Under the pieces are notes generated by a model. That model searched no databases. It saw only the letters and a list, made by a program, of their open reading frames with translations, and was not told the origin of the DNA. A program made the translations under genes and the position numbers. 64,000 bases of DNA from an uncultured Pseudomonadales bacterium (GTDB lineage: Bacteria > Pseudomonadota > Gammaproteobacteria > Pseudomonadales > Pseudohongiellaceae): contig CALSUH010000013.1 in assembly GCA_943789485.1 (NCBI GenBank), forward strand, positions 124,824 to 188,823, written 5' to 3'. Below are positions 1 to 64,000 of this stretch, in pieces (the first letter of the stretch is position 1; each line of letters begins with the position of its first letter).

Positions 1-856
1 TGCTGTTCGGATCGATTGTTGCTTCGGCTCTAACCAGCTTCCCTCGCCAATGGTGCTCTTCCCCACCATAGAAGCCTGTGAGTGTGACATCTGGCGCCGC
101 ATTTCCGACTAACTCACCACGAGTACCCAATGGAATATCCAGATAACCAAGCTGGCGAATGGCTAGTGGAAGTCGCACTTCTACTTCATCTGCGCCATAA
201 AGAATGGCAGCAGATTGAGCACGATTAATATATTGGCCTAATTCAACCTCTCGAGTTTCGATAATGGCGTTAAAGGGAGCTTTAATTTCTGTACGCTCCA
301 AATCAAGCTGTGCTTGCTTATAGCTGGCCTGAGAATCAAGAAGTCTGGCTGCATTCACGTCCGCTGCACGCCGCGCGTCCTGTAATTGCGAGTCGCTGGC
401 CAGACGCTGTTCGGCTAACCCTGCCAGTCGCTCTAATTCATTGTTCGCATGACTCGATTCGGCCTGAGCCTGTTGCATGGACGCACTAGCACGTGCCAGA
501 ACTGTTTCAAAGTCACTGCTTTCTAATCGCAGAAGAACTTCTCCTTCTTCCACATAAGCACCCGCCTGCATGGATGGAGAAATCCAGGCTATAGGACCCG
601 CTACTGCAGCAGATACACTGGCAAGCTGAGCTGCCTGAACCCTACCCTGAGATTCAACAACTAACTGAACTGATTGTTGTTTTACTTCCGTCACTCTTAC
701 ACTCACCGGAATCATTTCTGGAGCAGATTCAATGACTGCTGTTGGCGTTCGAAGCAACAACACCGTAATGAGCAGGGAGAACAGTAATATCACTATAGGC
801 AAAGCTACGCGCTTCATACGGCTACTCCGACCGAGTCTATTAAGGCTAGACGACAT
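1..856 (-). CDS. RND efflux membrane fusion protein (HlyD/AcrA type), 3' end outside window
   Basis: Periplasmic adaptor that links an inner-membrane RND pump to an outer-membrane channel. Reading leftward from the ATG at 856, about 285 codons are present: a single N-terminal membrane anchor (residues about 14-32, VALPIVILLFSLLITVLLL), then a barrel-sandwich/lipoyl half (GRVQAAQLASVSAAVAG), an alpha-hairpin coiled coil rich in Ala, Gln and Glu (QAQAESSHANNELERLAG), the returning lipoyl half (RTEIKAPFNAIIETREVE) and the start of the beta-barrel. The C-terminus lies beyond the left edge, where the RND pump gene would be expected next. A second ATG 13 codons downstream is also possible as start. 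An inverted repeat just upstream may be its operator. The family is clear; the substrate cannot be told. Confidence 0.85.
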   Translation of the reverse strand, partial: MSSSLNRLGRSSRMKRVALPIVILLFSLLITVLLLRTPTAVIESAPEMIPVSVRVTEVKQQSVQLVVESQGRVQAAQLASVSAAVAGPIAWISPSMQAGAYVEEGEVLLRLESSDFETVLARASASMQQAQAESSHANNELERLAGLAEQRLASDSQLQDARRAADVNAARLLDSQASYKQAQLDLERTEIKAPFNAIIETREVELGQYINRAQSAAILYGADEVEVRLPLAIRQLGYLDIPLGTRGELVGNAAPDVTLTGFYGGEEHHWRGKLVRAEATIDPNS

Positions 857-1243
857 TTAATGAATATTTCGTTCATCTCATTTATTGTTTGTTTGTTCAT
901 TTTTACACGTTATCCGTCTAAGTTTTCAGTATTGATGGCTCAACCAGCTTTTCTGATCACCCGTTATAGTGGTATTAATTCCATCTGCGATTACTTGGCA
1001 AACTTCAACAAAGTGGGCTTGCATAGCCAAAGCGGCGAAGACAGAATCGTTACTCAGAAAATTATTTTCAGAAAATTCAAAAAATACAGCAAAGTGTCCT
1101 CATCCATTTTTCTAGCTTTATACGAATTTTCTTCATTTATAGGATCACTTTTACCTATACAACTACTATAAATACGAGAAAATCGATTAATATCCCCAAT
1201 CTATCTATCTCTAATCCAGCTCGCCTCGGCGCTTTATGCCTGT
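857..1243. other. AT-rich intergenic region, no gene recognised
   Basis: About 390 AT-rich bases between the efflux gene and the 3' end of the FadR-type regulator. It should hold the efflux promoter. A 103-codon forward reading frame is present but is low-complexity (Phe, Ile, Ser, Lys), lacks a convincing ribosome binding site and starts in the putative operator, so it is not called as a gene. Confidence 0.5.
860..876. promoter_or_regulatory. Inverted repeat upstream of the efflux gene, possible repressor operator
   Basis: ATGAA, seven bases, TTCAT, starting three bases before the ATG of the membrane fusion gene. Many RND operons are repressed by TetR-type proteins that bind short dyads in this position. 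No regulator gene lies next to it on this side, so the role is an inference from position and symmetry only. Confidence 0.25.
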
Positions 1244-1978
1244 TCAAGCCCCACTAAACTGCTCGGATCGATGGCCTTCAGAGTTAAACCTGAGCGCTTT
1301 GCCGACTGTACCGCGTAGCTCTTCAAAATAATTCTGCATAGCTTTGCTTGCTAACTCACCATCTCGTTTGCTTAAACTCTCCCCAAGGGTAGTCAGCAGC
1401 CTATCTGTAGAGCCCTTCTTCAAATCAGGCTGAAATCCGCGTTTCATCATCTGATCCACAAACTGTGCCTTCAGATCATTTCTTATAAGCCTCACCACTA
1501 AATTGTCCGCAATAGTCGACATGGCCTCCAAGAATTCCCGCCAACGGGGCTGCATAGCTTCAATATCATCAGAATGGTTTGCTAATTCTACGAGCAACTG
1601 CTTTAGCTGTGTAAGTTGCTCTGGTGACGCCGCGTTGACGGCATTCTTTACTGTCATGGAGGTCAATACACTAAACGTCTGCAAGAATTGATCGACAAGA
1701 AGCGGGTCTGGATGATCATCAAGTGCTAAGAGGGGACCCAGAACCGCCAAACTAGCCGAATTCACGCTCTGCACGCGCGCACCGCCTGGTTGCGTGTGAA
1801 TTAGCCCTAGCTGCTCCAGTTGCGACAGTGCCTCGCGCACAGCACCGCGGCTGGCATCAAATCGTGCAGCGAGATCACGCTCTGAGGGGAAACGATCGCC
1901 ACTTCGATAGCGTTGCCGAAGTATTTCGTCACGCAGAATATCGGCGATTTCATGGCTAATTGTGTTATTTGAGGACAT
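1244..1978 (-). CDS. FadR-subfamily GntR transcriptional regulator
   Basis: DNA-binding repressor of 244 residues. Residues about 5-70 form the GntR winged helix (GDRFPSERDLAARF, SRGAVREALSQLEQLG), followed by an all-helical FCD-type ligand domain (about 95-225). The frame extends 15 codons further to an ATG at 2023, but that start would lie against the operator. The start at 1978 (MSSNNTISHE) leaves room for a promoter and fits family length. The promoter at 2053-2080 and the two palindromes at 2026-2053 indicate autorepression. FadR-type proteins usually sense organic acids or acyl compounds and control a neighbouring catabolic or transport gene. Here the neighbours are an efflux adaptor and a signalling protein, so the target is unclear. 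Confidence 0.85.
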   Translation of the reverse strand: MSSNNTISHEIADILRDEILRQRYRSGDRFPSERDLAARFDASRGAVREALSQLEQLGLIHTQPGGARVQSVNSASLAVLGPLLALDDHPDPLLVDQFLQTFSVLTSMTVKNAVNAASPEQLTQLKQLLVELANHSDDIEAMQPRWREFLEAMSTIADNLVVRLIRNDLKAQFVDQMMKRGFQPDLKKGSTDRLLTTLGESLSKRDGELASKAMQNYFEELRGTVGKALRFNSEGHRSEQFSGA

Positions 1979-2025
1979 CGATCGCCTATTTATTTCGAAC
2001 GCTTGGCGCCAGGAGGCGTACATTT

Positions 2026-2053
2026 TTTGGTCGGACCAAATTGGTCAGACCAA
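2026..2053. promoter_or_regulatory. Tandem FadR/PdhR-type operators upstream of the GntR gene
   Basis: Two adjoining palindromes. TTTGGTC-G-GACCAAA at 2026-2040 is perfect over 7 bp arms, and TTGGTC-A-GACCAA at 2041-2053 is perfect over 6 bp arms. Their centres are 14 bp apart. Both fit the TGGTnnnACCA core known for FadR-subfamily regulators such as PdhR and FadR. They cover the predicted transcription start of the adjacent regulator gene, the classic layout for autorepression, with two dimers side by side. Confidence 0.75.
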
Positions 2054-2080
2054 ATATAGAGCCAAAATCCTATATTACAA
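2053..2080 (-). promoter_or_regulatory. Sigma70-like promoter of the GntR gene
   Basis: On the minus strand TTGTAA (2075-2080) and TATATT (2053-2058) are separated by 16 bp. They match the -35 and -10 consensus at 4/6 and 5/6. Transcription would start within the tandem operator immediately downstream. Confidence 0.5.
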
Positions 2081-2541
2081 GCTGCTGGAGACGAACCGAG
2101 TGATATTTTTGCTGACCAGAAAATCGTGGGCTATAAGAAGGCCGGCACATAAAACCACGCAGTCAAATGAACTAAACAATGAGATTTCGGCACAGTCGAT
2201 GCGCTGTAGGACATGGTTTTAACCGGTGCGTCGAAATCGAGTTCATGGTTTACGTTACTAAGCGGTATCTCACGAAGATTTCGGCATCGACATCCTGCAG
2301 ATAGTGGTCGCCGCACTCGCTTTTTCACTCGCAAAAAAGATGCAGAAAAACGCGCCACTTGTGGCCGAAGTGATTATTTACTTGTATCCTGTAGAAAATT
2401 TACCTGAGTCCTATCGCCTTCAACGCAAGGGTACTCAATTGTCCTGTAAAACCAATAACAATAGATTTCAGCAGGGCTATGCTCCTGTCCACGCTTTAAA
2501 AACCCCCTTTCACTGGTAGGCGGATAGTTGAAAATTACTGT
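2081..2541. other. Intergenic region, possible unrecognised gene remnant
   Basis: About 460 bases with no gene that can be supported. One forward frame (about 2262-2519) reads as a helical, protein-like stretch around ILQIVVAALAFSLAKKMQKN, but it lacks a convincing start and matches no family known to me. It could be the tail of a decayed gene. The promoter of the cyclase/HD-GYP gene should lie near the right end. Confidence 0.35.
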
Positions 2542-4539
2542 ATGGAAGCGATAAAAAAGTATTTAGTCGACAACTTCGAAGGGGGTTTTGTCCTCGTAAT
2601 TTTGGTATTCGTGAGCGTTACCGTGTGGCTAGTGGAAGCAAAGCTATCTTTCTTGAACTTCTTCTATCTACCGATCTTATTGAGTTCCTACTACCTAGGC
2701 ACTCGTTCCGGTGTATTGGGTGCGTTCTTCACCTTTCTAGTCATCGCCCTGTTCGCTAGCATCTACCCTGATCGCTTCACTGCCTCTTTGGACAATTTTG
2801 GCCTTGCCGCTTCGGTACTAACTTGGGGCGGCTTCTTAATACTGACCGCTGTCATCGTAGGCTTCACCCACCGCGAGTTGCAAGATAAGGTAACCGAGGC
2901 GCTACTTTCAAAAGCCGAGGCCAGTGGAAATGCTGAACTGCTTGAACAGACCATGGCCACCATTCAAGAGTTCGAATCTGAGCTAGACTATAAGGTCAAT
3001 GAAAGAACCCGCGTACTCGAAGAGAAGACGAAATCTATTACGGCCCATAAAGAAAGGGTAGAGGAAACACTCTACTCAACCATGGATCCAGCTGTTGTTA
3101 AGCTGATGATCCAGGGTCGCATCCGCACAGAAAATAGACACATTAGCGTAATGCGATCAAATCTTAAGGGCTTCACCAAGTATTCTGAAAAGCACCCCCC
3201 AGATGTCGTGATTACTGAATTGAACAAATTCTTAGGAGACATGGAAACCATTCTGCTTAACTACAACGCCCATATCGACAAGTTTATGGGTGATGGCATC
3301 ATGTCCGAATTCGGCGCACCCATTCATTATAAGAAACACACTCTTCTCGCCGTGGCCTGTGCCTGGAAGATGCAGGAGAAAATGCAGAACGCCGAGCATC
3401 CTTGCGAACTCAGAATTGGCATATCAACTGGTGTCGCCACTACTGGCATGATCGGTGTAAAGCGTCAGTCATTTACGGCATTCGGCGACATCGTGAATCT
3501 AGCCTCACGCATCGAAGGCATGTGCGAACCGGGCCGTGTCACAGTCGATGAATCAACATTTACTGAATGTAACGATATTTTCGATTTCAAACCCGTCTCT
3601 GCCCTCCCAACCTATACACGATCAGGCAACCACGCTCTAGTCGACGAAATTTCAATTCTAATCAAAGCGGTAAGTGCAAACGTCGACAATGTCTCAATGC
3701 GCATCGAGTTGGCCCAGCTCTTAAAGGAAGCGAACGACCTAGAGCAGGCACATCTGCATTTAAAAAGCGCCATGGAACTCGAACCCAGCAACAAAGAGGT
3801 AAAAGCTGCCTATGCAGAGGTCTCAGTATTAATGGAAGAGCAACGGGACCTCACAGTTCGTGAGCGCCGCAGCATTATCCGTCTCTACGAAGTTGTCCGG
3901 TTCAAGGATCCTCTTAACAGAGCGTCACAACTTCCTTCGCACTTGCTGGAAAATATACAAGAGAAACTAGACCAACTCGTTACCTATCCGGAAGACTTTA
4001 TTTTGCCAGTTGAATGCTTAGATGGCTCCGTTGGCTTCTCTCGGCTTACGGGTATCACCGCATTTCTGATCGCAGATCGAATGAATCTTGTCGATCAAGA
4101 GAAGCACGACATACTCGAAGCCGGCTATCTGGCTGAAATCGGTAAAACTATTGTGCCTGAAAATATATTGAACCGTAATGGTAGCCTAAGCGAAGACGAC
4201 TACACTCATGTCTACATGCACCCAAGAGAGGGTGTGCGCAAGCTGCGCAATACCGGCTACGAAAATGAGAAAATGCTGGAAATCATCGAGTGCCACCACG
4301 AGAACTTCGATGGCTCTGGCTATCCCGCAGGTATTCAAGGTGAAAACATACCAATCGGCGCACGCATACTGGCAGTAGCCGAGTCCTATATCAGCCTAAC
4401 CATGAACCGACCTTACCGAAATCCGCGGGACGGCAAAGCGGCACTGACTGAGATCAGCAAGTATGTTCACAGAGGCAAGTTTGATCCTATTGTAGTAGAC
4501 ACATTGTCTGAAATCGTTAGCATGCTCGATAAAAAATAG
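2542..4539 (+). CDS. Membrane class III cyclase / HD-GYP fusion with altered active sites
   Basis: A 665-residue signalling protein. Residues 15-108 hold three to four membrane helices. A coiled coil (110-180) leads to a class III adenylate/guanylate cyclase domain (195-350), a helical TPR-like linker (365-430) and an HD-GYP-type domain (480-660). In the cyclase the motif that normally reads ADIRGFT is SNLKGFT, so the first metal Asp is Asn207. The second Asp (GDG, D251), Lys247 and the FGDIVNLASR segment with D316, N319 and R323 remain. In the HD-GYP domain the HD pair is Ala531-Glu532 (GYLAEIGK) and VAD is VAE (E614), while HP560-561, HH585-586 and DGSGYP are kept. Cyclases make cAMP/cGMP and HD-GYPs hydrolyse c-di-GMP. 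Whether either activity survives is doubtful, and a regulatory or scaffold role is possible. Confidence 0.85.
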   Translation: MEAIKKYLVDNFEGGFVLVILVFVSVTVWLVEAKLSFLNFFYLPILLSSYYLGTRSGVLGAFFTFLVIALFASIYPDRFTASLDNFGLAASVLTWGGFLILTAVIVGFTHRELQDKVTEALLSKAEASGNAELLEQTMATIQEFESELDYKVNERTRVLEEKTKSITAHKERVEETLYSTMDPAVVKLMIQGRIRTENRHISVMRSNLKGFTKYSEKHPPDVVITELNKFLGDMETILLNYNAHIDKFMGDGIMSEFGAPIHYKKHTLLAVACAWKMQEKMQNAEHPCELRIGISTGVATTGMIGVKRQSFTAFGDIVNLASRIEGMCEPGRVTVDESTFTECNDIFDFKPVSALPTYTRSGNHALVDEISILIKAVSANVDNVSMRIELAQLLKEANDLEQAHLHLKSAMELEPSNKEVKAAYAEVSVLMEEQRDLTVRERRSIIRLYEVVRFKDPLNRASQLPSHLLENIQEKLDQLVTYPEDFILPVECLDGSVGFSRLTGITAFLIADRMNLVDQEKHDILEAGYLAEIGKTIVPENILNRNGSLSEDDYTHVYMHPREGVRKLRNTGYENEKMLEIIECHHENFDGSGYPAGIQGENIPIGARILAVAESYISLTMNRPYRNPRDGKAALTEISKYVHRGKFDPIVVDTLSEIVSMLDKK

Positions 4540-4570
4540 CCCAAAACATTCTATATGAGGAATTACAACA

Positions 4571-4900
4571 ATGAGAAATACTAGCAGAATTACAACAATC
4601 GCCTTGCTGGCAATTTTACTTTCAGCGTGCAGCTTGTTCGCCCCCAAGACTGTTTGGATCGACGTGCGCTCGCTCGATGAATACAACGAAGACCATATCT
4701 CTAATACAGAACACATCCCCCACCTTGAGATCGCCGCGCAGATAAGCGACCTTGATTTGGATAAAGATACGTCTATCAAGTTGTTCTGCCGCAGCGGCGT
4801 TAGAGCAGGCCTTGCGCAAACAGTATTGCAAGACCTAGGCTACACCAACGTAGAGAATGTCGGCGGCATTGCAGATGCTAGAGTAGTTTTAAGTCAGTAA
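4571..4900 (+). CDS. Rhodanese-domain lipoprotein (PspE-like)
   Basis: A 109-residue exported protein with a lipoprotein signal (ALLAILLSAC, lipid on Cys20) followed by a single short rhodanese domain. WIDVRSLDEYNEDHI opens the domain, and the active-site loop CRSGVRAG has the catalytic Cys at about residue 77. It ends GLAQTVLQDLGYTNVENVGG, typical of PspE/GlpE-size single-domain rhodaneses. These transfer sulfane sulfur from thiosulfate to acceptors. The gene lies 31 bp after the cyclase fusion, has a good ribosome binding site (GAGGAA) and is followed by a strong terminator, so the two may share a transcript. Confidence 0.85.
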   Translation: MRNTSRITTIALLAILLSACSLFAPKTVWIDVRSLDEYNEDHISNTEHIPHLEIAAQISDLDLDKDTSIKLFCRSGVRAGLAQTVLQDLGYTNVENVGGIADARVVLSQ

Positions 4901-4929
4901 CAGCGCAGCATTCATGTTGTAGATATGTA

Positions 4930-4968
4930 AACGGGCGGAGGGAATGCTAATTCCCTACGCCCGTTTTT
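4930..4968 (+). terminator. Rho-independent terminator after the rhodanese gene
   Basis: AACGGGCG plus GAGGGAA pairs with TTCCCT, A, CGCCCGTT across a short TGCTAA loop and is followed by a T run. Confidence 0.85.
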
Positions 4969-5143
4969 ATTAGCTGACTAGGCACATCGAACTACGAATT
5001 CTAGCCAATGGGCCTTTACTAAACAGGTCATCCCAACGTATAGCAAGCATTCTGCTACTGCGCACTTTGCGTGTAGTTTCGCTCTAGACATGGCAAACTT
5101 GAAAAAACAACACAATAGCGCCGCCACGCGGCAGGAGCGAATC

Positions 5144-5902
5144 ATGTACCTTTCTAAAAAACTAGTTATCAATATGCTTGCTGGCTGCACGCTCGCACTA
5201 GCGGGAGGCATCGCCAATGCTGCCGATGCCAATGTTTCTGCCGCACTATCCCATTCCGATCGTCCCAGCGGCGACGCCGATGCAGACGAGAGGCGCAAAC
5301 CGGGTCAGGTGCTCGCATTCGCAGGGCTTGAGACTGGCATGGATGTTCTCGAGCTTGAGGCAGGCGGCGGTTATTACACAGAGATTCTAAGTCGTTCTGT
5401 GGGCCCTAGTGGTAGTGTCATTCTACAACACGCACCGGGCTTAATGGGGTTCGTTGGTGATGGCATCGATCTGCGTACAGCGAACAACCGACTGACGAAT
5501 GTCACAGTAAGCATCACTCAGTTCGATGATCTAGATGCCGCCGACAACTCAGTCGACATGGTGACTTGGATTCAGGGACCACACGAACTTGGTTTCGCAC
5601 CGGATGGGAATAGCCTAGGTGACGCAGCTGGTGCCTTTCGCGAGATCGCTAGAGTATTGAAGCCAGGTGGCGTGCTCGTTGCCTCCGATCATCAGGCCCC
5701 TGCAGGAGCGGGGCTGGAAGCCGGTGGAACCTTGCACCGTATTGAAGAAATTTGGGTTACTGAGATGGCAGCAGCGGCAGGGCTCAGCGTCGCAGCCACC
5801 TCTGACCTGTTGAAGAATTCAGACGACCCGCTAACTGATGGCGTCTTTGCACCGTCCATTCGCGGCAACACTAGTCAGTTTTTGGTTCTGTACAGAAAAT
5901 AA
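5144..5902 (+). CDS. Exported class I SAM-dependent methyltransferase
   Basis: A 252-residue protein with a Sec signal peptide (MYLSKKLVINMLAGCTLALA, cleavage after ANA) in front of a class I methyltransferase fold. Motif I reads VLELEAGGGYYTEIL, and later segments (DMVTWIQGPHELGF, REIARVLKPGGVLVASDH) match motifs II and III of predicted methyltransferases of the COG4798 type. The start at 5144 is chosen because AGGAG lies seven bases upstream and the signal peptide begins there; an upstream ATG at 5090 has neither. SAM is not known to be available in the periplasm, so either the leader is a membrane anchor or the fold serves another purpose. It stands alone between a terminator and a convergent pseudogene. 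Confidence 0.75.
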   Translation: MYLSKKLVINMLAGCTLALAGGIANAADANVSAALSHSDRPSGDADADERRKPGQVLAFAGLETGMDVLELEAGGGYYTEILSRSVGPSGSVILQHAPGLMGFVGDGIDLRTANNRLTNVTVSITQFDDLDAADNSVDMVTWIQGPHELGFAPDGNSLGDAAGAFREIARVLKPGGVLVASDHQAPAGAGLEAGGTLHRIEEIWVTEMAAAAGLSVAATSDLLKNSDDPLTDGVFAPSIRGNTSQFLVLYRK

Positions 5903-5915
5903 AAGAATAGAAATT

Positions 5916-6556
5916 CTAATCAGCAATCAATGATGTCAATACGCGTCGCTGGCCCTCGAAGGGTCGGCGACCGTGCATTACTAAGAAGTTATCCACCAAC
6001 GCCACGTCACCTGACTGCCAGGGAATATCGAAGCTAAGTTCATCACCAATGTGTATCGCCTTCACCATCGCCTGGGTGCTGATCTCAGAATCATCGCCAA
6101 AGCGAATCGATTTTTGTTTGGCGTTGCGCGTGTCTTTCCAACCACGAAATGCTGCGATGAGTTGATTAAAAAATACTCGTAGGCCGTTTTGGGTTTCTCG
6201 TATTGCCGGTAATACAGCAGTAGTCACGCGTAGACTATTTTCCTCCAACCACTGCCACTGGTAACCCAATTTTCGCAGCTTGTCCTCGGCGGCAGACTTA
6301 TTGTCTGTGCTCAGTGTGCTGCGCCAACTTCGACCCTGACCGGACTCGGAATCATCAATATCTGGCATCACATTAGAGTAGCGCACGCCCTTCTTGGCGC
6401 AGTCCGCGACAAATTCCGGCGCTTGCTTTTCCAACTCTGCAATAACACGTCGGAACGGCACTATGGCATCGCGCCCCCGCTGTGAGCGGCCTGTTCACAA
6501 TAAAAAAACAATTTTGAGGGGTAGATCGGGGTCTGCGTCATCTCATGGTGTAGGAA
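5916..6556 (-). pseudogene. Broken TauD/TfdA-family (SyrP-like) oxygenase remnant
   Basis: The longest open part (6461 down to 5916, 181 codons) carries the C-terminal half of an Fe(II)/2-oxoglutarate oxygenase-like protein: GRSWRSTL, VFFNQLIAAFRGWKD and the distal iron-ligand region DNFLVMHGRRPF. Just upstream, in another frame, lies the part with the first ligands (FLHHEMTQTP, IYPSKLFFYCEQAAHSGG). That frame hits TAG at 6461-6463, resumes as CRSDVLL, then needs one extra base to rejoin AELEKQAPEF, so a nonsense change and a one-base deletion separate the halves. Everything N-terminal to FLHHEM is missing and replaced by the start of an aldo/keto reductase. The gene is the last of a decaying operon. 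Confidence 0.8.
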
Positions 6557-6565
6557 AATAGAAAC

Positions 6566-6691
6566 AGATGCCGGTAGCCGATCTCGATGGCGTCGCAGAC
6601 CACGTTTGCAGTTGCTTCCTTCTCTTATCTTCCAAAGCCCAAGGCCTAGCGCTGGCATTGCACTGCCAGCCACTTCAATTGTCGATGTCAT
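6566..6691 (-). pseudogene. Aldo/keto reductase remnant (N-terminal piece only)
   Basis: From the ATG at 6691 the frame reads MTSTIEVAG then MPALGLGLWKI, the usual opening of an aldo/keto reductase. After an apparent one-base insertion the next frame continues EKEATANVVCDAIEIGYRHL, again characteristic of the family. About 42 codons later the homology stops and the sequence switches directly to a TauD-type oxygenase. The remaining 85% of the reductase, including the catalytic Tyr and Lys, is gone. The likely event is a deletion joining two neighbouring genes of the same operon. Confidence 0.75.
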
Positions 6692-6734
6692 TCTCTATCT
6701 AGATATAATTCAAGTTGATGTTGAGTGGCAGCTG

Positions 6735-7958
6735 CTACTGCGAAAGCGCAGCTGCCAATTTATGCAGATCAATGTATTGAGCTATTTCAATCGGGTTACC
6801 GGTAGCAATTGATTCTTGTGCGGCGCTCGCCACGATCATTGCCCACAAGCCTGGCAGTGGCGTTGCGCTGTCCACCAACTTTCCTTCCAAGCGATCGAGG
6901 AATGCACTGTGCTCGTAATAGGTCGCTCCATGATGACCAGACTTCTCGATTGCAGCCGGATAGCCAAGCTTAGTCGTACGCGAGGCACCCTGTTCGCCGA
7001 GATAAACAGAGACAGATGCATCCGGCGCCTTCATTTGCTGTAGGTCTACTCTCTCGCAGGCAAGCAGCCTTCCCTCATCACCACATATCACCAGCTCTTC
7101 ATAGAAGTCGGGGCAGAACATGTTGAGAGCGACCGTGGCACGCACACCATTGCTGTAGTCGATAGTGACGAAACTGTGATCATCGATGTCGGACTTCTTG
7201 CCGTCCTTCTCGAAGTCCAGAAAGTTAACTGCCTGCCCGCCACTGGCGAAGACACGCTGCGGCTTAGAGTCGGCGAGTAGATTGATCAGATCGAAATAGT
7301 GACAGCACTTCTCTACCAGAGTCCCTCCGCTGTATTCGTTGAACTTGTTCCACTGCCCAACTTTATCCAGAAACGGAGGCCGATATTCAGTCATGCTAAT
7401 GGCCTTGATCACGCCTAAGGACCTACGAGATAGCGCCTCATGAAAGGCCTCCACATATTGTGCCTTGTAGCGATATTGCAGCCCTATCTGAATGAAGGAC
7501 GCATAGCTGCTCGCCTGCTAGATTATTCTAGTCGCATCATTAAGAGAGGTTGCCATGGGCTTCTCTAGGAAGATCGGCTTGCCGGATTTAAGTGCTACTT
7601 GCAGCACATCAAAATGGGTGAAATTCGGCGTGCAGATAAACAGTGCATCGGCGGCAGGTTCCATACACGCCGCTTCCAAATCGTCGTAGCGGACAAGACC
7701 CTCACTAGAATAATCCTTGAATCCCGCTTCGGCTGCATCGAGACTTTGCTCGCTAGTATCGAAGATGCCGTGAATACTGGCGCGACCTAATGTCGCCGCG
7801 ACACGCATATGCTCCTGACCAATCGTGCCAGTTCCTATAACAACTAGTTTATGAGAAGGTGCTTCCGATCGATAAAGCTATTTGTCTGACTCGGGAATAT
7901 GCTACTGATTGCCTGCAGTTTCGAAGGAGCGCAGTCTTAGCTTTTTAGAATTGGTCAT
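6735..7958 (-). pseudogene. Gfo/Idh/MocA oxidoreductase interrupted by three in-frame TAG codons
   Basis: One continuous frame of 408 codons from the ATG at 7958 to the stop at 6735. It is interrupted only by TAG at codons 19 (7902-7904), 27 (7878-7880) and 147 (7518-7520). The translated parts fit a full-length Gfo/Idh/MocA protein: Rossmann motif LVVIGTGTIGQEH, DALFICTPNFTH, the EKP motif (KPIFLEKPMA), and C-terminal segments GGTLVEKCCHYFDLINLL and YYEHSAFLDRL. The family oxidises or epimerises sugars and inositols with NAD(P). TAG is a normal stop for other genes in the window, so loss of function is the simplest reading. The frame is otherwise free of shifts. It lies three bases after the ancestral end of the symporter gene, in the same operon. 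Confidence 0.8.
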
Positions 7959-8065
7959 CTTTCAAGTGTCTTTCTCTATTGCATCTGCCGTAGCGCCAGT
8001 CCCAGCGCCCAGCAGAATTAAGGAGGGCGTATCATGACGCGCAATCCACCACCAAACAACTACAT

Positions 8066-9718
8066 TTACTGCGATAAGCAAAATAGCAGCGGCCAGAATG
8101 CAGCGCTCAACCCATCAACTAGACCAATAGGCGAGAACAGTAAATACAGAGCAATGACACAAGAAATCAAGGTAGTTGCACAGGGGATTGCGAAGCGCCA
8201 TGGATTCATATCGACCTTGTTCTGCGCAGAGTAGGTCCAGGCTTGACTCAACGGATAGAAATACCCTATCGCCAGCATGATGCCCACCTCAACGAAGAAC
8301 AGAATGGCGTAGAGATGCAGGAAGTGGATGCCAAGCAAGTCGTTGAACGCAAACTGAAAGAGTCCATAAGCAATAATATGAAAAACTATTACTATCTTCG
8401 GGCCCAGCGCTGGAACCCGTTTCGTAAATAGACCAACCATGACGATAGCGATGACCGGAATATTGTAGAAGCCTGTGAAGATTCGGATGATCTGCCATAG
8501 ACCTTCTGGTGCAAACTGCAATAGAGGTGCAACAATAAAAGAGAACAAGGCGATGACGATGCTGGCGATCTTCGCTACGCGAAGCAGCTGCGCATCGCTC
8601 AACCCCCCTTTCTTCATAGGCGCGTAGACATCGAGACAAAAAAGAGTGGCAGCACTATTGAGTAGGGAGTTGAAGGAACTAAAAACGGCACCCAGCAAAA
8701 CAGCGAGAAAGAAACCAGTCGCGTAGACTGGCAATACATCTCGAATGAGTTGCGGATACGCTAGATCGATTGTCGCTAGACCTGGGCCATACATATGGAA
8801 GGCGATCACACCAGGAATCATCATCATGAACGGCACCAACACCTTGAAGAACCCAGAGAACAGCACTCCCTTCTGTCCTTCGGCGAGATTCTTCGCGCCA
8901 AGCGTTCGTTGAATCACATACTGGTTCGTACACCAATAGAATAGATTCGCGAACAGCATGCCGGTAAACAAGGTGCTAAATGGCGTTGGATCTGAAGAAG
9001 AGCCGATCGCATTGAGCTTTTGCGTCTCGGTGCTGGTAATAATATTCAGGCCTTCACCTATGCTGCCGTTACCCAGAGCTGACAAGCCGAGTAACGGTAC
9101 GGCGATGCCGATTATAAGCAGCCCGATCCCGTTTAGCGTGTCGGAAATTGCCACGGCACGCAGGCCGCCGAATACTGCATAAACGGCACCGACGCAGCCA
9201 ATGCAGACAATAGTCAGTGCCAATGCCTGACTATAAGGAATGTCGAGTAAGGCAGGCACATCAAATAGTTGCAGGACGGCGATAGAGCCTGAATAGAGAA
9301 CTGATGGAATCGTAACTAGCCCATAGCCGACCATGAACAAAATGACCGACATGCGCCTGACACCATCATCGAATCTGTCATTTAAGAACTCGGGCAAGGT
9401 AGTGAAAGCGCCGGCTAAGTACCGCGGCAAGAAAATAAAGGCCATGCAGATGGTCGCGAAGGCGGCTGTCACCTCCCAAGCCATGCTGCTCATGTTAAAA
9501 CCGTAGGACGAACCGTTGAGGCCTATTAGTTGTTCGGCAGACAAATTGGTAAGCAGCATCGAACCGGCGATGAAGACCGCACTCAAGCCTCGGCCTGCTA
9601 GGAAATAGCCATCCTTAGTGCTGACTTCACCTCGAGTCTTGATATAGGAGACCCAAGCCACAATACCCATAAAGAATATACAGCTGAGAATTGTTAGAGC
9701 GATTTCGTTGCTGGTCAC
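8066..9718 (-). CDS. SSS-family Na+/solute symporter, C-terminus frameshifted
   Basis: A 550-residue sodium:solute symporter (SLC5-like) with about 13-14 membrane helices. Recognisable parts are YFLAGRGLSAVFIAGSMLLT near the N-terminus, LTNLSAEQLIGLNGSSY, GGLRAVAISDTLNG and CTNQYVIQRTLGAK. The open frame ends early (AAFWPLLFCLSQ). If one G is restored near 8093 the protein continues AAAILLIAVNVVVWWWIARH and ends at 7962, three bases before the Gfo/Idh start. The last helix and tail have therefore been lost through a one-base deletion, or this is a sequencing error in a G run. It heads a four-gene catabolic operon, all members of which are damaged. The substrate is probably a sugar or polyol, inferred from the oxidoreductase neighbours. 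Confidence 0.85.
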   Translation of the reverse strand: MTSNEIALTILSCIFFMGIVAWVSYIKTRGEVSTKDGYFLAGRGLSAVFIAGSMLLTNLSAEQLIGLNGSSYGFNMSSMAWEVTAAFATICMAFIFLPRYLAGAFTTLPEFLNDRFDDGVRRMSVILFMVGYGLVTIPSVLYSGSIAVLQLFDVPALLDIPYSQALALTIVCIGCVGAVYAVFGGLRAVAISDTLNGIGLLIIGIAVPLLGLSALGNGSIGEGLNIITSTETQKLNAIGSSSDPTPFSTLFTGMLFANLFYWCTNQYVIQRTLGAKNLAEGQKGVLFSGFFKVLVPFMMMIPGVIAFHMYGPGLATIDLAYPQLIRDVLPVYATGFFLAVLLGAVFSSFNSLLNSAATLFCLDVYAPMKKGGLSDAQLLRVAKIASIVIALFSFIVAPLLQFAPEGLWQIIRIFTGFYNIPVIAIVMVGLFTKRVPALGPKIVIVFHIIAYGLFQFAFNDLLGIHFLHLYAILFFVEVGIMLAIGYFYPLSQAWTYSAQNKVDMNPWRFAIPCATTLISCVIALYLLFSPIGLVDGLSAAFWPLLFCLSQ

Positions 9719-9809
9719 TAGAAATACGGCCTTGGGCTGGGGTTTCGCGGGGAATCAGTCTAACAAGCAGCGCTGGCACTGCCAATGGAAGCATAGATAT
9801 TGTAAGACT

Positions 9810-11333
9810 CTAGTCCTTCGTCATTTCGCCGCGCAGATACTCAAGCGCGACAGTGATTGACTCGCCATTAACATCTACCAAACGGTTTGCCTGGCGCATT
9901 GCCTCATCGGGTATGCTATCGACGAGAGTATCTAGAATCTGCATAAACTTGGGTTGCGCCGCCGCATTTGCTGAGGCCAATATCATGGCGTCGTAGGCAA
10001 GCAATGCATTGCGCGGATCATCCAGCAACAGCAGATCGTAGGCCGCCACGCGGCCATCTGTTGTATAGGCGCTGATGACATCAACCTGCCTCTCCGCTAC
10101 AGCGGTGTACATGAGCGACACATCGAAGGTGAGTTTGTCTGCAAAGTCCATATTGTAGAGGTCGCGCAGCCGAAACCATTCCGTTCGACCAAAGAACTCT
10201 AGATCGGACCCTGCGGAAAGCTCAGCGGCTATAGGTATCAAGTCTTCGATCGATGTAACTCCTAGCTCGAGAGCACGATCGCGGCGCATAGCAAGTGCAT
10301 AACGATTCTGAAACCCAGTAAAGCCTATCGTTGTTACGTTCTGGTCTTCAAGAAATTCAACGACGCCGCTTCGAATTCCCTGCCTACCAGGATTACTTTC
10401 GCGGTTCATGAAATTGGCCCAGACCGTGCCTGTGTATTCAACGTAGACATCCACAGTGCCATTGCGAATCGCCTCGTACACCACAGCCGAGCCCATTCCC
10501 AAGCGCTGCTCTACACTGAAACCAGCCTCCTCCAACTCCTGCGCCAGCAAGCCAGCCATGATGTACTGTTCTGTGAAGGGTTTTCCTGCCACGACAAAAT
10601 CGGCGCGGGGCTTAGGTAGTAGCCCGTACAATGCAAGGGAAACAATAATCGCGGTGACGCCATAGACACTTAGGCGAATGCGCTTCAGTCTTGCGGAATC
10701 TGCTGCCTCACTGCGTTTCTCCAGCAGCCACTGCATAGAGGCAACTAAACCATCGAGGCTCACTGCCAAACTAGCCGATGCCAAACTTCCCACCGTGACA
10801 GCGACAAGGTTACGCGTTTGTAAGCCGGTGAAAATATAATTTCCAAAACTGGTTGCGCCTACAAGAGTCGACAGAGTTGCCAAGCCAACGGTCCACACCA
10901 TCGCCGTTCGAATTCCTGCGACGATTACCGGCATTGCTAACGGCAGCTTTACTTCGCGCAGTATCTGGTTCGGCGACATACCAATACCCTTTGCCGCATC
11001 AATCACTGATGCGGATACCGATTCCAAGCCGGTTACCGTGTTACGCACTATGGGCAGCATCGAATAAAGAGTCAGCGCGATAAAGGCAGGCAGGAATCCT
11101 ATGCGGCCACCTAAAAGTGCAACCACCAGTGCAAGTATCGCGAGGCTAGGAAAGGTTTGAATAATACTGACTAGCGCCAGCAATGGACGCTTAACACGAG
11201 CCGATTGCTCCGCCCAAACACCAAGGGGAACAGAGATTAAAACACCCATACTGATAGCGGAAAGAGTCAGCAGTAAGTGACCCTGAAAATAGGCTGGTAA
11301 TAGCAGCAGCTGTTCGCGTAGATTGTCACTCAT
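9810..11333 (-). CDS. ABC importer permease fused to substrate-binding domain (OpuC/ProW-like, betaine/choline type)
   Basis: A 507-residue fusion. Residues 1-210 form a five to six helix binding-protein-dependent permease (SVPLGVWAEQ, GIGMSPNQILREVKLPLAMP is the EAA loop that docks the ATPase). After a further helix (about 220-238), residues 240-507 form an OpuAC-type binding domain (KPFTEQYIMAGLLAQELEEA, GTVDVYVEYTGTVW). Such fusions are known for importers of glycine betaine, choline, carnitine and related osmolytes. The start overlaps the end of the ATPase gene by 8 bp, so the two are translationally coupled. The binding domain is tethered to the membrane instead of being free in the periplasm. 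Confidence 0.9.
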   Translation of the reverse strand: MSDNLREQLLLLPAYFQGHLLLTLSAISMGVLISVPLGVWAEQSARVKRPLLALVSIIQTFPSLAILALVVALLGGRIGFLPAFIALTLYSMLPIVRNTVTGLESVSASVIDAAKGIGMSPNQILREVKLPLAMPVIVAGIRTAMVWTVGLATLSTLVGATSFGNYIFTGLQTRNLVAVTVGSLASASLAVSLDGLVASMQWLLEKRSEAADSARLKRIRLSVYGVTAIIVSLALYGLLPKPRADFVVAGKPFTEQYIMAGLLAQELEEAGFSVEQRLGMGSAVVYEAIRNGTVDVYVEYTGTVWANFMNRESNPGRQGIRSGVVEFLEDQNVTTIGFTGFQNRYALAMRRDRALELGVTSIEDLIPIAAELSAGSDLEFFGRTEWFRLRDLYNMDFADKLTFDVSLMYTAVAERQVDVISAYTTDGRVAAYDLLLLDDPRNALLAYDAMILASANAAAQPKFMQILDTLVDSIPDEAMRQANRLVDVNGESITVALEYLRGEMTKD

Positions 11334-12093
11334 TGCGCATCAGCTCCTCAAGACGCTGAGCCCGCCGTCGCGGCATAGCAACGATATCGCGCACATAGTC
11401 GTGAGATGGATTATTTAATAACTCCTTCGGCGTGCCAATCTGCAGGACCACGCCTTCACGCATCACCGCGATACGATCGGCCAGCAATAAGGCTTCAGTC
11501 ATATCATGAGTAACCATGACTACCGTCAATGCCATGTTCTGCTGGATGCTCTTGAATTCTTCCTGAAGCTCGCTGCGCGTTATTGGGTCAAGCGCGCCAA
11601 AAGGCTCATCCATCAATACCACTTCCGGCCTTGCCGCCAGAGCCCGCGCTACTCCGATGCGCTGCTGTTGACCACCAGAAAGTTGCGATGGACTACGATC
11701 GCCATATTCATCGAAGGGAAGCCCCACCATCTCCAGGCATTCTTCACAGCGAACGCGGATATCATCTGCAGACCACTGCAGCAGCTGTGGAACGGCAGCG
11801 ACATTCTCGGCTACGGTACGATGCGGAAATAGACCTATCCCTTGAAACACATAGCCGATATTGCGACGCAGTTGCTCCGGATTCTGATCAATTACATTAC
11901 GGCCATTAACCAGGATCTCGCCACTGCTTGATTCCTCGAGACGATTGATCATCTTCAGAGTTGTGGTCTTACCGCAGCCCGAAGCCCCGATAAGACCGAG
12001 GAATTCACCGCGCTCTATAGTGAGGGATGTATCCGCCACAGCGAGCGTTGCTCCGCCGTCATAGGACTTCTGTACATTTTTTAGTTCAATCAT
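11326..12093 (-). CDS. ABC importer ATP-binding protein (OpuCA/ProV-like)
   Basis: A 255-residue ATPase partner of the permease-binding fusion. It shows Walker A GASGCGKTT, Q-loop region GYVFQGIGLFPHRT, signature LSGGQQQR, Walker B VVLMDEPFGALD and switch His in VTHD. The start is set at MIELKNVQKSYDGG (12093), where family homology begins; the frame is open 70 codons further upstream but that extension looks non-coding. It lacks the C-terminal CBS domains that sense ionic strength in osmoregulatory homologues, so uptake may serve nutrition and not only osmoprotection. It is the first gene of the two-gene operon. Confidence 0.9.
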   Translation of the reverse strand: MIELKNVQKSYDGGATLAVADTSLTIERGEFLGLIGASGCGKTTTLKMINRLEESSSGEILVNGRNVIDQNPEQLRRNIGYVFQGIGLFPHRTVAENVAAVPQLLQWSADDIRVRCEECLEMVGLPFDEYGDRSPSQLSGGQQQRIGVARALAARPEVVLMDEPFGALDPITRSELQEEFKSIQQNMALTVVMVTHDMTEALLLADRIAVMREGVVLQIGTPKELLNNPSHDYVRDIVAMPRRRAQRLEELMRNE

Positions 12094-12330
12094 GAATAAA
12101 GCAATACTAGCAGTTAATTGCAAAGCATGGGCTGGGCAATCCCACCTCCTTACCAATAGGCCTCCATATCGGGGTGATTTTCCCCATTCAAGGGATTGCG
12201 CAGCAGATTGAATCGCAGCAGAATAGCGATTAGACGGCTCACAAATACATGGCGCTGCCATGACGCACAAGCGGTGTAAGAGACTCAATAAGAACTCAAT
12301 CACGCAGAACGAGGCACGTTAAAAGTCTCA

Positions 12331-12618
12331 ATGAAAAATTTACTTCCAAATTTTCTGCTATGCGCCTTGTTCGCTTGTAGCCCAGCGCCCGACATCGGCA
12401 CCCCAAATACGCAGACTACACCTGCAGAAACAGGCGGCACTGGCAGTTTCAAACTGGCAAACAGGGAAATACGCGAAGAGACGCTGCAGATGCTAGGTGA
12501 CGCCGACATTGAATACTGGATCGGAGACGATGGTGCTATTAATTATAACCTAGCAGATGGGGAGGCAATCGACATAATAGGTAACGACGTTATTCTGACT
12601 TACATACGCAGAAACTAG
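12331..12618 (+). CDS. Small lipoprotein of unknown function
   Basis: A 95-residue protein starting MKNLLPNFLLCALFACSPAP, a short lipoprotein signal with the lipidated Cys at residue 16. A low-complexity Thr/Gly/Pro linker follows, then an acidic region containing IEYWIGDDGAINYNLADGEA, with no known domain. It transcribes away from the ABC operon, so the 237 bp between them probably holds divergent promoters. No function is proposed. Confidence 0.65.
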   Translation: MKNLLPNFLLCALFACSPAPDIGTPNTQTTPAETGGTGSFKLANREIREETLQMLGDADIEYWIGDDGAINYNLADGEAIDIIGNDVILTYIRRN

Positions 12619-12630
12619 TCAGCTGCTAAT

Positions 12631-12965
12631 TTGATTCCTCTCAATTTTCTAACGAGACACTCTGGGGTTTTTTTGATCATCGATAGCAAAAACATTGCAA
12701 AGAAGTCGCTTTTTAAACTTCTTCTCGCCAGATTCGGCATAGGCAGCCTAGTGCTGTGGCTGCTGTTTAGCATCGTATCCATCTTCATGGGGGGCAGTAT
12801 CAGCATGTTGTTTGAGTCCACTTCAGGGCTAGCTGGATTTTTAGAAATCTTAGTCATCTGGCCATTCTTCGCCCTACTGTGGGCGCCTTTACCTGGCTCT
12901 TATTGATTCTTGGTCTAGCGATAGTCAATAGATTCAGATCGCTTACTATTGAAACCAAGAACTAA
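12631..12965 (+). pseudogene. Small membrane protein gene with an apparent frameshift
   Basis: The frame starting with TTG at 12631 (or TTG at 12673) encodes a membrane helix around GIGSLVLWLLFSIVSIFMGG and a second beginning LEILVIWPFFALLW, then stops at 12904-12906. If one G is added to the G run at 12881-12883 the second helix continues GAFTWLLLILGLAIVNRFRS and ends at 12963-12965. The corrected protein would be about 97-111 residues with two or three helices. Either a recent one-base deletion or a sequencing error is possible. The function is unknown. It lies 12 bp after the small lipoprotein gene and probably shares its transcript. Confidence 0.5.
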
Positions 12966-12974
12966 GAGCGACTG

Positions 12975-13991
12975 CTAGAATGTCGCCAAGGGATTCACCG
13001 GTGAACCCATACCCATCTCTATTCGCAGCGGAGCCGCTGTGAACATGAAGCTATAGCGTCCTAAGCCCTTCGCTACTTCCGCCACACGACCGAAATCGAG
13101 ATTGTCGAAAATAGATACTCCCAAAGAGACCAACGCTAGACTATGCAGTGGCAGGAATACATTGGGAATGCCGCTGGGCGCCACATCGTTCCACATGTCG
13201 TGGCCAATCATGGCAACGCCTCGTTCCTGCAAAAAATAGGCTACATCAGCATGATAACCAGCGACACCTTCTGAGGTTGGCCAAGCACCGAGCGCTTCGC
13301 GGCGCTTCCAACGACCAGTATAAAGTAATATTACATCACCGGGTTCGACGCGAACCCCTTGGATTTCTTCCAGCGCCAATAGATCGTCATAGTTGATCGC
13401 TGTACCTGGCTCTAGCCAGCCATCAGCCGTTGCCCTGCCCGGTAACAGCGTTGCATCAAACAGAACTCCACGCGTCACGATACCATCTTTATGTGCATTG
13501 ATATCACCCCGCGGACAGCCTCCAGCAGCCTCGACTTGCTGATAGGTGACACCGTTGTAACCACTGCCCTCGTACATGATATGGCAGTCCAGCGCATCAA
13601 GATGACTATGTATAGTGCCGTGATAGCTGCCGCTATACTCGTAGCGATCCGAGGCGCCGGTAGGACTAACCCGCAGCACCTCTCGCGTTAACACAGCCGA
13701 GGCATCGACAGCCGGCTCTTGATTCACATCGTGAGCTAGCGATACTACAATACCTTCTTGAACTAAAGACGCAGCTTCTTTGCGTTTTTCAGGAGTGATC
13801 AGATTTGCAGCACCGAGTTCGTCCTCGTCTCCCCATCGCCCCCAATTCGATAACTCATCCATTGCTCGATGAAAATCCGCCTCTGTTTCCATAGGCGGAT
13901 GAGATTGAGCTAGAGCAAATTGCGCGGTGACAGCAATCAACAAAAGCGAAAGCTTTTTAAAGTGACCAGAGACTCTGCTAAACGTCCTCAT
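12975..13991 (-). CDS. Exported cyclase-family hydrolase (kynurenine formamidase-like)
   Basis: A 338-residue protein with a Sec signal peptide (LLLIAVTAQFALA|QS) and a cyclase/KynB-type fold. The metal-binding region reads HGTIHSHLDALDCH in place of the common HxGTHxDxPxH, so the ligands can be matched but spacing and neighbours differ. GDVILLYTGRW and MIGHDMWNDVAPSG are further family segments. Relatives hydrolyse N-formylkynurenine or other amides and lactones with a bound Zn or Mn. The exported location and the long N-terminal region (WGRWGDEDELGAANLIT) place it with a periplasmic subgroup of unknown substrate. It is a single gene 36 bp after the NHL gene, possibly co-transcribed with it. 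Confidence 0.8.
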   Translation of the reverse strand: MRTFSRVSGHFKKLSLLLIAVTAQFALAQSHPPMETEADFHRAMDELSNWGRWGDEDELGAANLITPEKRKEAASLVQEGIVVSLAHDVNQEPAVDASAVLTREVLRVSPTGASDRYEYSGSYHGTIHSHLDALDCHIMYEGSGYNGVTYQQVEAAGGCPRGDINAHKDGIVTRGVLFDATLLPGRATADGWLEPGTAINYDDLLALEEIQGVRVEPGDVILLYTGRWKRREALGAWPTSEGVAGYHADVAYFLQERGVAMIGHDMWNDVAPSGIPNVFLPLHSLALVSLGVSIFDNLDFGRVAEVAKGLGRYSFMFTAAPLRIEMGMGSPVNPLATF

Positions 13992-14027
13992 ACTTGAATC
14001 CTATTATCTTATATCCAGCACAAGCTG

Positions 14028-15080
14028 TTATGGGCGAACGCGAACATATTTTTGTAACTTTCTCGGCGCAGGCTCTCCGCCAAACAAATTGCCAGCCGCA
14101 TCAGCGGCAACAAACTCGGCGCCATTACCTGTTGTGCTTCTCGGGTCGCCCGTTGGGAGTTGAATGAAATAATTCACCCAACCAAGTTGAGCGTCACCGA
14201 TGCGGATACCCATCTCCCAACCTGGGTTTTGCACATCGTCGGACTCGGAATCTGCCACATAGATATTGTCATGCTGATCGAAGAAGATACCGCTCGGTCG
14301 ACCAAACTGAGTCCACTGTGCGAGAAACTCTCCCTCTTGCGTAAACAACTGAAGGCGGTTGTTGGAGCGATCGCCAACAAATATACGTCCACGCTGATCG
14401 ACCGCGATGGTATGCAGTGTTCTGAATTCGCCAGGCGCGTAACCAGGCTTGCCCCATGCCATGATGAAATTACCACTACTATCGAACTTAACCACTCGAC
14501 CGTTTCCATCGTTCTGGTGCCCATCGGCAATGAACACATCACCGTTGTTGCCAATCACTACATCGGCCGGTGAATTAAAGTGGTCTGGCCCACTCCCGGA
14601 TTCGCCGGGTGTGCCCAACACCATTAATACTTCACCCGTTGGCGAGAATTTAACTACCTGATGGCCGCGTCTATCTCCATCGGGTATACGCGCATTGCTG
14701 ACTGCATCAGTCACCCAGACATTGCCGTCCGAATCCACATCGATACCGTGTGGCCAAATGAACATACCTCCACCGAAGCTCTCGACCACCTGTCCGCCAC
14801 TATTAAATTTCAACACTGAGTCTAAATCCGAATCAACACACTCATCGCCAAAGCGATTTGGCGCTGTTGCATCACAGCGCACAACAGCCCAGACATGTTC
14901 GCCGTCTGGATCAACATCGAGATCGCCAACAGCGCCCTGAATTCGACCATTCGGCAATTCTGCCCAGCCTTCTATACTGGCATAGGGATTAGAATAGGCC
15001 TGCGACAGGGCTGCACTCGATAGCATGAATAGCGGTAAAGCTAGGATAAGTCTTGAAAGTAGATACTTGGCTTGCATCAT
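14028..15080 (-). CDS. Exported NHL-repeat beta-propeller (PAL-like)
   Basis: A 350-residue protein with a signal peptide (LPLFMLSSAALSQA) and about six NHL-type blades, each carrying the V/I-D-x-x-G-x-V/I-W/F-V-x-D pattern (for example DVDSDGNVWVTDAVSN, DQRGRIFVGDRSNNRLQLF). The six-bladed exported propeller resembles the lyase half (PAL) of peptidylglycine alpha-amidating enzyme, but catalysis cannot be claimed. It shares GDRSN and the propeller layout with the gene at 54879-55814, so they are paralogues. It lies upstream of the cyclase-family hydrolase on the same strand. Confidence 0.8.
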   Translation of the reverse strand: MMQAKYLLSRLILALPLFMLSSAALSQAYSNPYASIEGWAELPNGRIQGAVGDLDVDPDGEHVWAVVRCDATAPNRFGDECVDSDLDSVLKFNSGGQVVESFGGGMFIWPHGIDVDSDGNVWVTDAVSNARIPDGDRRGHQVVKFSPTGEVLMVLGTPGESGSGPDHFNSPADVVIGNNGDVFIADGHQNDGNGRVVKFDSSGNFIMAWGKPGYAPGEFRTLHTIAVDQRGRIFVGDRSNNRLQLFTQEGEFLAQWTQFGRPSGIFFDQHDNIYVADSESDDVQNPGWEMGIRIGDAQLGWVNYFIQLPTGDPRSTTGNGAEFVAADAAGNLFGGEPAPRKLQKYVRVRP

Positions 15081-15233
15081 AGTATTGCCCCAATAGTTTT
15101 TTTTGTAGTTTTTCTTGTATTCCTGTTCTTGCTTTTAATTTTCTTCTAAACGTTGTTGAGCCAGATTCAATGGCCTTAAATTTCGAGCAGCACCCTGCCT
15201 TGCTAATTTTAAGAACCGGCTAGAATGCCGCAG

Positions 15234-16682
15234 CTATTCGTCGAGGAATTGATAACGCATACGCACATCTTTCACACGCCGCGCCTTATTATCAATGATG
15301 GCAGGTCGAAAGTGTATGCCGCGCACGGAACGCGAGATACTACGTTTCGAATCTAGCTCTTTCGGGCCAGTAACGAGAACGTCAACCGAAGAGGCCTTGC
15401 CGCGAGAACTCACCGAAAAACTAACGTCCGCATACTTATAAGGATGGTCGAGCAGCGAGAATGCATTTTTAGACTGTGGCATCGGTGTCGAAATTAGCGC
15501 CTCTGTCCAAGAGGTGAATATGCCAAGGTGCATCTCCTGATCCTTCACAGAAGCAATAGGCTCAATCCGTCCTTTTAACTCATCGAGGGCATCGGCAAAA
15601 TTTAGATGTAAGGTCTCCATCGGAATAACCATAGGACGCTCGAAGAACCAATTCACTTCTTCTTCCGCTATTCCAGCTTCGAGCAACATATCCCGCGCTT
15701 CTCGATAGCTACGAATTGCAGAGCCTCTATCGGATAACAACTGAAAATCGGACCGATATATTTTTATCATCGCCTGCGCTTCAATGTCAGAATTCTCTTC
15801 GACGACCTCCTGAATGTTTTTGACCATCGAGTACGCGTCGCGCAGATATCTATCGCCTACAGGGCGGCCTCTTTCAATGGCGGGAATGACTGACGCGTTT
15901 CCGAAGAAGGAATTGGAACTGAAGCCACTGCGATTCTGACTCTCGAGCCCAAAGGTGCCCTCCCGACGAACGAGCCGATCTACCGATTCCGAACCGAGCC
16001 CCTTAGATCCGTTTAGGAAACTGACTAGGTGATATTCGTGATAGGCTATCTTGTACAACCAAGGCGCAGCCTCGAGACTGTCTTCGCCGTAAGTGTCTTC
16101 GACAATGTCTTCTATCTCTTCATACAAGTCACGAATTTCAAAGAAGTTGCGCACTTGCTCTCGACGATCTTCGATTGTAATGCGATTGAACAACCAGCCG
16201 ATTTGATCTTGAATGGCGGCAAGTAGAATCTCCTTGTTCTCGCCCTCGACGGTAGTGCGAAGATAACGGATATGTTCAAGTTGATCTGAGACAGCTACCC
16301 AATTGCCCAAAGCCATCTGCGTAGTTATTATTGATTGCAACAAGGGTACCAAATCCGGATGCTCGAAGCCCAGCTCGGTGCGCATCACTTGTAGCTGCCT
16401 ATCCTGTAACAGGGCTACCTCTTCGTAGTCTTCGTCCTCATTAAGCAGCGCAATCATACTCTCGAGAGGCTCGATCAGGCTCGAATGATAAGGACCGAAT
16501 TCAAACTCCAGGTCTTCGATCTGCAACTGGTAGGCCGCCAATTGTTCGGCATTAGCTAATGCACTGCCAATTAGCAGCCTATCTTCGGCGGCATGGCTGG
16601 GAAGAGCACCGAAGCACAGCAGTGCCAAAAATTCTAACCTGCTGATAGTAAACGCTATTCTTCTATATTTTTGTATAAGCAT
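15234..16682 (-). CDS. Exported TPR-like protein with TonB-like C-terminus
   Basis: A 482-residue protein with a signal peptide (EFLALLCFGALPSHA|AE). Most of it is acidic and helical, with TPR-like pairs (for example residues 40-130, with EEVALLQDRQLQVMRTELG repeating the pattern of tetratricopeptide helices). The last 90 residues switch to a beta-rich region (VDVLVTGP, GIHFRPAIIDNKARRV, MRYQFLDE) whose F-x-P and final Y-x-F pattern recalls the TonB C-terminal domain. That assignment is tentative. It faces a DUF4159 gene across a 109 bp divergent promoter region. Function unknown. Confidence 0.6.
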   Translation of the reverse strand: MLIQKYRRIAFTISRLEFLALLCFGALPSHAAEDRLLIGSALANAEQLAAYQLQIEDLEFEFGPYHSSLIEPLESMIALLNEDEDYEEVALLQDRQLQVMRTELGFEHPDLVPLLQSIITTQMALGNWVAVSDQLEHIRYLRTTVEGENKEILLAAIQDQIGWLFNRITIEDRREQVRNFFEIRDLYEEIEDIVEDTYGEDSLEAAPWLYKIAYHEYHLVSFLNGSKGLGSESVDRLVRREGTFGLESQNRSGFSSNSFFGNASVIPAIERGRPVGDRYLRDAYSMVKNIQEVVEENSDIEAQAMIKIYRSDFQLLSDRGSAIRSYREARDMLLEAGIAEEEVNWFFERPMVIPMETLHLNFADALDELKGRIEPIASVKDQEMHLGIFTSWTEALISTPMPQSKNAFSLLDHPYKYADVSFSVSSRGKASSVDVLVTGPKELDSKRSISRSVRGIHFRPAIIDNKARRVKDVRMRYQFLDE

Positions 16683-16791
16683 AGAGATTGCACGAAACTC
16701 AAAAACCAGGGACTTCTCAGATTAGCTTGATCTCTGCCAGTTGTCGATACACACTACCGAATATCGTCATGGCAGTGAGTCAGCATCCACT

Positions 16792-17547
16792 ATGAATCGC
16801 AGCATTCTTTTTCTCATCCTCCTACTCTCAGCTTCGCCTCTGCGCGTACACGCGCAAAGTGATCAACCCGGTCTCTATGACATCGGCGGAGAATTTGCCT
16901 TCGTACGCATTCAATACGACAGCTATTACAGCAGCGATTTCTATGGCGGCCCCTGGGCGACCGACTTCCCCGCTGCCGATGAGAATTTCCTGCGCGGTGT
17001 AGCGCGACTGTCGAATGTGCGAGTGATGGAAGAACCCATCGTGCTGCGTTTCGACGACGAGGAAATCTTCAACTATCCATTCTTGTACGCCTTAGAGATG
17101 GGTCGCAACGGCGGCATCTCGCTGTCCCCAAAAGAGACCGAGAATCTCAGAGAATATTTACTGCGCGGCGGCTTCCTGCTAGTCGATGATTTCTGGGGAG
17201 AGCGGCAGTGGGATGCCTTCTATCAAGATTTCTCCAAGTTGTTTCCAGATCGCGAAATAATCCAACTAGACTCCAGCCATGAGATCTATCACACCTTCTA
17301 CGACATCGACGGCGCGCAGATGATTCCAGGGCGTGGTGGCAGAAGAGGCTTCGGGCAAGCCGGAATGGACAATGCTAGCAATCACGCCATCCTAGATGAT
17401 GACGGTCGCGTCATGGTGCTTATCAATTGGAACTCAGACATGGGCGATGGCTGGGAGCATACTTTCGATCAGTGGTATCCCACGCAATATGCGAATTCGG
17501 CGTATCAGTTGGGTATTAACTATCTGATTTATTCGCTGACTCATTAG
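16792..17547 (+). CDS. Exported DUF4159 protein
   Basis: A 251-residue protein with a signal peptide (NRSILFLILLLSASPLRVHA|QS). The rest matches DUF4159: FAFVRIQYDSYY at the start, WATDFPAADENFLRGVARL, LREYLLRGGFLLVDDFWG and YHTFYDIDGAQMIPGRGG. The ATG at 16792 is preferred over the upstream TTG at 16741 because the signal peptide begins there. The fold is related to class I glutamine-amidotransferase-like domains without catalytic residues. Its role is unknown; it is often encoded with MoxR/VWA proteins, which are not seen here. Confidence 0.75.
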   Translation: MNRSILFLILLLSASPLRVHAQSDQPGLYDIGGEFAFVRIQYDSYYSSDFYGGPWATDFPAADENFLRGVARLSNVRVMEEPIVLRFDDEEIFNYPFLYALEMGRNGGISLSPKETENLREYLLRGGFLLVDDFWGERQWDAFYQDFSKLFPDREIIQLDSSHEIYHTFYDIDGAQMIPGRGGRRGFGQAGMDNASNHAILDDDGRVMVLINWNSDMGDGWEHTFDQWYPTQYANSAYQLGINYLIYSLTH

Positions 17548-17848
17548 GCTACAAACCCAAGCTGCGCATCGCCTGTGACGCACTGAAATATCGGTGGAAC
17601 CGAGAATTGAAAATTCTTCCCGGTGTTCTGGCTAATGGCGGCAGCACCCCAAAATCTCGAAAAATGTGTAAGCAGAAAAAGCATCTCACTTGACTAAATC
17701 GTTGCAGAGGCAGGCCGCAATAGCGGCAGAAATTAATGTAATTTGATTGGCCTGTGTTACTGCCTTATCAATGCGCCGCTAACGACTAGGCAGTCAGATA
17801 AAAGAGGCCTAAAATGGCTTCTTAATTAGGATTGTAACGAGGGATCAC
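17548..17848. other. Intergenic region, no gene recognised
   Basis: About 300 bases between DUF4159 and the TauD gene. It holds a short hairpin GAGAATT-GAA-AATTCTT near 17603-17620 without a T run, too weak to call a terminator. The promoter of the TauD gene should lie towards the right end. Confidence 0.4.
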
Positions 17849-18673
17849 ATGTTTACAGTAAAACTAATGGCCGGAGCACTAGGGGCAGAACTGCACGGCG
17901 TGGATTTAGGCCAAGGCTTGTCTGCCGACGCTTATCAAGAAATTCGACGCTTATTGGTTGAGCATCAGGTTATCTTCTTTCGCGATCAAGATATCAGTCC
18001 TGCTCAGCACAAGGCACTGGCAGAATCGTTCGGCCCCCTGCAAACCCATCCAGCCTACGACACAATTGAAGGCTTTCCCGAAATTACTGTTTTGGAGAGT
18101 ACTGCCGAGAAGCCTAGCAAGATAGAAGCCTGGCATACAGATATGACATTCCGTGTGCACCCTCCCCTTGGTGCAGTTCTGTATTCAAAGATTTGCCCTC
18201 CCCAAGGCGGTGATACGTTATGGGCTAGCACGACTGCTGCTTTTGATGGCTTATCTGAATCGATGCAAAAATTTCTCAGCGAACTAACCGCCGAACACGA
18301 CTTCAGTCATGGCTTTAAAGAAAGCCTGGAAGAGTCAGGTGGAAGGGAGAGACTGGCCCAAGCGGTAGCCGACAATCCACCAGTTCAACATCCAGTGATT
18401 CGCACGCACCCAGAAAGTGGCAAGAAAGTTATTTTTGTAAACTCTCTATTTACTACGCGTATTCTTGGTGTGGGAAAAAAGGAAAGTGAAGCCTTATTGG
18501 GCTTTCTGTTCGAACATGTAATCACCCCAGAATATACCTGCCGTTTTCAGTGGCAACCAAATTCTATTGCGATCTGGGACAACCGCAGCACGCAGCACAA
18601 GCCGATTAATGATTATTTTCCAGCGCACCGTAGATTGGAGAGAATTACCATTGATGGTGATACGCCCTACTAG
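17849..18673 (+). CDS. TauD/TfdA-family Fe(II)/2-oxoglutarate dioxygenase
   Basis: A 274-residue cytoplasmic oxygenase of typical TauD length. The iron ligands are visible: H96 and D98 in AWHTDMTF and H250 in STQHKPIND; the 2-oxoglutarate-binding Arg follows in HRRLERITI. N-terminal GALGAELHGVDL and VIFFRDQDISPAQH are family hallmarks. It oxidises a small substrate next to a sulfonate, ether or amine group, with release of CO2 and succinate. GAGGG lies about eight bases before the ATG. It is convergent with an aldehyde dehydrogenase/amidotransferase operon. Taurine is possible but not shown, since no taurine transporter is near. Confidence 0.9.
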   Translation: MFTVKLMAGALGAELHGVDLGQGLSADAYQEIRRLLVEHQVIFFRDQDISPAQHKALAESFGPLQTHPAYDTIEGFPEITVLESTAEKPSKIEAWHTDMTFRVHPPLGAVLYSKICPPQGGDTLWASTTAAFDGLSESMQKFLSELTAEHDFSHGFKESLEESGGRERLAQAVADNPPVQHPVIRTHPESGKKVIFVNSLFTTRILGVGKKESEALLGFLFEHVITPEYTCRFQWQPNSIAIWDNRSTQHKPINDYFPAHRRLERITIDGDTPY

Positions 18674-18690
18674 TTCAATCTGTGGTTACA

Positions 18691-19392
18691 TTAGTTCGCT
18701 ACAAAATCCAGAATCCAGCGTGCTACTTGAGAATTGTTTGTGCTCTGCGGCAAAGTATCTACGGCTGCTTGGTACACTGACTCCCCCAGAATTTTCCTGC
18801 GCATATTGAGCAAACCTAGAGCATAGCCTTTATCAAATTCGGCATGGCCTTGAAACGTGAGAATATGCTCTCCCAGCTGCATCATCGCTATTGGGCAGGC
18901 GGCAGTGCTGGCAAGCAATTTTGCTCCTACCGGCATTTCTTCTACCTGATCTTTATGATTTGATAAGATCTGGAACTCAACATCGGCGGACCCATAAGAA
19001 GCGGCGTCGACTGCCAATTTCGCCTTATGAACGCCTACGCACCACCCCTGATTTGCCTGGCGGGTTTTACCCCCCAGCGCTTCGGCGACGAGTTGATGCC
19101 CAAAACAAATCCCTATAAGTTTTTTCTTCGCACCGTGCAGCTTTCTAACAAAGTCTTTTAGTGCATTAATCCAAGCTACGTCGTCGTAAACGCTGAGCTT
19201 ACTCCCCGTTATCAGGTAGGCATCAACTTCGTCGATATCAGTTGGATACTCCCCGCTCATCACTTCATAAGTGATAAATTCAACGTCAGGGTCTACTGCC
19301 ATTAGCAGCCGTGAAAACATATCAGGGTATTCACCAAACTCTGCGACAAACTCCGGCCTGACAGCATCGGCATTTAGAATTCCGATTTTCAT
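18691..19392 (-). CDS. Class I glutamine amidotransferase-like protein
   Basis: A 233-residue stand-alone class I GATase domain (GuaA N-terminal type, COG0518). The nucleophile elbow is GICFGHQ, and the His-Glu pair lies in ILTFQGHAEFDK. It begins MKIGILNADAVRPE, like stand-alone GATases acting on gamma-glutamyl compounds. The ATG at 19392 is chosen over a GTG at 19401 because GAGGAA is better spaced. It lies 15 bp downstream of the aldehyde dehydrogenase in the same operon. The pair recalls gamma-glutamylated amine degradation, where an aldehyde dehydrogenase and a gamma-glutamyl hydrolase act in sequence, but it is not PuuD itself (whose motif differs). Confidence 0.8.
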   Translation of the reverse strand: MKIGILNADAVRPEFVAEFGEYPDMFSRLLMAVDPDVEFITYEVMSGEYPTDIDEVDAYLITGSKLSVYDDVAWINALKDFVRKLHGAKKKLIGICFGHQLVAEALGGKTRQANQGWCVGVHKAKLAVDAASYGSADVEFQILSNHKDQVEEMPVGAKLLASTAACPIAMMQLGEHILTFQGHAEFDKGYALGLLNMRRKILGESVYQAAVDTLPQSTNNSQVARWILDFVAN

Positions 19393-19407
19393 ATCAACCA
19401 CACTTCC

Positions 19408-20811
19408 TCAAAGCGTTTTCAGATGAAAAGATTTTGCTCGACTCAGCTGCAAGTAACCAAGCTTGGAAAGTGCGGCACCGCGGCCCGTATTCTTAACGCC
19501 CGTCCAACATAGAGCAGGATCAAGATAGTCACAGCGGTTCATAAACACCGTGCCCGTTTGTAGAAGATTGCCTAATGCTTCCACGGCGGCTTGGTCGGTT
19601 GACCACAATGATGCGGTCAAGCCCAAATCACTGTCATTCATTAGCTGCAATGCTTCTTCGTCATTTTTTACAGACATGATACCAACCACCGGACCAAAAC
19701 TTTCTTCACGCATCACTGACATACTATGATCTACATCCAGCAATACCTGTGGCGCTAGATAAGGAGAATTATCTCGAGAGTTAGCAAACAGGTTCGGATC
19801 AATGCAGGCTTGTGCCCCTTTAGCTAGGGCTTCACTAGTTTGCTGGCGGACCCAATCAGCCGCTGACGTTCTCACCATAGGGCCCAGTGTGGTTTCGGCT
19901 AACAGTGGGTTGTCCAGCGTGTAGTTTTTAACTTGTTCCACGTACGCTTCAACAAACTGTGAATAGAGTGACTGCTCTACATAAATTCTTTCGATGCCAC
20001 AACAAGATTGTCCAGAGTTAAAAAAGGCACCATCTACTAAGTCATTCACACAGACATCCAGCTTTGCATCAGCACGCACATAAGCAGGGTCTTTTCCACC
20101 TAACTCCAAAGAGAGCCCAAGAAAGGAGCCTGCTGCCGATTTCTCTATTTTTTGTCCAGCAGCAACAGAGCCTGTAAAACAAGCAAAGTCCACGACCGAG
20201 TCGCCTAGCATCTTGGTGGTGCTGTCATGGCTTAAATACAAACACTGCAATACACCTTCCGGAAGACCAGCCTGACGAAAAGCACTAACAAAATGCTCGC
20301 CACATAGAGGGGTTTGCGCGGAAGGCTTCAACAGCACGCTGTTGCCTGCCATTAATGCTGGAATCACCGAGTTCACTGTTGTTAACAGCGGATAATTCCA
20401 AGGGGCTACGGTAAGGACCACCCCTAGAGCTTCGCGCCGAATGAAGCGCTCAAAACCTGGCTTCGCCTGAGGTCGCTCGTCAGCTAGGGCTTCCTCGGCG
20501 ATGTTGATCATATAACGCGCGCGTTCCGCAAGGCCACCTATCTCAGAGCCACCGTAGACCAGAGGCCGTCCCATCTGCCAGCTAATTTCTTCGGCGATCT
20601 GCGCTTGATTGGATTCGAAATACTGTACTGCCAACTCGCAAATACAAGCTCGCTCGGCAATACTTGTTGTTTGCCACAGCTTTTGCGCTGAGCGCGATAA
20701 AGCAATAGACTGCTCTATCTCTTGCTCGGTAGCCAAAGCTCGCTCAACATAGACTGAACCGTCTATTGGGGAGATAGTTTGCAGCAGGGCAATCTCTTGG
20801 TTGTTGCTCAT
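19408..20811 (-). CDS. NAD(P)-dependent aldehyde dehydrogenase
   Basis: A 467-residue aldehyde dehydrogenase. Cofactor-site segments are TVAPWNYPLLTTVNSVIPAL and FTGSVAAGQKIEKSA. The general base Glu lies in LSLELGGKDP and the catalytic Cys in FNSGQSCCGIERIY; VMREESFGPVVGIM is also typical. The nearest functional groups are aminobutyraldehyde/succinate-semialdehyde type enzymes, but substrate cannot be fixed. It is followed by a glutamine amidotransferase and is divergent from an AGCS symporter with only 41 bp between them, which suggests shared control of amine or amino-acid catabolism. Confidence 0.9.
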   Translation of the reverse strand: MSNNQEIALLQTISPIDGSVYVERALATEQEIEQSIALSRSAQKLWQTTSIAERACICELAVQYFESNQAQIAEEISWQMGRPLVYGGSEIGGLAERARYMINIAEEALADERPQAKPGFERFIRREALGVVLTVAPWNYPLLTTVNSVIPALMAGNSVLLKPSAQTPLCGEHFVSAFRQAGLPEGVLQCLYLSHDSTTKMLGDSVVDFACFTGSVAAGQKIEKSAAGSFLGLSLELGGKDPAYVRADAKLDVCVNDLVDGAFFNSGQSCCGIERIYVEQSLYSQFVEAYVEQVKNYTLDNPLLAETTLGPMVRTSAADWVRQQTSEALAKGAQACIDPNLFANSRDNSPYLAPQVLLDVDHSMSVMREESFGPVVGIMSVKNDEEALQLMNDSDLGLTASLWSTDQAAVEALGNLLQTGTVFMNRCDYLDPALCWTGVKNTGRGAALSKLGYLQLSRAKSFHLKTL

Positions 20812-20852
20812 TAACTAGCCTAATCTTATTCAATAAAACGAAAGAACTTAGA

Positions 20853-22430
20853 ATGACGCATTATATAGAACAGCCGCTTAGAGAACACCTACTTCGACAA
20901 CGCTTGCGGACAGGAATTTTTACTAAATTATTGGCTAGTCTGTGTCTGCTTGTAAGCAGCTTACCCTCCAACGCGGCCGGAATTGACGCCACTATTAATG
21001 CGGCGATGACACCTATAACAGAGGCAGTCGCTGGGTTCATATTCTTCGAGGTTAATATTTTTGGCAATCAACTACCGCTGATTATTCTTTGGTTGATAGC
21101 TGCCGCTATTTTTTTCACCTTCTATTTCAATTTTTTAAATCTACGAGGTTTTAAGCACGCCTTCCAGTTACTGCGCGGGGACTACAGCAAGCCAGAACAT
21201 AGCGGCGAGCTTAGTCACTTTCAAGCTCTGACCACGGCTGTTTCAGGCACCGTAGGCATCGGCAATATGAGCGCGGTCGCTATCACGATCACCATCGGCG
21301 GTCCCGGAGCGACCTTTTGGTTTATTGTTGCGGGGTTTTTGGGCATGTCGACGAAATTTGCCGAATGTGTTGCTGGGGTAAAATTCCGCAAAGTAAATCC
21401 GGATGGCAGTATTTCAGGCGGCCCCATGTATTACATGAAACAGGGTCTTGCGGATCGAAATCTGGGATGGCTGGGCAAACCCATGGCCTATTTTTATGCC
21501 GCTTCTATAGTCATTGGCTGCCTCGGTATAGGTAATATGTTTCAGTCTAATCAAGCCTATCAGCAATTCGTGTTTGCCACCGGCGGCAGTGACAGCTTCT
21601 TTGTGGATAAAGGTTGGTTGTTCGGCCTAGCTTTAGCTGTCATTGTCGCTGCTGTAATCATCGGCGGGATAAAAAGTATTGCTAAAGTGACGAGTAAGCT
21701 GGTCCCCTTTATGGCAGCGGCCTATATCATCGGCGCACTGTTAGTCATTCTTCTCAATGCCGAAAAACTACCCTGGGCGTTTACTGCTATCGTCACCGAG
21801 GCATTTAATCCAAGCGCTGTCAGCGGCGGCATGCTCGGTGTAATGATTATGGGGTTTCAACGCGCCGCGTTTTCCAATGAGGCAGGACTCGGTTCGGCCG
21901 CTATCGTACATTCAGCGGTACGTACCAGTGAGCCTGTAACCGAAGGCTATGTTGCTTTGATGGAGCCGTTCATAGATACAGTAGTCATTTGTACACTAAC
22001 TTCACTAGTAATTCTTACAACCATCTATGAACCGGGCATGGCCGGCAACGGCATGCAGGGGATAGAACTCACTTCTCAAGCATTCGGCAGCACCCTGGGT
22101 TGGTCTACCGTACCGCTCTCATTCATCGCCATTCTGTTCGCTTTTTCGACGATGCTATCTTGGTCTTATTATGGCTTGAAAGGCTGGACCTACCTACTAG
22201 GAGAATCAAGGAATAAAGAGATAGTTTTTAAGATCCTCTTTTGTGCATTTGGAGCCTTAGGCTGCATGATTCAATTAGATGTAGTTTTGGAGTTCTCCGA
22301 CGCACTAATTTTTGTTATGGCATTACCAAATATATTGGCACTTTATATTTTGGCGCCGGTAATTAAGCGAGAACTGAAGAGTTATCAAACGCGCTTAACC
22401 AGTGGTGAAATAAAAAGTTTTCGCGATTAA
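20853..22430 (+). CDS. AGCS-family alanine/glycine:Na+ symporter
   Basis: A 525-residue inner-membrane carrier. The family signature is clear: HFQALTTAVSGTVGIGNMSA, GPGATFWFIVAGFLGMSTKF, GGPMYYMKQGL, GFQRAAFSNEAGLGSAAIVH and MLSWSYYGLKGWTYLLG. It has about 11 membrane helices. The N-terminus carries an extra signal-like segment (LLASLCLLVSSLPSNAAG), seen in some marine homologues. It brings in small neutral amino acids with Na+. The gene is divergent from the aldehyde dehydrogenase operon, so import and catabolism may be regulated together. Confidence 0.92.
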   Translation: MTHYIEQPLREHLLRQRLRTGIFTKLLASLCLLVSSLPSNAAGIDATINAAMTPITEAVAGFIFFEVNIFGNQLPLIILWLIAAAIFFTFYFNFLNLRGFKHAFQLLRGDYSKPEHSGELSHFQALTTAVSGTVGIGNMSAVAITITIGGPGATFWFIVAGFLGMSTKFAECVAGVKFRKVNPDGSISGGPMYYMKQGLADRNLGWLGKPMAYFYAASIVIGCLGIGNMFQSNQAYQQFVFATGGSDSFFVDKGWLFGLALAVIVAAVIIGGIKSIAKVTSKLVPFMAAAYIIGALLVILLNAEKLPWAFTAIVTEAFNPSAVSGGMLGVMIMGFQRAAFSNEAGLGSAAIVHSAVRTSEPVTEGYVALMEPFIDTVVICTLTSLVILTTIYEPGMAGNGMQGIELTSQAFGSTLGWSTVPLSFIAILFAFSTMLSWSYYGLKGWTYLLGESRNKEIVFKILFCAFGALGCMIQLDVVLEFSDALIFVMALPNILALYILAPVIKRELKSYQTRLTSGEIKSFRD

Positions 22431-22474
22431 TCGAGACACGGGACTATTTATTTACAACTCCCAAAACACTCTTC

Positions 22475-23521
22475 TTAGTCTTGCCAAATACATAGGCCTA
22501 ACAGTGCCGAGTTTGTTCCATCAATAGCCTCTGGCAAAACCATCTTTTCAACTCCACCTTCACAAAGAAGAATCTTGTCACCTGCTCCTGCCATGTCCAA
22601 AAGTATTTGATCGAGATGGCGGTATTGCACATCATGGCCGCCATTAGGATAAGTTCTCACAAGCACTTCTGAGTTCGGGTACGCAGCAAGCCAGTCACTC
22701 GGATTTACTGTCCCTAAGACTTCATCTTTCAACCCTAAATAGACAAATACCGGGACGCTGATATGCGCCGAATCCATAACGCTTTCAGAACAATACAAAT
22801 TCAATTCATGCATTAATGGGGCTGGGTCTGCGGATTGGCCCCGCATATTATGTGCCCGTGCTGCTTCATCAAACGCGGCATCTTGGAAGCCTTTTATTTT
22901 GTGCAGCGGGCTATTCTCTTCAAAGCCAAAAAATTGCATCGGGTATCGCAACATCTCGGTATAGGGGCTGGGAGCATTGTTGTTACACCGTTGAGGATTT
23001 CCGATAGCAGGGCTTGTGGCCGCCATATGGATGGATAGCAAACGGCGCGCATTGCTTTCAGCAATTTTAGCCGTGTAGGGCCCTCCACCAGAAATACCAA
23101 ACAGCGCAAATTTTTCTATATCCAAATGAGCTAACACTTTCTCTACGTCGCTAACGTAATCGGCCATGGTTAGAGTCTCATCAAACGCGGTTTGCCCGAA
23201 TCCATTTCGCTCGACAGTTATGAACCTAAGGTTCAGATCGCTGCGCATAGTTTCTAGAAAATCCAAAAGCCTGATCACACGTACGGATGTACCGAGGCCG
23301 CCGGTGAATACAACCGGAGTTCCGCTTTGATTCCCATCATCGATGAAGTGTATGTTGCGCCCATTATCCGAACGCAATTGCTCAACTGTTGGCCCTAAAC
23401 TATCAAATTCGAGCTGCAGAGACTGTTGAGCTAGGGCTGGGGTGATTACAACAGCAAAGAAAAGAGAGCTTATCCCTGTCAATGCAAATTTGACTACTTT
23501 TTTAAAATTCGGGGAGCACAC
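22475..23521 (-). CDS. Exported alpha/beta hydrolase
   Basis: A 348-residue protein with a signal peptide (LFFAVVITPALAQQ). The alpha/beta hydrolase fold shows the oxyanion region VVFTGGLGTSVRV, the nucleophile elbow GISGGGPYT, an acid in VYLGLKDEVLG and the His in YPNGGHDVQYRH. It is most like haloalkane-dehalogenase/epoxide-hydrolase-type or esterase folds, and the substrate is not evident. Four Cys residues outside the signal may form disulfides. The 207 bp to the divergent PET-hydrolase-like gene contain the promoters of both. Confidence 0.8.
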   Translation of the reverse strand: MCSPNFKKVVKFALTGISSLFFAVVITPALAQQSLQLEFDSLGPTVEQLRSDNGRNIHFIDDGNQSGTPVVFTGGLGTSVRVIRLLDFLETMRSDLNLRFITVERNGFGQTAFDETLTMADYVSDVEKVLAHLDIEKFALFGISGGGPYTAKIAESNARRLLSIHMAATSPAIGNPQRCNNNAPSPYTEMLRYPMQFFGFEENSPLHKIKGFQDAAFDEAARAHNMRGQSADPAPLMHELNLYCSESVMDSAHISVPVFVYLGLKDEVLGTVNPSDWLAAYPNSEVLVRTYPNGGHDVQYRHLDQILLDMAGAGDKILLCEGGVEKMVLPEAIDGTNSALLGLCIWQD

Positions 23522-23728
23522 GTCTAGCAGCCTCTTTGTGGGAATCGGAGTCGGGAAAGAGTAATAGCTATCTCACCTGAAGTCCACGCACTCTTCGCAG
23601 GTAAACATCGAGCAGCTCGCTCATACCTGACTTCATTACCACGATCACACTGCCCCTAGTCTCAAATTTACGATAGCATTGCCGTTCCAACCCCCTTGCA
23701 CTCACCACTGCAATAGAAGGAATTAGCA

Positions 23729-24601
23729 ATGCTGAACAGAAACCGATACCTGCTTGCCCTTACCCTAGTTCTCTCGCTCTCGCTAAGTACTAGCGCCCAG
23801 GAGATCTCAAGAGAATCTCTGGGCGGCCCTGGTCCTTATCAGGTTGCGTACTATTCAAGCTACCCGGCGGTACCGGAATTTAGCGCAGCAACTATCTATT
23901 TTCCTGCTAATAAAGGGGAAGACTTCGCCGGTGTCGCCATATCACCAGGATTCGTGGAATCGCAGGAGAATATGAGCTGGTGGGGAAATCACCTCGCCTC
24001 TCACGGCTACGCTGTGCTGACTCTTGACACCAATGAGCTGCGTGACGATCCGTCGCTGCGCGCGGACGCCCTGATGGCCGCTGTCGAAGTACTGCGTAAT
24101 GAAGGTGAACGTATGGGCGGAACGTTGCGGGGCAAGATCCTCAATGAGCGCATGGCGATTATGGGTCATTCCATGGGAGGTGGCGGCACTTTGATTGCAG
24201 CAAATGCACACAGCGCTGATCTGAAGGCAGCAATTCCTTTCACCCCTTGGCAACCGGACGGTGATTTTTCTACAATCTCAATTCCTACATTAGTCATTGC
24301 TGGCGAGAATGATCGCATCGCGCCTGTAGCCGACCATGCCCTGCCGCATTTCGAGAGCCTTTCCGACGACATTCCAAAAATGTATTTTGAAATCAAGGAA
24401 GGTAATCACTTCATTGCCAATACAGATACTGGCGATGACCGACTTGCACCCAATATCGATGTACACGACCTAGTCGGCGGTATGGCTGTAGCTTGGTTAA
24501 AATTGTTTGTCGATGGCGATGAAGAATATCGAGAGCTGGTGTTTGGAGAAATGTCAGCAGGCGACAGAGAGAGACTATCAAAGTGGGAATATTCTGAGTA
24601 A
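23729..24601 (+). CDS. Secreted cutinase/PET-hydrolase-like polyester hydrolase
   Basis: A 290-residue protein with signal peptide (LALTLVLSLSLSTSA|Q). The whole sequence aligns by eye with bacterial cutinases and PET hydrolases: GPGPYQVAYY, ATIYFPAN, ISPGFVESQENMSWWGNHLA, SHGYAVLTLDTN, IMGHSMGGGGTLIAAN, LKAAIPFTPW, VIAGENDRIAPV, EGNHFIAN, AWLKLFVDGDEEY. The triad is S148, D195, H227. F75 lies at the oxyanion Tyr/Phe position and W174 at the position of the aromatic subsite Trp. Unlike characterised members it contains no cysteine, so the usual C-terminal disulfide is missing, and an insertion (about 232-246) sits after the catalytic His. It probably hydrolyses a natural polyester or a large ester outside the cytoplasm. 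It is followed after 39 bp by a thioesterase. Confidence 0.85.
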   Translation: MLNRNRYLLALTLVLSLSLSTSAQEISRESLGGPGPYQVAYYSSYPAVPEFSAATIYFPANKGEDFAGVAISPGFVESQENMSWWGNHLASHGYAVLTLDTNELRDDPSLRADALMAAVEVLRNEGERMGGTLRGKILNERMAIMGHSMGGGGTLIAANAHSADLKAAIPFTPWQPDGDFSTISIPTLVIAGENDRIAPVADHALPHFESLSDDIPKMYFEIKEGNHFIANTDTGDDRLAPNIDVHDLVGGMAVAWLKLFVDGDEEYRELVFGEMSAGDRERLSKWEYSE

Positions 24602-24640
24602 GCGCACTAGTAATAGCCATAAAGAGAACGGCGGTAAATC

Positions 24641-25054
24641 ATGAGCATTGTAAGCAAAATGGAAATGGAAGCATTTTTTTCTAAGGAGTTTCCTCAAGCA
24701 AGTTTCGTCATTGAATCTTTTGACGAAGGCTCTGTGACTATTAGGCGCAAAGTTGACGAAGGGGATTTACGTCCCGGCGGAACTGTATCTGGCCCGACAA
24801 TGATGGGTCTCGCTGATTGTGCCATTTACGCTGCAATTCTTCGGGAAATTGGATTAGTTGCATTAGCAGTAACTACAAGTTTGAACATCAATTTTCTACG
24901 CAAGCCTGTTGCTGACAAAGACATACTAGGCGTTTGTAAATTACTGAAGCTTGGAAAAACACTGGCAATTGGGGAAGTAACGATTTATTCCGAAGGCGAT
25001 GATCGAGCCATTGCACATTCTGTAGGAACTTATTCGATTCCGCCGAATAAATAG
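24641..25054 (+). CDS. PaaI-type hotdog thioesterase
   Basis: A 137-residue hotdog-fold protein. GGTVSGPTMMGLADCAIYAA forms the central helix entry and active-site region, with the Gly-rich segment and Asp of the PaaI family. SLNINFLRKPVADKDILG is the matching strand. It hydrolyses acyl- or aryl-CoA thioesters in the cytoplasm. The short gap after the PET-hydrolase-like gene and the terminator directly downstream suggest a two-gene operon, so it may act on acids released by that enzyme once activated to CoA esters (inference). Confidence 0.85.
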   Translation: MSIVSKMEMEAFFSKEFPQASFVIESFDEGSVTIRRKVDEGDLRPGGTVSGPTMMGLADCAIYAAILREIGLVALAVTTSLNINFLRKPVADKDILGVCKLLKLGKTLAIGEVTIYSEGDDRAIAHSVGTYSIPPNK

Positions 25055-25113
25055 ATTCCTGGTTAGAAAACGGACTTACGCTAACCACGCACAAGCAAAA
25101 TCCAAACCAAAAA

Positions 25114-25140
25114 AAACCACGGCCTAAGCCGCGGTTTTTT
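25114..25140 (+). terminator. Rho-independent terminator after the thioesterase gene
   Basis: AAACCACGGC-CTAA-GCCGCGGTTT with one mismatch, flanked by A and T runs. The symmetry means it may also stop transcripts arriving from the right. Confidence 0.85.
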
Positions 25141-25193
25141 GAAACTTGCAGAACCGACTACTGGAGCGCAAGCAAATGGATCCGACTAGGCCA

Positions 25194-26177
25194 TCACTCA
25201 GTGACGGTCACAGTCATAAACGCATCGTGATAAAGCCCGCCGTCATCACCGCGACCCCACAAGATATACTCACCGGGTTCTTCGAAAGAGACCGTGGTGT
25301 TGATCATGCCATCTTCAGCAATATCAGGTGGTGACCATGACAGTCCCCATGCCGAGTTGGAACCTGGTCGAGTATCTTCCCAAGACTTTGGCTGAGGGGG
25401 ATCGAAAGTTACCTTGCCAGAACCACGGTAGACATTCCACGACAGAAACAAACCATTGATCTTACCTACTGTTGGCTGCCACGGAATTCGCATTGCCATT
25501 TGCCGTTGCACCATCTCTTCGGTAGTACTCTCCCCACCGCGAGCAGCAATCGCGCGTATGGTATCTACGCTTCTTCTTGCTCTTGGAACACCATCATCCA
25601 TAAGGTGTGTGGTGAAACTCAGCGGCTCGCCAACGCGAACGCTGCGCACATGCTCACCGTTAACCGTGTCACCTTGAAGAGTTACCACCGGTGCTATGTT
25701 CGCTCTAGACTCCGGGCTGGATGTGCCAGCACCTAAAGAGCCGGTCTCGGAGGCGATTACCATATTATCCACCAAATAGTCATCCTTGAGCGTCGCGTAA
25801 GCACGTCGTGTCACACCATTGACCGTTAACTCCCAAACCAATTCACGGTCGCCCCAGTCAGAGGGTACATTCACTTCAAAAGTAAAGCGGTTACGGCGCG
25901 GCAAAAAGTGAGTGGGTTGGCCCCGATCAGCGCCGCCTGGAGAGAAAAAATTATTCTCGCCAATATCAACATCAGGCTCTTCTTCCCAATTTTCGTTCAT
26001 GTATCCAAACATGAAGTTGAAGCTACCATCTTCAAGCGGACGCCAGCCTTCGTAGGCCACTTCAACATTTTTACCGAAGTTGTAGGACTCAGCTTGAGCT
26101 AATGTTGCGCTCATCAATACAATTAGAGCAAAGCCAAAAGTCATGGCCTTGCAAGCAAGGCTTTTTATTATATTCAT
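25194..26177 (-). CDS. Exported protein of unknown function, partner of the cytochrome/monooxygenase
   Basis: A 327-residue protein with signal peptide (ALIVLMSATLAQA|ES). It is beta-rich, with immunoglobulin-like features in two halves: EVAYEGWRPLEDGSFNFMFG, RNRFTFEVNVPSDWGDRELV in the first, and VRVGEPLSFTTHLMDDGVPR, TVSFEEPGEYILWGRGDD in the second. The last segment resembles the end of an Ig-like or cupredoxin-like sandwich. No catalytic motif is recognised. Its ATG overlaps the stop of the preceding gene (TAATG), showing translational coupling with the copper monooxygenase/cytochrome, so a joint function is likely. Confidence 0.65.
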   Translation of the reverse strand: MNIIKSLACKAMTFGFALIVLMSATLAQAESYNFGKNVEVAYEGWRPLEDGSFNFMFGYMNENWEEEPDVDIGENNFFSPGGADRGQPTHFLPRRNRFTFEVNVPSDWGDRELVWELTVNGVTRRAYATLKDDYLVDNMVIASETGSLGAGTSSPESRANIAPVVTLQGDTVNGEHVRSVRVGEPLSFTTHLMDDGVPRARRSVDTIRAIAARGGESTTEEMVQRQMAMRIPWQPTVGKINGLFLSWNVYRGSGKVTFDPPQPKSWEDTRPGSNSAWGLSWSPPDIAEDGMINTTVSFEEPGEYILWGRGDDGGLYHDAFMTVTVTE

Positions 26178-27625
26178 TATCGACTTGCCCCCTGCAGCGC
26201 CACATCGTTATTGACATTCTGACCCACCGAGGCATTGTCTATTGGTTGAACCAATGGCAATAGGCAAAGTGGGCAACCAATTACGTGATCGTTCGGCCCT
26301 AGATTCAGATTATTGCGCCGCTTTTCCATTTCATCAAAGAACTGGTCATCGGTCATAGTTACTCGGATACCTAGATCGATAAACATATTCGTTACAGAAC
26401 GGTTACCCGAACCCTGCCAGTTTCTGGAATCTGGCACATTAGGATTCGTGTCAGTATTGTTCATATAACCAACGATGTGTAGGATCGTGCCTTTAGGCAG
26501 AAGTGGTGCGGCATCATCATCGTAGGCGTAGCCACGAACCCAGTTGTGGTCGTAGCCAACACATGAAAGGGTTTCTACGCTGTAACCCCAGATCGCTTCA
26601 AGGCACATGCGCTCACCTGGAGCATGTAAATGGGGCTCAAACGTCGATATTTTAGTGTGCTCAGTCAGCGTAGTGTAGGCGTGCAACTCCTGGTCTTTCT
26701 CATCGCCTCTTATACTAATATCAACGCCGTTACCTTGGGCATTGAAGACAGCGTCTTTAAATTTTGGCTCATAACCAACAGGATGGAAGCGGAAGCCAAT
26801 TTCCAAATGCGCGGTAGTGTCTCTACCATTGGAATGCAGATGCACAGAATCGGACACTATATAGCTGCCCGCCGTCAAAAGTCGGCCGGCTTCGTCATCA
26901 AAAATATCGGCGTTTCGACCTACTTCGTGCACTGGCCATGCTAGGCCCCGTTCAGTCCGGTTTCCATTTGCGTCAAGAGCAGCTGTGGCCCATATCATGT
27001 GGTGGAATATGTAAGCGCCACCAACAGTATCACGACCTTTGTCCGCTTGATTGTTAACGTCATTGACTTCTACAACCTCAACGGATTTGACCCAGCGATC
27101 TTCCGGAATATCAATCAGCAAGGCGTCAATCTCGCCCCACCAATCCGCAGTGCCGGCCAGTTTGGTCACCTCGTTGCTCTTTAAAATAAGATCTGGCGTG
27201 CCAGCAGTCCATGTGAGGCTGTCGTCGAACACTAAGGGCGTTGGTGCATCTGCTTCATTGCCCTTAGGTGTGCCGGATCTTGCCCAAAGAGAGATTGCAG
27301 CTATTTCTTCATCGCTTAGAGAGACATCATTCTTAAAATCCTGAATACCCAAACCTTTTTCAACGTACCAAGGTGGCATGGCACCGGCACGGTCTCTGAG
27401 AGACGTCTTGTATTCAATCAGACCTGCGAAAGGGGCTACCTGATCGTAGCTTATTAGCGGCATGGGGCCCACACCACCATCGCGGTGGCAGCTCTGACAG
27501 CTGCGCTGCAAGATTGGTTCAATGTCTTCGTGAAAAGTGACATCAGTCGCTTGCCCAAATGAAATACTAGGGATGGCAAATGCCAGCAGCAGCCCTATCA
27601 GAACTACAGGGTTGATTTTTCGCAT
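26177..27625 (-). CDS. Exported c-type cytochrome fused to PHM-like copper monooxygenase domain
   Basis: A 482-residue protein with signal peptide (GLLLAFAIPSISFG|Q). Residues 28-118 form a cytochrome-c-like domain with heme motif CQSCH (C43, C46, H47) and possible axial Met55 or Met83. Residues 150-440 resemble Cu type II ascorbate-dependent monooxygenases: H208-H209 in FHHM, H262/H264 in VHLHSNG and H332/H334 in PHLHAPGERM correspond in order to the CuH and CuM ligands of PHM/DBM. These enzymes hydroxylate C-H bonds with O2; here the heme could replace ascorbate as electron donor (inference). The C-terminus adds Cys pairs (IGCPLCLLP) of unknown role. It is the first gene of an operon with an unknown exported partner. 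Confidence 0.75.
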   Translation of the reverse strand: MRKINPVVLIGLLLAFAIPSISFGQATDVTFHEDIEPILQRSCQSCHRDGGVGPMPLISYDQVAPFAGLIEYKTSLRDRAGAMPPWYVEKGLGIQDFKNDVSLSDEEIAAISLWARSGTPKGNEADAPTPLVFDDSLTWTAGTPDLILKSNEVTKLAGTADWWGEIDALLIDIPEDRWVKSVEVVEVNDVNNQADKGRDTVGGAYIFHHMIWATAALDANGNRTERGLAWPVHEVGRNADIFDDEAGRLLTAGSYIVSDSVHLHSNGRDTTAHLEIGFRFHPVGYEPKFKDAVFNAQGNGVDISIRGDEKDQELHAYTTLTEHTKISTFEPHLHAPGERMCLEAIWGYSVETLSCVGYDHNWVRGYAYDDDAAPLLPKGTILHIVGYMNNTDTNPNVPDSRNWQGSGNRSVTNMFIDLGIRVTMTDDQFFDEMEKRRNNLNLGPNDHVIGCPLCLLPLVQPIDNASVGQNVNNDVALQGASR

Positions 27626-28065
27626 TACTCTATTCTCCTCAGAATCGATAGTAGTTTAATCGCGCGCGAGCTCAATTACAGCTGATAGCACGCTTTTTCC
27701 TATCCTGCCACACCGGTAGTTACACAGGGACCCACAGGCGATTATAGTCGGCTTTTTTTGTAGTGAGTTATTTGGCAGAACTTTGCGGCTAAAGCACACA
27801 AGGGCTAAACCGGCGCGATATTATAATACAATTTAAAGGACTGTAGACATTCGTATTGCAGAAAACCGAGGCACAAAGGCGAGTAAAACCTGATCGATTA
27901 TTAAAATAAGCACCTTTTTCAATAATCGTTTAGTACGACTGGCAATGCAATGTAGAGAATTGTCAGAAATTGGGCGCATTGCCAAATAGCCTGTACAGCT
28001 GCAAAATTGTCGCCGTATCAATTTTGATGATTGATTTCACTGCCGCTAGAGTAACTGTGCCCAAC
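27626..28065. other. Intergenic region, no gene recognised
   Basis: About 440 AT-rich bases between the D-aminoacylase 3' end and the cytochrome/monooxygenase start. Short reading frames are present but look random. It must hold the promoter for the minus-strand cytochrome operon, and CTCCTC close to its start is the complement of the ribosome binding site. Confidence 0.5.
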
Positions 28066-29640
28066 TCACTCCCGAGGACTCAAAACCTTACCTGAAGCCA
28101 CCGCAAGCGCTGCGCCATTGAAAAAAGCCACCTCGCCATTCACTATCACCACGTCAAACCCTTCGGCGAGTTGCAGCGGATCGGAATAGCTTGCTCGCGC
28201 TTTGACCTGAGTGGGGTCGAATATAATTAAATCGGCGGCCTTGCCCACCTCAACACTACCTCGATCGGTAACGCCGAGTAACTCGGCCGCATAAGAAGTC
28301 ATCTTTCGCACCGCTTCCTCCAGGGGCAGTGCCGCGCGGTTTACTACATACTCCTCGATAATTTTCGCAAACGTGCCATGGCCTCTTGGGTGGAATCCTG
28401 TAGGACTGCCGTCGGAGGACACGGTAATATTTTCATCCATAAGTAATCTGGATTGCAGCTCATCATCCATGATGAAATAAGCGCCACTGCCGCCTTGCGG
28501 CCCAATCACGTCGATTAATACTTCCTCGAAGGGCAAGCCTAGCTCCTGCTCCAAGTCGGCTAGTGTTTTTCCCGTATAGGGATCGGTGGCGAGCAGCGTT
28601 GCCTCTGGCCCATTACGATTTGTTATGCGGTTAACGAGGTATTCTTCCAACTCTTCTCTTCGATCTGAAAGTGCTACAGCAAATTCCTCATCAGTTTTCG
28701 ACCATACCGGAAACAGCAAGGCTAGACCTGCATAACTAGCATTGTAGGGATAAACATCCGCGCTTAACTCGATGCCCGATTGTCGTGCCCTTTCAATCAC
28801 CTCTAAAATTTCTTCGGCGCGTGCTCTGCCCTTGCCATAGACTGACTTAAGATGAGAGATGTGTACTCTTGCATGCAGACCTTGGCTTAACAGTTCATCA
28901 ATAGACTTTTCTAACTGATCATCGTCTTCATTGCGCATATGACTCATGATAACGCGGTCGCGACTGCCTACCACCTTCGCCATTTCAACCAGTTCAGATT
29001 CTGAAGCATGCAGGCCAGGGTTATATTCAAGCCCGGTACTCAATCCGAAAGCATAGTCCAATGAATTATTCAGCAGCTCCAACATGCGCTGAATCTGATC
29101 GGGTCCCGGGGCTGGGTTTTGACCTATACCTGCCTGATCACGCAGCGTTCCATGCCCGACGAACATGGCCAGATTCACCCCTATACCGTTCTCACTTACC
29201 TCTTCGACCCAAGCGCCCAGATCGTCTACATTGGGACTGTCACCGTCCTGACCGAGTGTAATAGTGGTTACGCCTTGGGCGAGGAAGTTTTCAAAAGCGG
29301 GTGTCTCTAAGGGATCGCCATGAGAGTGGACATCAATAAACCCCGGCGCGATAATTTTGCCTGTGGCGTCTATGATGTTAGTTACCGCCGCGTCCAATTC
29401 CCCCGGCGCGGTAATTGCGGCAATAACACCCTCTTTGAGATAAACGTCAGCCGCCCTGCCCGGACCACCGAAGCCATCAACGAGTTGTCCATTGCTTATT
29501 ACGCTGTCGAATTGAATCGGCTCATTGCTTGGCGAATCACTGCAAGCATTCAAGCCCATTGTGATTAAGAGCCAGAGACCCAATTTGTTTAATCTCTTTG
29601 GCAAGACTACCCCTCTAGCCCGCTTTTTCAATGTATTCAT
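28066..29640 (-). CDS. N-acyl-D-amino-acid deacylase family lipoprotein
   Basis: A 524-residue amidohydrolase with a lipoprotein signal (LWLLITMGLNAC|S). The D-aminoacylase pattern is present: GKIIAPGFIDVHSHGD near residue 100, TTITLGQDGDSP, FVGHGTLR, MSHMRNEDD, RVHISHLKSVYGKG and SDGSPTGFHPRGHGTFAK with the catalytic Asp. Loops in the middle (VLIDVIGPQGGSGAYFI) and the closing GSVEVGKAADLIIFDP fit the family. It removes acyl groups from D-amino acids, or acts on related amides, with one or two Zn ions. It is placed on the outer face of a membrane. Last gene of a three-gene hydrolase operon (45 bp after the amidase). Confidence 0.88.
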   Translation of the reverse strand: MNTLKKRARGVVLPKRLNKLGLWLLITMGLNACSDSPSNEPIQFDSVISNGQLVDGFGGPGRAADVYLKEGVIAAITAPGELDAAVTNIIDATGKIIAPGFIDVHSHGDPLETPAFENFLAQGVTTITLGQDGDSPNVDDLGAWVEEVSENGIGVNLAMFVGHGTLRDQAGIGQNPAPGPDQIQRMLELLNNSLDYAFGLSTGLEYNPGLHASESELVEMAKVVGSRDRVIMSHMRNEDDDQLEKSIDELLSQGLHARVHISHLKSVYGKGRARAEEILEVIERARQSGIELSADVYPYNASYAGLALLFPVWSKTDEEFAVALSDRREELEEYLVNRITNRNGPEATLLATDPYTGKTLADLEQELGLPFEEVLIDVIGPQGGSGAYFIMDDELQSRLLMDENITVSSDGSPTGFHPRGHGTFAKIIEEYVVNRAALPLEEAVRKMTSYAAELLGVTDRGSVEVGKAADLIIFDPTQVKARASYSDPLQLAEGFDVVIVNGEVAFFNGAALAVASGKVLSPRE

Positions 29641-29685
29641 GGCACTCTGACCCTTTTGATTCTTGACTCATTGCGTTCTTGCTGA

Positions 29686-31245
29686 TTAGTCATTAATTTC
29701 GCCAAAGCCCTCAGGCGGTCTTCTATGCTTAGTCTTTTGCTCATACGCATAAGCCAATTCTATTAATACGCCTTCCGCATAGGGGCGGCCTACGAATTGA
29801 AGACCTGCAGGTAGTTTATTTTGCCAAAAGCCCATCGGTATTGTCACCGCCGGCAAACCTGCATCTGGCGCTAAGTGCTGATTATTGTCTCCCCGGTATT
29901 CTTCTTCTGCACGATCAATATGAGCAGGGGGATTTGACCAAGTTGGAAAAATAAGGGCATCAACCTGCGCCGCATCCATCGCCTCTATCGCGTTGGCGAG
30001 CAGCTGATTTCGCTCCGGATGATTGGGCCAGGTAGGACAGGGCACTTCCCACTCATCGGGAACTACATCCAATGGATTCTGCGCATAGAAACCAAATGAG
30101 CCCCGAGTTTCTGGCGCAATTTCTCCTGTTTCGAGTACTTGGTTTACATCCAATAAAGCGGGGTTCTCAAGCGATTTAAAATATTGGCCCACGTCATACC
30201 TGAACCTACCACAAAATGGGATCTGATCGCTCAGCACCTGAAAATCTCTAATCTCCAATGGATCGACAATGATGGCGCCTGCAGCAGTTAAATCCGCAAT
30301 AGCCTGAAGAAAAATTTCTTTGATTTCTGGGTCAGCATCCTCATGGTCCACCAAGGATCTAAATACTCCTAGGCGTTTTCCCTCAAGACCACCGGCATTC
30401 AAAAAATCAAGGTAGTTATTTTCGCGCTTGCCGGGCAATGTTAGTGAATCAGCGGGATCGTAACCCGCCACCACATTAAATAGCCTAGCGCCATCCTCAA
30501 CAGTTCGTGTCATTGGCCCTGCAATATCTCTATCGAAAACCAACGGTATTACACCATCGCGGCTAGTCAATCCGATGGTGGAGCGAATCCCGAATAATGC
30601 AAGATGAGAAGACGGTCCTCGAATAGAGTTGCCTGTATCACTACCCATTCCAGCTACGCCGAAACTAGCCGCTACTCCAGAGGCGGTTCCTCCCGAGGAG
30701 CCAGCTGGCACGAAGTCGGCATCGTAGGCATTTGCTGTACGTCCATAGGACGAGGAAACTGTTTCTCGTGGACTAAAAGCCCATTCCGCCATATTCGTTT
30801 TAGCGAGGACAATCGCGCCCGCCTCCCGCAGCTTCCTCACCATAAAAGCATCGTCCGGCGGAAAGCTGTCTAGCAAAGCAATCGACCCGCCTGTTGTAAC
30901 CATGTCATGTGTATCAAAGTTATCTTTGATAAGCACAGGAGCACAAAACAGCTCCGGCATTACTTCGTTTCTACGCACCGCTGCATCGACTGCATAAGCT
31001 TTTTCGAGTGCCTTGGAGTTGATTTGAGTAATCGCGTTTATGTTGCGGGATTTATCATAGGCCTCGATACGTTCTATGTATCCTGCCACGATTTCGTGAC
31101 AGGTGAAGTCACCTTGCACGATTGCAGACTGAATATCGGCGATGGATGCTTCAACAAAATCAAATGAAAAATCTTGAGGCGCTGCGCAGGCAGCGAGTGA
31201 CGCCGACAAAGCCAACGTTAGGTAACGGGGTGTGATTCTCAACAT
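29686..31245 (-). CDS. Amidase-signature family lipoprotein
   Basis: A 519-residue amidase. The lipoprotein signal (LTLALSASLAAC|A) begins at the ATG at 31245 with a purine-rich GAGAAAGAG upstream; the frame is open 35 codons further but that part is not signal-like. The Lys-Ser-Ser centre is visible: Lys in VLIKDNFDTHD, cis-Ser in PAGSSGGTASG, nucleophile in GSDTGNSIRGPSSH. GLTSRDGVIPL and DIAGPMTRTVEDGA follow. The NSIRGPS variant belongs to a recognised subgroup of exported amidases. It hydrolyses a carboxamide or aryl/acyl amide in the periplasm. Second gene of the hydrolase operon. Confidence 0.9.
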   Translation of the reverse strand: MLRITPRYLTLALSASLAACAAPQDFSFDFVEASIADIQSAIVQGDFTCHEIVAGYIERIEAYDKSRNINAITQINSKALEKAYAVDAAVRRNEVMPELFCAPVLIKDNFDTHDMVTTGGSIALLDSFPPDDAFMVRKLREAGAIVLAKTNMAEWAFSPRETVSSSYGRTANAYDADFVPAGSSGGTASGVAASFGVAGMGSDTGNSIRGPSSHLALFGIRSTIGLTSRDGVIPLVFDRDIAGPMTRTVEDGARLFNVVAGYDPADSLTLPGKRENNYLDFLNAGGLEGKRLGVFRSLVDHEDADPEIKEIFLQAIADLTAAGAIIVDPLEIRDFQVLSDQIPFCGRFRYDVGQYFKSLENPALLDVNQVLETGEIAPETRGSFGFYAQNPLDVVPDEWEVPCPTWPNHPERNQLLANAIEAMDAAQVDALIFPTWSNPPAHIDRAEEEYRGDNNQHLAPDAGLPAVTIPMGFWQNKLPAGLQFVGRPYAEGVLIELAYAYEQKTKHRRPPEGFGEIND

Positions 31246-31273
31246 AGTCTCTTTCTCGGCATTTATGCTTCGC

Positions 31274-32680
31274 TTACTGACTGAGTTCTTTCGCCACGCT
31301 GTAAAGAAATTCGTATCCGCCATACAGCGACTCTTTAAGTAACCTCTCATCCTGACCGTGTATGCGCATGTCGTTGCGATCTACGAACAACCCCGAAGTA
31401 CCATAGGTGGGTATTCCTGCGCGGCGCATGCGTGCACCATCGGTTGCACCAGTAGACATTGTCGGCATCACTGTAACGCCGGGCCACATCGCGTTGGTGA
31501 CAGTTTCTACGGCAGCCATGATTTCTTCAGACAAAGGAGAAGGATCGGTGATCGAACCACCGCCACGGTACTCAACCAAGAGTTCTGGGTTATCCACTAC
31601 TGCGATTAGAGTTTTCAAGACATCCTGCGGATCAGAACCGGGTAGCATGCGCACATTTACATTCGCAACGGCGGTTTGTGGAAGTGCATTCGGCGCATGG
31701 CCACCATCTAATAAAGTTGCTACAGCGGTGGTGCGAAGCTGCGCATTGATTGCCGCCTCGGAACTCAATCTATCGAGAGAATCTTGCGGGATAGGTGATT
31801 CAAGTAGCGCACGAAAGTCGGCAGCACGCTCGCCGGTGTTGATCTCAGCTTGCCGCTGAAAGCTTACCCGCATCACATCGTTTAGCTCGACAGGAAATTT
31901 AAAATCGCGAATCTTTAGCAGTGCCTCGGCCAAGTCATAGATAGCATTGTCATCTCTAGGCAATGACGAATGACCGCCGGGGTTCTTCGCAGTCACTCGG
32001 AACGTTGCATAAATTTTTTCGGCTATCTGAATTGTGTTCGCTAGAGCTTGTCCGTCTTGCAGGAGGCCGTAGCCACCCTCGTTGATTGCAAGTGCGCCTT
32101 GTATCAATCCGGGGTGATTCTCTAAGAGCCAGCCGATGCCGTTGCTACCACCACTCTCTTCGTCTGAAGTGAGCGCCACGACGAAGTCTCTGTCGGGAAC
32201 ATAGCCCTCTCGCTTAAAGCGTATGAGGTTCGCAATAAAGATTGCCCCCATGGCCTTGTCATCGATTGTGCCGCGGCCGTAGTAATATTCATCGTCTTCA
32301 TTGAGTACGAAAGGGTCGAGATTCCAATCGGCACGTTCTGCTGTCACCACATCCAAATGCGCCATCATCACGATGGGCTCCTTCGCGCCGTTGCCTCGTA
32401 AACGCGCAACAACGTTGCCCTTATGTGGCAAAGCTCCGCCGATAAAGATGTCCTCTTCTGGGAAACCCGCCGCCTGCAGCCAGGCCGCCATGCCCTCGGC
32501 CGCGATGGTATTGTTCTCTTCGTCTATCGTGGTTTTGTATTCGATCAGCTCTTTGTAGATCTCATACAGCAACTCCCGATCATCCTCGGGGATCGTTCGT
32601 TGTGCATTCGCTGTCTGAACGAACAGCAGGCTCAATACATAGAGTATCGTTAGGAGGTGCGCGCTTATTTGGGTTCTCAT
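31274..32680 (-). CDS. Exported M20 family metallopeptidase
   Basis: A 468-residue di-zinc peptidase with signal peptide (YVLSLLFVQTANA|Q). Metal ligands are seen in order: His in VMMAHLDVV, bridging Asp in GRGTIDDK, catalytic Glu and ligand in TSDEESGG, ligand in INEGGYG and His in RIHGQDE. The dimerisation domain has KNPGGHSSLPR. The family cleaves dipeptides, N-acyl amino acids or carnosine-like compounds. It heads an operon with an amidase and a D-aminoacylase (gaps 28 and 45 bp), so the three probably process related amide-linked compounds outside the cytoplasm. Confidence 0.9.
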   Translation of the reverse strand: MRTQISAHLLTILYVLSLLFVQTANAQRTIPEDDRELLYEIYKELIEYKTTIDEENNTIAAEGMAAWLQAAGFPEEDIFIGGALPHKGNVVARLRGNGAKEPIVMMAHLDVVTAERADWNLDPFVLNEDDEYYYGRGTIDDKAMGAIFIANLIRFKREGYVPDRDFVVALTSDEESGGSNGIGWLLENHPGLIQGALAINEGGYGLLQDGQALANTIQIAEKIYATFRVTAKNPGGHSSLPRDDNAIYDLAEALLKIRDFKFPVELNDVMRVSFQRQAEINTGERAADFRALLESPIPQDSLDRLSSEAAINAQLRTTAVATLLDGGHAPNALPQTAVANVNVRMLPGSDPQDVLKTLIAVVDNPELLVEYRGGGSITDPSPLSEEIMAAVETVTNAMWPGVTVMPTMSTGATDGARMRRAGIPTYGTSGLFVDRNDMRIHGQDERLLKESLYGGYEFLYSVAKELSQ

Positions 32681-32842
32681 TCTTTTATTCCCACCGTATT
32701 CATATTGCTATTCGTAAGGGTCAATTTAACCTTACTAAGGTTCGCTCTAATTTCCTAGCATCAGGGGCTACATATATAGATTCTCAAACTATAACTGGCG
32801 AACTCCCTGCACTTGACGCTCTGAACAGAACTTAGCGTAGAA

Positions 32843-33265
32843 ATGTTGCTTTTCATTCTCATTATTAGTGGACTAGCCACGGCTACGGTCGTAATTTACT
32901 ACCAAGTGCTACGGCTACTGTGGATAACTATTCCGAAACTCCAGGTGAGACATCGGGTGAGGGTAATCATCGGAGTATTCGGCACTATCTGCGCTCATCT
33001 CATAGAGGTTTGGATATTCGGGCTCGCCTTCTATCTGATGATAACCTGCGGAGACTTCGGCACCCTAGAGGGCCGGTTCGAAGGCAGCCTAACCGATGCG
33101 GTGTACTTCTCGTTTACCAACTACACGACACTTGGCTACGGCGATATCGAACCGGACGGGCAGTTACGCTTTCTTGCCGGCATGGAGGCGATAACAGGTC
33201 TATCGCTTATTACTTGGTCAGCATACTCCATGTTTATGGAGATGATGAAATTCTGGGAAGAATAA
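32843..33265 (+). CDS. Small two-TM potassium-channel-like protein
   Basis: A 140-residue membrane protein: an N-terminal helix (LLFILIISGLATATVVIYY), a second helix around residues 42-66, a pore loop and a final helix. The selectivity filter is TTLGYGD (residues 95-101), the K+ channel consensus with Leu in place of Val. No cytoplasmic sensor domain is present. It would conduct K+ as a tetramer. It is monocistronic, divergent from the hydrolase operon and followed by a terminator. Confidence 0.85.
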   Translation: MLLFILIISGLATATVVIYYQVLRLLWITIPKLQVRHRVRVIIGVFGTICAHLIEVWIFGLAFYLMITCGDFGTLEGRFEGSLTDAVYFSFTNYTTLGYGDIEPDGQLRFLAGMEAITGLSLITWSAYSMFMEMMKFWEE

Positions 33266-33295
33266 CTTAGATTATAACTTCAAAATTACTGAATC

Positions 33296-33323
33296 AAAAA
33301 AGGGGCCATGAGGCCCCTTTTTA
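33296..33323. terminator. Bidirectional Rho-independent terminator
   Basis: AAAAGGGGCC-ATGA-GGCCCCTTTT with A and T runs on both sides, between convergent genes (ion channel and GKPD-type exported protein). Confidence 0.9.
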
Positions 33324-33346
33324 TTTACTAGACTGAAACGAGCTAA

Positions 33347-34336
33347 CTACTGCTCATCCATTTCCAATCGGCGCGCACCGGCTAAGATACCAGGCAGACC
33401 GTAATTTCCTTCATGGCAAGCATATTCATAGGGCTGAGTGTCCGTCGTATTGAATGCCATCTCACCGCTCCAAGCTTCGGTGTAAAAGATCGGGTCTCTG
33501 ACTTCGAACTCATACAGGACCTGCTCATCGGAGAAGCGGCTAAAGCGCTCTACTACTACTCCCTCTTCTGACAACGCTGCAACGTTGCGCGGCGCTTGCT
33601 GTGGATGCAGGTTTCTAGTCTCAACCACCAGAACATCGCCATCCCAGTGCGCGATTGAATCACCCAGCCAAGGCTTCCAGGCATCTGGACGGTGATCTTT
33701 ATCGATAGGAATGATGCGTGCATCGTGTGCCATCTCCACCATGATCATCACGTAGTCGTCTGTCTGTACGATCTGGTACATATTGTTGTACAGCACATTG
33801 TTCATGGGCGGGCCACCGGTACTCCCGAATCCGATGATGCAGCGCTCACCAAGTGCTCGTCCTTCCGGGCCATCATTGCCTGAAAATTTAGCGCGGTTTT
33901 CCTGACGCAGCCTACTTCCCTCTTCCGAATAGGGTATGCGCCCGCTCTCGGGATAAGTAATCCAAGAGGTGCGATACTCGCCTTTGACGTAGCCAAATGC
34001 GGAGCCTGGATCTACCCAGAAGGCGTTATATCCACGACCCTGCCCGAGATCTTTACCCGATGGCAGTTCGCCCTGCACCTGGTTGTCATCGGTGGCCTGA
34101 CGTACATTCTGATGGTGATTCGCAGTGAGTTCACCAAGCTGCTCTAGGGGAATGGTGAGCCCGACACCCTCATAGTTGCTGGAGCGCTGCATGGTGGTCA
34201 ATGAGGCATTGGTCCAGAAGCCCTGCAGGTCTGGTTTGCCTGAGGCGGTTCTGGCAGGCTCATAATTTTCGGCGGCCATTGCTGAACTGCTAAGAGTAAT
34301 TGCAGCAATGGTGATTAGTTTCTTGAACGTAATCAT
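33347..34336 (-). CDS. Exported GKPDLQG-type protein of unknown function
   Basis: A 329-residue protein with signal peptide (ITIAAITLSSSAMA|AE). The mature start ARTASGKPDLQGFW, the middle NNMYQIVQTDDYVMIMVEMA and the end YACHEGNYGLPGILAGAR are features of a widespread exported family with no assigned activity. Cysteines in RCIIGFG and YACHE may pair. The protein at 44654-45544 is a diverged member with the same opening (NGKPDFNGIW) and the HWDGDVLVVE/YWDGDTWVVE motif. Function unknown. Confidence 0.7.
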   Translation of the reverse strand: MITFKKLITIAAITLSSSAMAAENYEPARTASGKPDLQGFWTNASLTTMQRSSNYEGVGLTIPLEQLGELTANHHQNVRQATDDNQVQGELPSGKDLGQGRGYNAFWVDPGSAFGYVKGEYRTSWITYPESGRIPYSEEGSRLRQENRAKFSGNDGPEGRALGERCIIGFGSTGGPPMNNVLYNNMYQIVQTDDYVMIMVEMAHDARIIPIDKDHRPDAWKPWLGDSIAHWDGDVLVVETRNLHPQQAPRNVAALSEEGVVVERFSRFSDEQVLYEFEVRDPIFYTEAWSGEMAFNTTDTQPYEYACHEGNYGLPGILAGARRLEMDEQ

Positions 34337-34596
34337 TGTGTTAGTTCTCCGTTAAGCCAAAGCTCCGGCCTTGCGCTCACTATTGAAAGCTTTTTTGGAT
34401 GTAAGCATTGAAAATAAGCCACTACATTGAATTAATCAAGCGCTATTCGGCTATCCGAGCAGGCCACCTGTTACAAATCGAAATAACGTGGGATGCCCTA
34501 GCGCACATCATTGCAACTAGAGTTAGGCTAAATATTCACCACATCGCTTGAACCGATTACCGAAGACAGCCGACCTATATTGTCAGGTAACACTAT

Positions 34597-35139
34597 ATGC
34601 AAGACTTAAAAGAACGCAGTTTCAACGAATGGCTCGTTATCGAGAGCCAACGAGGAGAGAAGAATGCGTTCACTACATTAATTAAGAACTGGGAACAGCG
34701 CTATTTTTTGTACGCCTTGAACCGACTGAAGAGTCCAGAGGCGGCGAAAGATGTTACACAGGAAAGCCTGATCTCCATAAGTAAGAGCCTACGCGAGCTA
34801 TCCGACCCAGCTAGCTATCCAAAGTGGAGCTTTCGCATAGTCGAGAGGCGCTGCGTAGACTGGCTACGCAAGACCGTACGCGCGCGCGAATTTATTGCAG
34901 CGCAGGAAGAACTGCCAGAGGTTCCAGTTCGCGACGACATCGAAGACAAGCTAAGCGTCGAACAACTGCTGTCGAAGATGGATTCCAGACTGGCTACGAT
35001 TCTTAGACTCTACTACCTAGAAGCATTAACGATTCAGGAAATAGCCGAAGTCAGCAACGTGCCTAGCGGCACAGTGAAGTCCCGACTTTTTTACGCACGC
35101 AAGATGATGAAAAAATTATTGGAGAACGATCATGAGTGA
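34597..35139 (+). CDS. ECF-type RNA polymerase sigma factor
   Basis: A 180-residue sigma70-family protein. Region 2 spans residues about 20-90 (YFLYALNRLKSPEAAKDVTQ, SFRIVERRCVDWLRKTV) and region 4 about 120-175 (ATILRLYYLEALTIQEIAEV, PSGTVKSRLFYARKMMKKLL). No region 3 and no extra domain. It overlaps the next gene by 8 bp, which encodes a small two-TM protein in the place usually taken by an anti-sigma factor. Target promoters cannot be read from the sequence. Confidence 0.88.
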   Translation: MQDLKERSFNEWLVIESQRGEKNAFTTLIKNWEQRYFLYALNRLKSPEAAKDVTQESLISISKSLRELSDPASYPKWSFRIVERRCVDWLRKTVRAREFIAAQEELPEVPVRDDIEDKLSVEQLLSKMDSRLATILRLYYLEALTIQEIAEVSNVPSGTVKSRLFYARKMMKKLLENDHE

Positions 35140-35509
35140 TATTGACGAGCAGATCCGCAACGCCCTAACAGAAGAAGATCAGAAAGCGATCAACGAAATC
35201 AGCAATACTGCCGGTCTATTCGAGTTAATTGGCCTTACCTTTAAGGGGAGACAAGCCTGGTTAAACTACTGCATGTATTTTTTAGGCCTGGTTGTAACCG
35301 CAGCCTTTGTATACTTTATCATCCAGTATCTGGGAACTACCGATATCAAATCCAGCCTCAATTGGGCTCTTTTAATGATTGGCTGCGGCTTCACTTACAC
35401 CATATTAGAAATTGTAGGTTGGCAACAAATCCAAAAGGCCGAATTAATACGTGAAATTAAACGACTCGAGATGCGCATCATGTTGGCTTCGGAGAAGAAT
35501 CAGCGGTAG
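35132..35509 (+). CDS. Two-TM protein next to the ECF sigma factor (DUF6768-like)
   Basis: A 125-residue protein beginning MSDIDEQIRNALTEEDQKAI, with two membrane helices (about 46-68 and 76-98) and a charged C-terminal helix (EIKRLEMRIMLASEKNQ). The layout and the opening resemble DUF6768 proteins found beside ECF sigma factors. The 8 bp overlap with the sigma gene indicates coupled translation. An anti-sigma role is plausible from position, but no zinc-binding anti-sigma motif is present. Confidence 0.7.
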   Translation: MSDIDEQIRNALTEEDQKAINEISNTAGLFELIGLTFKGRQAWLNYCMYFLGLVVTAAFVYFIIQYLGTTDIKSSLNWALLMIGCGFTYTILEIVGWQQIQKAELIREIKRLEMRIMLASEKNQR

Positions 35510-35627
35510 AATTTCAGACAAGTGATTACTTATTCTCCTTAGCATGGAAGTGTGAGGCCATTAAGGTTTTCCTACGATCAACTGCTGCCGCTCGTGATAA
35601 TAGTACGCTCAAAATACAAACTAACTG

Positions 35628-36605
35628 ATGAAGTCATCCATGGCCCTCTTGAGTTTTGTCATTTATATCCCACTGCAGATCGCATTCATCCCTCTAGCTA
35701 TTCTGGGTTTTCTACTGGTTGGCTATAAGCAGATAATCGTTAGTAAAAGACTGGGCGTTTCACAAACTGCTATCGAAATTCTCAATGGACGCTGGACTAT
35801 GCACGCTTTTGGAATACGTGGCGACGATTCTTGCGTCAAACTCGCCGCTGCACTACCGAATACGTCTGTGTTCGGGCTCTGGCTCGCCTTGTTTCCTCTT
35901 TGGCTAAAATTCAAAATATCAGGACAACTCTTCTTATATCCACGAATTCCAGATGTAGGCACCGAGGGTATCGCCGATTTTGTTGTTGCACGTACTCTGT
36001 ATTTTGATCAGGTCATCGGGCGGCTTATTGGCGAGATGGAGCAATTCGTAGTGATGGGCGCAGGTTATGACACGCGAGCGTATGGAGGCTTTCTGAGGGA
36101 AGGAGTAGCTTTCTTCGAGCTAGACCAAACCATCGTGCAACAGCATAAGCGAGAGGCACTTAGCGATGCTGGGATTAACAGCGAGCACGTACGCTTTGTG
36201 TCTGTCGATTTTAGTAAGGAAGATGCGTTCGATAGATTGATCGAGGCTGACTTTGATCGATCTAAGAAAACTCTCTTTCTCTGGGAAGGTGTCACACTCT
36301 ATTTGTCAGAGTCCAAGGTACGCAAAACAATACAAGACGTGCGCGATCATGCACCCGCCGGTAGCATCCTACTTGCCGATATCTACGCCGATCGTTTCAT
36401 TAATCTTTACAAAGGATCCGCCGCAAAGAAAACGCTAGACTACACCAACGAGGGCCTTGGCTTCAGCTTATCATTTGCCACTGATTACGAGCAGACCCTG
36501 CAGGAATTTATCAAACCCGAATCGATGACTGTAGGAGAGACTTACTTTTTAGGCAGCACAGACGAGAAAGGGCCCTTCATGGTTGTGGCCGAATTGAAGT
36601 GCTAG
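35628..36605 (+). CDS. Membrane-anchored leucine-carboxyl-methyltransferase-family protein
   Basis: A 325-residue protein. An N-terminal membrane helix (about 6-32, FVIYIPLQIAFIPLAILGFL) precedes a class I methyltransferase of the LCMT/TIGR00027 type: QFVVMGAGYDTRAYG is the SAM-binding loop, FFELDQTIVQQHKREAL the acidic motif II and TLFLWEGVTLYLSESKVRKT the post-II motif. Relatives methylate carboxyl or hydroxyl groups of small molecules or proteins. It lies 118 bp after the sigma/DUF6768 pair on the same strand and may belong to that regulon. Confidence 0.82.
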   Translation: MKSSMALLSFVIYIPLQIAFIPLAILGFLLVGYKQIIVSKRLGVSQTAIEILNGRWTMHAFGIRGDDSCVKLAAALPNTSVFGLWLALFPLWLKFKISGQLFLYPRIPDVGTEGIADFVVARTLYFDQVIGRLIGEMEQFVVMGAGYDTRAYGGFLREGVAFFELDQTIVQQHKREALSDAGINSEHVRFVSVDFSKEDAFDRLIEADFDRSKKTLFLWEGVTLYLSESKVRKTIQDVRDHAPAGSILLADIYADRFINLYKGSAAKKTLDYTNEGLGFSLSFATDYEQTLQEFIKPESMTVGETYFLGSTDEKGPFMVVAELKC

Positions 36606-36985
36606 AGAGTTTCGCCAAACTGACGGTAATATCTGCGCTAGCCCTAAACCCTTGTCTTGCAATAAGCTGAAAAGGCCGCTGCTAAACCCCTCTCAAATCA
36701 CCTGTAGTCAGAATAGGCGACGCATAGATCTCTTCAACGTCCATGAGTACCGCGACTCTTGCATGGAAGCAATGAGTTGATGCTGCTCCCCGCGCTCAAG
36801 CTTACGGTACTCCCTGAGAAACTCGGTCTGCAGTGGCTAAGGTGCCAGCTCGACCATCTGTCTTCCTTTCTAGGTTAGCTGCACTTCCGAATGGACACTG
36901 GCAAGAATCGCTAAAAAAGCACAGCGACTAAGATAACAACACACTGATAAACAATAATTCTAAGCCGTGTTGATGGCTCTACCAG
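36606..36985. other. Intergenic region, possible traces of a lost gene
   Basis: About 380 bases. On the minus strand two protein-like pieces can be read in different frames (PLQTEFLREYRKLERGEQHQ and RVAVLMDVEEIYASPIL), separated by stops. They could be remains of one gene, but no family is recognised. No promoter or repeat is evident. Confidence 0.3.
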
Positions 36986-39391
36986 CTAGTAGAGCTTGTT
37001 TATCGGCGAGGGACCAAACGACTTCCAGGTACCCTGATGTCTCGAACCACTGCCCTCGCCTCTCGACCAATCACAGACCCCACCCGGAAATACGTTCAAT
37101 AACTGCTGGTATTCTTCAGTCGTAAAGGAAATAGCATAGTCGGCCAGATCGATACGCTTTAACTGACAGCTCACAATATCGTTCGCCAGCGGCGCACCCG
37201 CAACCTGCCTTGGTGTTTGATAGCTAGGGTACAGCTCACCGCAGCGCGATTCTGAATTGAACGCCAAGGGTTCTTCGACCAGTTCGGTAATCTCGCCCGT
37301 AGTATCCCAGCAGCTATCAGTCAGACTTGCAGGCTTATTGCGAACGACTCGAAATGCCGGATCGAACTCTAGAGTATCGGCTTGAATATTTCGAATCCAA
37401 TAGTCCATCTGACGAAATAGATTCCCCAGATCATCCTGCCCCTCGATAAAGTCCCACTGACCACCTACCTGCATCACGTGGTTGTCTGCATGGCCGTTCG
37501 CGTTAAGCAATCGCTGCCGCGTCGAGAACTGGTGCACGATCATGTGGATGTCGCCCCCCTCTCGATGATCGTTGTAGGTTCGGTAATCGATAACCGGTGT
37601 TACCGCTAATCCCGCCCCACCAAACAGGATTCTTCCTGACTCTATAGCACGTTTATTAGCTTGAGAATCCGCTTTATGCCGCTCTGGCACATGATTCATA
37701 TCACGATCAAAGCCACCGATGCCCTGATTTAAATCTAAAAACTGCTGCGCTGTGATGACGCTTTTATTCAATGCTAGCAGGCCATACTGCACGCCGACGT
37801 TGTCGAGTGGCCGCTGTGCTAGCTGCTGCGTCGTAGCAACAGGATTCGCGATGGTTCCATAGACATTTACCGTATGGTCATAGACAGTTGCACGGATTCC
37901 ACCAGGGTTTGCGCCTGAATACAGCTCATCCGTTAGTGCCGGAATGCTGATCTCACCGCCCTGCTCTTCCAATGGAGTTTCGATAGTATAAAGTGGGTCT
38001 AAACGCGCCGCGCCGCGACTCAGATTCGCGAGTGACTCCCAAACACCAAAGCCTGACACCGCGCGTTGTTGCTCCTGGGTAAATGTCTCCACATCCATCG
38101 TACTAAAATAGTTATGCAGTAAACGCGCGTCGGCGAGTGTAAAGATGGTGGCAGTGGTTACATCGGGAAAGCTAGAAGAGACGATTATGCCATCGAACAC
38201 GCCGGGGTAGTTGTCGGCGGTTTGATGCGATTGATAGGAGCCGCCCGAGGCACCGGTTGCAATCGTGTAGTCCGGCTCACCGTAATGTTCGATAAAACGT
38301 TCCTTCACCATGATATGAGTCTCGGAGGCTAGCAAATCATTGCAGTTCTGGCCGAACACATTCAACGTCGCCGAGGTCAGCGCATAACCCTGCTCAAAGA
38401 GGCCACGGCGCATTACACCGCCGGTCCTATCTCCTTGCTGATACCAACCGGCGCGACAACCGCCACCATGGGTATACACCAACTTGTCATTCCAATAAGG
38501 ACTGCGGTTCCATGGGTCTAGTGAACGCGAGCCATTTAGCGGATTATGCAGCATGGCTATTTCGTAAACTGCCCGATTCACCGTACCCGTTTCGACTCGC
38601 ACGATATAAGGCTGATCGATCTGATCTATGACGGTAATTAGCCCCATGTCCTCAGGCAGTTCGGTTTCAGCCGCTAGGAGCAAGGGTTTGAACACCTCAT
38701 CCACAATTGACCAATAAACATAGTCAATACGAGTCGGAATCGTACAGTTTGCATCTAGCGAACTGCCTAGCGTATCACCTGCTATTGTCACGAATTGTTC
38801 GGTCTGACAAACGTAGGGCTGCTCGTGAGGCCCCGAGATAATAGGTCCGACCGAGGGATAGTTAGTTAGCGTAAGCGACTCGCTCAACTGCTGAGGGCTA
38901 TGCTCAACTAACAAAGCGCTGTCCCCGAGGGGCAAGTCAGTCAGTAGGGCTTGTAACGTTGTTGCTGCGGTCTGCGTGAAACGGTCACTAATATCACTGC
39001 CATTGAGGCTTATAGTTAGCTGTGTTCGGTTGAAGGATGGAGCAAATGCGACCTCCACTAACACATCGCCTCCAGTGACTAACCAGGATTGGGTAGATAC
39101 AGCACGCAGCTGAATTCCACTCTTGTTGCTCTGTGTAGAACCTCCCGAGTCACTACTACCTGAAGTGGCGATAGGTTCTTCCGTTGAACAAGACAGCAAT
39201 ACACCGCTTAGAACCAAACACAGCAGCGTCCTAAGGCGCGTAGTAATTGAGCACAATTGCTTAGCAGGCACAGACACAGACACAGACACAAGACGGACCG
39301 GGAGATTGGCTAGAAGAGTAGAGAGAGACATCAGCGCGTTCCAAAAAAGTATTGCTTTATTCTGGCGAGCATTGCGGTCAATGTAAAGCAA
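36986..39391 (-). CDS. DUF6351 lipoprotein with alpha/beta-hydrolase-like nucleophile elbow
   Basis: A large (up to 801 residues) exported protein. The lipoprotein signal RTLLCLVLSGVLLSC has the lipid Cys at residue 68. Upstream the frame runs through a hexanucleotide repeat, so the real start may be ATG at 39331 or one of the GTG/TTG codons nearer the signal. The body matches DUF6351: an N-terminal beta domain (about 90-180), LVYTHGGGCRAGWYQQGDR, and YTIATGASGGSYQSHQTADN, a Gly-x-Ser-x-Gly elbow, with DYRTYNDHREGGDIHM later. The pattern resembles 3-hydroxybutyrate-oligomer hydrolases and tannase-like esterases, so an exported esterase is likely but unproven. Single gene. Confidence 0.75.
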   Translation of the reverse strand: MLYIDRNARQNKAILFWNALMSLSTLLANLPVRLVSVSVSVPAKQLCSITTRLRTLLCLVLSGVLLSCSTEEPIATSGSSDSGGSTQSNKSGIQLRAVSTQSWLVTGGDVLVEVAFAPSFNRTQLTISLNGSDISDRFTQTAATTLQALLTDLPLGDSALLVEHSPQQLSESLTLTNYPSVGPIISGPHEQPYVCQTEQFVTIAGDTLGSSLDANCTIPTRIDYVYWSIVDEVFKPLLLAAETELPEDMGLITVIDQIDQPYIVRVETGTVNRAVYEIAMLHNPLNGSRSLDPWNRSPYWNDKLVYTHGGGCRAGWYQQGDRTGGVMRRGLFEQGYALTSATLNVFGQNCNDLLASETHIMVKERFIEHYGEPDYTIATGASGGSYQSHQTADNYPGVFDGIIVSSSFPDVTTATIFTLADARLLHNYFSTMDVETFTQEQQRAVSGFGVWESLANLSRGAARLDPLYTIETPLEEQGGEISIPALTDELYSGANPGGIRATVYDHTVNVYGTIANPVATTQQLAQRPLDNVGVQYGLLALNKSVITAQQFLDLNQGIGGFDRDMNHVPERHKADSQANKRAIESGRILFGGAGLAVTPVIDYRTYNDHREGGDIHMIVHQFSTRQRLLNANGHADNHVMQVGGQWDFIEGQDDLGNLFRQMDYWIRNIQADTLEFDPAFRVVRNKPASLTDSCWDTTGEITELVEEPLAFNSESRCGELYPSYQTPRQVAGAPLANDIVSCQLKRIDLADYAISFTTEEYQQLLNVFPGGVCDWSRGEGSGSRHQGTWKSFGPSPINKLY
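39269..39290. repeat. Short hexanucleotide tandem repeat (CACAGA)
   Basis: About 3.7 copies of CACAGA inside the N-terminal coding region of the DUF6351 gene, encoding Val-Ser repeats on the minus strand. Changes of whole units would keep the frame. It lies before the lipoprotein signal and may belong to the untranslated leader if a later start is used. Confidence 0.6.
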
Positions 39392-39502
39392 TCGCGTCCT
39401 TGCAATGAAGCATACTAAATCTACTAAAAGCAGTGTTAGAATTGACCCTCGACGAACTAAGGCATCAGTCGAAAAAGTGCGGAAAATTTACGGATATGGA
39501 AT

Positions 39503-39949
39503 ATGGATGATACGAATTCGATTAAGATAGTTGAAGTGGAAAAAGACGGCAAAGTAATACAAGTTGCCCTCGATAAGAAATGCTCTAAATGTACGAAGTC
39601 TATTTGTTGTAACTCGATTAATCAGAAGATCCCTGCTCCGAAAACCAAGGAAGATTTTGACCACCTGCTCTGGCAGGTTTCCCATGAAGGCATCAATATT
39701 TTTAAAGACGCCGATGGCTGGTTTCTGCACATTGAGACCAACTGTAGCCACCTGTTACCACATGGTGTTTGCGGCATTTATGAAACTCGCCCCTGGGTAT
39801 GCCGCGAATATGACAACGACTTTTGCGAATTCGACGAATCCATCAAGCAAGCGAGCGAATTATTCTTCTCCACGCACAAGAAGCTAGAGAAATACTGCCG
39901 CAAACGATTTAAAAAATGGGATAAGCGTTTCAAGATTTATGAAAGCTAA
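39503..39949 (+). CDS. YkgJ-family cysteine cluster protein
   Basis: A 148-residue cytoplasmic protein of the YkgJ (CxxCxxxCC) family. Cysteines C27, C30, C35 and C36 lie in KKCSKCTKSICC, and the second cluster in NCSHLLPHGVCGIYETRPWV followed by CREYDNDFC. The eight or so Cys probably bind a zinc ion or an Fe-S cluster. No enzymatic role is established for the family. It overlaps the next gene by 11 bp. Confidence 0.85.
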   Translation: MDDTNSIKIVEVEKDGKVIQVALDKKCSKCTKSICCNSINQKIPAPKTKEDFDHLLWQVSHEGINIFKDADGWFLHIETNCSHLLPHGVCGIYETRPWVCREYDNDFCEFDESIKQASELFFSTHKKLEKYCRKRFKKWDKRFKIYES

Positions 39950-40613
39950 GTTAACAAGCCATCTACTGCCCGCGCGAACATCTCTGTTCGCGTTGGCAGT
40001 AGTTTGCTCTGCACTACCCTCATTTTCTTCCGCACAGATAAGTGACTTCCAGAAAAATATCGACTCCAGTAACGAGGCCTTGATCGCCCTGGATGTAAAG
40101 GCGAGCGACTGTCTCACCGCGATGGATTCCGACGAGAACTCTCAGGCCGCTTGCGATGATTTTATCCAAGCGGTAGACGGCGAGTTGCTGGCGAACTACC
40201 TTAAACAGTGCCGCATCCTGAAGCACTGGAGAGACGAGTACGTCAATCAGACCGTGGCAGAAAATCTGAATTCCGACACCGTGAATAACGAAGAGATGCT
40301 AAGACGATTAGTCTCTATCGAATTCACCTGCGGCGAAAATACGCTGCGCAGCAGAACCCAATTTGTGTTTAACGCCTTCAATCGACTTAGAGGCGAGTCC
40401 GCAGCCAATGCAATTGGAGCGAACACGACATTTATTAGTCGGAGAATTTCGAATACTCGATTTAATGCATTAGAAAATGGTGAACGGCAGCGCCTACAAA
40501 ATGCGCTACAGAATCAGCAAAACAGAAGTCTACGAGACAGCGAGCGGCAGTTTAACGATTTGGAAAATGAGCTGATCCGCCAACAGATTCAAAATTCGAA
40601 TCTGCCAGACTAG
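39939..40613 (+). CDS. Exported helical protein of unknown function
   Basis: A 224-residue protein with signal peptide (SLFALAVVCSALPSFSSA|Q). The mature part is helical, with four Cys (positions about 58, 71, 90 and 130) that could form two disulfides, and a Gln/Asn/Arg-rich C-terminal coiled coil (RLQNALQNQQNRSLRDSERQ). No family recognised. It is coupled to the YkgJ gene by an 11 bp overlap and ends 29 bp from a convergent gene. Confidence 0.65.
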   Translation: MKAKLTSHLLPARTSLFALAVVCSALPSFSSAQISDFQKNIDSSNEALIALDVKASDCLTAMDSDENSQAACDDFIQAVDGELLANYLKQCRILKHWRDEYVNQTVAENLNSDTVNNEEMLRRLVSIEFTCGENTLRSRTQFVFNAFNRLRGESAANAIGANTTFISRRISNTRFNALENGERQRLQNALQNQQNRSLRDSERQFNDLENELIRQQIQNSNLPD

Positions 40614-40642
40614 ACCTTCAAGCTACAGCAGCTAAACCCGTC

Positions 40643-41824
40643 TCAATAAAGAACGAGGAAGTCTCCGCTTGGTAAGACTGTCGCGGCGGGGAAGCTGAAC
40701 TTAGGGATGGACACCTCTTCGGTAAATCCTGCATTCTTGTCTGAGCCGTCGTCCGCGAATAAATGCATATTTAGCCTGCCGCCTCGGGTCTGGCTAATGG
40801 CCTCGCCCCAAACGATCAAGCGATCTCCCTGGTTATTGATAGCCACAGCTGGGTTCTTCTGACGGGTTTTGATGAAGGGTTCAGCCACAGGCATCGCATC
40901 GCTACCCGTGCCCAGCTGCAATTGGTTGATGCGACCTTCGGTCTCGAAAACTAACCATTGCTTGGCAGCGGCATCGACGGTGATGTCATTGGTGCTCAGA
41001 GGACAGGCAGAGAGTTCCCATTCCTGCAACTTAGATAGCTCAGCGTACTGGCCCTGCTGAATAGCCTTGTCGGCAAATTGCACAGTCAGCGCCTGCATGT
41101 GCCTTCCCACACCGTCAATAGCAGAACGGTAGGCGATGGCTAGCTCATTCTTATCACCAAAATTTGTAGCTAGGGAACAACAGGCACAGGCACCGAGCTC
41201 CTTACTCCCCATCTGCAACTCATCACCAAACGTCGCACCAAAATCATTGGAGATGCGCCCATAGACGGTACGCTCGTATTCACGGCTCAGGGCGCCCGCA
41301 CCCCAAACAATAGCAACCTGTGACCCTAGCGCCGCAATATCGGCTCCAGCATCGAGGCCCTCACCGAATACGTCTACGACCGCTTGCTGCGCCTGGAACT
41401 GCGACCGCGCGATATTCGAGCGCGTGTAAAAGTATTGATTATCCCGCGGCAGATACCACACCACATGGACTCGACCCTCACCCCCGACTGCTATGGAGGC
41501 CCTTGCTATAGCAAAGGTCCGAATATCAAAGGCGTTGCTGGATACTTTAACGGGCAGACCAAAGCGCTCCTGCTCCGGCAGATACTGGCGATAATAGAGG
41601 TTCCCCTCCCGCGCGCTGGGGGCGGAGAGGCGTTTCTTAAAATAAAGAAGATGGATATTACCGCTATCATCGACGGTTAATCGCGGTTGTACACCACCGT
41701 CTGGTGTTTCCTGGATACGAATTTCCGCTATCGCGGCACTACCTAGAAGCAGCGCAAGAAAAAGGCAAAGCATCTGTCCAGCCGCTGATGATGCGGCGTT
41801 TGTCGCTCTAGTGAATTTGTTCAT
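40643..41824 (-). CDS. Exported sialidase-like beta-propeller protein
   Basis: A 393-residue protein with signal peptide (MLCLFLALLLGSAAIA|E). Repeated segments such as PRLTVDDSGNIHLLYFKK, ASIAVGGEGRVHVVWYLP and NPAVAINNQGDRLIVWGEA are Asp-box-like blades of a six-bladed propeller. GACACCSLAT holds a Cys cluster that could bind metal or form disulfides. The frame is open 70 codons upstream of the ATG at 41824, but that part lacks signal character and would run under the divergent cytochrome gene. Function unknown; the divergent cytochrome/HupE operon may be functionally linked. Confidence 0.7.
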   Translation of the reverse strand: MNKFTRATNAASSAAGQMLCLFLALLLGSAAIAEIRIQETPDGGVQPRLTVDDSGNIHLLYFKKRLSAPSAREGNLYYRQYLPEQERFGLPVKVSSNAFDIRTFAIARASIAVGGEGRVHVVWYLPRDNQYFYTRSNIARSQFQAQQAVVDVFGEGLDAGADIAALGSQVAIVWGAGALSREYERTVYGRISNDFGATFGDELQMGSKELGACACCSLATNFGDKNELAIAYRSAIDGVGRHMQALTVQFADKAIQQGQYAELSKLQEWELSACPLSTNDITVDAAAKQWLVFETEGRINQLQLGTGSDAMPVAEPFIKTRQKNPAVAINNQGDRLIVWGEAISQTRGGRLNMHLFADDGSDKNAGFTEEVSIPKFSFPAATVLPSGDFLVLY

Positions 41825-42028
41825 AGCCCAGTAATCCAAAGGTTTAGGGGTTAATTTCATACGGTGTGAAGTAGAATAAAAGCCCAAATTAGTGCAAACT
41901 TTGCGCACCGTAATCTTCATTGCAGTGGTAAGCATCATAACAGCTATTTCCGGCGATATTGAATCCTGGCACCCTCTAAGCGAGTCGGGATAGCTGCTAA
42001 CTAAGGCGCTTCGGCGCAGGATTAAGAC

Positions 42029-42547
42029 ATGCAAAATTTGGCGAGTACACTTAGCAAAACCACTCTAATTCTCCTAGCAGGCAGCTTTTTAGCTGCCTGC
42101 TCTGCACCGGATGAAACTGAGACAGCCATGCAAGCTGGCGGACCCGCCTACAACACCAGTCTGGACGTGACACAGCTCATGAATCTAGTATTGGAACCCG
42201 CGTCGGATATCCTCTGGGATTCAGGCGGATGGGTTCTCGATGCGTCGGGCTATGAAGAACTTTACCCCACAACCGATGAAGGCTGGGCTTATGTGCGCGC
42301 TCAAGCGGCGATAGTAGTGGAAGCTGGCAATATGCTCGCACTGCCAGGCAGGGCAGAGGACAACGACGCTTGGCTGATCTATGCCGAGGGTCTAAGTGAG
42401 GCTGGCATTCTAGCAATGGAAGCAGCTGCGACTCAGAACGAAGACGACTTCTTTCAGGCCGGCGCGCAGCTGTATAGCGTTTGCACAGCCTGCCATCAGG
42501 CCTATAATCCCGACATCAACAATCGATTCGACGAAAGCGAAGACTAG
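42029..42547 (+). CDS. Lipoprotein c-type cytochrome
   Basis: A 172-residue lipoprotein (LILLAGSFLAAC|S) with a single heme motif CTACH close to the C-terminus (C152, C155, H156). A helical region without other motifs precedes it, as in cytochrome c-prime-like four-helix bundles, where the heme sits on the last helix. It probably carries electrons on the periplasmic side of a membrane. First gene of an operon with HupE and a transmembrane anchor protein. Confidence 0.85.
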   Translation: MQNLASTLSKTTLILLAGSFLAACSAPDETETAMQAGGPAYNTSLDVTQLMNLVLEPASDILWDSGGWVLDASGYEELYPTTDEGWAYVRAQAAIVVEAGNMLALPGRAEDNDAWLIYAEGLSEAGILAMEAAATQNEDDFFQAGAQLYSVCTACHQAYNPDINNRFDESED

Positions 42548-42553
42548 AATTCG

Positions 42554-43270
42554 ATGAGCGCTTCAACAATGAGAAGAGTCACCACACTAGGCATTCAGTT
42601 ACTTCTACTCAGTGCCTCTCTTTTCTCGTTAACGGCCTTCGGTCACACTATCGAAGGCGGCGACGCTAGTTTTGTCGAAGCGATCGATGGCCCAGCTATT
42701 GGCCCCTTCATTTACTTAGGCGCCAAACACATGGTTACCGGCTATGACCACCTTCTATTTCTGTTGGGTGTCATTTTTTTCCTGTATCGCCCCAAGCATG
42801 TCGTCCAATATGTCACCCTATTCGCCATCGGCCACAGCATCACATTGCTGCTAGGCGTTCTGGCCAACCTGCAGGTAAACGCCTATTTCATCGACGCGAT
42901 TATTGGGCTTTCGGTAGTGTACAAGGCCTTCGAGAATATAGATGGATTCAAACGGGTCTTTGGCTTCCAGCCAAATACTAAGGTAGCCGTATTCGTGTTT
43001 GGGCTTTTTCACGGCCTAGGACTTGCTACCAAGCTGCAGGAGTTTAATCTTTCCGAGAATGGCCTTGTTACCAATATAATTAGTTTTAACATTGGCGTTG
43101 AGATTGGACAGATTCTAGCCTTGTCGGCAGTGTTCCTAATACTGAGTGTGTGGAGAACAAGTTCCAGCTACCTGCGGCATTCGTTTATAACGAATACCGC
43201 ACTGATGACGGGTGGCTTCCTGCTTGCGGGATTTCAGATTAGCGCCTACTTGTTCCAACCTCCTTTCTAG
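42554..43270 (+). CDS. HupE/UreJ-family membrane protein
   Basis: A 238-residue protein with signal-like N-terminus (LLLLSASLFSLTAFG) and about six further membrane helices. The HupE/UreJ motifs are GYDHLLFLLGVIFFLY, FAIGHSITLLLGV and VFGLFHGLGLA, with conserved His and Asp that bind metal. Family members import Ni2+ or Co2+, or support other metalloproteins. Six bases separate it from the cytochrome gene. Confidence 0.85.
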   Translation: MSASTMRRVTTLGIQLLLLSASLFSLTAFGHTIEGGDASFVEAIDGPAIGPFIYLGAKHMVTGYDHLLFLLGVIFFLYRPKHVVQYVTLFAIGHSITLLLGVLANLQVNAYFIDAIIGLSVVYKAFENIDGFKRVFGFQPNTKVAVFVFGLFHGLGLATKLQEFNLSENGLVTNIISFNIGVEIGQILALSAVFLILSVWRTSSSYLRHSFITNTALMTGGFLLAGFQISAYLFQPPF

Positions 43271-43315
43271 ATTTACTAACTAATCAATTCATTCCAAAAA
43301 TAGTGGAGACCCATC

Positions 43316-43882
43316 GTGGCCGAGACAGATAGCAATTCGCCGCCCTCTTCGAAAAATATTCTACTAGCGTCCGCTATATCTTTTGTCATTGCGCTAACCG
43401 TGCTGTTCAGCTTTATTCTCCCTGCCGAATTTGGTTCAGACCCACTCGGCACTGGCGAGCTGTTTGGCTTAAATGTACTAGGCCTCGATGAAAACCCTTT
43501 TGAGGAGCAGCTCGAAGTCCATAAAACCGACTCCGTGGAATTTGTCCTGGGGCCTTTCGAATCGGTTGAGTATAAGTACTTGCTGGATATGGATGCATCG
43601 ATGCTATTCAGCTGGGTCGCCGATGGTGAGCTGTACTACGACATGCACGCCGAGCCTGCTGGCTTAGGTGAGGAATATGCGGAGAGCTTCGAGCAAGGCA
43701 TTGGTGAAAGTCGCATGGGTTCTTTTCATGCACCCTTCACCGGTATTCATGGCTGGTTCTGGGAAAACCGCGGTTCTAGCTCCATCACCATAAATCTCTA
43801 CTCTTCTGGCTTCTATGTGAACTCGACTGTATTCCGCGACGGCGGCAGCTACGAGCGAGAACTAGGGACGGTAATTGACTAA
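43316..43882 (+). CDS. Transmembrane anchor protein (HupE-associated)
   Basis: A 188-residue protein starting at GTG 43316 with GGAGA nine bases upstream. One membrane helix (NILLASAISFVIALTVLFSF) is followed by LPAEFGSDPLGTGELFGL and a periplasmic beta domain (EYKYLLDMDASMLFSWVADG, GIHGWFWENRGSSSITINL). This pattern is that of the transmembrane anchor proteins commonly encoded next to HupE/UreJ homologues in proteobacteria. Molecular role unknown; an accessory to the HupE carrier is likely. Confidence 0.75.
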   Translation: MAETDSNSPPSSKNILLASAISFVIALTVLFSFILPAEFGSDPLGTGELFGLNVLGLDENPFEEQLEVHKTDSVEFVLGPFESVEYKYLLDMDASMLFSWVADGELYYDMHAEPAGLGEEYAESFEQGIGESRMGSFHAPFTGIHGWFWENRGSSSITINLYSSGFYVNSTVFRDGGSYERELGTVID

Positions 43883-43951
43883 ACTAAAGACGATTCAGGC
43901 GAGATAGGATGAAGTCTCGGAATGAGAATCTAGAGCAAGACATTTAGGCAA

Positions 43952-43980
43952 AAAAAAGCCCGCTACAAGCGGGCTTTTTT
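43952..43980. terminator. Bidirectional Rho-independent terminator
   Basis: AAAAAAGCCCGC-TACAA-GCGGGCTTTTTT, a perfect 12 bp stem between the convergent anchor and DUF6152 genes. Confidence 0.92.
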
Positions 43981-44004
43981 ATTCTTGTCGTTAGCTATAG
44001 CTAA

Positions 44005-44463
44005 CTATTGAGCTGGCTCTGAAGCATCAGTGCCATCACGTGGCGCACCAGTCCCGGATGAACCCATGAACAATTTACGGCCATCAGGGAAAGTGATGTC
44101 ACGCCCATTCGCACGGCAAGTTGGCTCACACAATCTGTCTTTAGACTGGTAACCAGTAACAACAATGTCTTCACCAAGAGTTAGTGAGTTACGGTTGATG
44201 CCACGACGCAATAGCGTATTTGGCGTACCACCTTCAACCATCCAAGGACCCGGGTCGCGAGTTGCTTCAGGATCGCTGTTTTCGAGATGAATCCAAGTGT
44301 GCGGGTTAATCCACTCTACTCGCGTAATTGGACCACCCAGACGAACTGGAAGATTCGCGTCAAATTCAGCTGAGAAAGCATGGTGAGCAATCGCTGCAGG
44401 CTGATTGATTGCAACAACACCTAGCGCTGTAACAGCTGCTAAAGCTAGTAATTTAATTTTCAT
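44005..44463 (-). CDS. DUF6152 exported protein
   Basis: A 152-residue protein with signal peptide (ALGVVAINQPAAIA|HH). The mature N-terminus HHAFSAEFDANLPVRLGG and ITRVEWINPHTWIHLE are the DUF6152 signature, with a short OB-like fold rich in His and Trp. A Cys pair lies in RLCEPTCRANG. Function unknown, though the His-rich start suggests metal binding. It lies 190 bp downstream of a GKPD-type exported gene on the same strand. GGTCA-GTAG-TGACC at 44565-44578 in that gap is a small dyad. Confidence 0.8.
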   Translation of the reverse strand: MKIKLLALAAVTALGVVAINQPAAIAHHAFSAEFDANLPVRLGGPITRVEWINPHTWIHLENSDPEATRDPGPWMVEGGTPNTLLRRGINRNSLTLGEDIVVTGYQSKDRLCEPTCRANGRDITFPDGRKLFMGSSGTGAPRDGTDASEPAQ

Positions 44464-44653
44464 ACAATTTACCCCATTTATAACCTGAAATGACTGAGCT
44501 TGTTGGTCTGAACCCTGTAAAACTGGCTCATTCCGCGCTCAATACACCAAAATTTAAATTAAGCGGTCAGTAGTGACCACATTCTAACCAAGGGCCCTAG
44601 GTATTTCCAAGCGGAATAAGCCAAAACGAGCCCTTTTTTGTTCGAAATCGATC

Positions 44654-45544
44654 CTAAAAGCCTAATTCAGCTTCTCTACCCTTACGATATCGGCCGTACA
44701 TCATCTCTTCTACAAATTCTACACACTTAAATTGTGGCAGTTCGTAGCCTTCTTCTAGGCGACGGTAGATAGGCATCTTGATAGTCCAGGCCTCTTCGAA
44801 GAGATCAGGATCTTCCATAGTAGCCGTGTACTCGATAACGTTTTCGCTAACCAGCGTGTAACGCTCGGTAACCTTCAGCATGTACGTGTGATAGTTACCA
44901 GCTCTATCGAACCACGTGCGGTCATCTAGACCGGTTACTTCGACTACCCAAGTATCGCCATCCCAGTACCCATGAGACTGACCCATCCAGGAATCTAGCG
45001 GTGCAGGACCCGGGTCTTCAAGGAATACGTTACGCACTGCGCCAGCAAATGAGTAAGCTATGAAGAAAGCGCTTTCGCTCTGGAAGATCTGGAATGGATG
45101 AGGCATATAAGTGGCCCTGGGAACACCAGGCATATAGCACTTAACCTCAGGGTCCATTGACTGCCAGTTTGCTGCGTTTTCGTCGCGTCGCGCTAATGCT
45201 TCAGGCTTGTAAGGGATTGTGCCGCCCTCGACTACGCCGAAACTAGCTGGAACCGCGCCAACTGCACCCATCGCAACAATACTAGGAGCAGGCACCGGCA
45301 CGAAGTCGCCAGGAACAAGCTGATGAGCTGCTCTTGGTGGCGCTGGCTCTAGGTTGTCATTGGCATTCATCAGCACTTGCCAGATTCCATTGAAATCGGG
45401 CTTGCCGTTTGGAGTTCGAGGAATATCACTCATTGGCGCTTCTGCGGCCTGAGCAACTTGAGTTGTTTGTGGATTGCTTGTATCAGCAGGTGAGCAACCT
45501 ACTACAAGCACTGCGATCGCTAGGAGCAGCCATTGAATCTTCAT
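44654..45544 (-). CDS. GKPD-type lipoprotein of unknown function
   Basis: A 296-residue lipoprotein (LLLAIAVLVVGC|S). It opens PRTPNGKPDFNGIWQVLM and has FQIFQSESAFFIAYSFAGAV and HGYWDGDTWVVEVTGL, the pattern of the widespread exported family that also includes the protein at 33347-34336. It ends with a Cys-containing helix (QFKCVEFVEEMMYG). Proteins of this type often sit next to DUF6152 genes, as here. Function unknown. Confidence 0.7.
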   Translation of the reverse strand: MKIQWLLLAIAVLVVGCSPADTSNPQTTQVAQAAEAPMSDIPRTPNGKPDFNGIWQVLMNANDNLEPAPPRAAHQLVPGDFVPVPAPSIVAMGAVGAVPASFGVVEGGTIPYKPEALARRDENAANWQSMDPEVKCYMPGVPRATYMPHPFQIFQSESAFFIAYSFAGAVRNVFLEDPGPAPLDSWMGQSHGYWDGDTWVVEVTGLDDRTWFDRAGNYHTYMLKVTERYTLVSENVIEYTATMEDPDLFEEAWTIKMPIYRRLEEGYELPQFKCVEFVEEMMYGRYRKGREAELGF

Positions 45545-45974
45545 AATTCTACCTTTTTGTTTTATTAGAAATTCTCTCCCAAAGGAGCCACGATATAACC
45601 ACTTGGGTTGGGGCGTGTCAAGCCAAAAGCGCCGAATCGTCTAGGCTGAGGCCATAAAAGGGTAGCGGAGTCAGAGACACTTAAAGCGCCTCAAATACAC
45701 ACCTAGATAGGCGTCAAATAGCCGTTAAAAGCTGACTGCCTTGAGAGTGACTAAACTCGGACAAACAGGGCTTATTATTCTGCGCGCCGGTGTAGCATGG
45801 CCTAGCCAATAGCGGTCATCAGCAAGAGCATAATAGAGTCCAGCTAATCCCTGAACAGCATCCAGCAGGGCAATCCGGTCTATTGTACATAGTGAATACT
45901 GTAGGTTCTATCGATCCACCGCGTGCCTGCACCTTGCTGATAGATCGACGTTTCGCCTGCTACAGCTATACCAA
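45545..45974. other. Intergenic region, possible gene traces
   Basis: About 430 bases. On the minus strand a 32-codon frame (45880-45978) overlaps the acyltransferase stop as ATGA, and next to it another frame reads IALLDAVQGLAGLYYALADD, protein-like but without a start. These may be remains of a lost gene after the acyltransferase, or chance. No terminator or repeat was seen. Confidence 0.3.
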
Positions 45975-47132
45975 TCATTTCGGAATCTCGAAGTGGCGAT
46001 ATAAAGCTTTACGGATAGGTGTTTCGATAAACCGATAGATAAAGTAGGAAACGGCCACGACAATAGCTACCACCAGCGCTAGGTTAATTGGAAACGGCCA
46101 TGAATCGGGCAAGACGTTAAAGAACTGCAACATCTCCATCACAGGCCAGTGAAAACAATAAAGTATATAACTTAGACCACCCAACAAGACGCATAGGCGA
46201 GTGGCTCTAGCGTTCGCATGCCAGTTCATCCTGCTTAGCGCGAAGACCAGAAAACAAACTGACGGCACTGTCGCGAAATACATACCGTACTGATACGGCA
46301 CATAGCTGTGTGTTAAATACACGGAAGCGACATAGCAGGCGACAGCGATAGAGGCTGCAATCCACCGGGTCTGTAAATCCGCACTATTGGTTCTATGCGG
46401 GTAAAGAACGAATGCTTTGTACACAAGCATACCGAGAATAAATTCGACACCTCGAATCAGAGGGTTCGTATAAACAGGTATATTTAGATTCAATAGGCTG
46501 TACTGCTCTGCATCCGGTAAATTTATTTGAATCAATAGAAACTGCAGTAGATAAAAGCCAGCGAATGCGAATGCAACGCGGGTCTTCGTATCGATTTTGC
46601 GGAGCAGGATTAGCAACGCAGGAAAGCAGAGATAGAAATACATTTCCAATACAAGAGACCACAAGGGGCCGTTGAACACCAGATTTAGTGTTTCGATATT
46701 ACTCAGAGATTGTGTAAAAGTGAGATGACGAAAGGTGGCCATCGTCCAAAAAGAAACATCCAATGGCTCAGGCAAATCATATCTCAACACAAAAGGTCGA
46801 TTTACTTCCGTAAAAAAAGCCTCACCGACATTTAAATAGGCGGTGGAAACGAACAGCGATGAAAGCAGAACTGCGAGCAAGTAGACCGGAAATATCCGTA
46901 TTACCCTGTGTAAATAGTAGCGCTTATAAGTTGCCGATCCCTGCACTGTCGGATAAGTATAGGAGAGGATAAAACCGCTGAGCACGAAGAACCAAGACAA
47001 CGCGCTGGTCGACGCTGTGCCATAGAGAACAAAATGCCCCATGATCAGCTCGTAGTGAACCAGCATCACAGTCAACGCAGCGACAAATCGCATCGCGTCG
47101 AGAATGGGTATCTTTTCTTGGCTGGCGCTCAC
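45975..47132 (-). CDS. Acyltransferase 3 family membrane protein (OafA/YrhL-like)
   Basis: A 385-residue inner-membrane protein with about ten helices. ILDAMRFVAALTVMLVHYEL contains the family's R/K-x10-H motif, and ALSWFFVLSGFILSYTY, FNGPLWSLVLEMYFYLCFP and SYILYCFHWPVMEMLQFF are further hallmarks. It transfers acyl groups, usually acetyl, to sugars or other exported molecules. The start is probably GTG at 47132 with AGGG six bases upstream; TTG at 47135 is the alternative. It is 57 bp after the GMC dehydrogenase gene on the same strand. Confidence 0.88.
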   Translation of the reverse strand: MSASQEKIPILDAMRFVAALTVMLVHYELIMGHFVLYGTASTSALSWFFVLSGFILSYTYPTVQGSATYKRYYLHRVIRIFPVYLLAVLLSSLFVSTAYLNVGEAFFTEVNRPFVLRYDLPEPLDVSFWTMATFRHLTFTQSLSNIETLNLVFNGPLWSLVLEMYFYLCFPALLILLRKIDTKTRVAFAFAGFYLLQFLLIQINLPDAEQYSLLNLNIPVYTNPLIRGVEFILGMLVYKAFVLYPHRTNSADLQTRWIAASIAVACYVASVYLTHSYVPYQYGMYFATVPSVCFLVFALSRMNWHANARATRLCVLLGGLSYILYCFHWPVMEMLQFFNVLPDSWPFPINLALVVAIVVAVSYFIYRFIETPIRKALYRHFEIPK

Positions 47133-47189
47133 CAAACACCCTTGCTCTGATAGCGCACAGGTATCGCAACTGTTGTTTCAATCCGTTTG

Positions 47190-48893
47190 TCAGCCAACTA
47201 TCGAACCCCAGTTGTTCACTAGATGTTCTGCGGTACGCCAGGAAAGTGCCTGCACCGTAAGAGTCGGGTTGCGCGAACCACTGCTTCCCATTACCGATGC
47301 GCCTAGAATGCCAAGGTTCGGCACCTCATGTGCGAAGCCCCACTCATCCACTACATTAGTTTCGCTGTTCAATCCCATCCGCGTTCCGCCATAGGCGTGC
47401 GTAGTCGCGCCCATACTATTTCCCAACCCATACTTCACGATCTTGATGGCGCCAGCCTCTAGATACCATTGCTCCATTTTTTCTTGGGAGAAAGCGGCAA
47501 TGCGCTTTTCGTTATCACGATAGCGAGCGGTGATGCGAGTTACCGGGAAGCCCAGCGGATCCTTCACGACTGGGTCGAGGTCCAAGTAATTACCCTCGTA
47601 GGGAAGCGTCGTTTTTTGTATATAAGAAGAGTTAGTTCTGTCGGCATTCTTCATGATAAATGCCTTCCAGTGAGAGCCCCAATTCCTTGTCTCGCCGAAG
47701 GTAGACATCTTCGCGGCGCTCATCGGCTTCCTATCGGTGTGCACCCACAGGTTCGCACCACCGATAAAATCTAAATCGCTGTGGTCAAAATTGTCATCGG
47801 CCCATTCATCGATCGCAACGCCCTGAGCAGGGAGGCCATACCAATTGTGTAGGTCTCTATCAAAGAGTGCGGTGACAGGCGCGCCCTGATGGTGAGTCAT
47901 ATAGTGTTTCCCCACTTGCCCCGCCTTGTTGGCAAGACCATTCGGGAACGCTCGAGATGTGGAGAGCTGCAAAAGCCGCACGTTTTCATAGGCATAGCTG
48001 GCGAGCAACACTACATCCGCTGGCTGGAAGAATGTTTCGCTTCCTTTGATGTAGTCGACCCCGGTTACACGGCCATTATCATCCGTAACAATCCGCGTAA
48101 CGCGAGCGAAGGTCACAACCTCGAGATTACCCGTGTCCACTGCTTTAGGAATCACAGTGAACGCGGTGGAGCTCTTTGCCTTCACGTGGCAGCCACCCTT
48201 GTTACAGAAACCGTGATACTGACAAGGTGGGCGACCATCGAAGAGTTCTGTTGTGATTGCCGCCGGGCCCTGAAATGGATTCCAACCCAAACTTTCGGCA
48301 GCGTTACCCATTAGATCTGTAAAAGGCGAGCTACGCAACGGCTTCATCGGATACTCTCGCTTACGTTCCCCTTCAAAAATATTTCCGGCGGTGTTCTTCT
48401 TGCCCTGCACATTGCCAGCCTGCCCGGAAATGCCAACTGTGTATTCGACCTTATCGTAGTAAGGCTCTAGCTCCGCATAACCGAAAGGCCAGTCTTCGAC
48501 GGTAGTATCTTCAGGTATACGGCTTTCCCCGTAGCGTTTCTTGGTCTCGCTGACCACCTTGAAGTCCCATGGGTTTAAGCGCCAACTCTGCGCCCAGTAG
48601 TGCATGGTCGTGCCGCCTACTGCATTCATCATCGGGTGGCCGCCTTGGACGGCAGTATCACTGGATGTTGCGCGAACAGTCGGAGCCTCGCTCGCCGCCT
48701 TCTGCACAGACTGCGGCCAGTTGCGCGATCCATTACGTAGTTCATCTGGCGCGAAGTCACGCGGGCTTAACCAGCCTCCCGCCTCAAGGCCGATCACCTT
48801 CAGCCCGGCATTTGTCAGAGGTAGAGCAGCAACGCCGCCAGCAGCTCCCATACCTACGATTACAACATCTGTCTTAGCTAGTCGTTTAGGCAT
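47190..48893 (-). CDS. GMC oxidoreductase (gluconate 2-dehydrogenase large-subunit-like)
   Basis: A 567-residue flavoprotein. The FAD-binding start is DVVIVGMGAAGGVAALPL. HPMMNAVGGTTMHYWAQSW and HGFCNKGGCHVKAKSS are features of the membrane-bound sugar/polyol dehydrogenase branch of the GMC family, and NPTLTVQALSWRTAEHL is the C-terminal motif. It has no signal peptide of its own and is probably carried out by the Tat leader of the small subunit, whose gene it overlaps by 8 bp. It oxidises a sugar, polyol or alcohol at the periplasmic face. A cytochrome subunit is not encoded nearby. Confidence 0.88.
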   Translation of the reverse strand: MPKRLAKTDVVIVGMGAAGGVAALPLTNAGLKVIGLEAGGWLSPRDFAPDELRNGSRNWPQSVQKAASEAPTVRATSSDTAVQGGHPMMNAVGGTTMHYWAQSWRLNPWDFKVVSETKKRYGESRIPEDTTVEDWPFGYAELEPYYDKVEYTVGISGQAGNVQGKKNTAGNIFEGERKREYPMKPLRSSPFTDLMGNAAESLGWNPFQGPAAITTELFDGRPPCQYHGFCNKGGCHVKAKSSTAFTVIPKAVDTGNLEVVTFARVTRIVTDDNGRVTGVDYIKGSETFFQPADVVLLASYAYENVRLLQLSTSRAFPNGLANKAGQVGKHYMTHHQGAPVTALFDRDLHNWYGLPAQGVAIDEWADDNFDHSDLDFIGGANLWVHTDRKPMSAAKMSTFGETRNWGSHWKAFIMKNADRTNSSYIQKTTLPYEGNYLDLDPVVKDPLGFPVTRITARYRDNEKRIAAFSQEKMEQWYLEAGAIKIVKYGLGNSMGATTHAYGGTRMGLNSETNVVDEWGFAHEVPNLGILGASVMGSSGSRNPTLTVQALSWRTAEHLVNNWGSIVG

Positions 48894-49650
48894 AACCGTC
48901 TCCTCCCTCGGCGTCCGTCAGGGAATTGTCGGCTAGTTTGGTGTAGGTACTGTGATCATAGGCTGATTGATGATTAGGAGGCAGGCTTGCTCCTGCAGAT
49001 ACATCCGCCTCACTAGCACCAAGGCGAATACCTGGATAACGCAACATATCCCAGCCGACGAAATCCTGATTGCCTCCATAATAAGGATCACAGAAAGTAC
49101 CGTCGATCGTATGGTTGCGAAGCATATTGAAAAAGCCACTGCCATTTGGAATAAACCCTGAAACCTTGTTGGTCTGCACAGCGAGCAGAATGGAATTCTG
49201 CTGATCGAGTGGCAACTCGGGAAAAAATTTTCCCCGCGTTTGACGCGCAAATTCGTTGATGGCATTTAGGCCAACACTATAATTGTGTCGCGCCCCGCTG
49301 TTATGACTGGCGAGAGATTTATCGATGTAGTGAACCGCTCGCGCTTCTCGCGCACCCGGGCCATGTTCGTCAGAGGGAATTAGACAGTCGCAGATCGCCG
49401 CAAGCGTTTCCGCCTCCTCAGCGGTCAACGCTTCGAGCGCCTCGCGCGGGGCAATGGCAATTGAATTGCTGTTCGTGCTTGTCGATTCGGCAGCGATTAC
49501 ATGGGAAGTTGCGATTGTACTCACCGCTGCCGCGCCGACCAGACCCGCACCCTTTAATAAATTGCGCCGAGAAGGATTGGTGAGGCTTTCCTCTAGCAGA
49601 TCGCTCTTACTATTTTTTCCACTACCGCTTCGATTATTTTTCTTATTCAT
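48886..49650 (-). CDS. Gluconate 2-dehydrogenase subunit 3 family protein with Tat leader
   Basis: A 254-residue protein. The Tat signal NPSRRNLLKGAGLVGAAAVS is followed by the subunit 3 domain: ALTAEEAETLAAICDCLIPS, EARAVHYIDKSLA and CDPYYGGNQDFVGWDMLRYP. It pairs with the flavoprotein encoded next, guiding it through the Tat system and linking it to the respiratory chain. The long charged N-terminus before the RR pair (KKNNRSGSGKNSKSD) is typical. First gene of the operon; 331 bp separate it from a divergent cupin gene. Confidence 0.88.
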   Translation of the reverse strand: MNKKNNRSGSGKNSKSDLLEESLTNPSRRNLLKGAGLVGAAAVSTIATSHVIAAESTSTNSNSIAIAPREALEALTAEEAETLAAICDCLIPSDEHGPGAREARAVHYIDKSLASHNSGARHNYSVGLNAINEFARQTRGKFFPELPLDQQNSILLAVQTNKVSGFIPNGSGFFNMLRNHTIDGTFCDPYYGGNQDFVGWDMLRYPGIRLGASEADVSAGASLPPNHQSAYDHSTYTKLADNSLTDAEGGDGYA

Positions 49651-49741
49651 TGTTGCTCCGCTGAATCATGCTGAACAGCACGCAGGGCTGTAGACTTACT
49701 TTGATTGAGCGTAGCAAATATCCAATTTAGTGTATACGGCC

Positions 49742-49773
49742 CTTGACAGGGCTTCCCTCAAAGCCCTGTCAAG
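49742..49773. promoter_or_regulatory. Perfect 13 bp inverted repeat between divergent genes
   Basis: CTTGACAGGGCTT-CCCTCA-AAGCCCTGTCAAG has a perfect 13 bp stem with a 6-base loop and no T run. It lies in the 331 bp region between the start of the GMC operon (49650) and the cupin gene (49982), where a terminator is not expected. It could be an operator dyad or a leader hairpin. The rest of the region shows nothing else recognisable. Confidence 0.5.
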
Positions 49774-49981
49774 CAGTGGCCAATCTCTCGTGAGCAGCGC
49801 GCCGGCGCTTCAAACCTCCTATTGATCCTTAATAAGTGTGGCCTGACGGCCAAAACCTGTTATCTTTTCTATACGGCCTATGGGTTCAAGCTATTGACTA
49901 GCCCCATGGATTTAACCGAGGTAGCGACACTCGAAGGGACATTGCTATACATCCCACTTTTTAGTTACGAGGAAAATAATA

Positions 49982-50443
49982 ATGACATTCAAAAGAATAC
50001 TGACCCTGACCAGCTTACTGTTTGCCGGGCTAATTATCTCCATTCAGACTCTATCTGCTCAGGTAGTCGAGCCTGATGAACATGACTTCATGGTTGCAAC
50101 CCCCGATCAGTTGCAGCCTGAGGATGGCAGCATTACTACAGTCATCTACGGCGACCCGAGCAAATCCGGCATCTACGTAATTCAGATCACCTGGCCTCCG
50201 GGACGCGGCAGCCGACCTCACTATCACAATCAGGCACGCTACATTAACGTTCTCAGTGGTACTTGGTATGTACATACTGGTCCCGAGTCCGACACCTACA
50301 ATCCAGATGCCATGACTGCAGTCGGGCCTGGCACTTTTATCTATGAGCCACCGAATGGTCACCACTATGACATGGCGAAAGACGAGGAAGTTGTGGTTCA
50401 AATCTTTGGAATGGGTCCTGTAGTAACGACATCCATTCCATAA
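49982..50443 (+). CDS. Exported cupin-domain protein
   Basis: A 153-residue protein with signal peptide (SLLFAGLIISIQTLSA|Q). The single cupin shows the metal-binding motif in RPHYHNQARYINVLSGTWYV (His, His and a Tyr/Asn where Glu is usual) and the second motif GTFIYEPPNGHHYDMAKDEE. The usual role is metal-dependent catalysis or ligand binding on a small molecule in the periplasm. It is monocistronic, followed by a terminator. Confidence 0.82.
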   Translation: MTFKRILTLTSLLFAGLIISIQTLSAQVVEPDEHDFMVATPDQLQPEDGSITTVIYGDPSKSGIYVIQITWPPGRGSRPHYHNQARYINVLSGTWYVHTGPESDTYNPDAMTAVGPGTFIYEPPNGHHYDMAKDEEVVVQIFGMGPVVTTSIP

Positions 50444-50486
50444 GACTAATTATTGAGCTGCAATCTAATTTCAGTTAGTTTGGAAG

Positions 50487-50534
50487 AATCCGCCGAAGCT
50501 GTTCACTGTAGAGTGAATACACGGCGGATTTTTT
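50487..50534. terminator. Rho-independent terminator after the cupin gene
   Basis: AATCCGCCG pairs with CGGCGGATT, enclosing an inner TTCACT-GTAG-AGTGAA hairpin, followed by a T run. It lies between convergent genes. Confidence 0.85.
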
Positions 50535-50543
50535 GCTTGCGAG

Positions 50544-51740
50544 CTAGACTAAATCGCTGCGACTAACTTCGTAAGTAATACCGCCACTGCTTTTCCCCAA
50601 TGATCCGCGCTGAGAACTGAAATAGAGTCGCTGATAGCTAGGATCAAACGCGGGACCTGTTATTTCCGATTGGTCATGACCGACCACCTGCAATAATGGC
50701 GCGACACTGCCTTCATCGGTCAATACAACGATCTGCATATCACCGCCATCCTCGGCAATGAGAACATCACCTGTGGGTGTTATAACAACGTTGTCTACGC
50801 CTGTCAGGATCGGGTTGTCGCTGGTCTCAACATCGTATAACACCTCAAGCTCTTGAGTGTTGGTGTGATAAACCCAGACCCGGTTGTCATGTTTTGTGGT
50901 GAAGTACGCTCTTCCCTCATAGAGTGCAATTCCCTCTCCGCCTCTAAATACGGCATAGGAAGGAACTTGCAACCGCGTTGCCTCAACTATTGCTAGTGGG
51001 TCCGGTACCGCGATCCATTCGATAAACGATTTACCATTTCTTGCGACCACCGATGCGATCTCCAACTGCCCACTGCTTAAGTCTGGCAATGGATGGTCAG
51101 GCCTAAATCTGTAGAAGGCACCAGCGGGATGATCTTCAGTTAAATATAGACATTTATTCTCGCTATCTACCGCGACAGCTTCGTGACGAAACGCTCCGAG
51201 AGCGGGCCTCACCGCCGATGGGTTTCTGCCCATAGGATCGCATTCGTAAACCTGCCCATGAGTAAATTCTTCACAAGATAGCCAAGTTCCCCAAGGAGTA
51301 GGACCGCCTGCGCAATTGATAGAGGTGTTCTTCAGAATTTGATACGCATCGACGACTTCTCCCCCCGCATCAAAGCGAATCGCCCCGACACCACCACTAA
51401 AGCTGCGCATCTCACTGTTGGAGACGTAGACCCAGCCGCCATCGTCTGCGGGGAATGTGGCACCCCCATCGGGCGCGGAGTGCCATGTGTATCCGGGCAA
51501 ACCGGCCGGCGCCTCGCCAGAGCGAGCAATGATACGCGACTTGAAACCTTCGGGCAGCTTCAAGCCATTGGCATCGGGCTCAAGCAGAGCTCCTAAATTG
51601 CTAAGAGAATAAAACGGGGATGTATCAAGGCCGGCTGCTGTAGCCTGCTGAAAACGCAAGAGACCACCTGCGGCAAACAATGCAGCTCCGTGCAAACCCA
51701 TCTGCAAAAAATGTCGTCTATTGTTACGCTGTTGGCTCAT
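50544..51740 (-). CDS. PhoX/DUF839-family Tat-exported protein
   Basis: A 398-residue protein with a Tat leader (NNRRHFLQMGLHGAALFAAG). It has PhoX-like propeller signatures: INCAGGPTPWGTWLSCEE, GAFRHEAVAVDSENKCLYLT, VFRGGEGIALYEGRAYFTTK and GVDNVVITPTGDVLIAEDGG. PhoX enzymes are Ca/Fe-dependent alkaline phosphatases. This shorter member belongs to the wider DUF839 group, in which phosphatase activity is often unproven. Monocistronic. Confidence 0.82.
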   Translation of the reverse strand: MSQQRNNRRHFLQMGLHGAALFAAGGLLRFQQATAAGLDTSPFYSLSNLGALLEPDANGLKLPEGFKSRIIARSGEAPAGLPGYTWHSAPDGGATFPADDGGWVYVSNSEMRSFSGGVGAIRFDAGGEVVDAYQILKNTSINCAGGPTPWGTWLSCEEFTHGQVYECDPMGRNPSAVRPALGAFRHEAVAVDSENKCLYLTEDHPAGAFYRFRPDHPLPDLSSGQLEIASVVARNGKSFIEWIAVPDPLAIVEATRLQVPSYAVFRGGEGIALYEGRAYFTTKHDNRVWVYHTNTQELEVLYDVETSDNPILTGVDNVVITPTGDVLIAEDGGDMQIVVLTDEGSVAPLLQVVGHDQSEITGPAFDPSYQRLYFSSQRGSLGKSSGGITYEVSRSDLV

Positions 51741-51817
51741 GAGCTTAGTCTACACCCGTTTCTACATCAGTTATTTAGCAGCAGTTCAATCGTAAAGATT
51801 TGATTGCCGGCTGCGCG

Positions 51818-52816
51818 CTATTCAACTTCCCAGGTATGCCCACTGTGCAAGAGTTCTGTCATGGAGCCCTTCGCTTTTCGAATCGAAATCAGCTGCTGCT
51901 GAGAGTCATCTACATAGGAAGCCTTTTCTTCATGGTAAATCACACCTACTGCCACGGGAAGGTCTGGCCCCTTCATGGTCGCGAGCAGTGTGGCCAATAC
52001 TTTATTGGTTTCGTTATGGATCAGCACATCATCACTAGTCGCCTCGACTACCTCAAGCTTGAGGCTGTCGTGATTGAGACGAATACCCCGCTCGCGTTCC
52101 TTACCAAATACTATAGGTTCGCCATGTACCAGCTCAACCTTAAAATCAGCGGCTATCTTCTTGTCTGTAACCTGATTGAATATACCGTCGTTGTAGATAG
52201 GACAGTTCTGCAAGATCTCTATGAAAGACGTGCCTCTATGCTCATGACCCCGAGTCACTACCGCAGCCAGATGCTTGGCCTGAGTATCGATCGTGCGCGC
52301 TATAAAAGTTCCTCCCGAGCCTATTGCCACTTCACAGGGAGCCAGCGGAAGGTCGATAGAACCAGTAGGCGATGACGGTGATCGAGTGCCCGGAGGTGAG
52401 GTCGGCGAGTATTGACCCTTGGTAAGCCCGTATATCTCATTGTTAAAAAGCAGGATCTGCAGGTCTACGTTACGCCGCAGCACATGCAACATATGGTTGC
52501 CGCCGATACTAAAGCCATCGCCGTCGCCGGTAATTACCCACACATCCAATTCTGGATTCGCGAGCTTAACGCCAGTAGCTACTGCTGGAGCACGACCGTG
52601 AATAGTATGGAAACCAAAGGTATTCATGTAATAAGGAAAACGCGATGAACAACCAATGCCGGAGATAAATACTTGATTCTCTTTTGGCTGCTCGAATGTT
52701 GGCATTAGCTTCTGAATAGTCTTCAGTATGGCGTAGTCGCCACAACCTGGGCACCAACGCACTTCCTGATCGGAGGCATAGTCCTTGACGGTTAATTTGG
52801 GTAGCGCTTGATTCAT
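51818..52816 (-). CDS. 2-oxoacid:ferredoxin oxidoreductase beta subunit (KorB-like)
   Basis: A 332-residue thiamine-pyrophosphate subunit. WCPGCGDYAILKTIQKL carries two Cys near the N-terminus. GIGCSSRFPYYMNTFGFHTI, GDGDGFSIGGNHMLHVLRR (TPP/Mg2+ motif) and LFNNEIYGLTKGQYSPTSPP are typical of 2-oxoglutarate:ferredoxin oxidoreductases. With the alpha subunit it decarboxylates a 2-oxoacid to acyl-CoA and reduces ferredoxin. It overlaps korA by 4 bp (ATGA). No ferredoxin gene is close. Confidence 0.9.
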   Translation of the reverse strand: MNQALPKLTVKDYASDQEVRWCPGCGDYAILKTIQKLMPTFEQPKENQVFISGIGCSSRFPYYMNTFGFHTIHGRAPAVATGVKLANPELDVWVITGDGDGFSIGGNHMLHVLRRNVDLQILLFNNEIYGLTKGQYSPTSPPGTRSPSSPTGSIDLPLAPCEVAIGSGGTFIARTIDTQAKHLAAVVTRGHEHRGTSFIEILQNCPIYNDGIFNQVTDKKIAADFKVELVHGEPIVFGKERERGIRLNHDSLKLEVVEATSDDVLIHNETNKVLATLLATMKGPDLPVAVGVIYHEEKASYVDDSQQQLISIRKAKGSMTELLHSGHTWEVE

Positions 52817-54699
52817 GAATTGCTCCCTGAGGTGGCTATCTTTGCGTGGATCGCCGCTAGAATTTCACCAATTTTGAACGGCTGGCCGGCCACCTTATTT
52901 AAGGCTTCAGCATCGATTAAATATTCGGACCGAATAAGCCGCACAAATTGACCAGTGTTCATTTCCGGCACCAGAATCGAATCGAAGCTTTTAAGCAGCT
53001 GCCCAAGATTTCGAGGCAAGGGAGACAGATAGCGCACTTGGATATGTGATACATCCAAGCCTTCGGCGCGCGCCCGCTTAACAGCCTGATGTATAGCGCC
53101 AAACGTAGAGCCCCATCCAACAACTGCTAGCTTGCCGGTTTTATGCCCGAGGCAGACTTCCTGTAGAGGAATATCATTTGCGATTCCTGCGATCTTCGCC
53201 TGGCGCAGATCGGTCATCTTCTGGTGATTGGCAGGGTCGTAAGATATGTCGCCGGTGTCGAAGCTACGCTCTATGCCACCGATGCGATGCTCGAGCCCCG
53301 CTGTTCCAGGCTTAGCCCATACGCGCGCCAAGGTATCCTCATTACGAATCGAAGGCTTAAAGTCTTCTGCCTTGGTGTAGTGCTGAACAGGGAATGGCTC
53401 GAACTCGGACAAATCGGGAATCTTCCAAGGCTCTGCAGCATTCGCCAGATAACCATCGGAAAGCAGCATCACAGGCGTCATGTATTTCGTTGCAAGACGC
53501 ACGGCTTCAATAGCCGCATCGAAACAATCTGTAGGGGTGGAAGATGCAATAACTGGCATCGGCGTATCGCCGTGCCTACCGTAGAGCGCCATATTCAAGT
53601 CTGACTGTTCCGTCTTAGTAGGCAGACCAGTCGAGGGACCACCGCGCTGTGTGTTAACGACTAGCAAAGGTAGCTCAGTCGCGCAGGCCAGCGCTATGCC
53701 CTCGGACTTTAGAGCGATACCGGGGCCAGCACTGGAAGTAACCCCTAGCGAGCCGGCAAAAGATGCGCCTATAGCGGCACACACAGCAGCGATTTCATCC
53801 TCTGCCTGAAACGTATTGATACCGAAATCACGGTGGCGCACCAACTCATGCAGCAGGTTCGATGCCGGCGTAATGGGATAAGAGGCGAATAGCATTTCTA
53901 TATTTGCCAGCTCAGAACCGGCAACAAGGCCCCAAGCAAGCGCGTTAGTGCCCGTGATATTACGATAGGTGCCCGGTGAAACTTTTGCCTTCGGTACTTT
54001 GTAGACATGTATCCCGGCAGGCAGCTCGGCAGTCTCGCCGTAAGCGTGGCCCGCGTTCAAAGCGGCAATGTTTGCGCTGGCTATAACAGGCTTGCTGGCA
54101 AACTTTGTCTTCAGGCTCTCGATAGTTCCGGCGCGATCACGATCGAATAACCAGAGCACCAACCCCAGAGTCCACATGTTCTTGCTGCGCACTCCAGTTT
54201 TGTGGCCGAGATTAAATTCTGCGACGGCAGCCAAAACCTGTTTCGTAATATCGATCTCAAGGACGCGGAATTTATCTAGGGATCCATCCTCTAAAGGATT
54301 TACCTGATATTTGGCTTTGGTCAGGTTCTTGGCCGTGAAGGCACCGCTATCTACGATTAACAGTCCGCCATCGACCAAATTATCTACGTTAGTAATTAGT
54401 GCCGCTGGGTTCATCACAACGAGTACGTCGAGCGCATCACCTGCCGTCGTAACATCATTCGCACCGAAGTAAATCTGAAACGCGGAGACACCGAAAGTTG
54501 CACCAACAGGCGCACGAATCTCAGCAGGGAAGTCTGGAAACGTCGATAGATCGTTTCCGTAAAGCGCTGTGGCCTCGGTGAAGTTATTCCCGGTCAACTG
54601 CATACCGTCGCCAGAATCTCCAGCAAAGCGCACGACTACGTCGACCACTTCCTTCTCGTCGAGATGGTGTTCATCCAAATTTTCTTCAACTAATTCCAT
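52813..54699 (-). CDS. 2-oxoacid:ferredoxin oxidoreductase alpha subunit (KorA-like, gamma-alpha fusion)
   Basis: A 628-residue protein with the gamma domain first (about 20-205, VVRFAGDSGDGMQLTGNNFT) and the alpha/pyrimidine-binding domain after (about 225-620, NALAWGLVAGSELANIEMLF, FQAEDEIAAVCAAIGASFAG, LGVTSSAGPGIALKSEGIAL). This two-subunit form (no separate delta ferredoxin-like subunit) is the oxygen-tolerant-type Kor found in several aerobic bacteria. It may replace or supplement 2-oxoglutarate dehydrogenase. First gene of the two-gene operon. Confidence 0.9.
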   Translation of the reverse strand: MELVEENLDEHHLDEKEVVDVVVRFAGDSGDGMQLTGNNFTEATALYGNDLSTFPDFPAEIRAPVGATFGVSAFQIYFGANDVTTAGDALDVLVVMNPAALITNVDNLVDGGLLIVDSGAFTAKNLTKAKYQVNPLEDGSLDKFRVLEIDITKQVLAAVAEFNLGHKTGVRSKNMWTLGLVLWLFDRDRAGTIESLKTKFASKPVIASANIAALNAGHAYGETAELPAGIHVYKVPKAKVSPGTYRNITGTNALAWGLVAGSELANIEMLFASYPITPASNLLHELVRHRDFGINTFQAEDEIAAVCAAIGASFAGSLGVTSSAGPGIALKSEGIALACATELPLLVVNTQRGGPSTGLPTKTEQSDLNMALYGRHGDTPMPVIASSTPTDCFDAAIEAVRLATKYMTPVMLLSDGYLANAAEPWKIPDLSEFEPFPVQHYTKAEDFKPSIRNEDTLARVWAKPGTAGLEHRIGGIERSFDTGDISYDPANHQKMTDLRQAKIAGIANDIPLQEVCLGHKTGKLAVVGWGSTFGAIHQAVKRARAEGLDVSHIQVRYLSPLPRNLGQLLKSFDSILVPEMNTGQFVRLIRSEYLIDAEALNKVAGQPFKIGEILAAIHAKIATSGSNS

Positions 54700-54835
54700 A
54701 CGCTATGCATAACCCTTAAGACAGCTAGAGATTTGTAACCTACTACGCATTTCATTGATCTGTGGCTACAGCTCAGGGGCTGAATAACCACTATGACTTG
54801 TTAAAAACGAAGCTGAATTCTAGCAGAAATCTAGA

Positions 54836-54870
54836 GGCGGGTCTTACAAATTGGAATTTGCAGACCCGCC
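54836..54870 (-). terminator. Hairpin after the NHL gene, probable terminator
   Basis: GGCGGGTCT pairs with AGACCCGCC, and CAAATT with AATTTG inside it. It lies 8 bp after the stop of the minus-strand NHL gene. The T run downstream is weak, so confidence is moderate. Confidence 0.6.
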
Positions 54871-54878
54871 AGGGGAAC

Positions 54879-55814
54879 TTACTGTTTGATGAATTTACGT
54901 ATGATACTGCCTTCGCCGCCTTCTCCGCCGGTGACCTCTCCTGTGTAGACATTGCCATCGGCATCAACCACCACGCCTTCTGGCTCAGAGCCCTCAATGA
55001 AGCCCATAACGGTGCCGTCTTCGGCGCTGCCATAGGTTACGCCACGCTTGCTCTGATAGTCGGCCACATAGAGTATGTCGTTCTGATCGATGAACATGCC
55101 ACTAGGCCAGCCGAACTGATCCCACTGATCGATGTATGTACCCTCTTGATCAAAAATCTGTATACGATGATTCGAACGATCCCCTACTAATACCCGACCT
55201 CTTCTGTCGATGACTATTGTATGCGGCATATTGAGTTCGCCCGGACCTGTGCCCTTGCTACCCCATTCCATCAGGTATCTACCTTCTTTGCTGAACTTAA
55301 CGATGCGGTTATTCCAGTGTCCATCGGCAACGAAGATATCGCCATTTGCGGCTACTGCCGAATCGGCTGGCCCATCAAAGGTATTCGGCAGCGTGCCACC
55401 AAATCCTCTGGCACCTAGGCGGAGCAAGACTGAGCCATCTGTATCGAACTGCGTGACTAACTGGCCTTCGGTTCGATTAAAATCGGTAGCCCAGAGAGTG
55501 CCATCAGTAGCAGCACGAAAACCATGCGCTGTCGCGACCCAACCCTCGCCAAATGTGTCGACCAATTCACCACTGGGTGAGAACTTCAAGATGGGCGGCT
55601 CAGCGCGATGAAAGGCGTAGATAAACCCTTCTTTATCTATCGTTACGTTCGGAACCTGGCCCCACTCGATGCCTTCAGGCAGGGGCTGCGGCCAGTTCGG
55701 GTCAAGCACATATTCCTGCGCTGCTGCCGAGCTTGTTAGAAATCCGCTTGCCAATAATGACGTGGCTAGGAATAAATTCTTAATGACTGTACGGCTATCT
55801 TTCATAGTTCTCAT
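54879..55814 (-). CDS. Exported NHL-repeat beta-propeller (PAL-like)
   Basis: A 311-residue protein with signal peptide (LFLATSLLASGFLTSSAAA|Q). Six NHL blades follow, including NGDIFVADGHWNNRIVKFSK, DRRGRVLVGDRSNHRIQIFD and DQNDILYVADYQSKRG. It is a paralogue of the gene at 14028-15080 (DGH, WGKPG/WGSKG, GDRSN segments in the same order). The architecture resembles the PAL lyase half of peptide-amidating enzymes, but enzymatic function is not shown. Single gene ending in a hairpin. Confidence 0.82.
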   Translation of the reverse strand: MRTMKDSRTVIKNLFLATSLLASGFLTSSAAAQEYVLDPNWPQPLPEGIEWGQVPNVTIDKEGFIYAFHRAEPPILKFSPSGELVDTFGEGWVATAHGFRAATDGTLWATDFNRTEGQLVTQFDTDGSVLLRLGARGFGGTLPNTFDGPADSAVAANGDIFVADGHWNNRIVKFSKEGRYLMEWGSKGTGPGELNMPHTIVIDRRGRVLVGDRSNHRIQIFDQEGTYIDQWDQFGWPSGMFIDQNDILYVADYQSKRGVTYGSAEDGTVMGFIEGSEPEGVVVDADGNVYTGEVTGGEGGEGSIIRKFIKQ

Positions 55815-56068
55815 AATAGTTGCGACCCTAGTTTCTACCTATTTATTGTGTGGCTAGTTGCGAAGCAATGTACCGATTCTATGCCGGTTTGCTTAGCTTA
55901 CACGGTATAGCAAGTGAATCAAATAATCAGCTACTCGATCGGAATCAGCGCTTTTCATTCTTTTTAGTAGTCCCGCGAAGGGTTTTCCCTACTGCCACGT
56001 ATAGATCATTGACTGTCGCGACTAACCTTTTAACCGGCTTTTGCAAGAGCCAATAGGGAGCAGGAATC

Positions 56069-56590
56069 ATGAACAAATTATCACGAGTAATTGCAATGAG
56101 CCTATTTGGGCTTTCGAGATCAGTATTTGCGGCAGAAGACGAATCTGGCCCAAATCGAGCACTAGCTAATCTGGATACAAATGGAGATGGCTCAGTTAAT
56201 TTCGAAGAATTTCAGGCCCGCGGCGCCGAGGGTCTGGCTCGCCTAGATAGCGATGAGAATGGGGTGCTAACACTTGATGAATTACTGAACGCTCGCCCGG
56301 GGCCTGGGCCAGGGAATCGCGGGAGGCGCTTAGAACGTGAACCCAGCGAAGAGCAGGTCGCTCGCATGGAAGAGCGCCGCACTGCAATGGCCGAACAGGC
56401 TACGGCACGTTTCCAAGAGATGGATACTGATGGCAATGACGTGGTTAGTCTTGGAGAGTTTCAGGAAGCGAATTTCCTGCAGCTTGACAGTGACAACAAT
56501 GGCTTGTTAAGCGCCGAAGAGTTACGCCCTCAGCGCGGCGGTCGGAGAGGTCCCGGTGGACACCGAGGCGGCAGACCACCTCAAGGCTAG
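56069..56590 (+). CDS. Exported EF-hand calcium-binding protein
   Basis: A 173-residue protein with a short signal peptide (IAMSLFGLSRSVFA|AE). Four EF-hand loops lie at residues 36-47 (DTNGDGSVNFEE), 60-71 (DSDENGVLTLDE), 119-130 (DTDGNDVVSLGE) and 140-151 (DSDNNGLLSAEE). The third has Asp where Gly is usual. A Gly/Arg/Pro-rich tail follows. GGGAGCAGG lies before the ATG. It probably senses Ca2+ in the periplasm and precedes an ECF sigma/anti-sigma/CpxP-like module on the same strand. Confidence 0.85.
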   Translation: MNKLSRVIAMSLFGLSRSVFAAEDESGPNRALANLDTNGDGSVNFEEFQARGAEGLARLDSDENGVLTLDELLNARPGPGPGNRGRRLEREPSEEQVARMEERRTAMAEQATARFQEMDTDGNDVVSLGEFQEANFLQLDSDNNGLLSAEELRPQRGGRRGPGGHRGGRPPQG

Positions 56591-56787
56591 CTTCAAAGCG
56601 AGAACCATCGATAGTCTCACAAATAGAAGAGTAGCCAAGGAAAGCGGTTCGTGAATAGTATTGCGCAAGGAATACATTCAGTAGGACGACAAGTTGATTC
56701 GAGTAAGACACCATCGCGTACTGCTCGAATCGACGATTCGTACGATAGACTTTATGATGACGCAGGATATAGGGCACTAGCGAAACA

Positions 56788-57366
56788 TTGTCTAATTCGA
56801 ACGAACCAAGCAATACCGAAATAACTGACCAAGCGTTGATGCAAGCAGTTTGCATGGGCGACAGACCCGCCTATCAGAGATTGGTCAAACGACACCTCAA
56901 ATCGATCAGTCATTACGTGTATCGACTTCTGGGAAACCCCAAGGATACCCAAGACATCACGCAAGAGGTGTTTCTCAGGTTATGGATAAATGCGCAGAAG
57001 TGGAACTCAGAAAAGTCGAAGCTGACTACCTGGCTCCACCGCATCGCACACAACCTTTGCATAGATTACCTGCGCAAGCATGCAAGGATGCAAACACAAG
57101 ACTCTTTCGAAGACGAGGTGATTGACTCATCCTCTAATAATGAAGAGTCAACTGATGGAAAAAACGACGAGACGGTACGAGTAAGAACAGCACTAAACGC
57201 TCTACCAGAGAATCAACGCAGTGCGTTGAGCCTGTGTCACTATCAGGGATTCTCCAACAAAGAGGCTGCTGCTATTATGAATATCTCTGTTAAGGCATTG
57301 GAATCCGCCATCGCTAGGGCCAAGCGTAACTTACGCAAGACGCTAGCTGAAACACACAAGGATTAA
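56788..57366 (+). CDS. ECF-type RNA polymerase sigma factor
   Basis: A 192-residue sigma70-family protein. Region 2 covers about residues 25-100 (GDRPAYQRLVKRHLKSISHY, DTQDITQEVFLRLWINA, LTTWLHRIAHNLCIDYLRKH) and region 4 about 130-185 (LPENQRSALSLCHYQGFSNK, ISVKALESAIARAKRNLRK). The start appears to be TTG at 56788; ATG at 56839 would cut into the conserved opening. It is followed after 17 bp by a one-TM protein in the anti-sigma position. Confidence 0.88.
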   Translation: MSNSNEPSNTEITDQALMQAVCMGDRPAYQRLVKRHLKSISHYVYRLLGNPKDTQDITQEVFLRLWINAQKWNSEKSKLTTWLHRIAHNLCIDYLRKHARMQTQDSFEDEVIDSSSNNEESTDGKNDETVRVRTALNALPENQRSALSLCHYQGFSNKEAAAIMNISVKALESAIARAKRNLRKTLAETHKD

Positions 57367-57383
57367 ACGGTACAGGAACTTTG

Positions 57384-57833
57384 ATGACTCTAGAAAAATT
57401 TACAAGGATCATTGATCTCTATGGCTGCAAGTCTGCACGCTGGCCACAAAGCTTGCTCGCCGAATGCGAGTCCTTCGTTACCAATAATATTGAGGCGAGG
57501 ACGTTGCTCAACCAGCAATATCAAGTTGATGAGTCAATGGCAAAGCTAGAAGTGCCGGATTTTCCTGGCCTAGAAACTCGCGTACTAAATCAATCACTAC
57601 CAGAACGCAATCGGGGCTTCTTTGAAGAAGTGATTAGCTGGCTGATACCGGATGAATATTTTGGAAAGCAAGTTTGGCGCCCAGCCATCGCCGCGTGCAT
57701 CCCTTTGGTATTCGGTATCGTGCTGGGCAATTATTTTAGTTTTGGTATTGGCATCGAAGAGGATGGCTTTCAATACTGGGACGATGAACTTGCGATGTTA
57801 TCTTTAACTGACTACACAGAGACTAATTTCTAG
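57384..57833 (+). CDS. One-TM protein in the anti-sigma position
   Basis: A 149-residue protein. The cytoplasmic N-terminal part (about 1-95, FTRIIDLYGCKSARWPQSLL, MAKLEVPDFPGLETRVLNQS) is followed by one membrane helix (IAACIPLVFGIVLGNYFSF) and a short acidic periplasmic tail (EEDGFQYWDDELAML). ATG at 57384 follows AGGA. Position directly after an ECF sigma gene suggests an anti-sigma factor, but no zinc-binding motif is seen. Two bases separate it from the next gene. Confidence 0.7.
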   Translation: MTLEKFTRIIDLYGCKSARWPQSLLAECESFVTNNIEARTLLNQQYQVDESMAKLEVPDFPGLETRVLNQSLPERNRGFFEEVISWLIPDEYFGKQVWRPAIAACIPLVFGIVLGNYFSFGIGIEEDGFQYWDDELAMLSLTDYTETNF

Positions 57834-57835
57834 TC

Positions 57836-58387
57836 ATGACTAAAAAAAGAATCTTGCTTATAGGCCTGCTGTTTTCGATATCGATTAACTTATTTTTTGT
57901 TGGGGGAATCGCCTATCGCGTCGCAAGCTTTGACGGCGAACAATTCGGCCGGCCACTGCCACCGAATGTAGGCTGGGTTGTGCGCGATCTGGAAGAATCA
58001 CGCAGAAGCGAATTGGAGCCGCAGCTGCGGGAAAGCTTCGCGGAAATATTTCCGATACGGCGCGAGATGATGAGCGCTCAGCGGCAGGTCAATAACCTAA
58101 TGTCGGCACGGCCATTCGATGCCAATGCTCTTAATGTCGCGCTTGCCTCGTTACGCGAAGCCAATATTCGCTATCAAGCGCTGTCTCACGATCAGACTAG
58201 CGAGATCCTCGGGCTACTTTCCGACGACGAAAGGCAGGCCGCACTGGAATTTGTTCAGCGTCGCGGGCCACGAGATGGCCGCGATGGTTTTAGAGGCAGA
58301 GACGGCGGTCCCGGATTCAGAAGGCCCGGCAGACCAGGTGGTCGACGGCCCCCTGACTCACCACTACCTGCAGATGCAAATCAATGA
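57836..58387 (+). CDS. CpxP/Spy-like periplasmic heavy-metal-sensor-type protein
   Basis: A 183-residue protein with an N-terminal membrane anchor or uncleaved signal (LLIGLLFSISINLFFVGGIA). A helical domain follows (RSELEPQLRESFAEIFPIRR, LNVALASLREANIRYQALSH), with the LSDDERQAALEFV motif of the LTxxQ/CpxP type. The tail is rich in Arg, Gly, Asp and Pro. Such proteins act as periplasmic chaperones or sensors under envelope or metal stress. It overlaps the next gene by 4 bp. Confidence 0.75.
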   Translation: MTKKRILLIGLLFSISINLFFVGGIAYRVASFDGEQFGRPLPPNVGWVVRDLEESRRSELEPQLRESFAEIFPIRREMMSAQRQVNNLMSARPFDANALNVALASLREANIRYQALSHDQTSEILGLLSDDERQAALEFVQRRGPRDGRDGFRGRDGGPGFRRPGRPGGRRPPDSPLPADANQ

Positions 58388-58611
58388 ATGAGACTGTGTT
58401 CAAGAAAGGGAAGTACCGCCACTTCAAGGGCAACGAATATGAGGTGGTTGAGTTCGCTCATCACAGCGAAACTCAAGAGCCAGTGGTGATCTACCGCGCC
58501 CTATATGGCGAACACGGTCTCTGGGTTAGACCCTTCGACATGTTCTTCGAAACTATAGAGCGCGATGGCAAGACATTTAAACGCTTCGAATACATTGGCG
58601 ACGCAATCTAA
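58384..58611 (+). CDS. DUF1653 protein
   Basis: A 75-residue cytoplasmic protein matching DUF1653: KGKYRHFKGNEYEVVEFAHH, EPVVIYRALYGEHGLWVRPF and MFFETIERDGKTFKRFEYI. The fold is a small beta barrel of unknown function. It overlaps the CpxP-like gene as ATGA, so it belongs to the ECF module transcript, though DUF1653 genes occur in many contexts. The 281 bp that follow hold no gene I can support. Confidence 0.85.
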   Translation: MNETVFKKGKYRHFKGNEYEVVEFAHHSETQEPVVIYRALYGEHGLWVRPFDMFFETIERDGKTFKRFEYIGDAI

Positions 58612-58892
58612 GCTCTTATCGCCTGCTTCGCGCAGACGGAGGAAGTCTCCGCTGGAGGTCTTTAATGTCCCCGGGCTGTAGATCGCATCTAAACACGTAC
58701 TGAACTCCCGATATATCAACAGCTGCGCCGTTACGGATTCGCTCAAATTCTTAGGACTTCCTCGAATAGCGCTCTACTTTGATTGCCTTAGATTATTCAA
58801 GCCACGGGTAGTAAACAGGAGAACTATAGACTGAGCCGTGCCAATGCCGTTATTCTGCGCTCCTGTACTCTACCAAATTAGTCGAGAAAATA

Positions 58893-60584
58893 ATGAAGCC
58901 ACTACAACTCCTTAGCCTATCCCTATTCAGCAGCGCAGTGCTCATAAACTGCAGTTCCGAATCGAATGAAAGTGCCGAGCAGCTTGCCGAGCCGATGGTC
59001 GCAGCAGCATCGGAAACTGCAGAAATCCAAGCGCTACTGCATGAGCACATCGCGGTGCTAGCCTCGGATGAGTTCGAGGGACGCGCGCCTGCCACGCCAG
59101 GTGAAGAGAAGACCATCAACTACCTCCGCTCCAAGTTCGAGGCGCTCGGTATCGGCCCGGGCAATGGCGACTCTTATTTTCAGAGTGTTTCCGTCACCGA
59201 GATCACCACCGCCAGTGACGCAGTACTCACCTTCAGTGGCAGCAACTATGATGCAGAACTGGAATACGCTACCGAAATGATCGTTGGTAGCCAACAGCAA
59301 ATCCCAACCACTTCCATCGTCGATAGCGAACTCGTATTCGTCGGCTATGGCGTGGTGGCACCGGAAAGAAATTGGAATGATTATGCGGGTATCGATGTAG
59401 TTGGCAAGACGGTAGTCATCCTTGTGAACGATCCGGGTTACGCCACACAAGACCCAGATGTATTCAATGGCAATGCCATGACCTACTACGGCCGCTGGAC
59501 TTACAAATATGAAGAGGCGGCAAGACAAGGTGCCGCCGGCGCACTCATTGTGCACGAGACCGGACCTGCAGGCTACGGCTGGGAAGTTGTCAGCGGTAGC
59601 TGGTCTGGCCCTCAGATTGGATTGCAGGCGGACAACCTCAATACCGACAAGAATGATATCGAAGGCTGGCTAACTTTGGATTCCGCCGAGGCTCTATTCG
59701 CGGGTGCCGGATTGAACTATCAACAGCTCAAGGCCACGGCTGCCCAGCCAGGCTTCACCGCTGTCCCCTTAGGAGACGTTACTGCATCGGTGACGATTCA
59801 GAATTCGGTACGCACATCCTTATCGCAAAACGTGATCGCGATGATTCCTGGCACTGATCGAGCTGAGGAAACAATTATTTACACCGCGCACTGGGATCAC
59901 CTTGGTGTAAACGCTGAGCTAGCGGGGGATACTATTTACAATGGCGCTGCCGATAACGCCACAGGCACAGCAGCGCTACTGGCAATGGCAAAGATGCATG
60001 CCGATGCGGGTCCTGCACCACGCAGCGTTGTCTTCCTTGCAGTTACCGCCGAAGAATCGGGCCTGCTAGGTTCGCGCTGGTATGCCGAGCATCCTGTATT
60101 TCCACTGGCGACTACCGTCGCGAATATCAACATAGATGTACTCAATACCTACGGCCCGACGCATGACATCGTCGTAGTGGGAAATGGTAGCAGCGAGCTG
60201 GAAGCCTATCTTGAAGAGGCCGCTACTACTCAGGGTCGCCATCTCATTGAAGAACCCAATCCCGAGCGCGGTTACTACTACCGCTCCGACCATTTCAATT
60301 TCGCCAAGGCTGGCGTGCCTGCCCTCTACGCCGAGTCCGGAGAAGACAGTGTTGAGTTTGGTAAAGAATGGGGAGCGCAGCAGGCACAGGACTACAATGA
60401 AAATCGTTACCACGCGCCTTCAGATGAATACGATCCGAACTGGAACTTAGAAGGTGCCGCACAGGACATACTCTTGTACTTCGATGTTGCCAGTAAGCTG
60501 AGTCATGAGTCTAGCTTCCCTAACTGGCTTGAAGGAAACGAGTTTAAAAGCATTCGCGATGCCACAAGCTCGTCACGCCCCTAA
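58893..60584 (+). CDS. M28-family metallopeptidase lipoprotein
   Basis: A 563-residue lipoprotein (LSLFSSAVLINC|S). A PA-type insert (about 130-300, KTVVILVNDPGYATQDPDVF, RQGAAGALIVHETGPAGYGW) precedes and lies within the M28 peptidase domain. Zinc ligands are seen in YTAHWDHLGV, GAADNATGTAALL, VTAEESGLLGSRWY, ANINIDVLN and YYRSDHFNFAKAGVP. It acts as an aminopeptidase or carboxypeptidase on the outer face of a membrane. Single gene, convergent with the methyltransferase operon. Confidence 0.9.
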   Translation: MKPLQLLSLSLFSSAVLINCSSESNESAEQLAEPMVAAASETAEIQALLHEHIAVLASDEFEGRAPATPGEEKTINYLRSKFEALGIGPGNGDSYFQSVSVTEITTASDAVLTFSGSNYDAELEYATEMIVGSQQQIPTTSIVDSELVFVGYGVVAPERNWNDYAGIDVVGKTVVILVNDPGYATQDPDVFNGNAMTYYGRWTYKYEEAARQGAAGALIVHETGPAGYGWEVVSGSWSGPQIGLQADNLNTDKNDIEGWLTLDSAEALFAGAGLNYQQLKATAAQPGFTAVPLGDVTASVTIQNSVRTSLSQNVIAMIPGTDRAEETIIYTAHWDHLGVNAELAGDTIYNGAADNATGTAALLAMAKMHADAGPAPRSVVFLAVTAEESGLLGSRWYAEHPVFPLATTVANINIDVLNTYGPTHDIVVVGNGSSELEAYLEEAATTQGRHLIEEPNPERGYYYRSDHFNFAKAGVPALYAESGEDSVEFGKEWGAQQAQDYNENRYHAPSDEYDPNWNLEGAAQDILLYFDVASKLSHESSFPNWLEGNEFKSIRDATSSSRP

Positions 60585-60634
60585 GCGAATTTATCCATTA
60601 CCGTGCCGTCATTCAATCTTCTCTACCCTAAAGA

Positions 60635-61741
60635 TTAACGTAAAGTATTCTTTTTCGTATCGCTTCTAGAATTACTGAAAAGATAATGTGCTACTAACCA
60701 TTGCCTACCGTTATCTAATCCAAACAACTCAGCGCATGACATGTAAAAAATACGCCAGCGATGGAACCAAAGCTTAGCTTCCTCATCTGAGAAATTTTCC
60801 TTAAAGGCATCAATAACTCGGTCTTTATTATTGTCAGTCTTCTCTAACCAGTGATTACAGGTTTTTTCATAATGCTGACCATTAATCAGCCAACGACACT
60901 CAATTTTTAACTTTTCCTGAAAATGGAGCAATGTGTCGATTGATGGCATTAGCCCCCCAGTGAAAAAATATTTAGACATCCAATCTTGTTCGCTTTTTAC
61001 ATCGAATGGATACATAACATTACGATGCGCAAAAATGTGCAAAAATAGCTTTCCTTCGGATGTAAGCCAATCTGATATTCGCTCAAACAATTGTCGATAG
61101 TTACGCATGTGTTCAAACATTTCGATGGAAATTACTCGGTCAAATTGCGCTGACTCTAGTTCCAGAAAATTGACGTCCGCCGTAATGACAGTAACATTAC
61201 TGAAGCCAGCTTTTCGACATAGCTTGTCAATATAGCTCTTTTGGCTGCTTGAATTTGAAACCGCTGTGATTTTGCTTCTGGGGTAGTTCTCAGCCATCCA
61301 AAGGGTAAGAGAACCCCAACCGCAGCCCAACTCCAATATGACCTGATCATTGTCAAGCTCAGCACGCTTCGAATAGAGCGCCAGCATTTCTTCTTCGGCT
61401 TGATCTAATGTTGTGTTGGAATCTGGATAATATGCACAGCTATATTTTAAGCGCTTCCCAAGCGATGCAAGATAGAAGTCCGTTGCAACCTCATAATGCT
61501 GCTCGTTAGCGGCATCGGTATCAATTGCAATAGGGCTTCTTCTTAGCTCTTCAATTAATTTTTGAAAGCGATCTTGTTGATATTCTGGATGGCTAATAAA
61601 TTCGTCTTTAAGACGCTTTTTACAGAGACGACGAATACCGTAACGCACCATGAAATCAGGAAGTCTCCCCTGCTCGGAGAGTTCGATTAGCTTGCCGGCA
61701 AAGGGAATGCCAATTGCAGGTTGTTTTTTTGTTATGTTCAT
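60635..61741 (-). CDS. Cyclopropane-synthase-like SAM methyltransferase (coclaurine N-methyltransferase-like branch)
   Basis: A 368-residue member of the cyclopropane-fatty-acyl-phospholipid synthase superfamily. ANEQHYEVATDFYLASLGKR and LKYSCAYYPDSNTTLDQAEE are typical of the branch related to plant coclaurine N-methyltransferase. SAM motif VILELGCGWGSLTLWMAE, then DRVISIEMFEHMRNYRQLFE. It lacks the long N-terminal domain of true CFA synthases. It follows a true CFA synthase by 12 bp in one operon, so two related methyl transfers on lipids or a small amine are likely. Last gene of the operon as seen. Confidence 0.82.
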   Translation of the reverse strand: MNITKKQPAIGIPFAGKLIELSEQGRLPDFMVRYGIRRLCKKRLKDEFISHPEYQQDRFQKLIEELRRSPIAIDTDAANEQHYEVATDFYLASLGKRLKYSCAYYPDSNTTLDQAEEEMLALYSKRAELDNDQVILELGCGWGSLTLWMAENYPRSKITAVSNSSSQKSYIDKLCRKAGFSNVTVITADVNFLELESAQFDRVISIEMFEHMRNYRQLFERISDWLTSEGKLFLHIFAHRNVMYPFDVKSEQDWMSKYFFTGGLMPSIDTLLHFQEKLKIECRWLINGQHYEKTCNHWLEKTDNNKDRVIDAFKENFSDEEAKLWFHRWRIFYMSCAELFGLDNGRQWLVAHYLFSNSRSDTKKNTLR

Positions 61742-61753
61742 CTAGGCTCCCTA

Positions 61754-63109
61754 TTAACGACCTGCATCATGAGTTTCTAGCGGGCTATTTATGCTAGCTT
61801 GTTTGCGGAAAAGAATCTGTCCGACACTGATCGCGCGCTCATCAAAAGCCCCCTCACAATAACAAAAATAGAATTCCCACATCCGCTGAAAGCTGGAGTT
61901 GTAGCCTTGCTCTTTGACTTGCTCAATATTTTCGTAGAAGCGTTTTCGCCAATCGCGCAAGGTTTGGGCATAGCTAAGCCCCATGTCGTGTACATCTTCC
62001 AGCATTAAGCGATTTCTGCTGGCGTAGTCTATGATTACGCTATAGCACGGCATAAAACCACCCGGAAAGATGTACTTTTTAATATAATCAACTTGTTTCA
62101 ATGCTCTATGATACTGATCATCGTCTATAACAATTGCTTGAACTAGTGCTTTGCCTTCAGGCTTCAACAGGGAGTTTAGCTTTCTAAAATAGGTGTCGAG
62201 GTATTGATGACCCACCGCTTCGATCATTTCGATTGAAACTAATTTATCGTAGAGCCCTCCAACATCGCGATAATCTTGGAGTTTAACCGTAACTAAATCG
62301 CTTAAACCTTCTCGCACAATGCGCTCTTGGGTTTCATTAAACTGTTCTTGAGAAATGGTTACGGTGGTAACTTTGCACCCAACGACACTGGCTGCGAAAC
62401 AAGCGAACCCACCCCATCCTGAGCCAATTTCGATAAGATGATCTTGCTTTTTCAATTCTAATGCAGCGCAAATTCTATGAAGCTTCCGGCATGATGCCTG
62501 ATCGAGGTCATCACCTGCCTCATATAACGCGGACGAATACATCATTCGCTGATCTAGAAATAGACGAAAAAATGGATTGCCTAAATCATAATGAGTAGCT
62601 ATGTTCTTCTTAGATCCACGCCTAGTATTGCGTCTAAATTTATTCCATAGGCGAAATGATGATTGAGCAAACCGCGCTAAACCGGATTCCATCTGGTTTA
62701 GCACCAATCTGTTCTTAACAAATATTCTAATTAATTTGCTCAGATCGTCAGCACTCCACAAGCCATTGAGATAAGCCTCAGCTGCCCCGTTACTGCCACT
62801 TAATGCAACCTGCGTATAGCTACTAAGGTCGTGTATTACCAAGGTGCATTGCAACGTCGCATCGCTGTTGCCTACACTAGTAGTTCCGACTGGATCTACA
62901 AGATGAATATAGCCACCTTCAAGCTTCTGAAACAATGCAATAAACTTATTACGAAAGAAACGATCAACTACGGAATTTTTTCTTGCAGCCTCTAATTGAT
63001 GTCCAACAGGTGCGAAAATGGACGGTATGCTTTCGCCTTGAGGAAATTGGCTAGAGTTTACGGTGATCTGATATTTTGCAGCTGAATTAGTCATATAGTT
63101 GATATTCAC
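61754..63109 (-). CDS. cfa: Cyclopropane-fatty-acyl-phospholipid synthase
   Basis: A 451-residue protein. The N-terminal domain (about 20-165) precedes the methyltransferase domain with NIATHYDLGNPFFRLFLDQR, MMYSSALYEAGDDLDQASCR, HLIEIGSGWGGFACFAASV and KLVSIEMIEAVGHQYLDTYF. These are the conserved segments of CFA synthases, which add a methylene from SAM to double bonds of membrane phospholipid acyl chains. The frame opens with GTG at 63109; ATG at 63094 is an alternative. It lies 3 bp after the DUF1365 gene and 12 bp before a second family member. Confidence 0.88.
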   Translation of the reverse strand: MNINYMTNSAAKYQITVNSSQFPQGESIPSIFAPVGHQLEAARKNSVVDRFFRNKFIALFQKLEGGYIHLVDPVGTTSVGNSDATLQCTLVIHDLSSYTQVALSGSNGAAEAYLNGLWSADDLSKLIRIFVKNRLVLNQMESGLARFAQSSFRLWNKFRRNTRRGSKKNIATHYDLGNPFFRLFLDQRMMYSSALYEAGDDLDQASCRKLHRICAALELKKQDHLIEIGSGWGGFACFAASVVGCKVTTVTISQEQFNETQERIVREGLSDLVTVKLQDYRDVGGLYDKLVSIEMIEAVGHQYLDTYFRKLNSLLKPEGKALVQAIVIDDDQYHRALKQVDYIKKYIFPGGFMPCYSVIIDYASRNRLMLEDVHDMGLSYAQTLRDWRKRFYENIEQVKEQGYNSSFQRMWEFYFCYCEGAFDERAISVGQILFRKQASINSPLETHDAGR

Positions 63110-63112
63110 ATA

Positions 63113-63862
63113 TTATTTTGGATGCGAAAAGAAAGGAACTCGCTTGAACCACAAGCACATCGCTTGATAGTAAATCGCTAAAACGGTTTTAATACATACC
63201 AATGGATAGCGAAAGGGCAGAAGGTTTGCTTGAGCGCGAGTCAAAGGCTTGCCGTTAAGCGTCATTGACGCATAAAAAATGGGTTCGTCGTTCTTAGACA
63301 AACCCATTTTAATATAAAATTCGGTATCGCTTATTCGATACTTCCATCGGTACTGGAGATCCATTGGCATAAAGGGCGAAACATGAAACTGTTTATCAAA
63401 TTTAGCGACATGAAAGCCTTGACCATCTATTTCCCCATCAATAGAACCAATGTCATGCACATACGTAAAACGCTCATTCCATGGTGTGTTGTGTACTTCA
63501 GCCACGAGATAACGCAACTGACTATCTTGATAACATGCCACAAAGACAATAGGATTAAAACAGAATCCCCAATAGCTCATATTGGCCAAAAGATAAGCCT
63601 CACCACCGAATGAGTTGCCTGTGTGCTCCTTTATTGTAAAGCATACTTCTTGGTATAAACTTTGACGACCTGGAAGATAGTTTTGCCGCTTGAATTGGAC
63701 CAGATTGAATCCGCCAGACGACCACCAACGACTAGCGCGGTCGAGAACACTTAGTTGCTTTATATCCACCCAAACTTGAAGCATACGATAGCGAAACTTG
63801 TGCTCAACCGGTTTAAATCGGCTATGAGTTACCCAGCCCTCGAATAATTTCAGGCTGTTCAT
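63113..63862 (-). CDS. DUF1365 protein
   Basis: A 249-residue protein of the DUF1365 family, recognisable from EGWVTHSRFKPVEHKFRYRM, YLLANMSYWGFCFNPIVFVA, LVAEVHNTPWNERFTYV and KQFHVSPFMPMDLQYRWKYR. The function is not known. In proteobacteria it is regularly encoded between an FAD-dependent oxidoreductase and a CFA synthase, as here, in clusters linked to membrane lipid modification and light or oxidative stress. Its ATG overlaps the stop of the upstream gene. Confidence 0.88.
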   Translation of the reverse strand: MNSLKLFEGWVTHSRFKPVEHKFRYRMLQVWVDIKQLSVLDRASRWWSSGGFNLVQFKRQNYLPGRQSLYQEVCFTIKEHTGNSFGGEAYLLANMSYWGFCFNPIVFVACYQDSQLRYLVAEVHNTPWNERFTYVHDIGSIDGEIDGQGFHVAKFDKQFHVSPFMPMDLQYRWKYRISDTEFYIKMGLSKNDEPIFYASMTLNGKPLTRAQANLLPFRYPLVCIKTVLAIYYQAMCLWFKRVPFFSHPK

Positions 63863-64000
63863 TTTATTTGCGACCGAATTAGTTGGCTAATTTCTGCCGC
63901 GCTTCGTGCGCCATCTTCATGGAAGCCCCAACCCCAATAAGCACCAACAAAATAAGTGGCTTGCCGGCCGTCAATTAGTGACTTTTTCTTTTGCGCGGCA
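63859..64000 (-). CDS. FAD-dependent amine-oxidase-like oxidoreductase, C-terminal end only
   Basis: The last 47 codons (minus strand) of a gene whose start lies beyond the right edge. They read RQATYFVGAYWGWGFHEDGA followed by RSAAEISQLIRSQIK. The GAYWGWGFHEDG motif is the C-terminal FAD-contact region of the flavin amine oxidase-like proteins that precede DUF1365 in CFA clusters. The stop TGA overlaps the DUF1365 start. Confidence 0.75.
   Translation of the reverse strand, partial: AAQKKKSLIDGRQATYFVGAYWGWGFHEDGARSAAEISQLIRSQIK

Follow-up and report, generated by a model that had tools for sequence, protein, structure and literature searches.

The closest known systems to the enzyme analyzed here include IsPETase (type IIb) and the Burkholderiales cutinase 7cwq. 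Type II PETases have two disulfides, a GWSMG elbow and the type II loop. Type I PETases have a single conserved disulfide, lack an extended loop, and are represented here by the Thermobifida enzymes Cutinase 1 and BTA-hydrolase 1 (5lui/5zoa). The gammaproteobacterial type III PETases (HaloPETase1, PmC and R75estA) are described with a GHSQG motif, tyrosine for the clamp tryptophan and two disulfides of their own (PMC12442448, PMC13396203). Disulfides are also missing from some described enzymes. GuaPA, an archaeal hydrolase of PET film, is reported to be disulfide-free and acidic at its surface, to have an extended loop of 12 residues, and to fall among dienelactone hydrolases and other alpha/beta hydrolases, apart from cutinases (PMC12599313). 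For the Bacteroidetes candidates PET57-59, no disulfide is identified in the published table (PMC8767016 Table 3). By description, PET57-59 resemble our protein in the missing disulfide, and GuaPA resembles it in the missing disulfide, the acidity and the long loop. Genome mining has relied on published sequence rules. Danso et al. 2018 set out seven search criteria for PET hydrolases, which include GxSMGGGG, F/Y62, W/Y157, I/V180, an optional F/W211, a C-terminal cysteine pair (C255/C262) and, as criterion 7, DxDxR(Y)xxFxC (PMC5881046). Alam et al. 2025 require the last of these for their M5 class, and in their account DxDxRYxxFxC is common to all PET-active variants (PMC12224614).

We analyzed a window of 64 000 nucleotides from an uncultured Pseudomonadales bacterium (contig CALSUH010000013.1, positions 124 824 to 188 823), in which one gene encodes a PETase-like protein (Table 1). 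Its coordinates, reading frame, motifs (GHSMGGGG at residues 146-153, FTPW at 171-174, ENDRIAP at 193-199 and EGNHF at 224-228) and candidate triad S148, D195 and H227 are all as given in a preliminary description made from the sequence alone. That description took the protein for a divergent member of the cutinase/PETase family, and the triad columns, the F75/W174 clamp and the profile searches agree. The Pfam scan matched PF12740 (PETase) to residues 34-280 with an E-value of 3.4e-67 and a score of 227.1 bits (curated cut-off 28), covering profile positions 22-252 of 263. A dienelactone hydrolase, the identity that would have spoken against the family, was rejected as a weak secondary match (E-value of 2.7e-5). 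The closest PDB matches are PET hydrolases (E-value of about 5e-54), and the best 60 of 180 are named as PET hydrolase or cutinase with few exceptions (BTA-hydrolase, acetylxylan esterase and DLH domain-containing protein). Similarly, a profile built from seven sequences scored IsPETase-type chains highest (E-value of 7.5e-70). The BHET hydrolase model BdeA (NF051441) gave 188.8 bits, under its equivalog cut-off of 520 bits. By inspection, residues 1 to approximately 23 form a signal peptide with a basic start, a hydrophobic stretch and TSA/Q, leaving a mature chain of 267 amino acids with a calculated pI of 4.54. The protein is thus probably secreted, to the periplasm or the outside of the cell.

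Table 1. Features of the PETase-like locus, in window coordinates
Feature	Position	Strand	Remarks
PETase-family (PF12740) serine hydrolase	23729..24601	+	290 aa, 0 Cys
F75, V76, E77	23951..23959	+	F75 = IsPETase Y87 (clamp/oxyanion); E77 = A89
Ser148, nucleophile candidate in GHSMGGGG	24170..24172	+	aligns with IsPETase S160
W174, aromatic clamp	24248..24250	+	= IsPETase W185, by alignment
Asp195, triad candidate	24311..24313	+	aligns with IsPETase D206
His227, triad candidate	24407..24409	+	aligns with IsPETase H237
Long loop, residues 232-250	24422..24478	+	conserved part PNIDVHDLVG at 24449-24478
Hotdog-fold thioesterase (4HBT)	24641..25054	+	Pfam; no signal peptide by inspection
Probable bidirectional intrinsic terminator	25111..25140	.	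between 24641-25054 (+) and 25194-26177 (-)

The three triad columns are invariant across 71 aligned sequences, including the window protein; five of the 75 extracted relatives (L017, L034, L035, L087 and L095) were omitted from this alignment. An AlphaFold2 model built from the 71 sequences superposes on IsPETase, replacing an earlier seven-sequence model that was discarded at a pLDDT of 31.5. The model thus matches the family fold, and the triad itself is assigned from the aligned columns. The clamp and oxyanion residues F75, M149 and W174 are kept, while the rest of the cleft differs from that of IsPETase, having H147, F228 and E77 in place of W159, S238 and A89. Glutamate occupies the E77 position in 30 of 30 lineage sequences (28 of 29 in a second, differing set), and R105, at the position of IsPETase L117, is found in 24 of 29. 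IsPETase is also a basic protein (pI 9.41, against 4.54 here, both calculated). H147 and F228 recall type I cutinases, which share the GHSMG elbow, the His and Phe of subsite II and the Trp clamp, yet have a C-terminal disulfide, a shorter loop and glycine in place of E77. The window protein, with no cysteine and a long loop, was accordingly rejected as type I, and likewise as type II, given its GHSMG elbow. Type III enzymes also carry a histidine before the nucleophile; that assignment was rejected since the window protein has GHSMG and W174 instead of GHSQG and Tyr, and none of the disulfides. In a sub-branch of three of the 30 sequences (L042, L043 and L045), which have the long loop, the clamp tryptophan is replaced by glycine, so the substrate may vary within the lineage. 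L042 and L043 also lack the full GxSMGGGG pattern.

The absence of cysteine from the 290-residue product, and with it of both disulfides known from IsPETase, was recognized in the preliminary description and extends well beyond this genome. A scan of species genomes recovered 29 relatives (L026-L054) with 50-96% identity, and eight short weak matches (L055-L062) that were left unused. Their record titles are mostly of metagenome-assembled Gammaproteobacteria, Proteobacteria and Pseudomonadales bacteria, with one record each for Pseudohongiella sp., the SAR86 cluster, Halieaceae, Lysobacterales and Longimicrobiales; the isolate names of several suggest marine or lake water. Cysteine is absent from the mature chain in all 30 sequences, a count that includes three fragments (L044, L045 and L046) and one sequence with unknown residues (L034). 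The few cysteines in the lineage all lie at residue 25 or earlier, in the signal peptide or lipobox, and two further members (L088 and L089) have one each, at residues 11 and 25. Among 25 genomes of the window's genus (G000-G024), seven have an orthologue with at least 55% identity and 16 have a more distant paralogue. A search across 369 genomes of the class found two matching genomes besides the bacterium's own. In the second PETase-family paralogue of the genus (L002:1477-2337 on the minus strand; also L010-L019, L021-L025 and L105), the column of the clamp Trp holds tyrosine and is followed by a pair of neighbouring cysteines. This was seen in 17 of 17 sequences, and the pair might be joined as a vicinal disulfide beside the cleft that takes the substrate.

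The protein also has an unusually long loop after the catalytic histidine. From H227 to the next conserved glycine there are 24 residues, compared with 15 in IsPETase and 12 in type I Thermobifida cutinase, an excess of nine and 12 residues; in L042 and L043 the span is 25. The preliminary description had noted an acidic insertion here. Such an insertion is present and acidic in the window protein, yet the acidic stretch varies among relatives and the conserved part is the PNIDVHDLVG that it precedes (residues 241-250). Conservation was assessed in the 15 of 21 long-loop rows remaining after a 90% identity filter. Among these, PNIDVHDLVG has a mean entropy of 0.32 bits, compared with 0.78 for the mature chain. 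It is conserved about as strongly as the active-site elements, and stretches of 10 residues with entropy this low, PNIDVHDLVG among them, make up 4.3% of the total. P241, N242, D244, L248 and G250 are invariant among the 15; in the full set of 23 long-loop sequences, D244 is replaced by valine in L029, which the filter had removed. The block means of model pLDDT over the loop are 90 and 95. At the columns of the active-site cysteines, the long-loop clade has glycine (G192) in 22 of 22 sequences and isoleucine or valine (residue 229) in 22 of 22. Based on its place and conservation, we infer that the loop may stand in for the active-site disulfide.

The long loop is carried by 23 of the 30 sequences; six relatives (L047-L052) are without it and L044 ends before it. 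By inspection, five of these six have a lipobox-like cysteine. Because the relatives without the loop are mostly lipoprotein-like, its gain or loss may have gone along with a change in anchoring. In the parts of the open-licence literature consulted, we saw no description of either the lineage or the loop.

In a 75-row tree, from which five of 75 relatives were omitted (L044, L045, L046, L087 and L095), the 22 rows of the long-loop clade group together with support of 99/99, and we regard this clade as firm. Together with the relatives lacking the loop and the genus paralogues it forms a group of 46 rows (90/87), opposite one of 23 rows (89/75) that holds IsPETase, 7cwq, Cut1, 8eu1 and Pseudomonadales sequences with the type II cysteines. 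Two topologies that shift the long-loop clade towards the canonical enzymes are 18-20 log units worse and are not rejected (AU p of 0.055 and 0.063). The deep position of the clade is thus only moderately supported, and a clean separation of the disulfide-free group from types I and II is not established.

Measured against the published rules, the protein has the elbow and clamp residues of Danso et al. (GHSMGGGG, F75, W174, I197 and F228, with the numbering of their model mapped by the present analysis) and lacks the C-terminal cysteine pair, having no cysteine. DxDxR(Y)xxFxC is also absent, the window protein having DGDEEYRELVFG. In its strict form this motif occurs in none of 27 lineage sequences scanned, in five of five type IIa-like sequences and in two of two references. 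Set against the class descriptions of Alam et al., the window protein would by its components be M4. The ocean pseudo-PETases of that study (M4; clades II and V) likewise have the triad and PG[YF] and lack the C-terminal motif; clade V joins Gemmatimonadota and Gammaproteobacteria, and Gemmatimonadota M5 enzymes share Glu/His at A89/W159. The long conserved loop is a feature of the window protein that goes unmentioned in the part of the text compared (PMC12224614).

The triad, the Met oxyanion residue, the F/W clamp, the GGGG elbow and the superposition on IsPETase would all fit a true hydrolase of PET or other aromatic polyesters, a further type with the long loop in place of disulfides. As GuaPA hydrolyzes PET film (PMC12599313), neither the missing disulfides nor the acidity nor the long loop excludes PET activity. 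The bacterium's own genome further encodes three proteins of the tannase family PF07519, to which MHETase belongs; 0 of 14 control genomes matched that model, so the search had no positive control. All three fell short of every NCBIfam model, and L083, the only one searched against the PDB, matches feruloyl esterases better (E-value of 5.3e-74) than MHETase (2.1e-57). In addition, two genes of the PF00775 intradiol-dioxygenase type lie side by side in the genome, and the PF00848 dioxygenase model found no match in this 84%-complete assembly, compared with four of 14 controls. Not every terephthalate dioxygenase need match PF00848. This bacterium plausibly feeds on natural aromatic esters. Glutamate and histidine at A89/W159, conserved in the lineage, are named as unfavourable by Alam et al., who produced 11 ocean genes and in whose PET assay no M1-M4 enzyme was active, although the enzymes tested may not include the present lineage (PMC12224614). 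With DxDxRYxxFxC missing, E77 and H147 in place of A89 and W159, and no PF00848 match, PET is a doubtful substrate, and we consider the PET hydrolase reading unlikely.

The charged cleft residues E77 and R105 and the long loop beside the active site would also suit a secreted enzyme that acts on small or medium esters, of lipid, acetyl, feruloyl-type or lactone character, and is not a polyesterase. The window is compatible with this, since the Pfam names assigned to the 26 other proteins scanned include no PET or terephthalate gene, although the product of 36986-39391 on the minus strand, approximately 12 kb away, matches PF19878, a 'tannase-like family of unknown function' (E-value of 7e-213). 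The clamp residues of the PETase type are retained, however, and inspection of the model's secondary-structure string found no lid domain. PETase-family enzymes often accept both small esters and aliphatic polyesters, so the two readings overlap; a purely small-ester enzyme is possible, at rather less than even chances.

The preliminary description had placed the gene in an operon with a PaaI thioesterase before a shared terminator, and proposed CoA-linked use of the released acids. The thioesterase gene lies on the same strand and begins 39 nt past the PETase-like stop codon, with a single hairpin downstream of the two genes. Its product scores above the cut-off of TIGR00369, a generic hotdog model (40.4 bits against 36.6), and far below that of the PaaI equivalog TIGR02286 (22.4 compared with 118.9 bits), so the PaaI label was too specific. 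The hairpin and its U run (limits in Table 1 approximate) are seen by folding of the plus-strand RNA (-15.7 kcal/mol, z of -3.9). The pattern scan reported the hairpin on the minus strand only and found no more terminator-like patterns in the window than chance (2, with 1.7 expected from shuffles); promoter-like patterns numbered 2, compared with 2.0 in shuffles. The case for a terminator therefore comes from the fold and its near-symmetry. With the convergent gene 25194-26177 on its other side, it is probably bidirectional. That gene belongs to a pair at 25194-27625 (minus strand), encoding 327 and 482 amino acids with no Pfam family above cut-off, which is also adjacent in several close relatives; in the 482-residue protein, a heme-type motif (CxxCH) is accompanied by a match to cytochrome below threshold.

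Close spacing, 42-43 nt from one tblastn match to the next with the stop codon counted, recurs in five of 29 relatives (L026, L027, L029, L030 and L035; six of 30 loci with the window) and is confined to the closest kin. In three further relatives the genes are 270, 975 and 1470 nt apart, and in the loci of 21 of 29 the thioesterase was not found, including three (L042, L043 and L044) whose sequence stops in the PETase-like gene itself or less than 350 nt downstream. In L033, homologues of 25194-27625 and 28066-29640 are still present around the PETase-like gene, and no thioesterase was found there. A search of 24 genomes, 16 of them from the genus (G000-G015), found the thioesterase in three of five genus genomes with the PETase-like orthologue and in eight of 11 without; in G002 the two are on different contigs. 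With genome completeness at 65-99%, an absence is soft evidence. Neither synteny nor co-occurrence supports a functional operon, which we consider very improbable; the thioesterase is probably no functional partner of the PETase-like enzyme, and we see their adjacency as incidental and of recent origin.

Overall, we think it probable that the gene encodes a secreted serine hydrolase that cleaves esters and belongs to the PETase/bacterial cutinase family, in a gammaproteobacterial lineage that is cysteine-free. In nature the enzyme probably acts on some ester or aliphatic polyester that is not PET. By homology, the substrate would dock in the open cleft between F75 and W174, and S148, activated by H227 and D195, would attack the ester, with the oxyanion held by the backbone amides of F75 and M149. 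Loop 232-250 would line subsite II and may help hold the catalytic histidine without the active-site disulfide. Going further, the lineage could be a separate structural type of polyester hydrolase in which the nine to 12 extra loop residues (PNxDxx[DE]LxG) do the work of both disulfides; we offer this tentatively, as a rather doubtful proposition. If true, polyester hydrolysis in the lineage would need no disulfide, with the loop holding the catalytic histidine and shaping subsite II.

The evidence falls short of a claim of plastic degradation, and we regard the disulfide-free, long-loop variant, judged from sequence comparison, as a real and unusual build of a known family. Since both published mining rules require a C-terminal cysteine motif (PMC5881046, PMC12224614), such a lineage would be discarded or labelled pseudo-PETase. 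It therefore bears on whether these rules follow the activity on polyesters or simply common descent, and its conserved loop is a concrete candidate for an alternative to the active-site disulfide.
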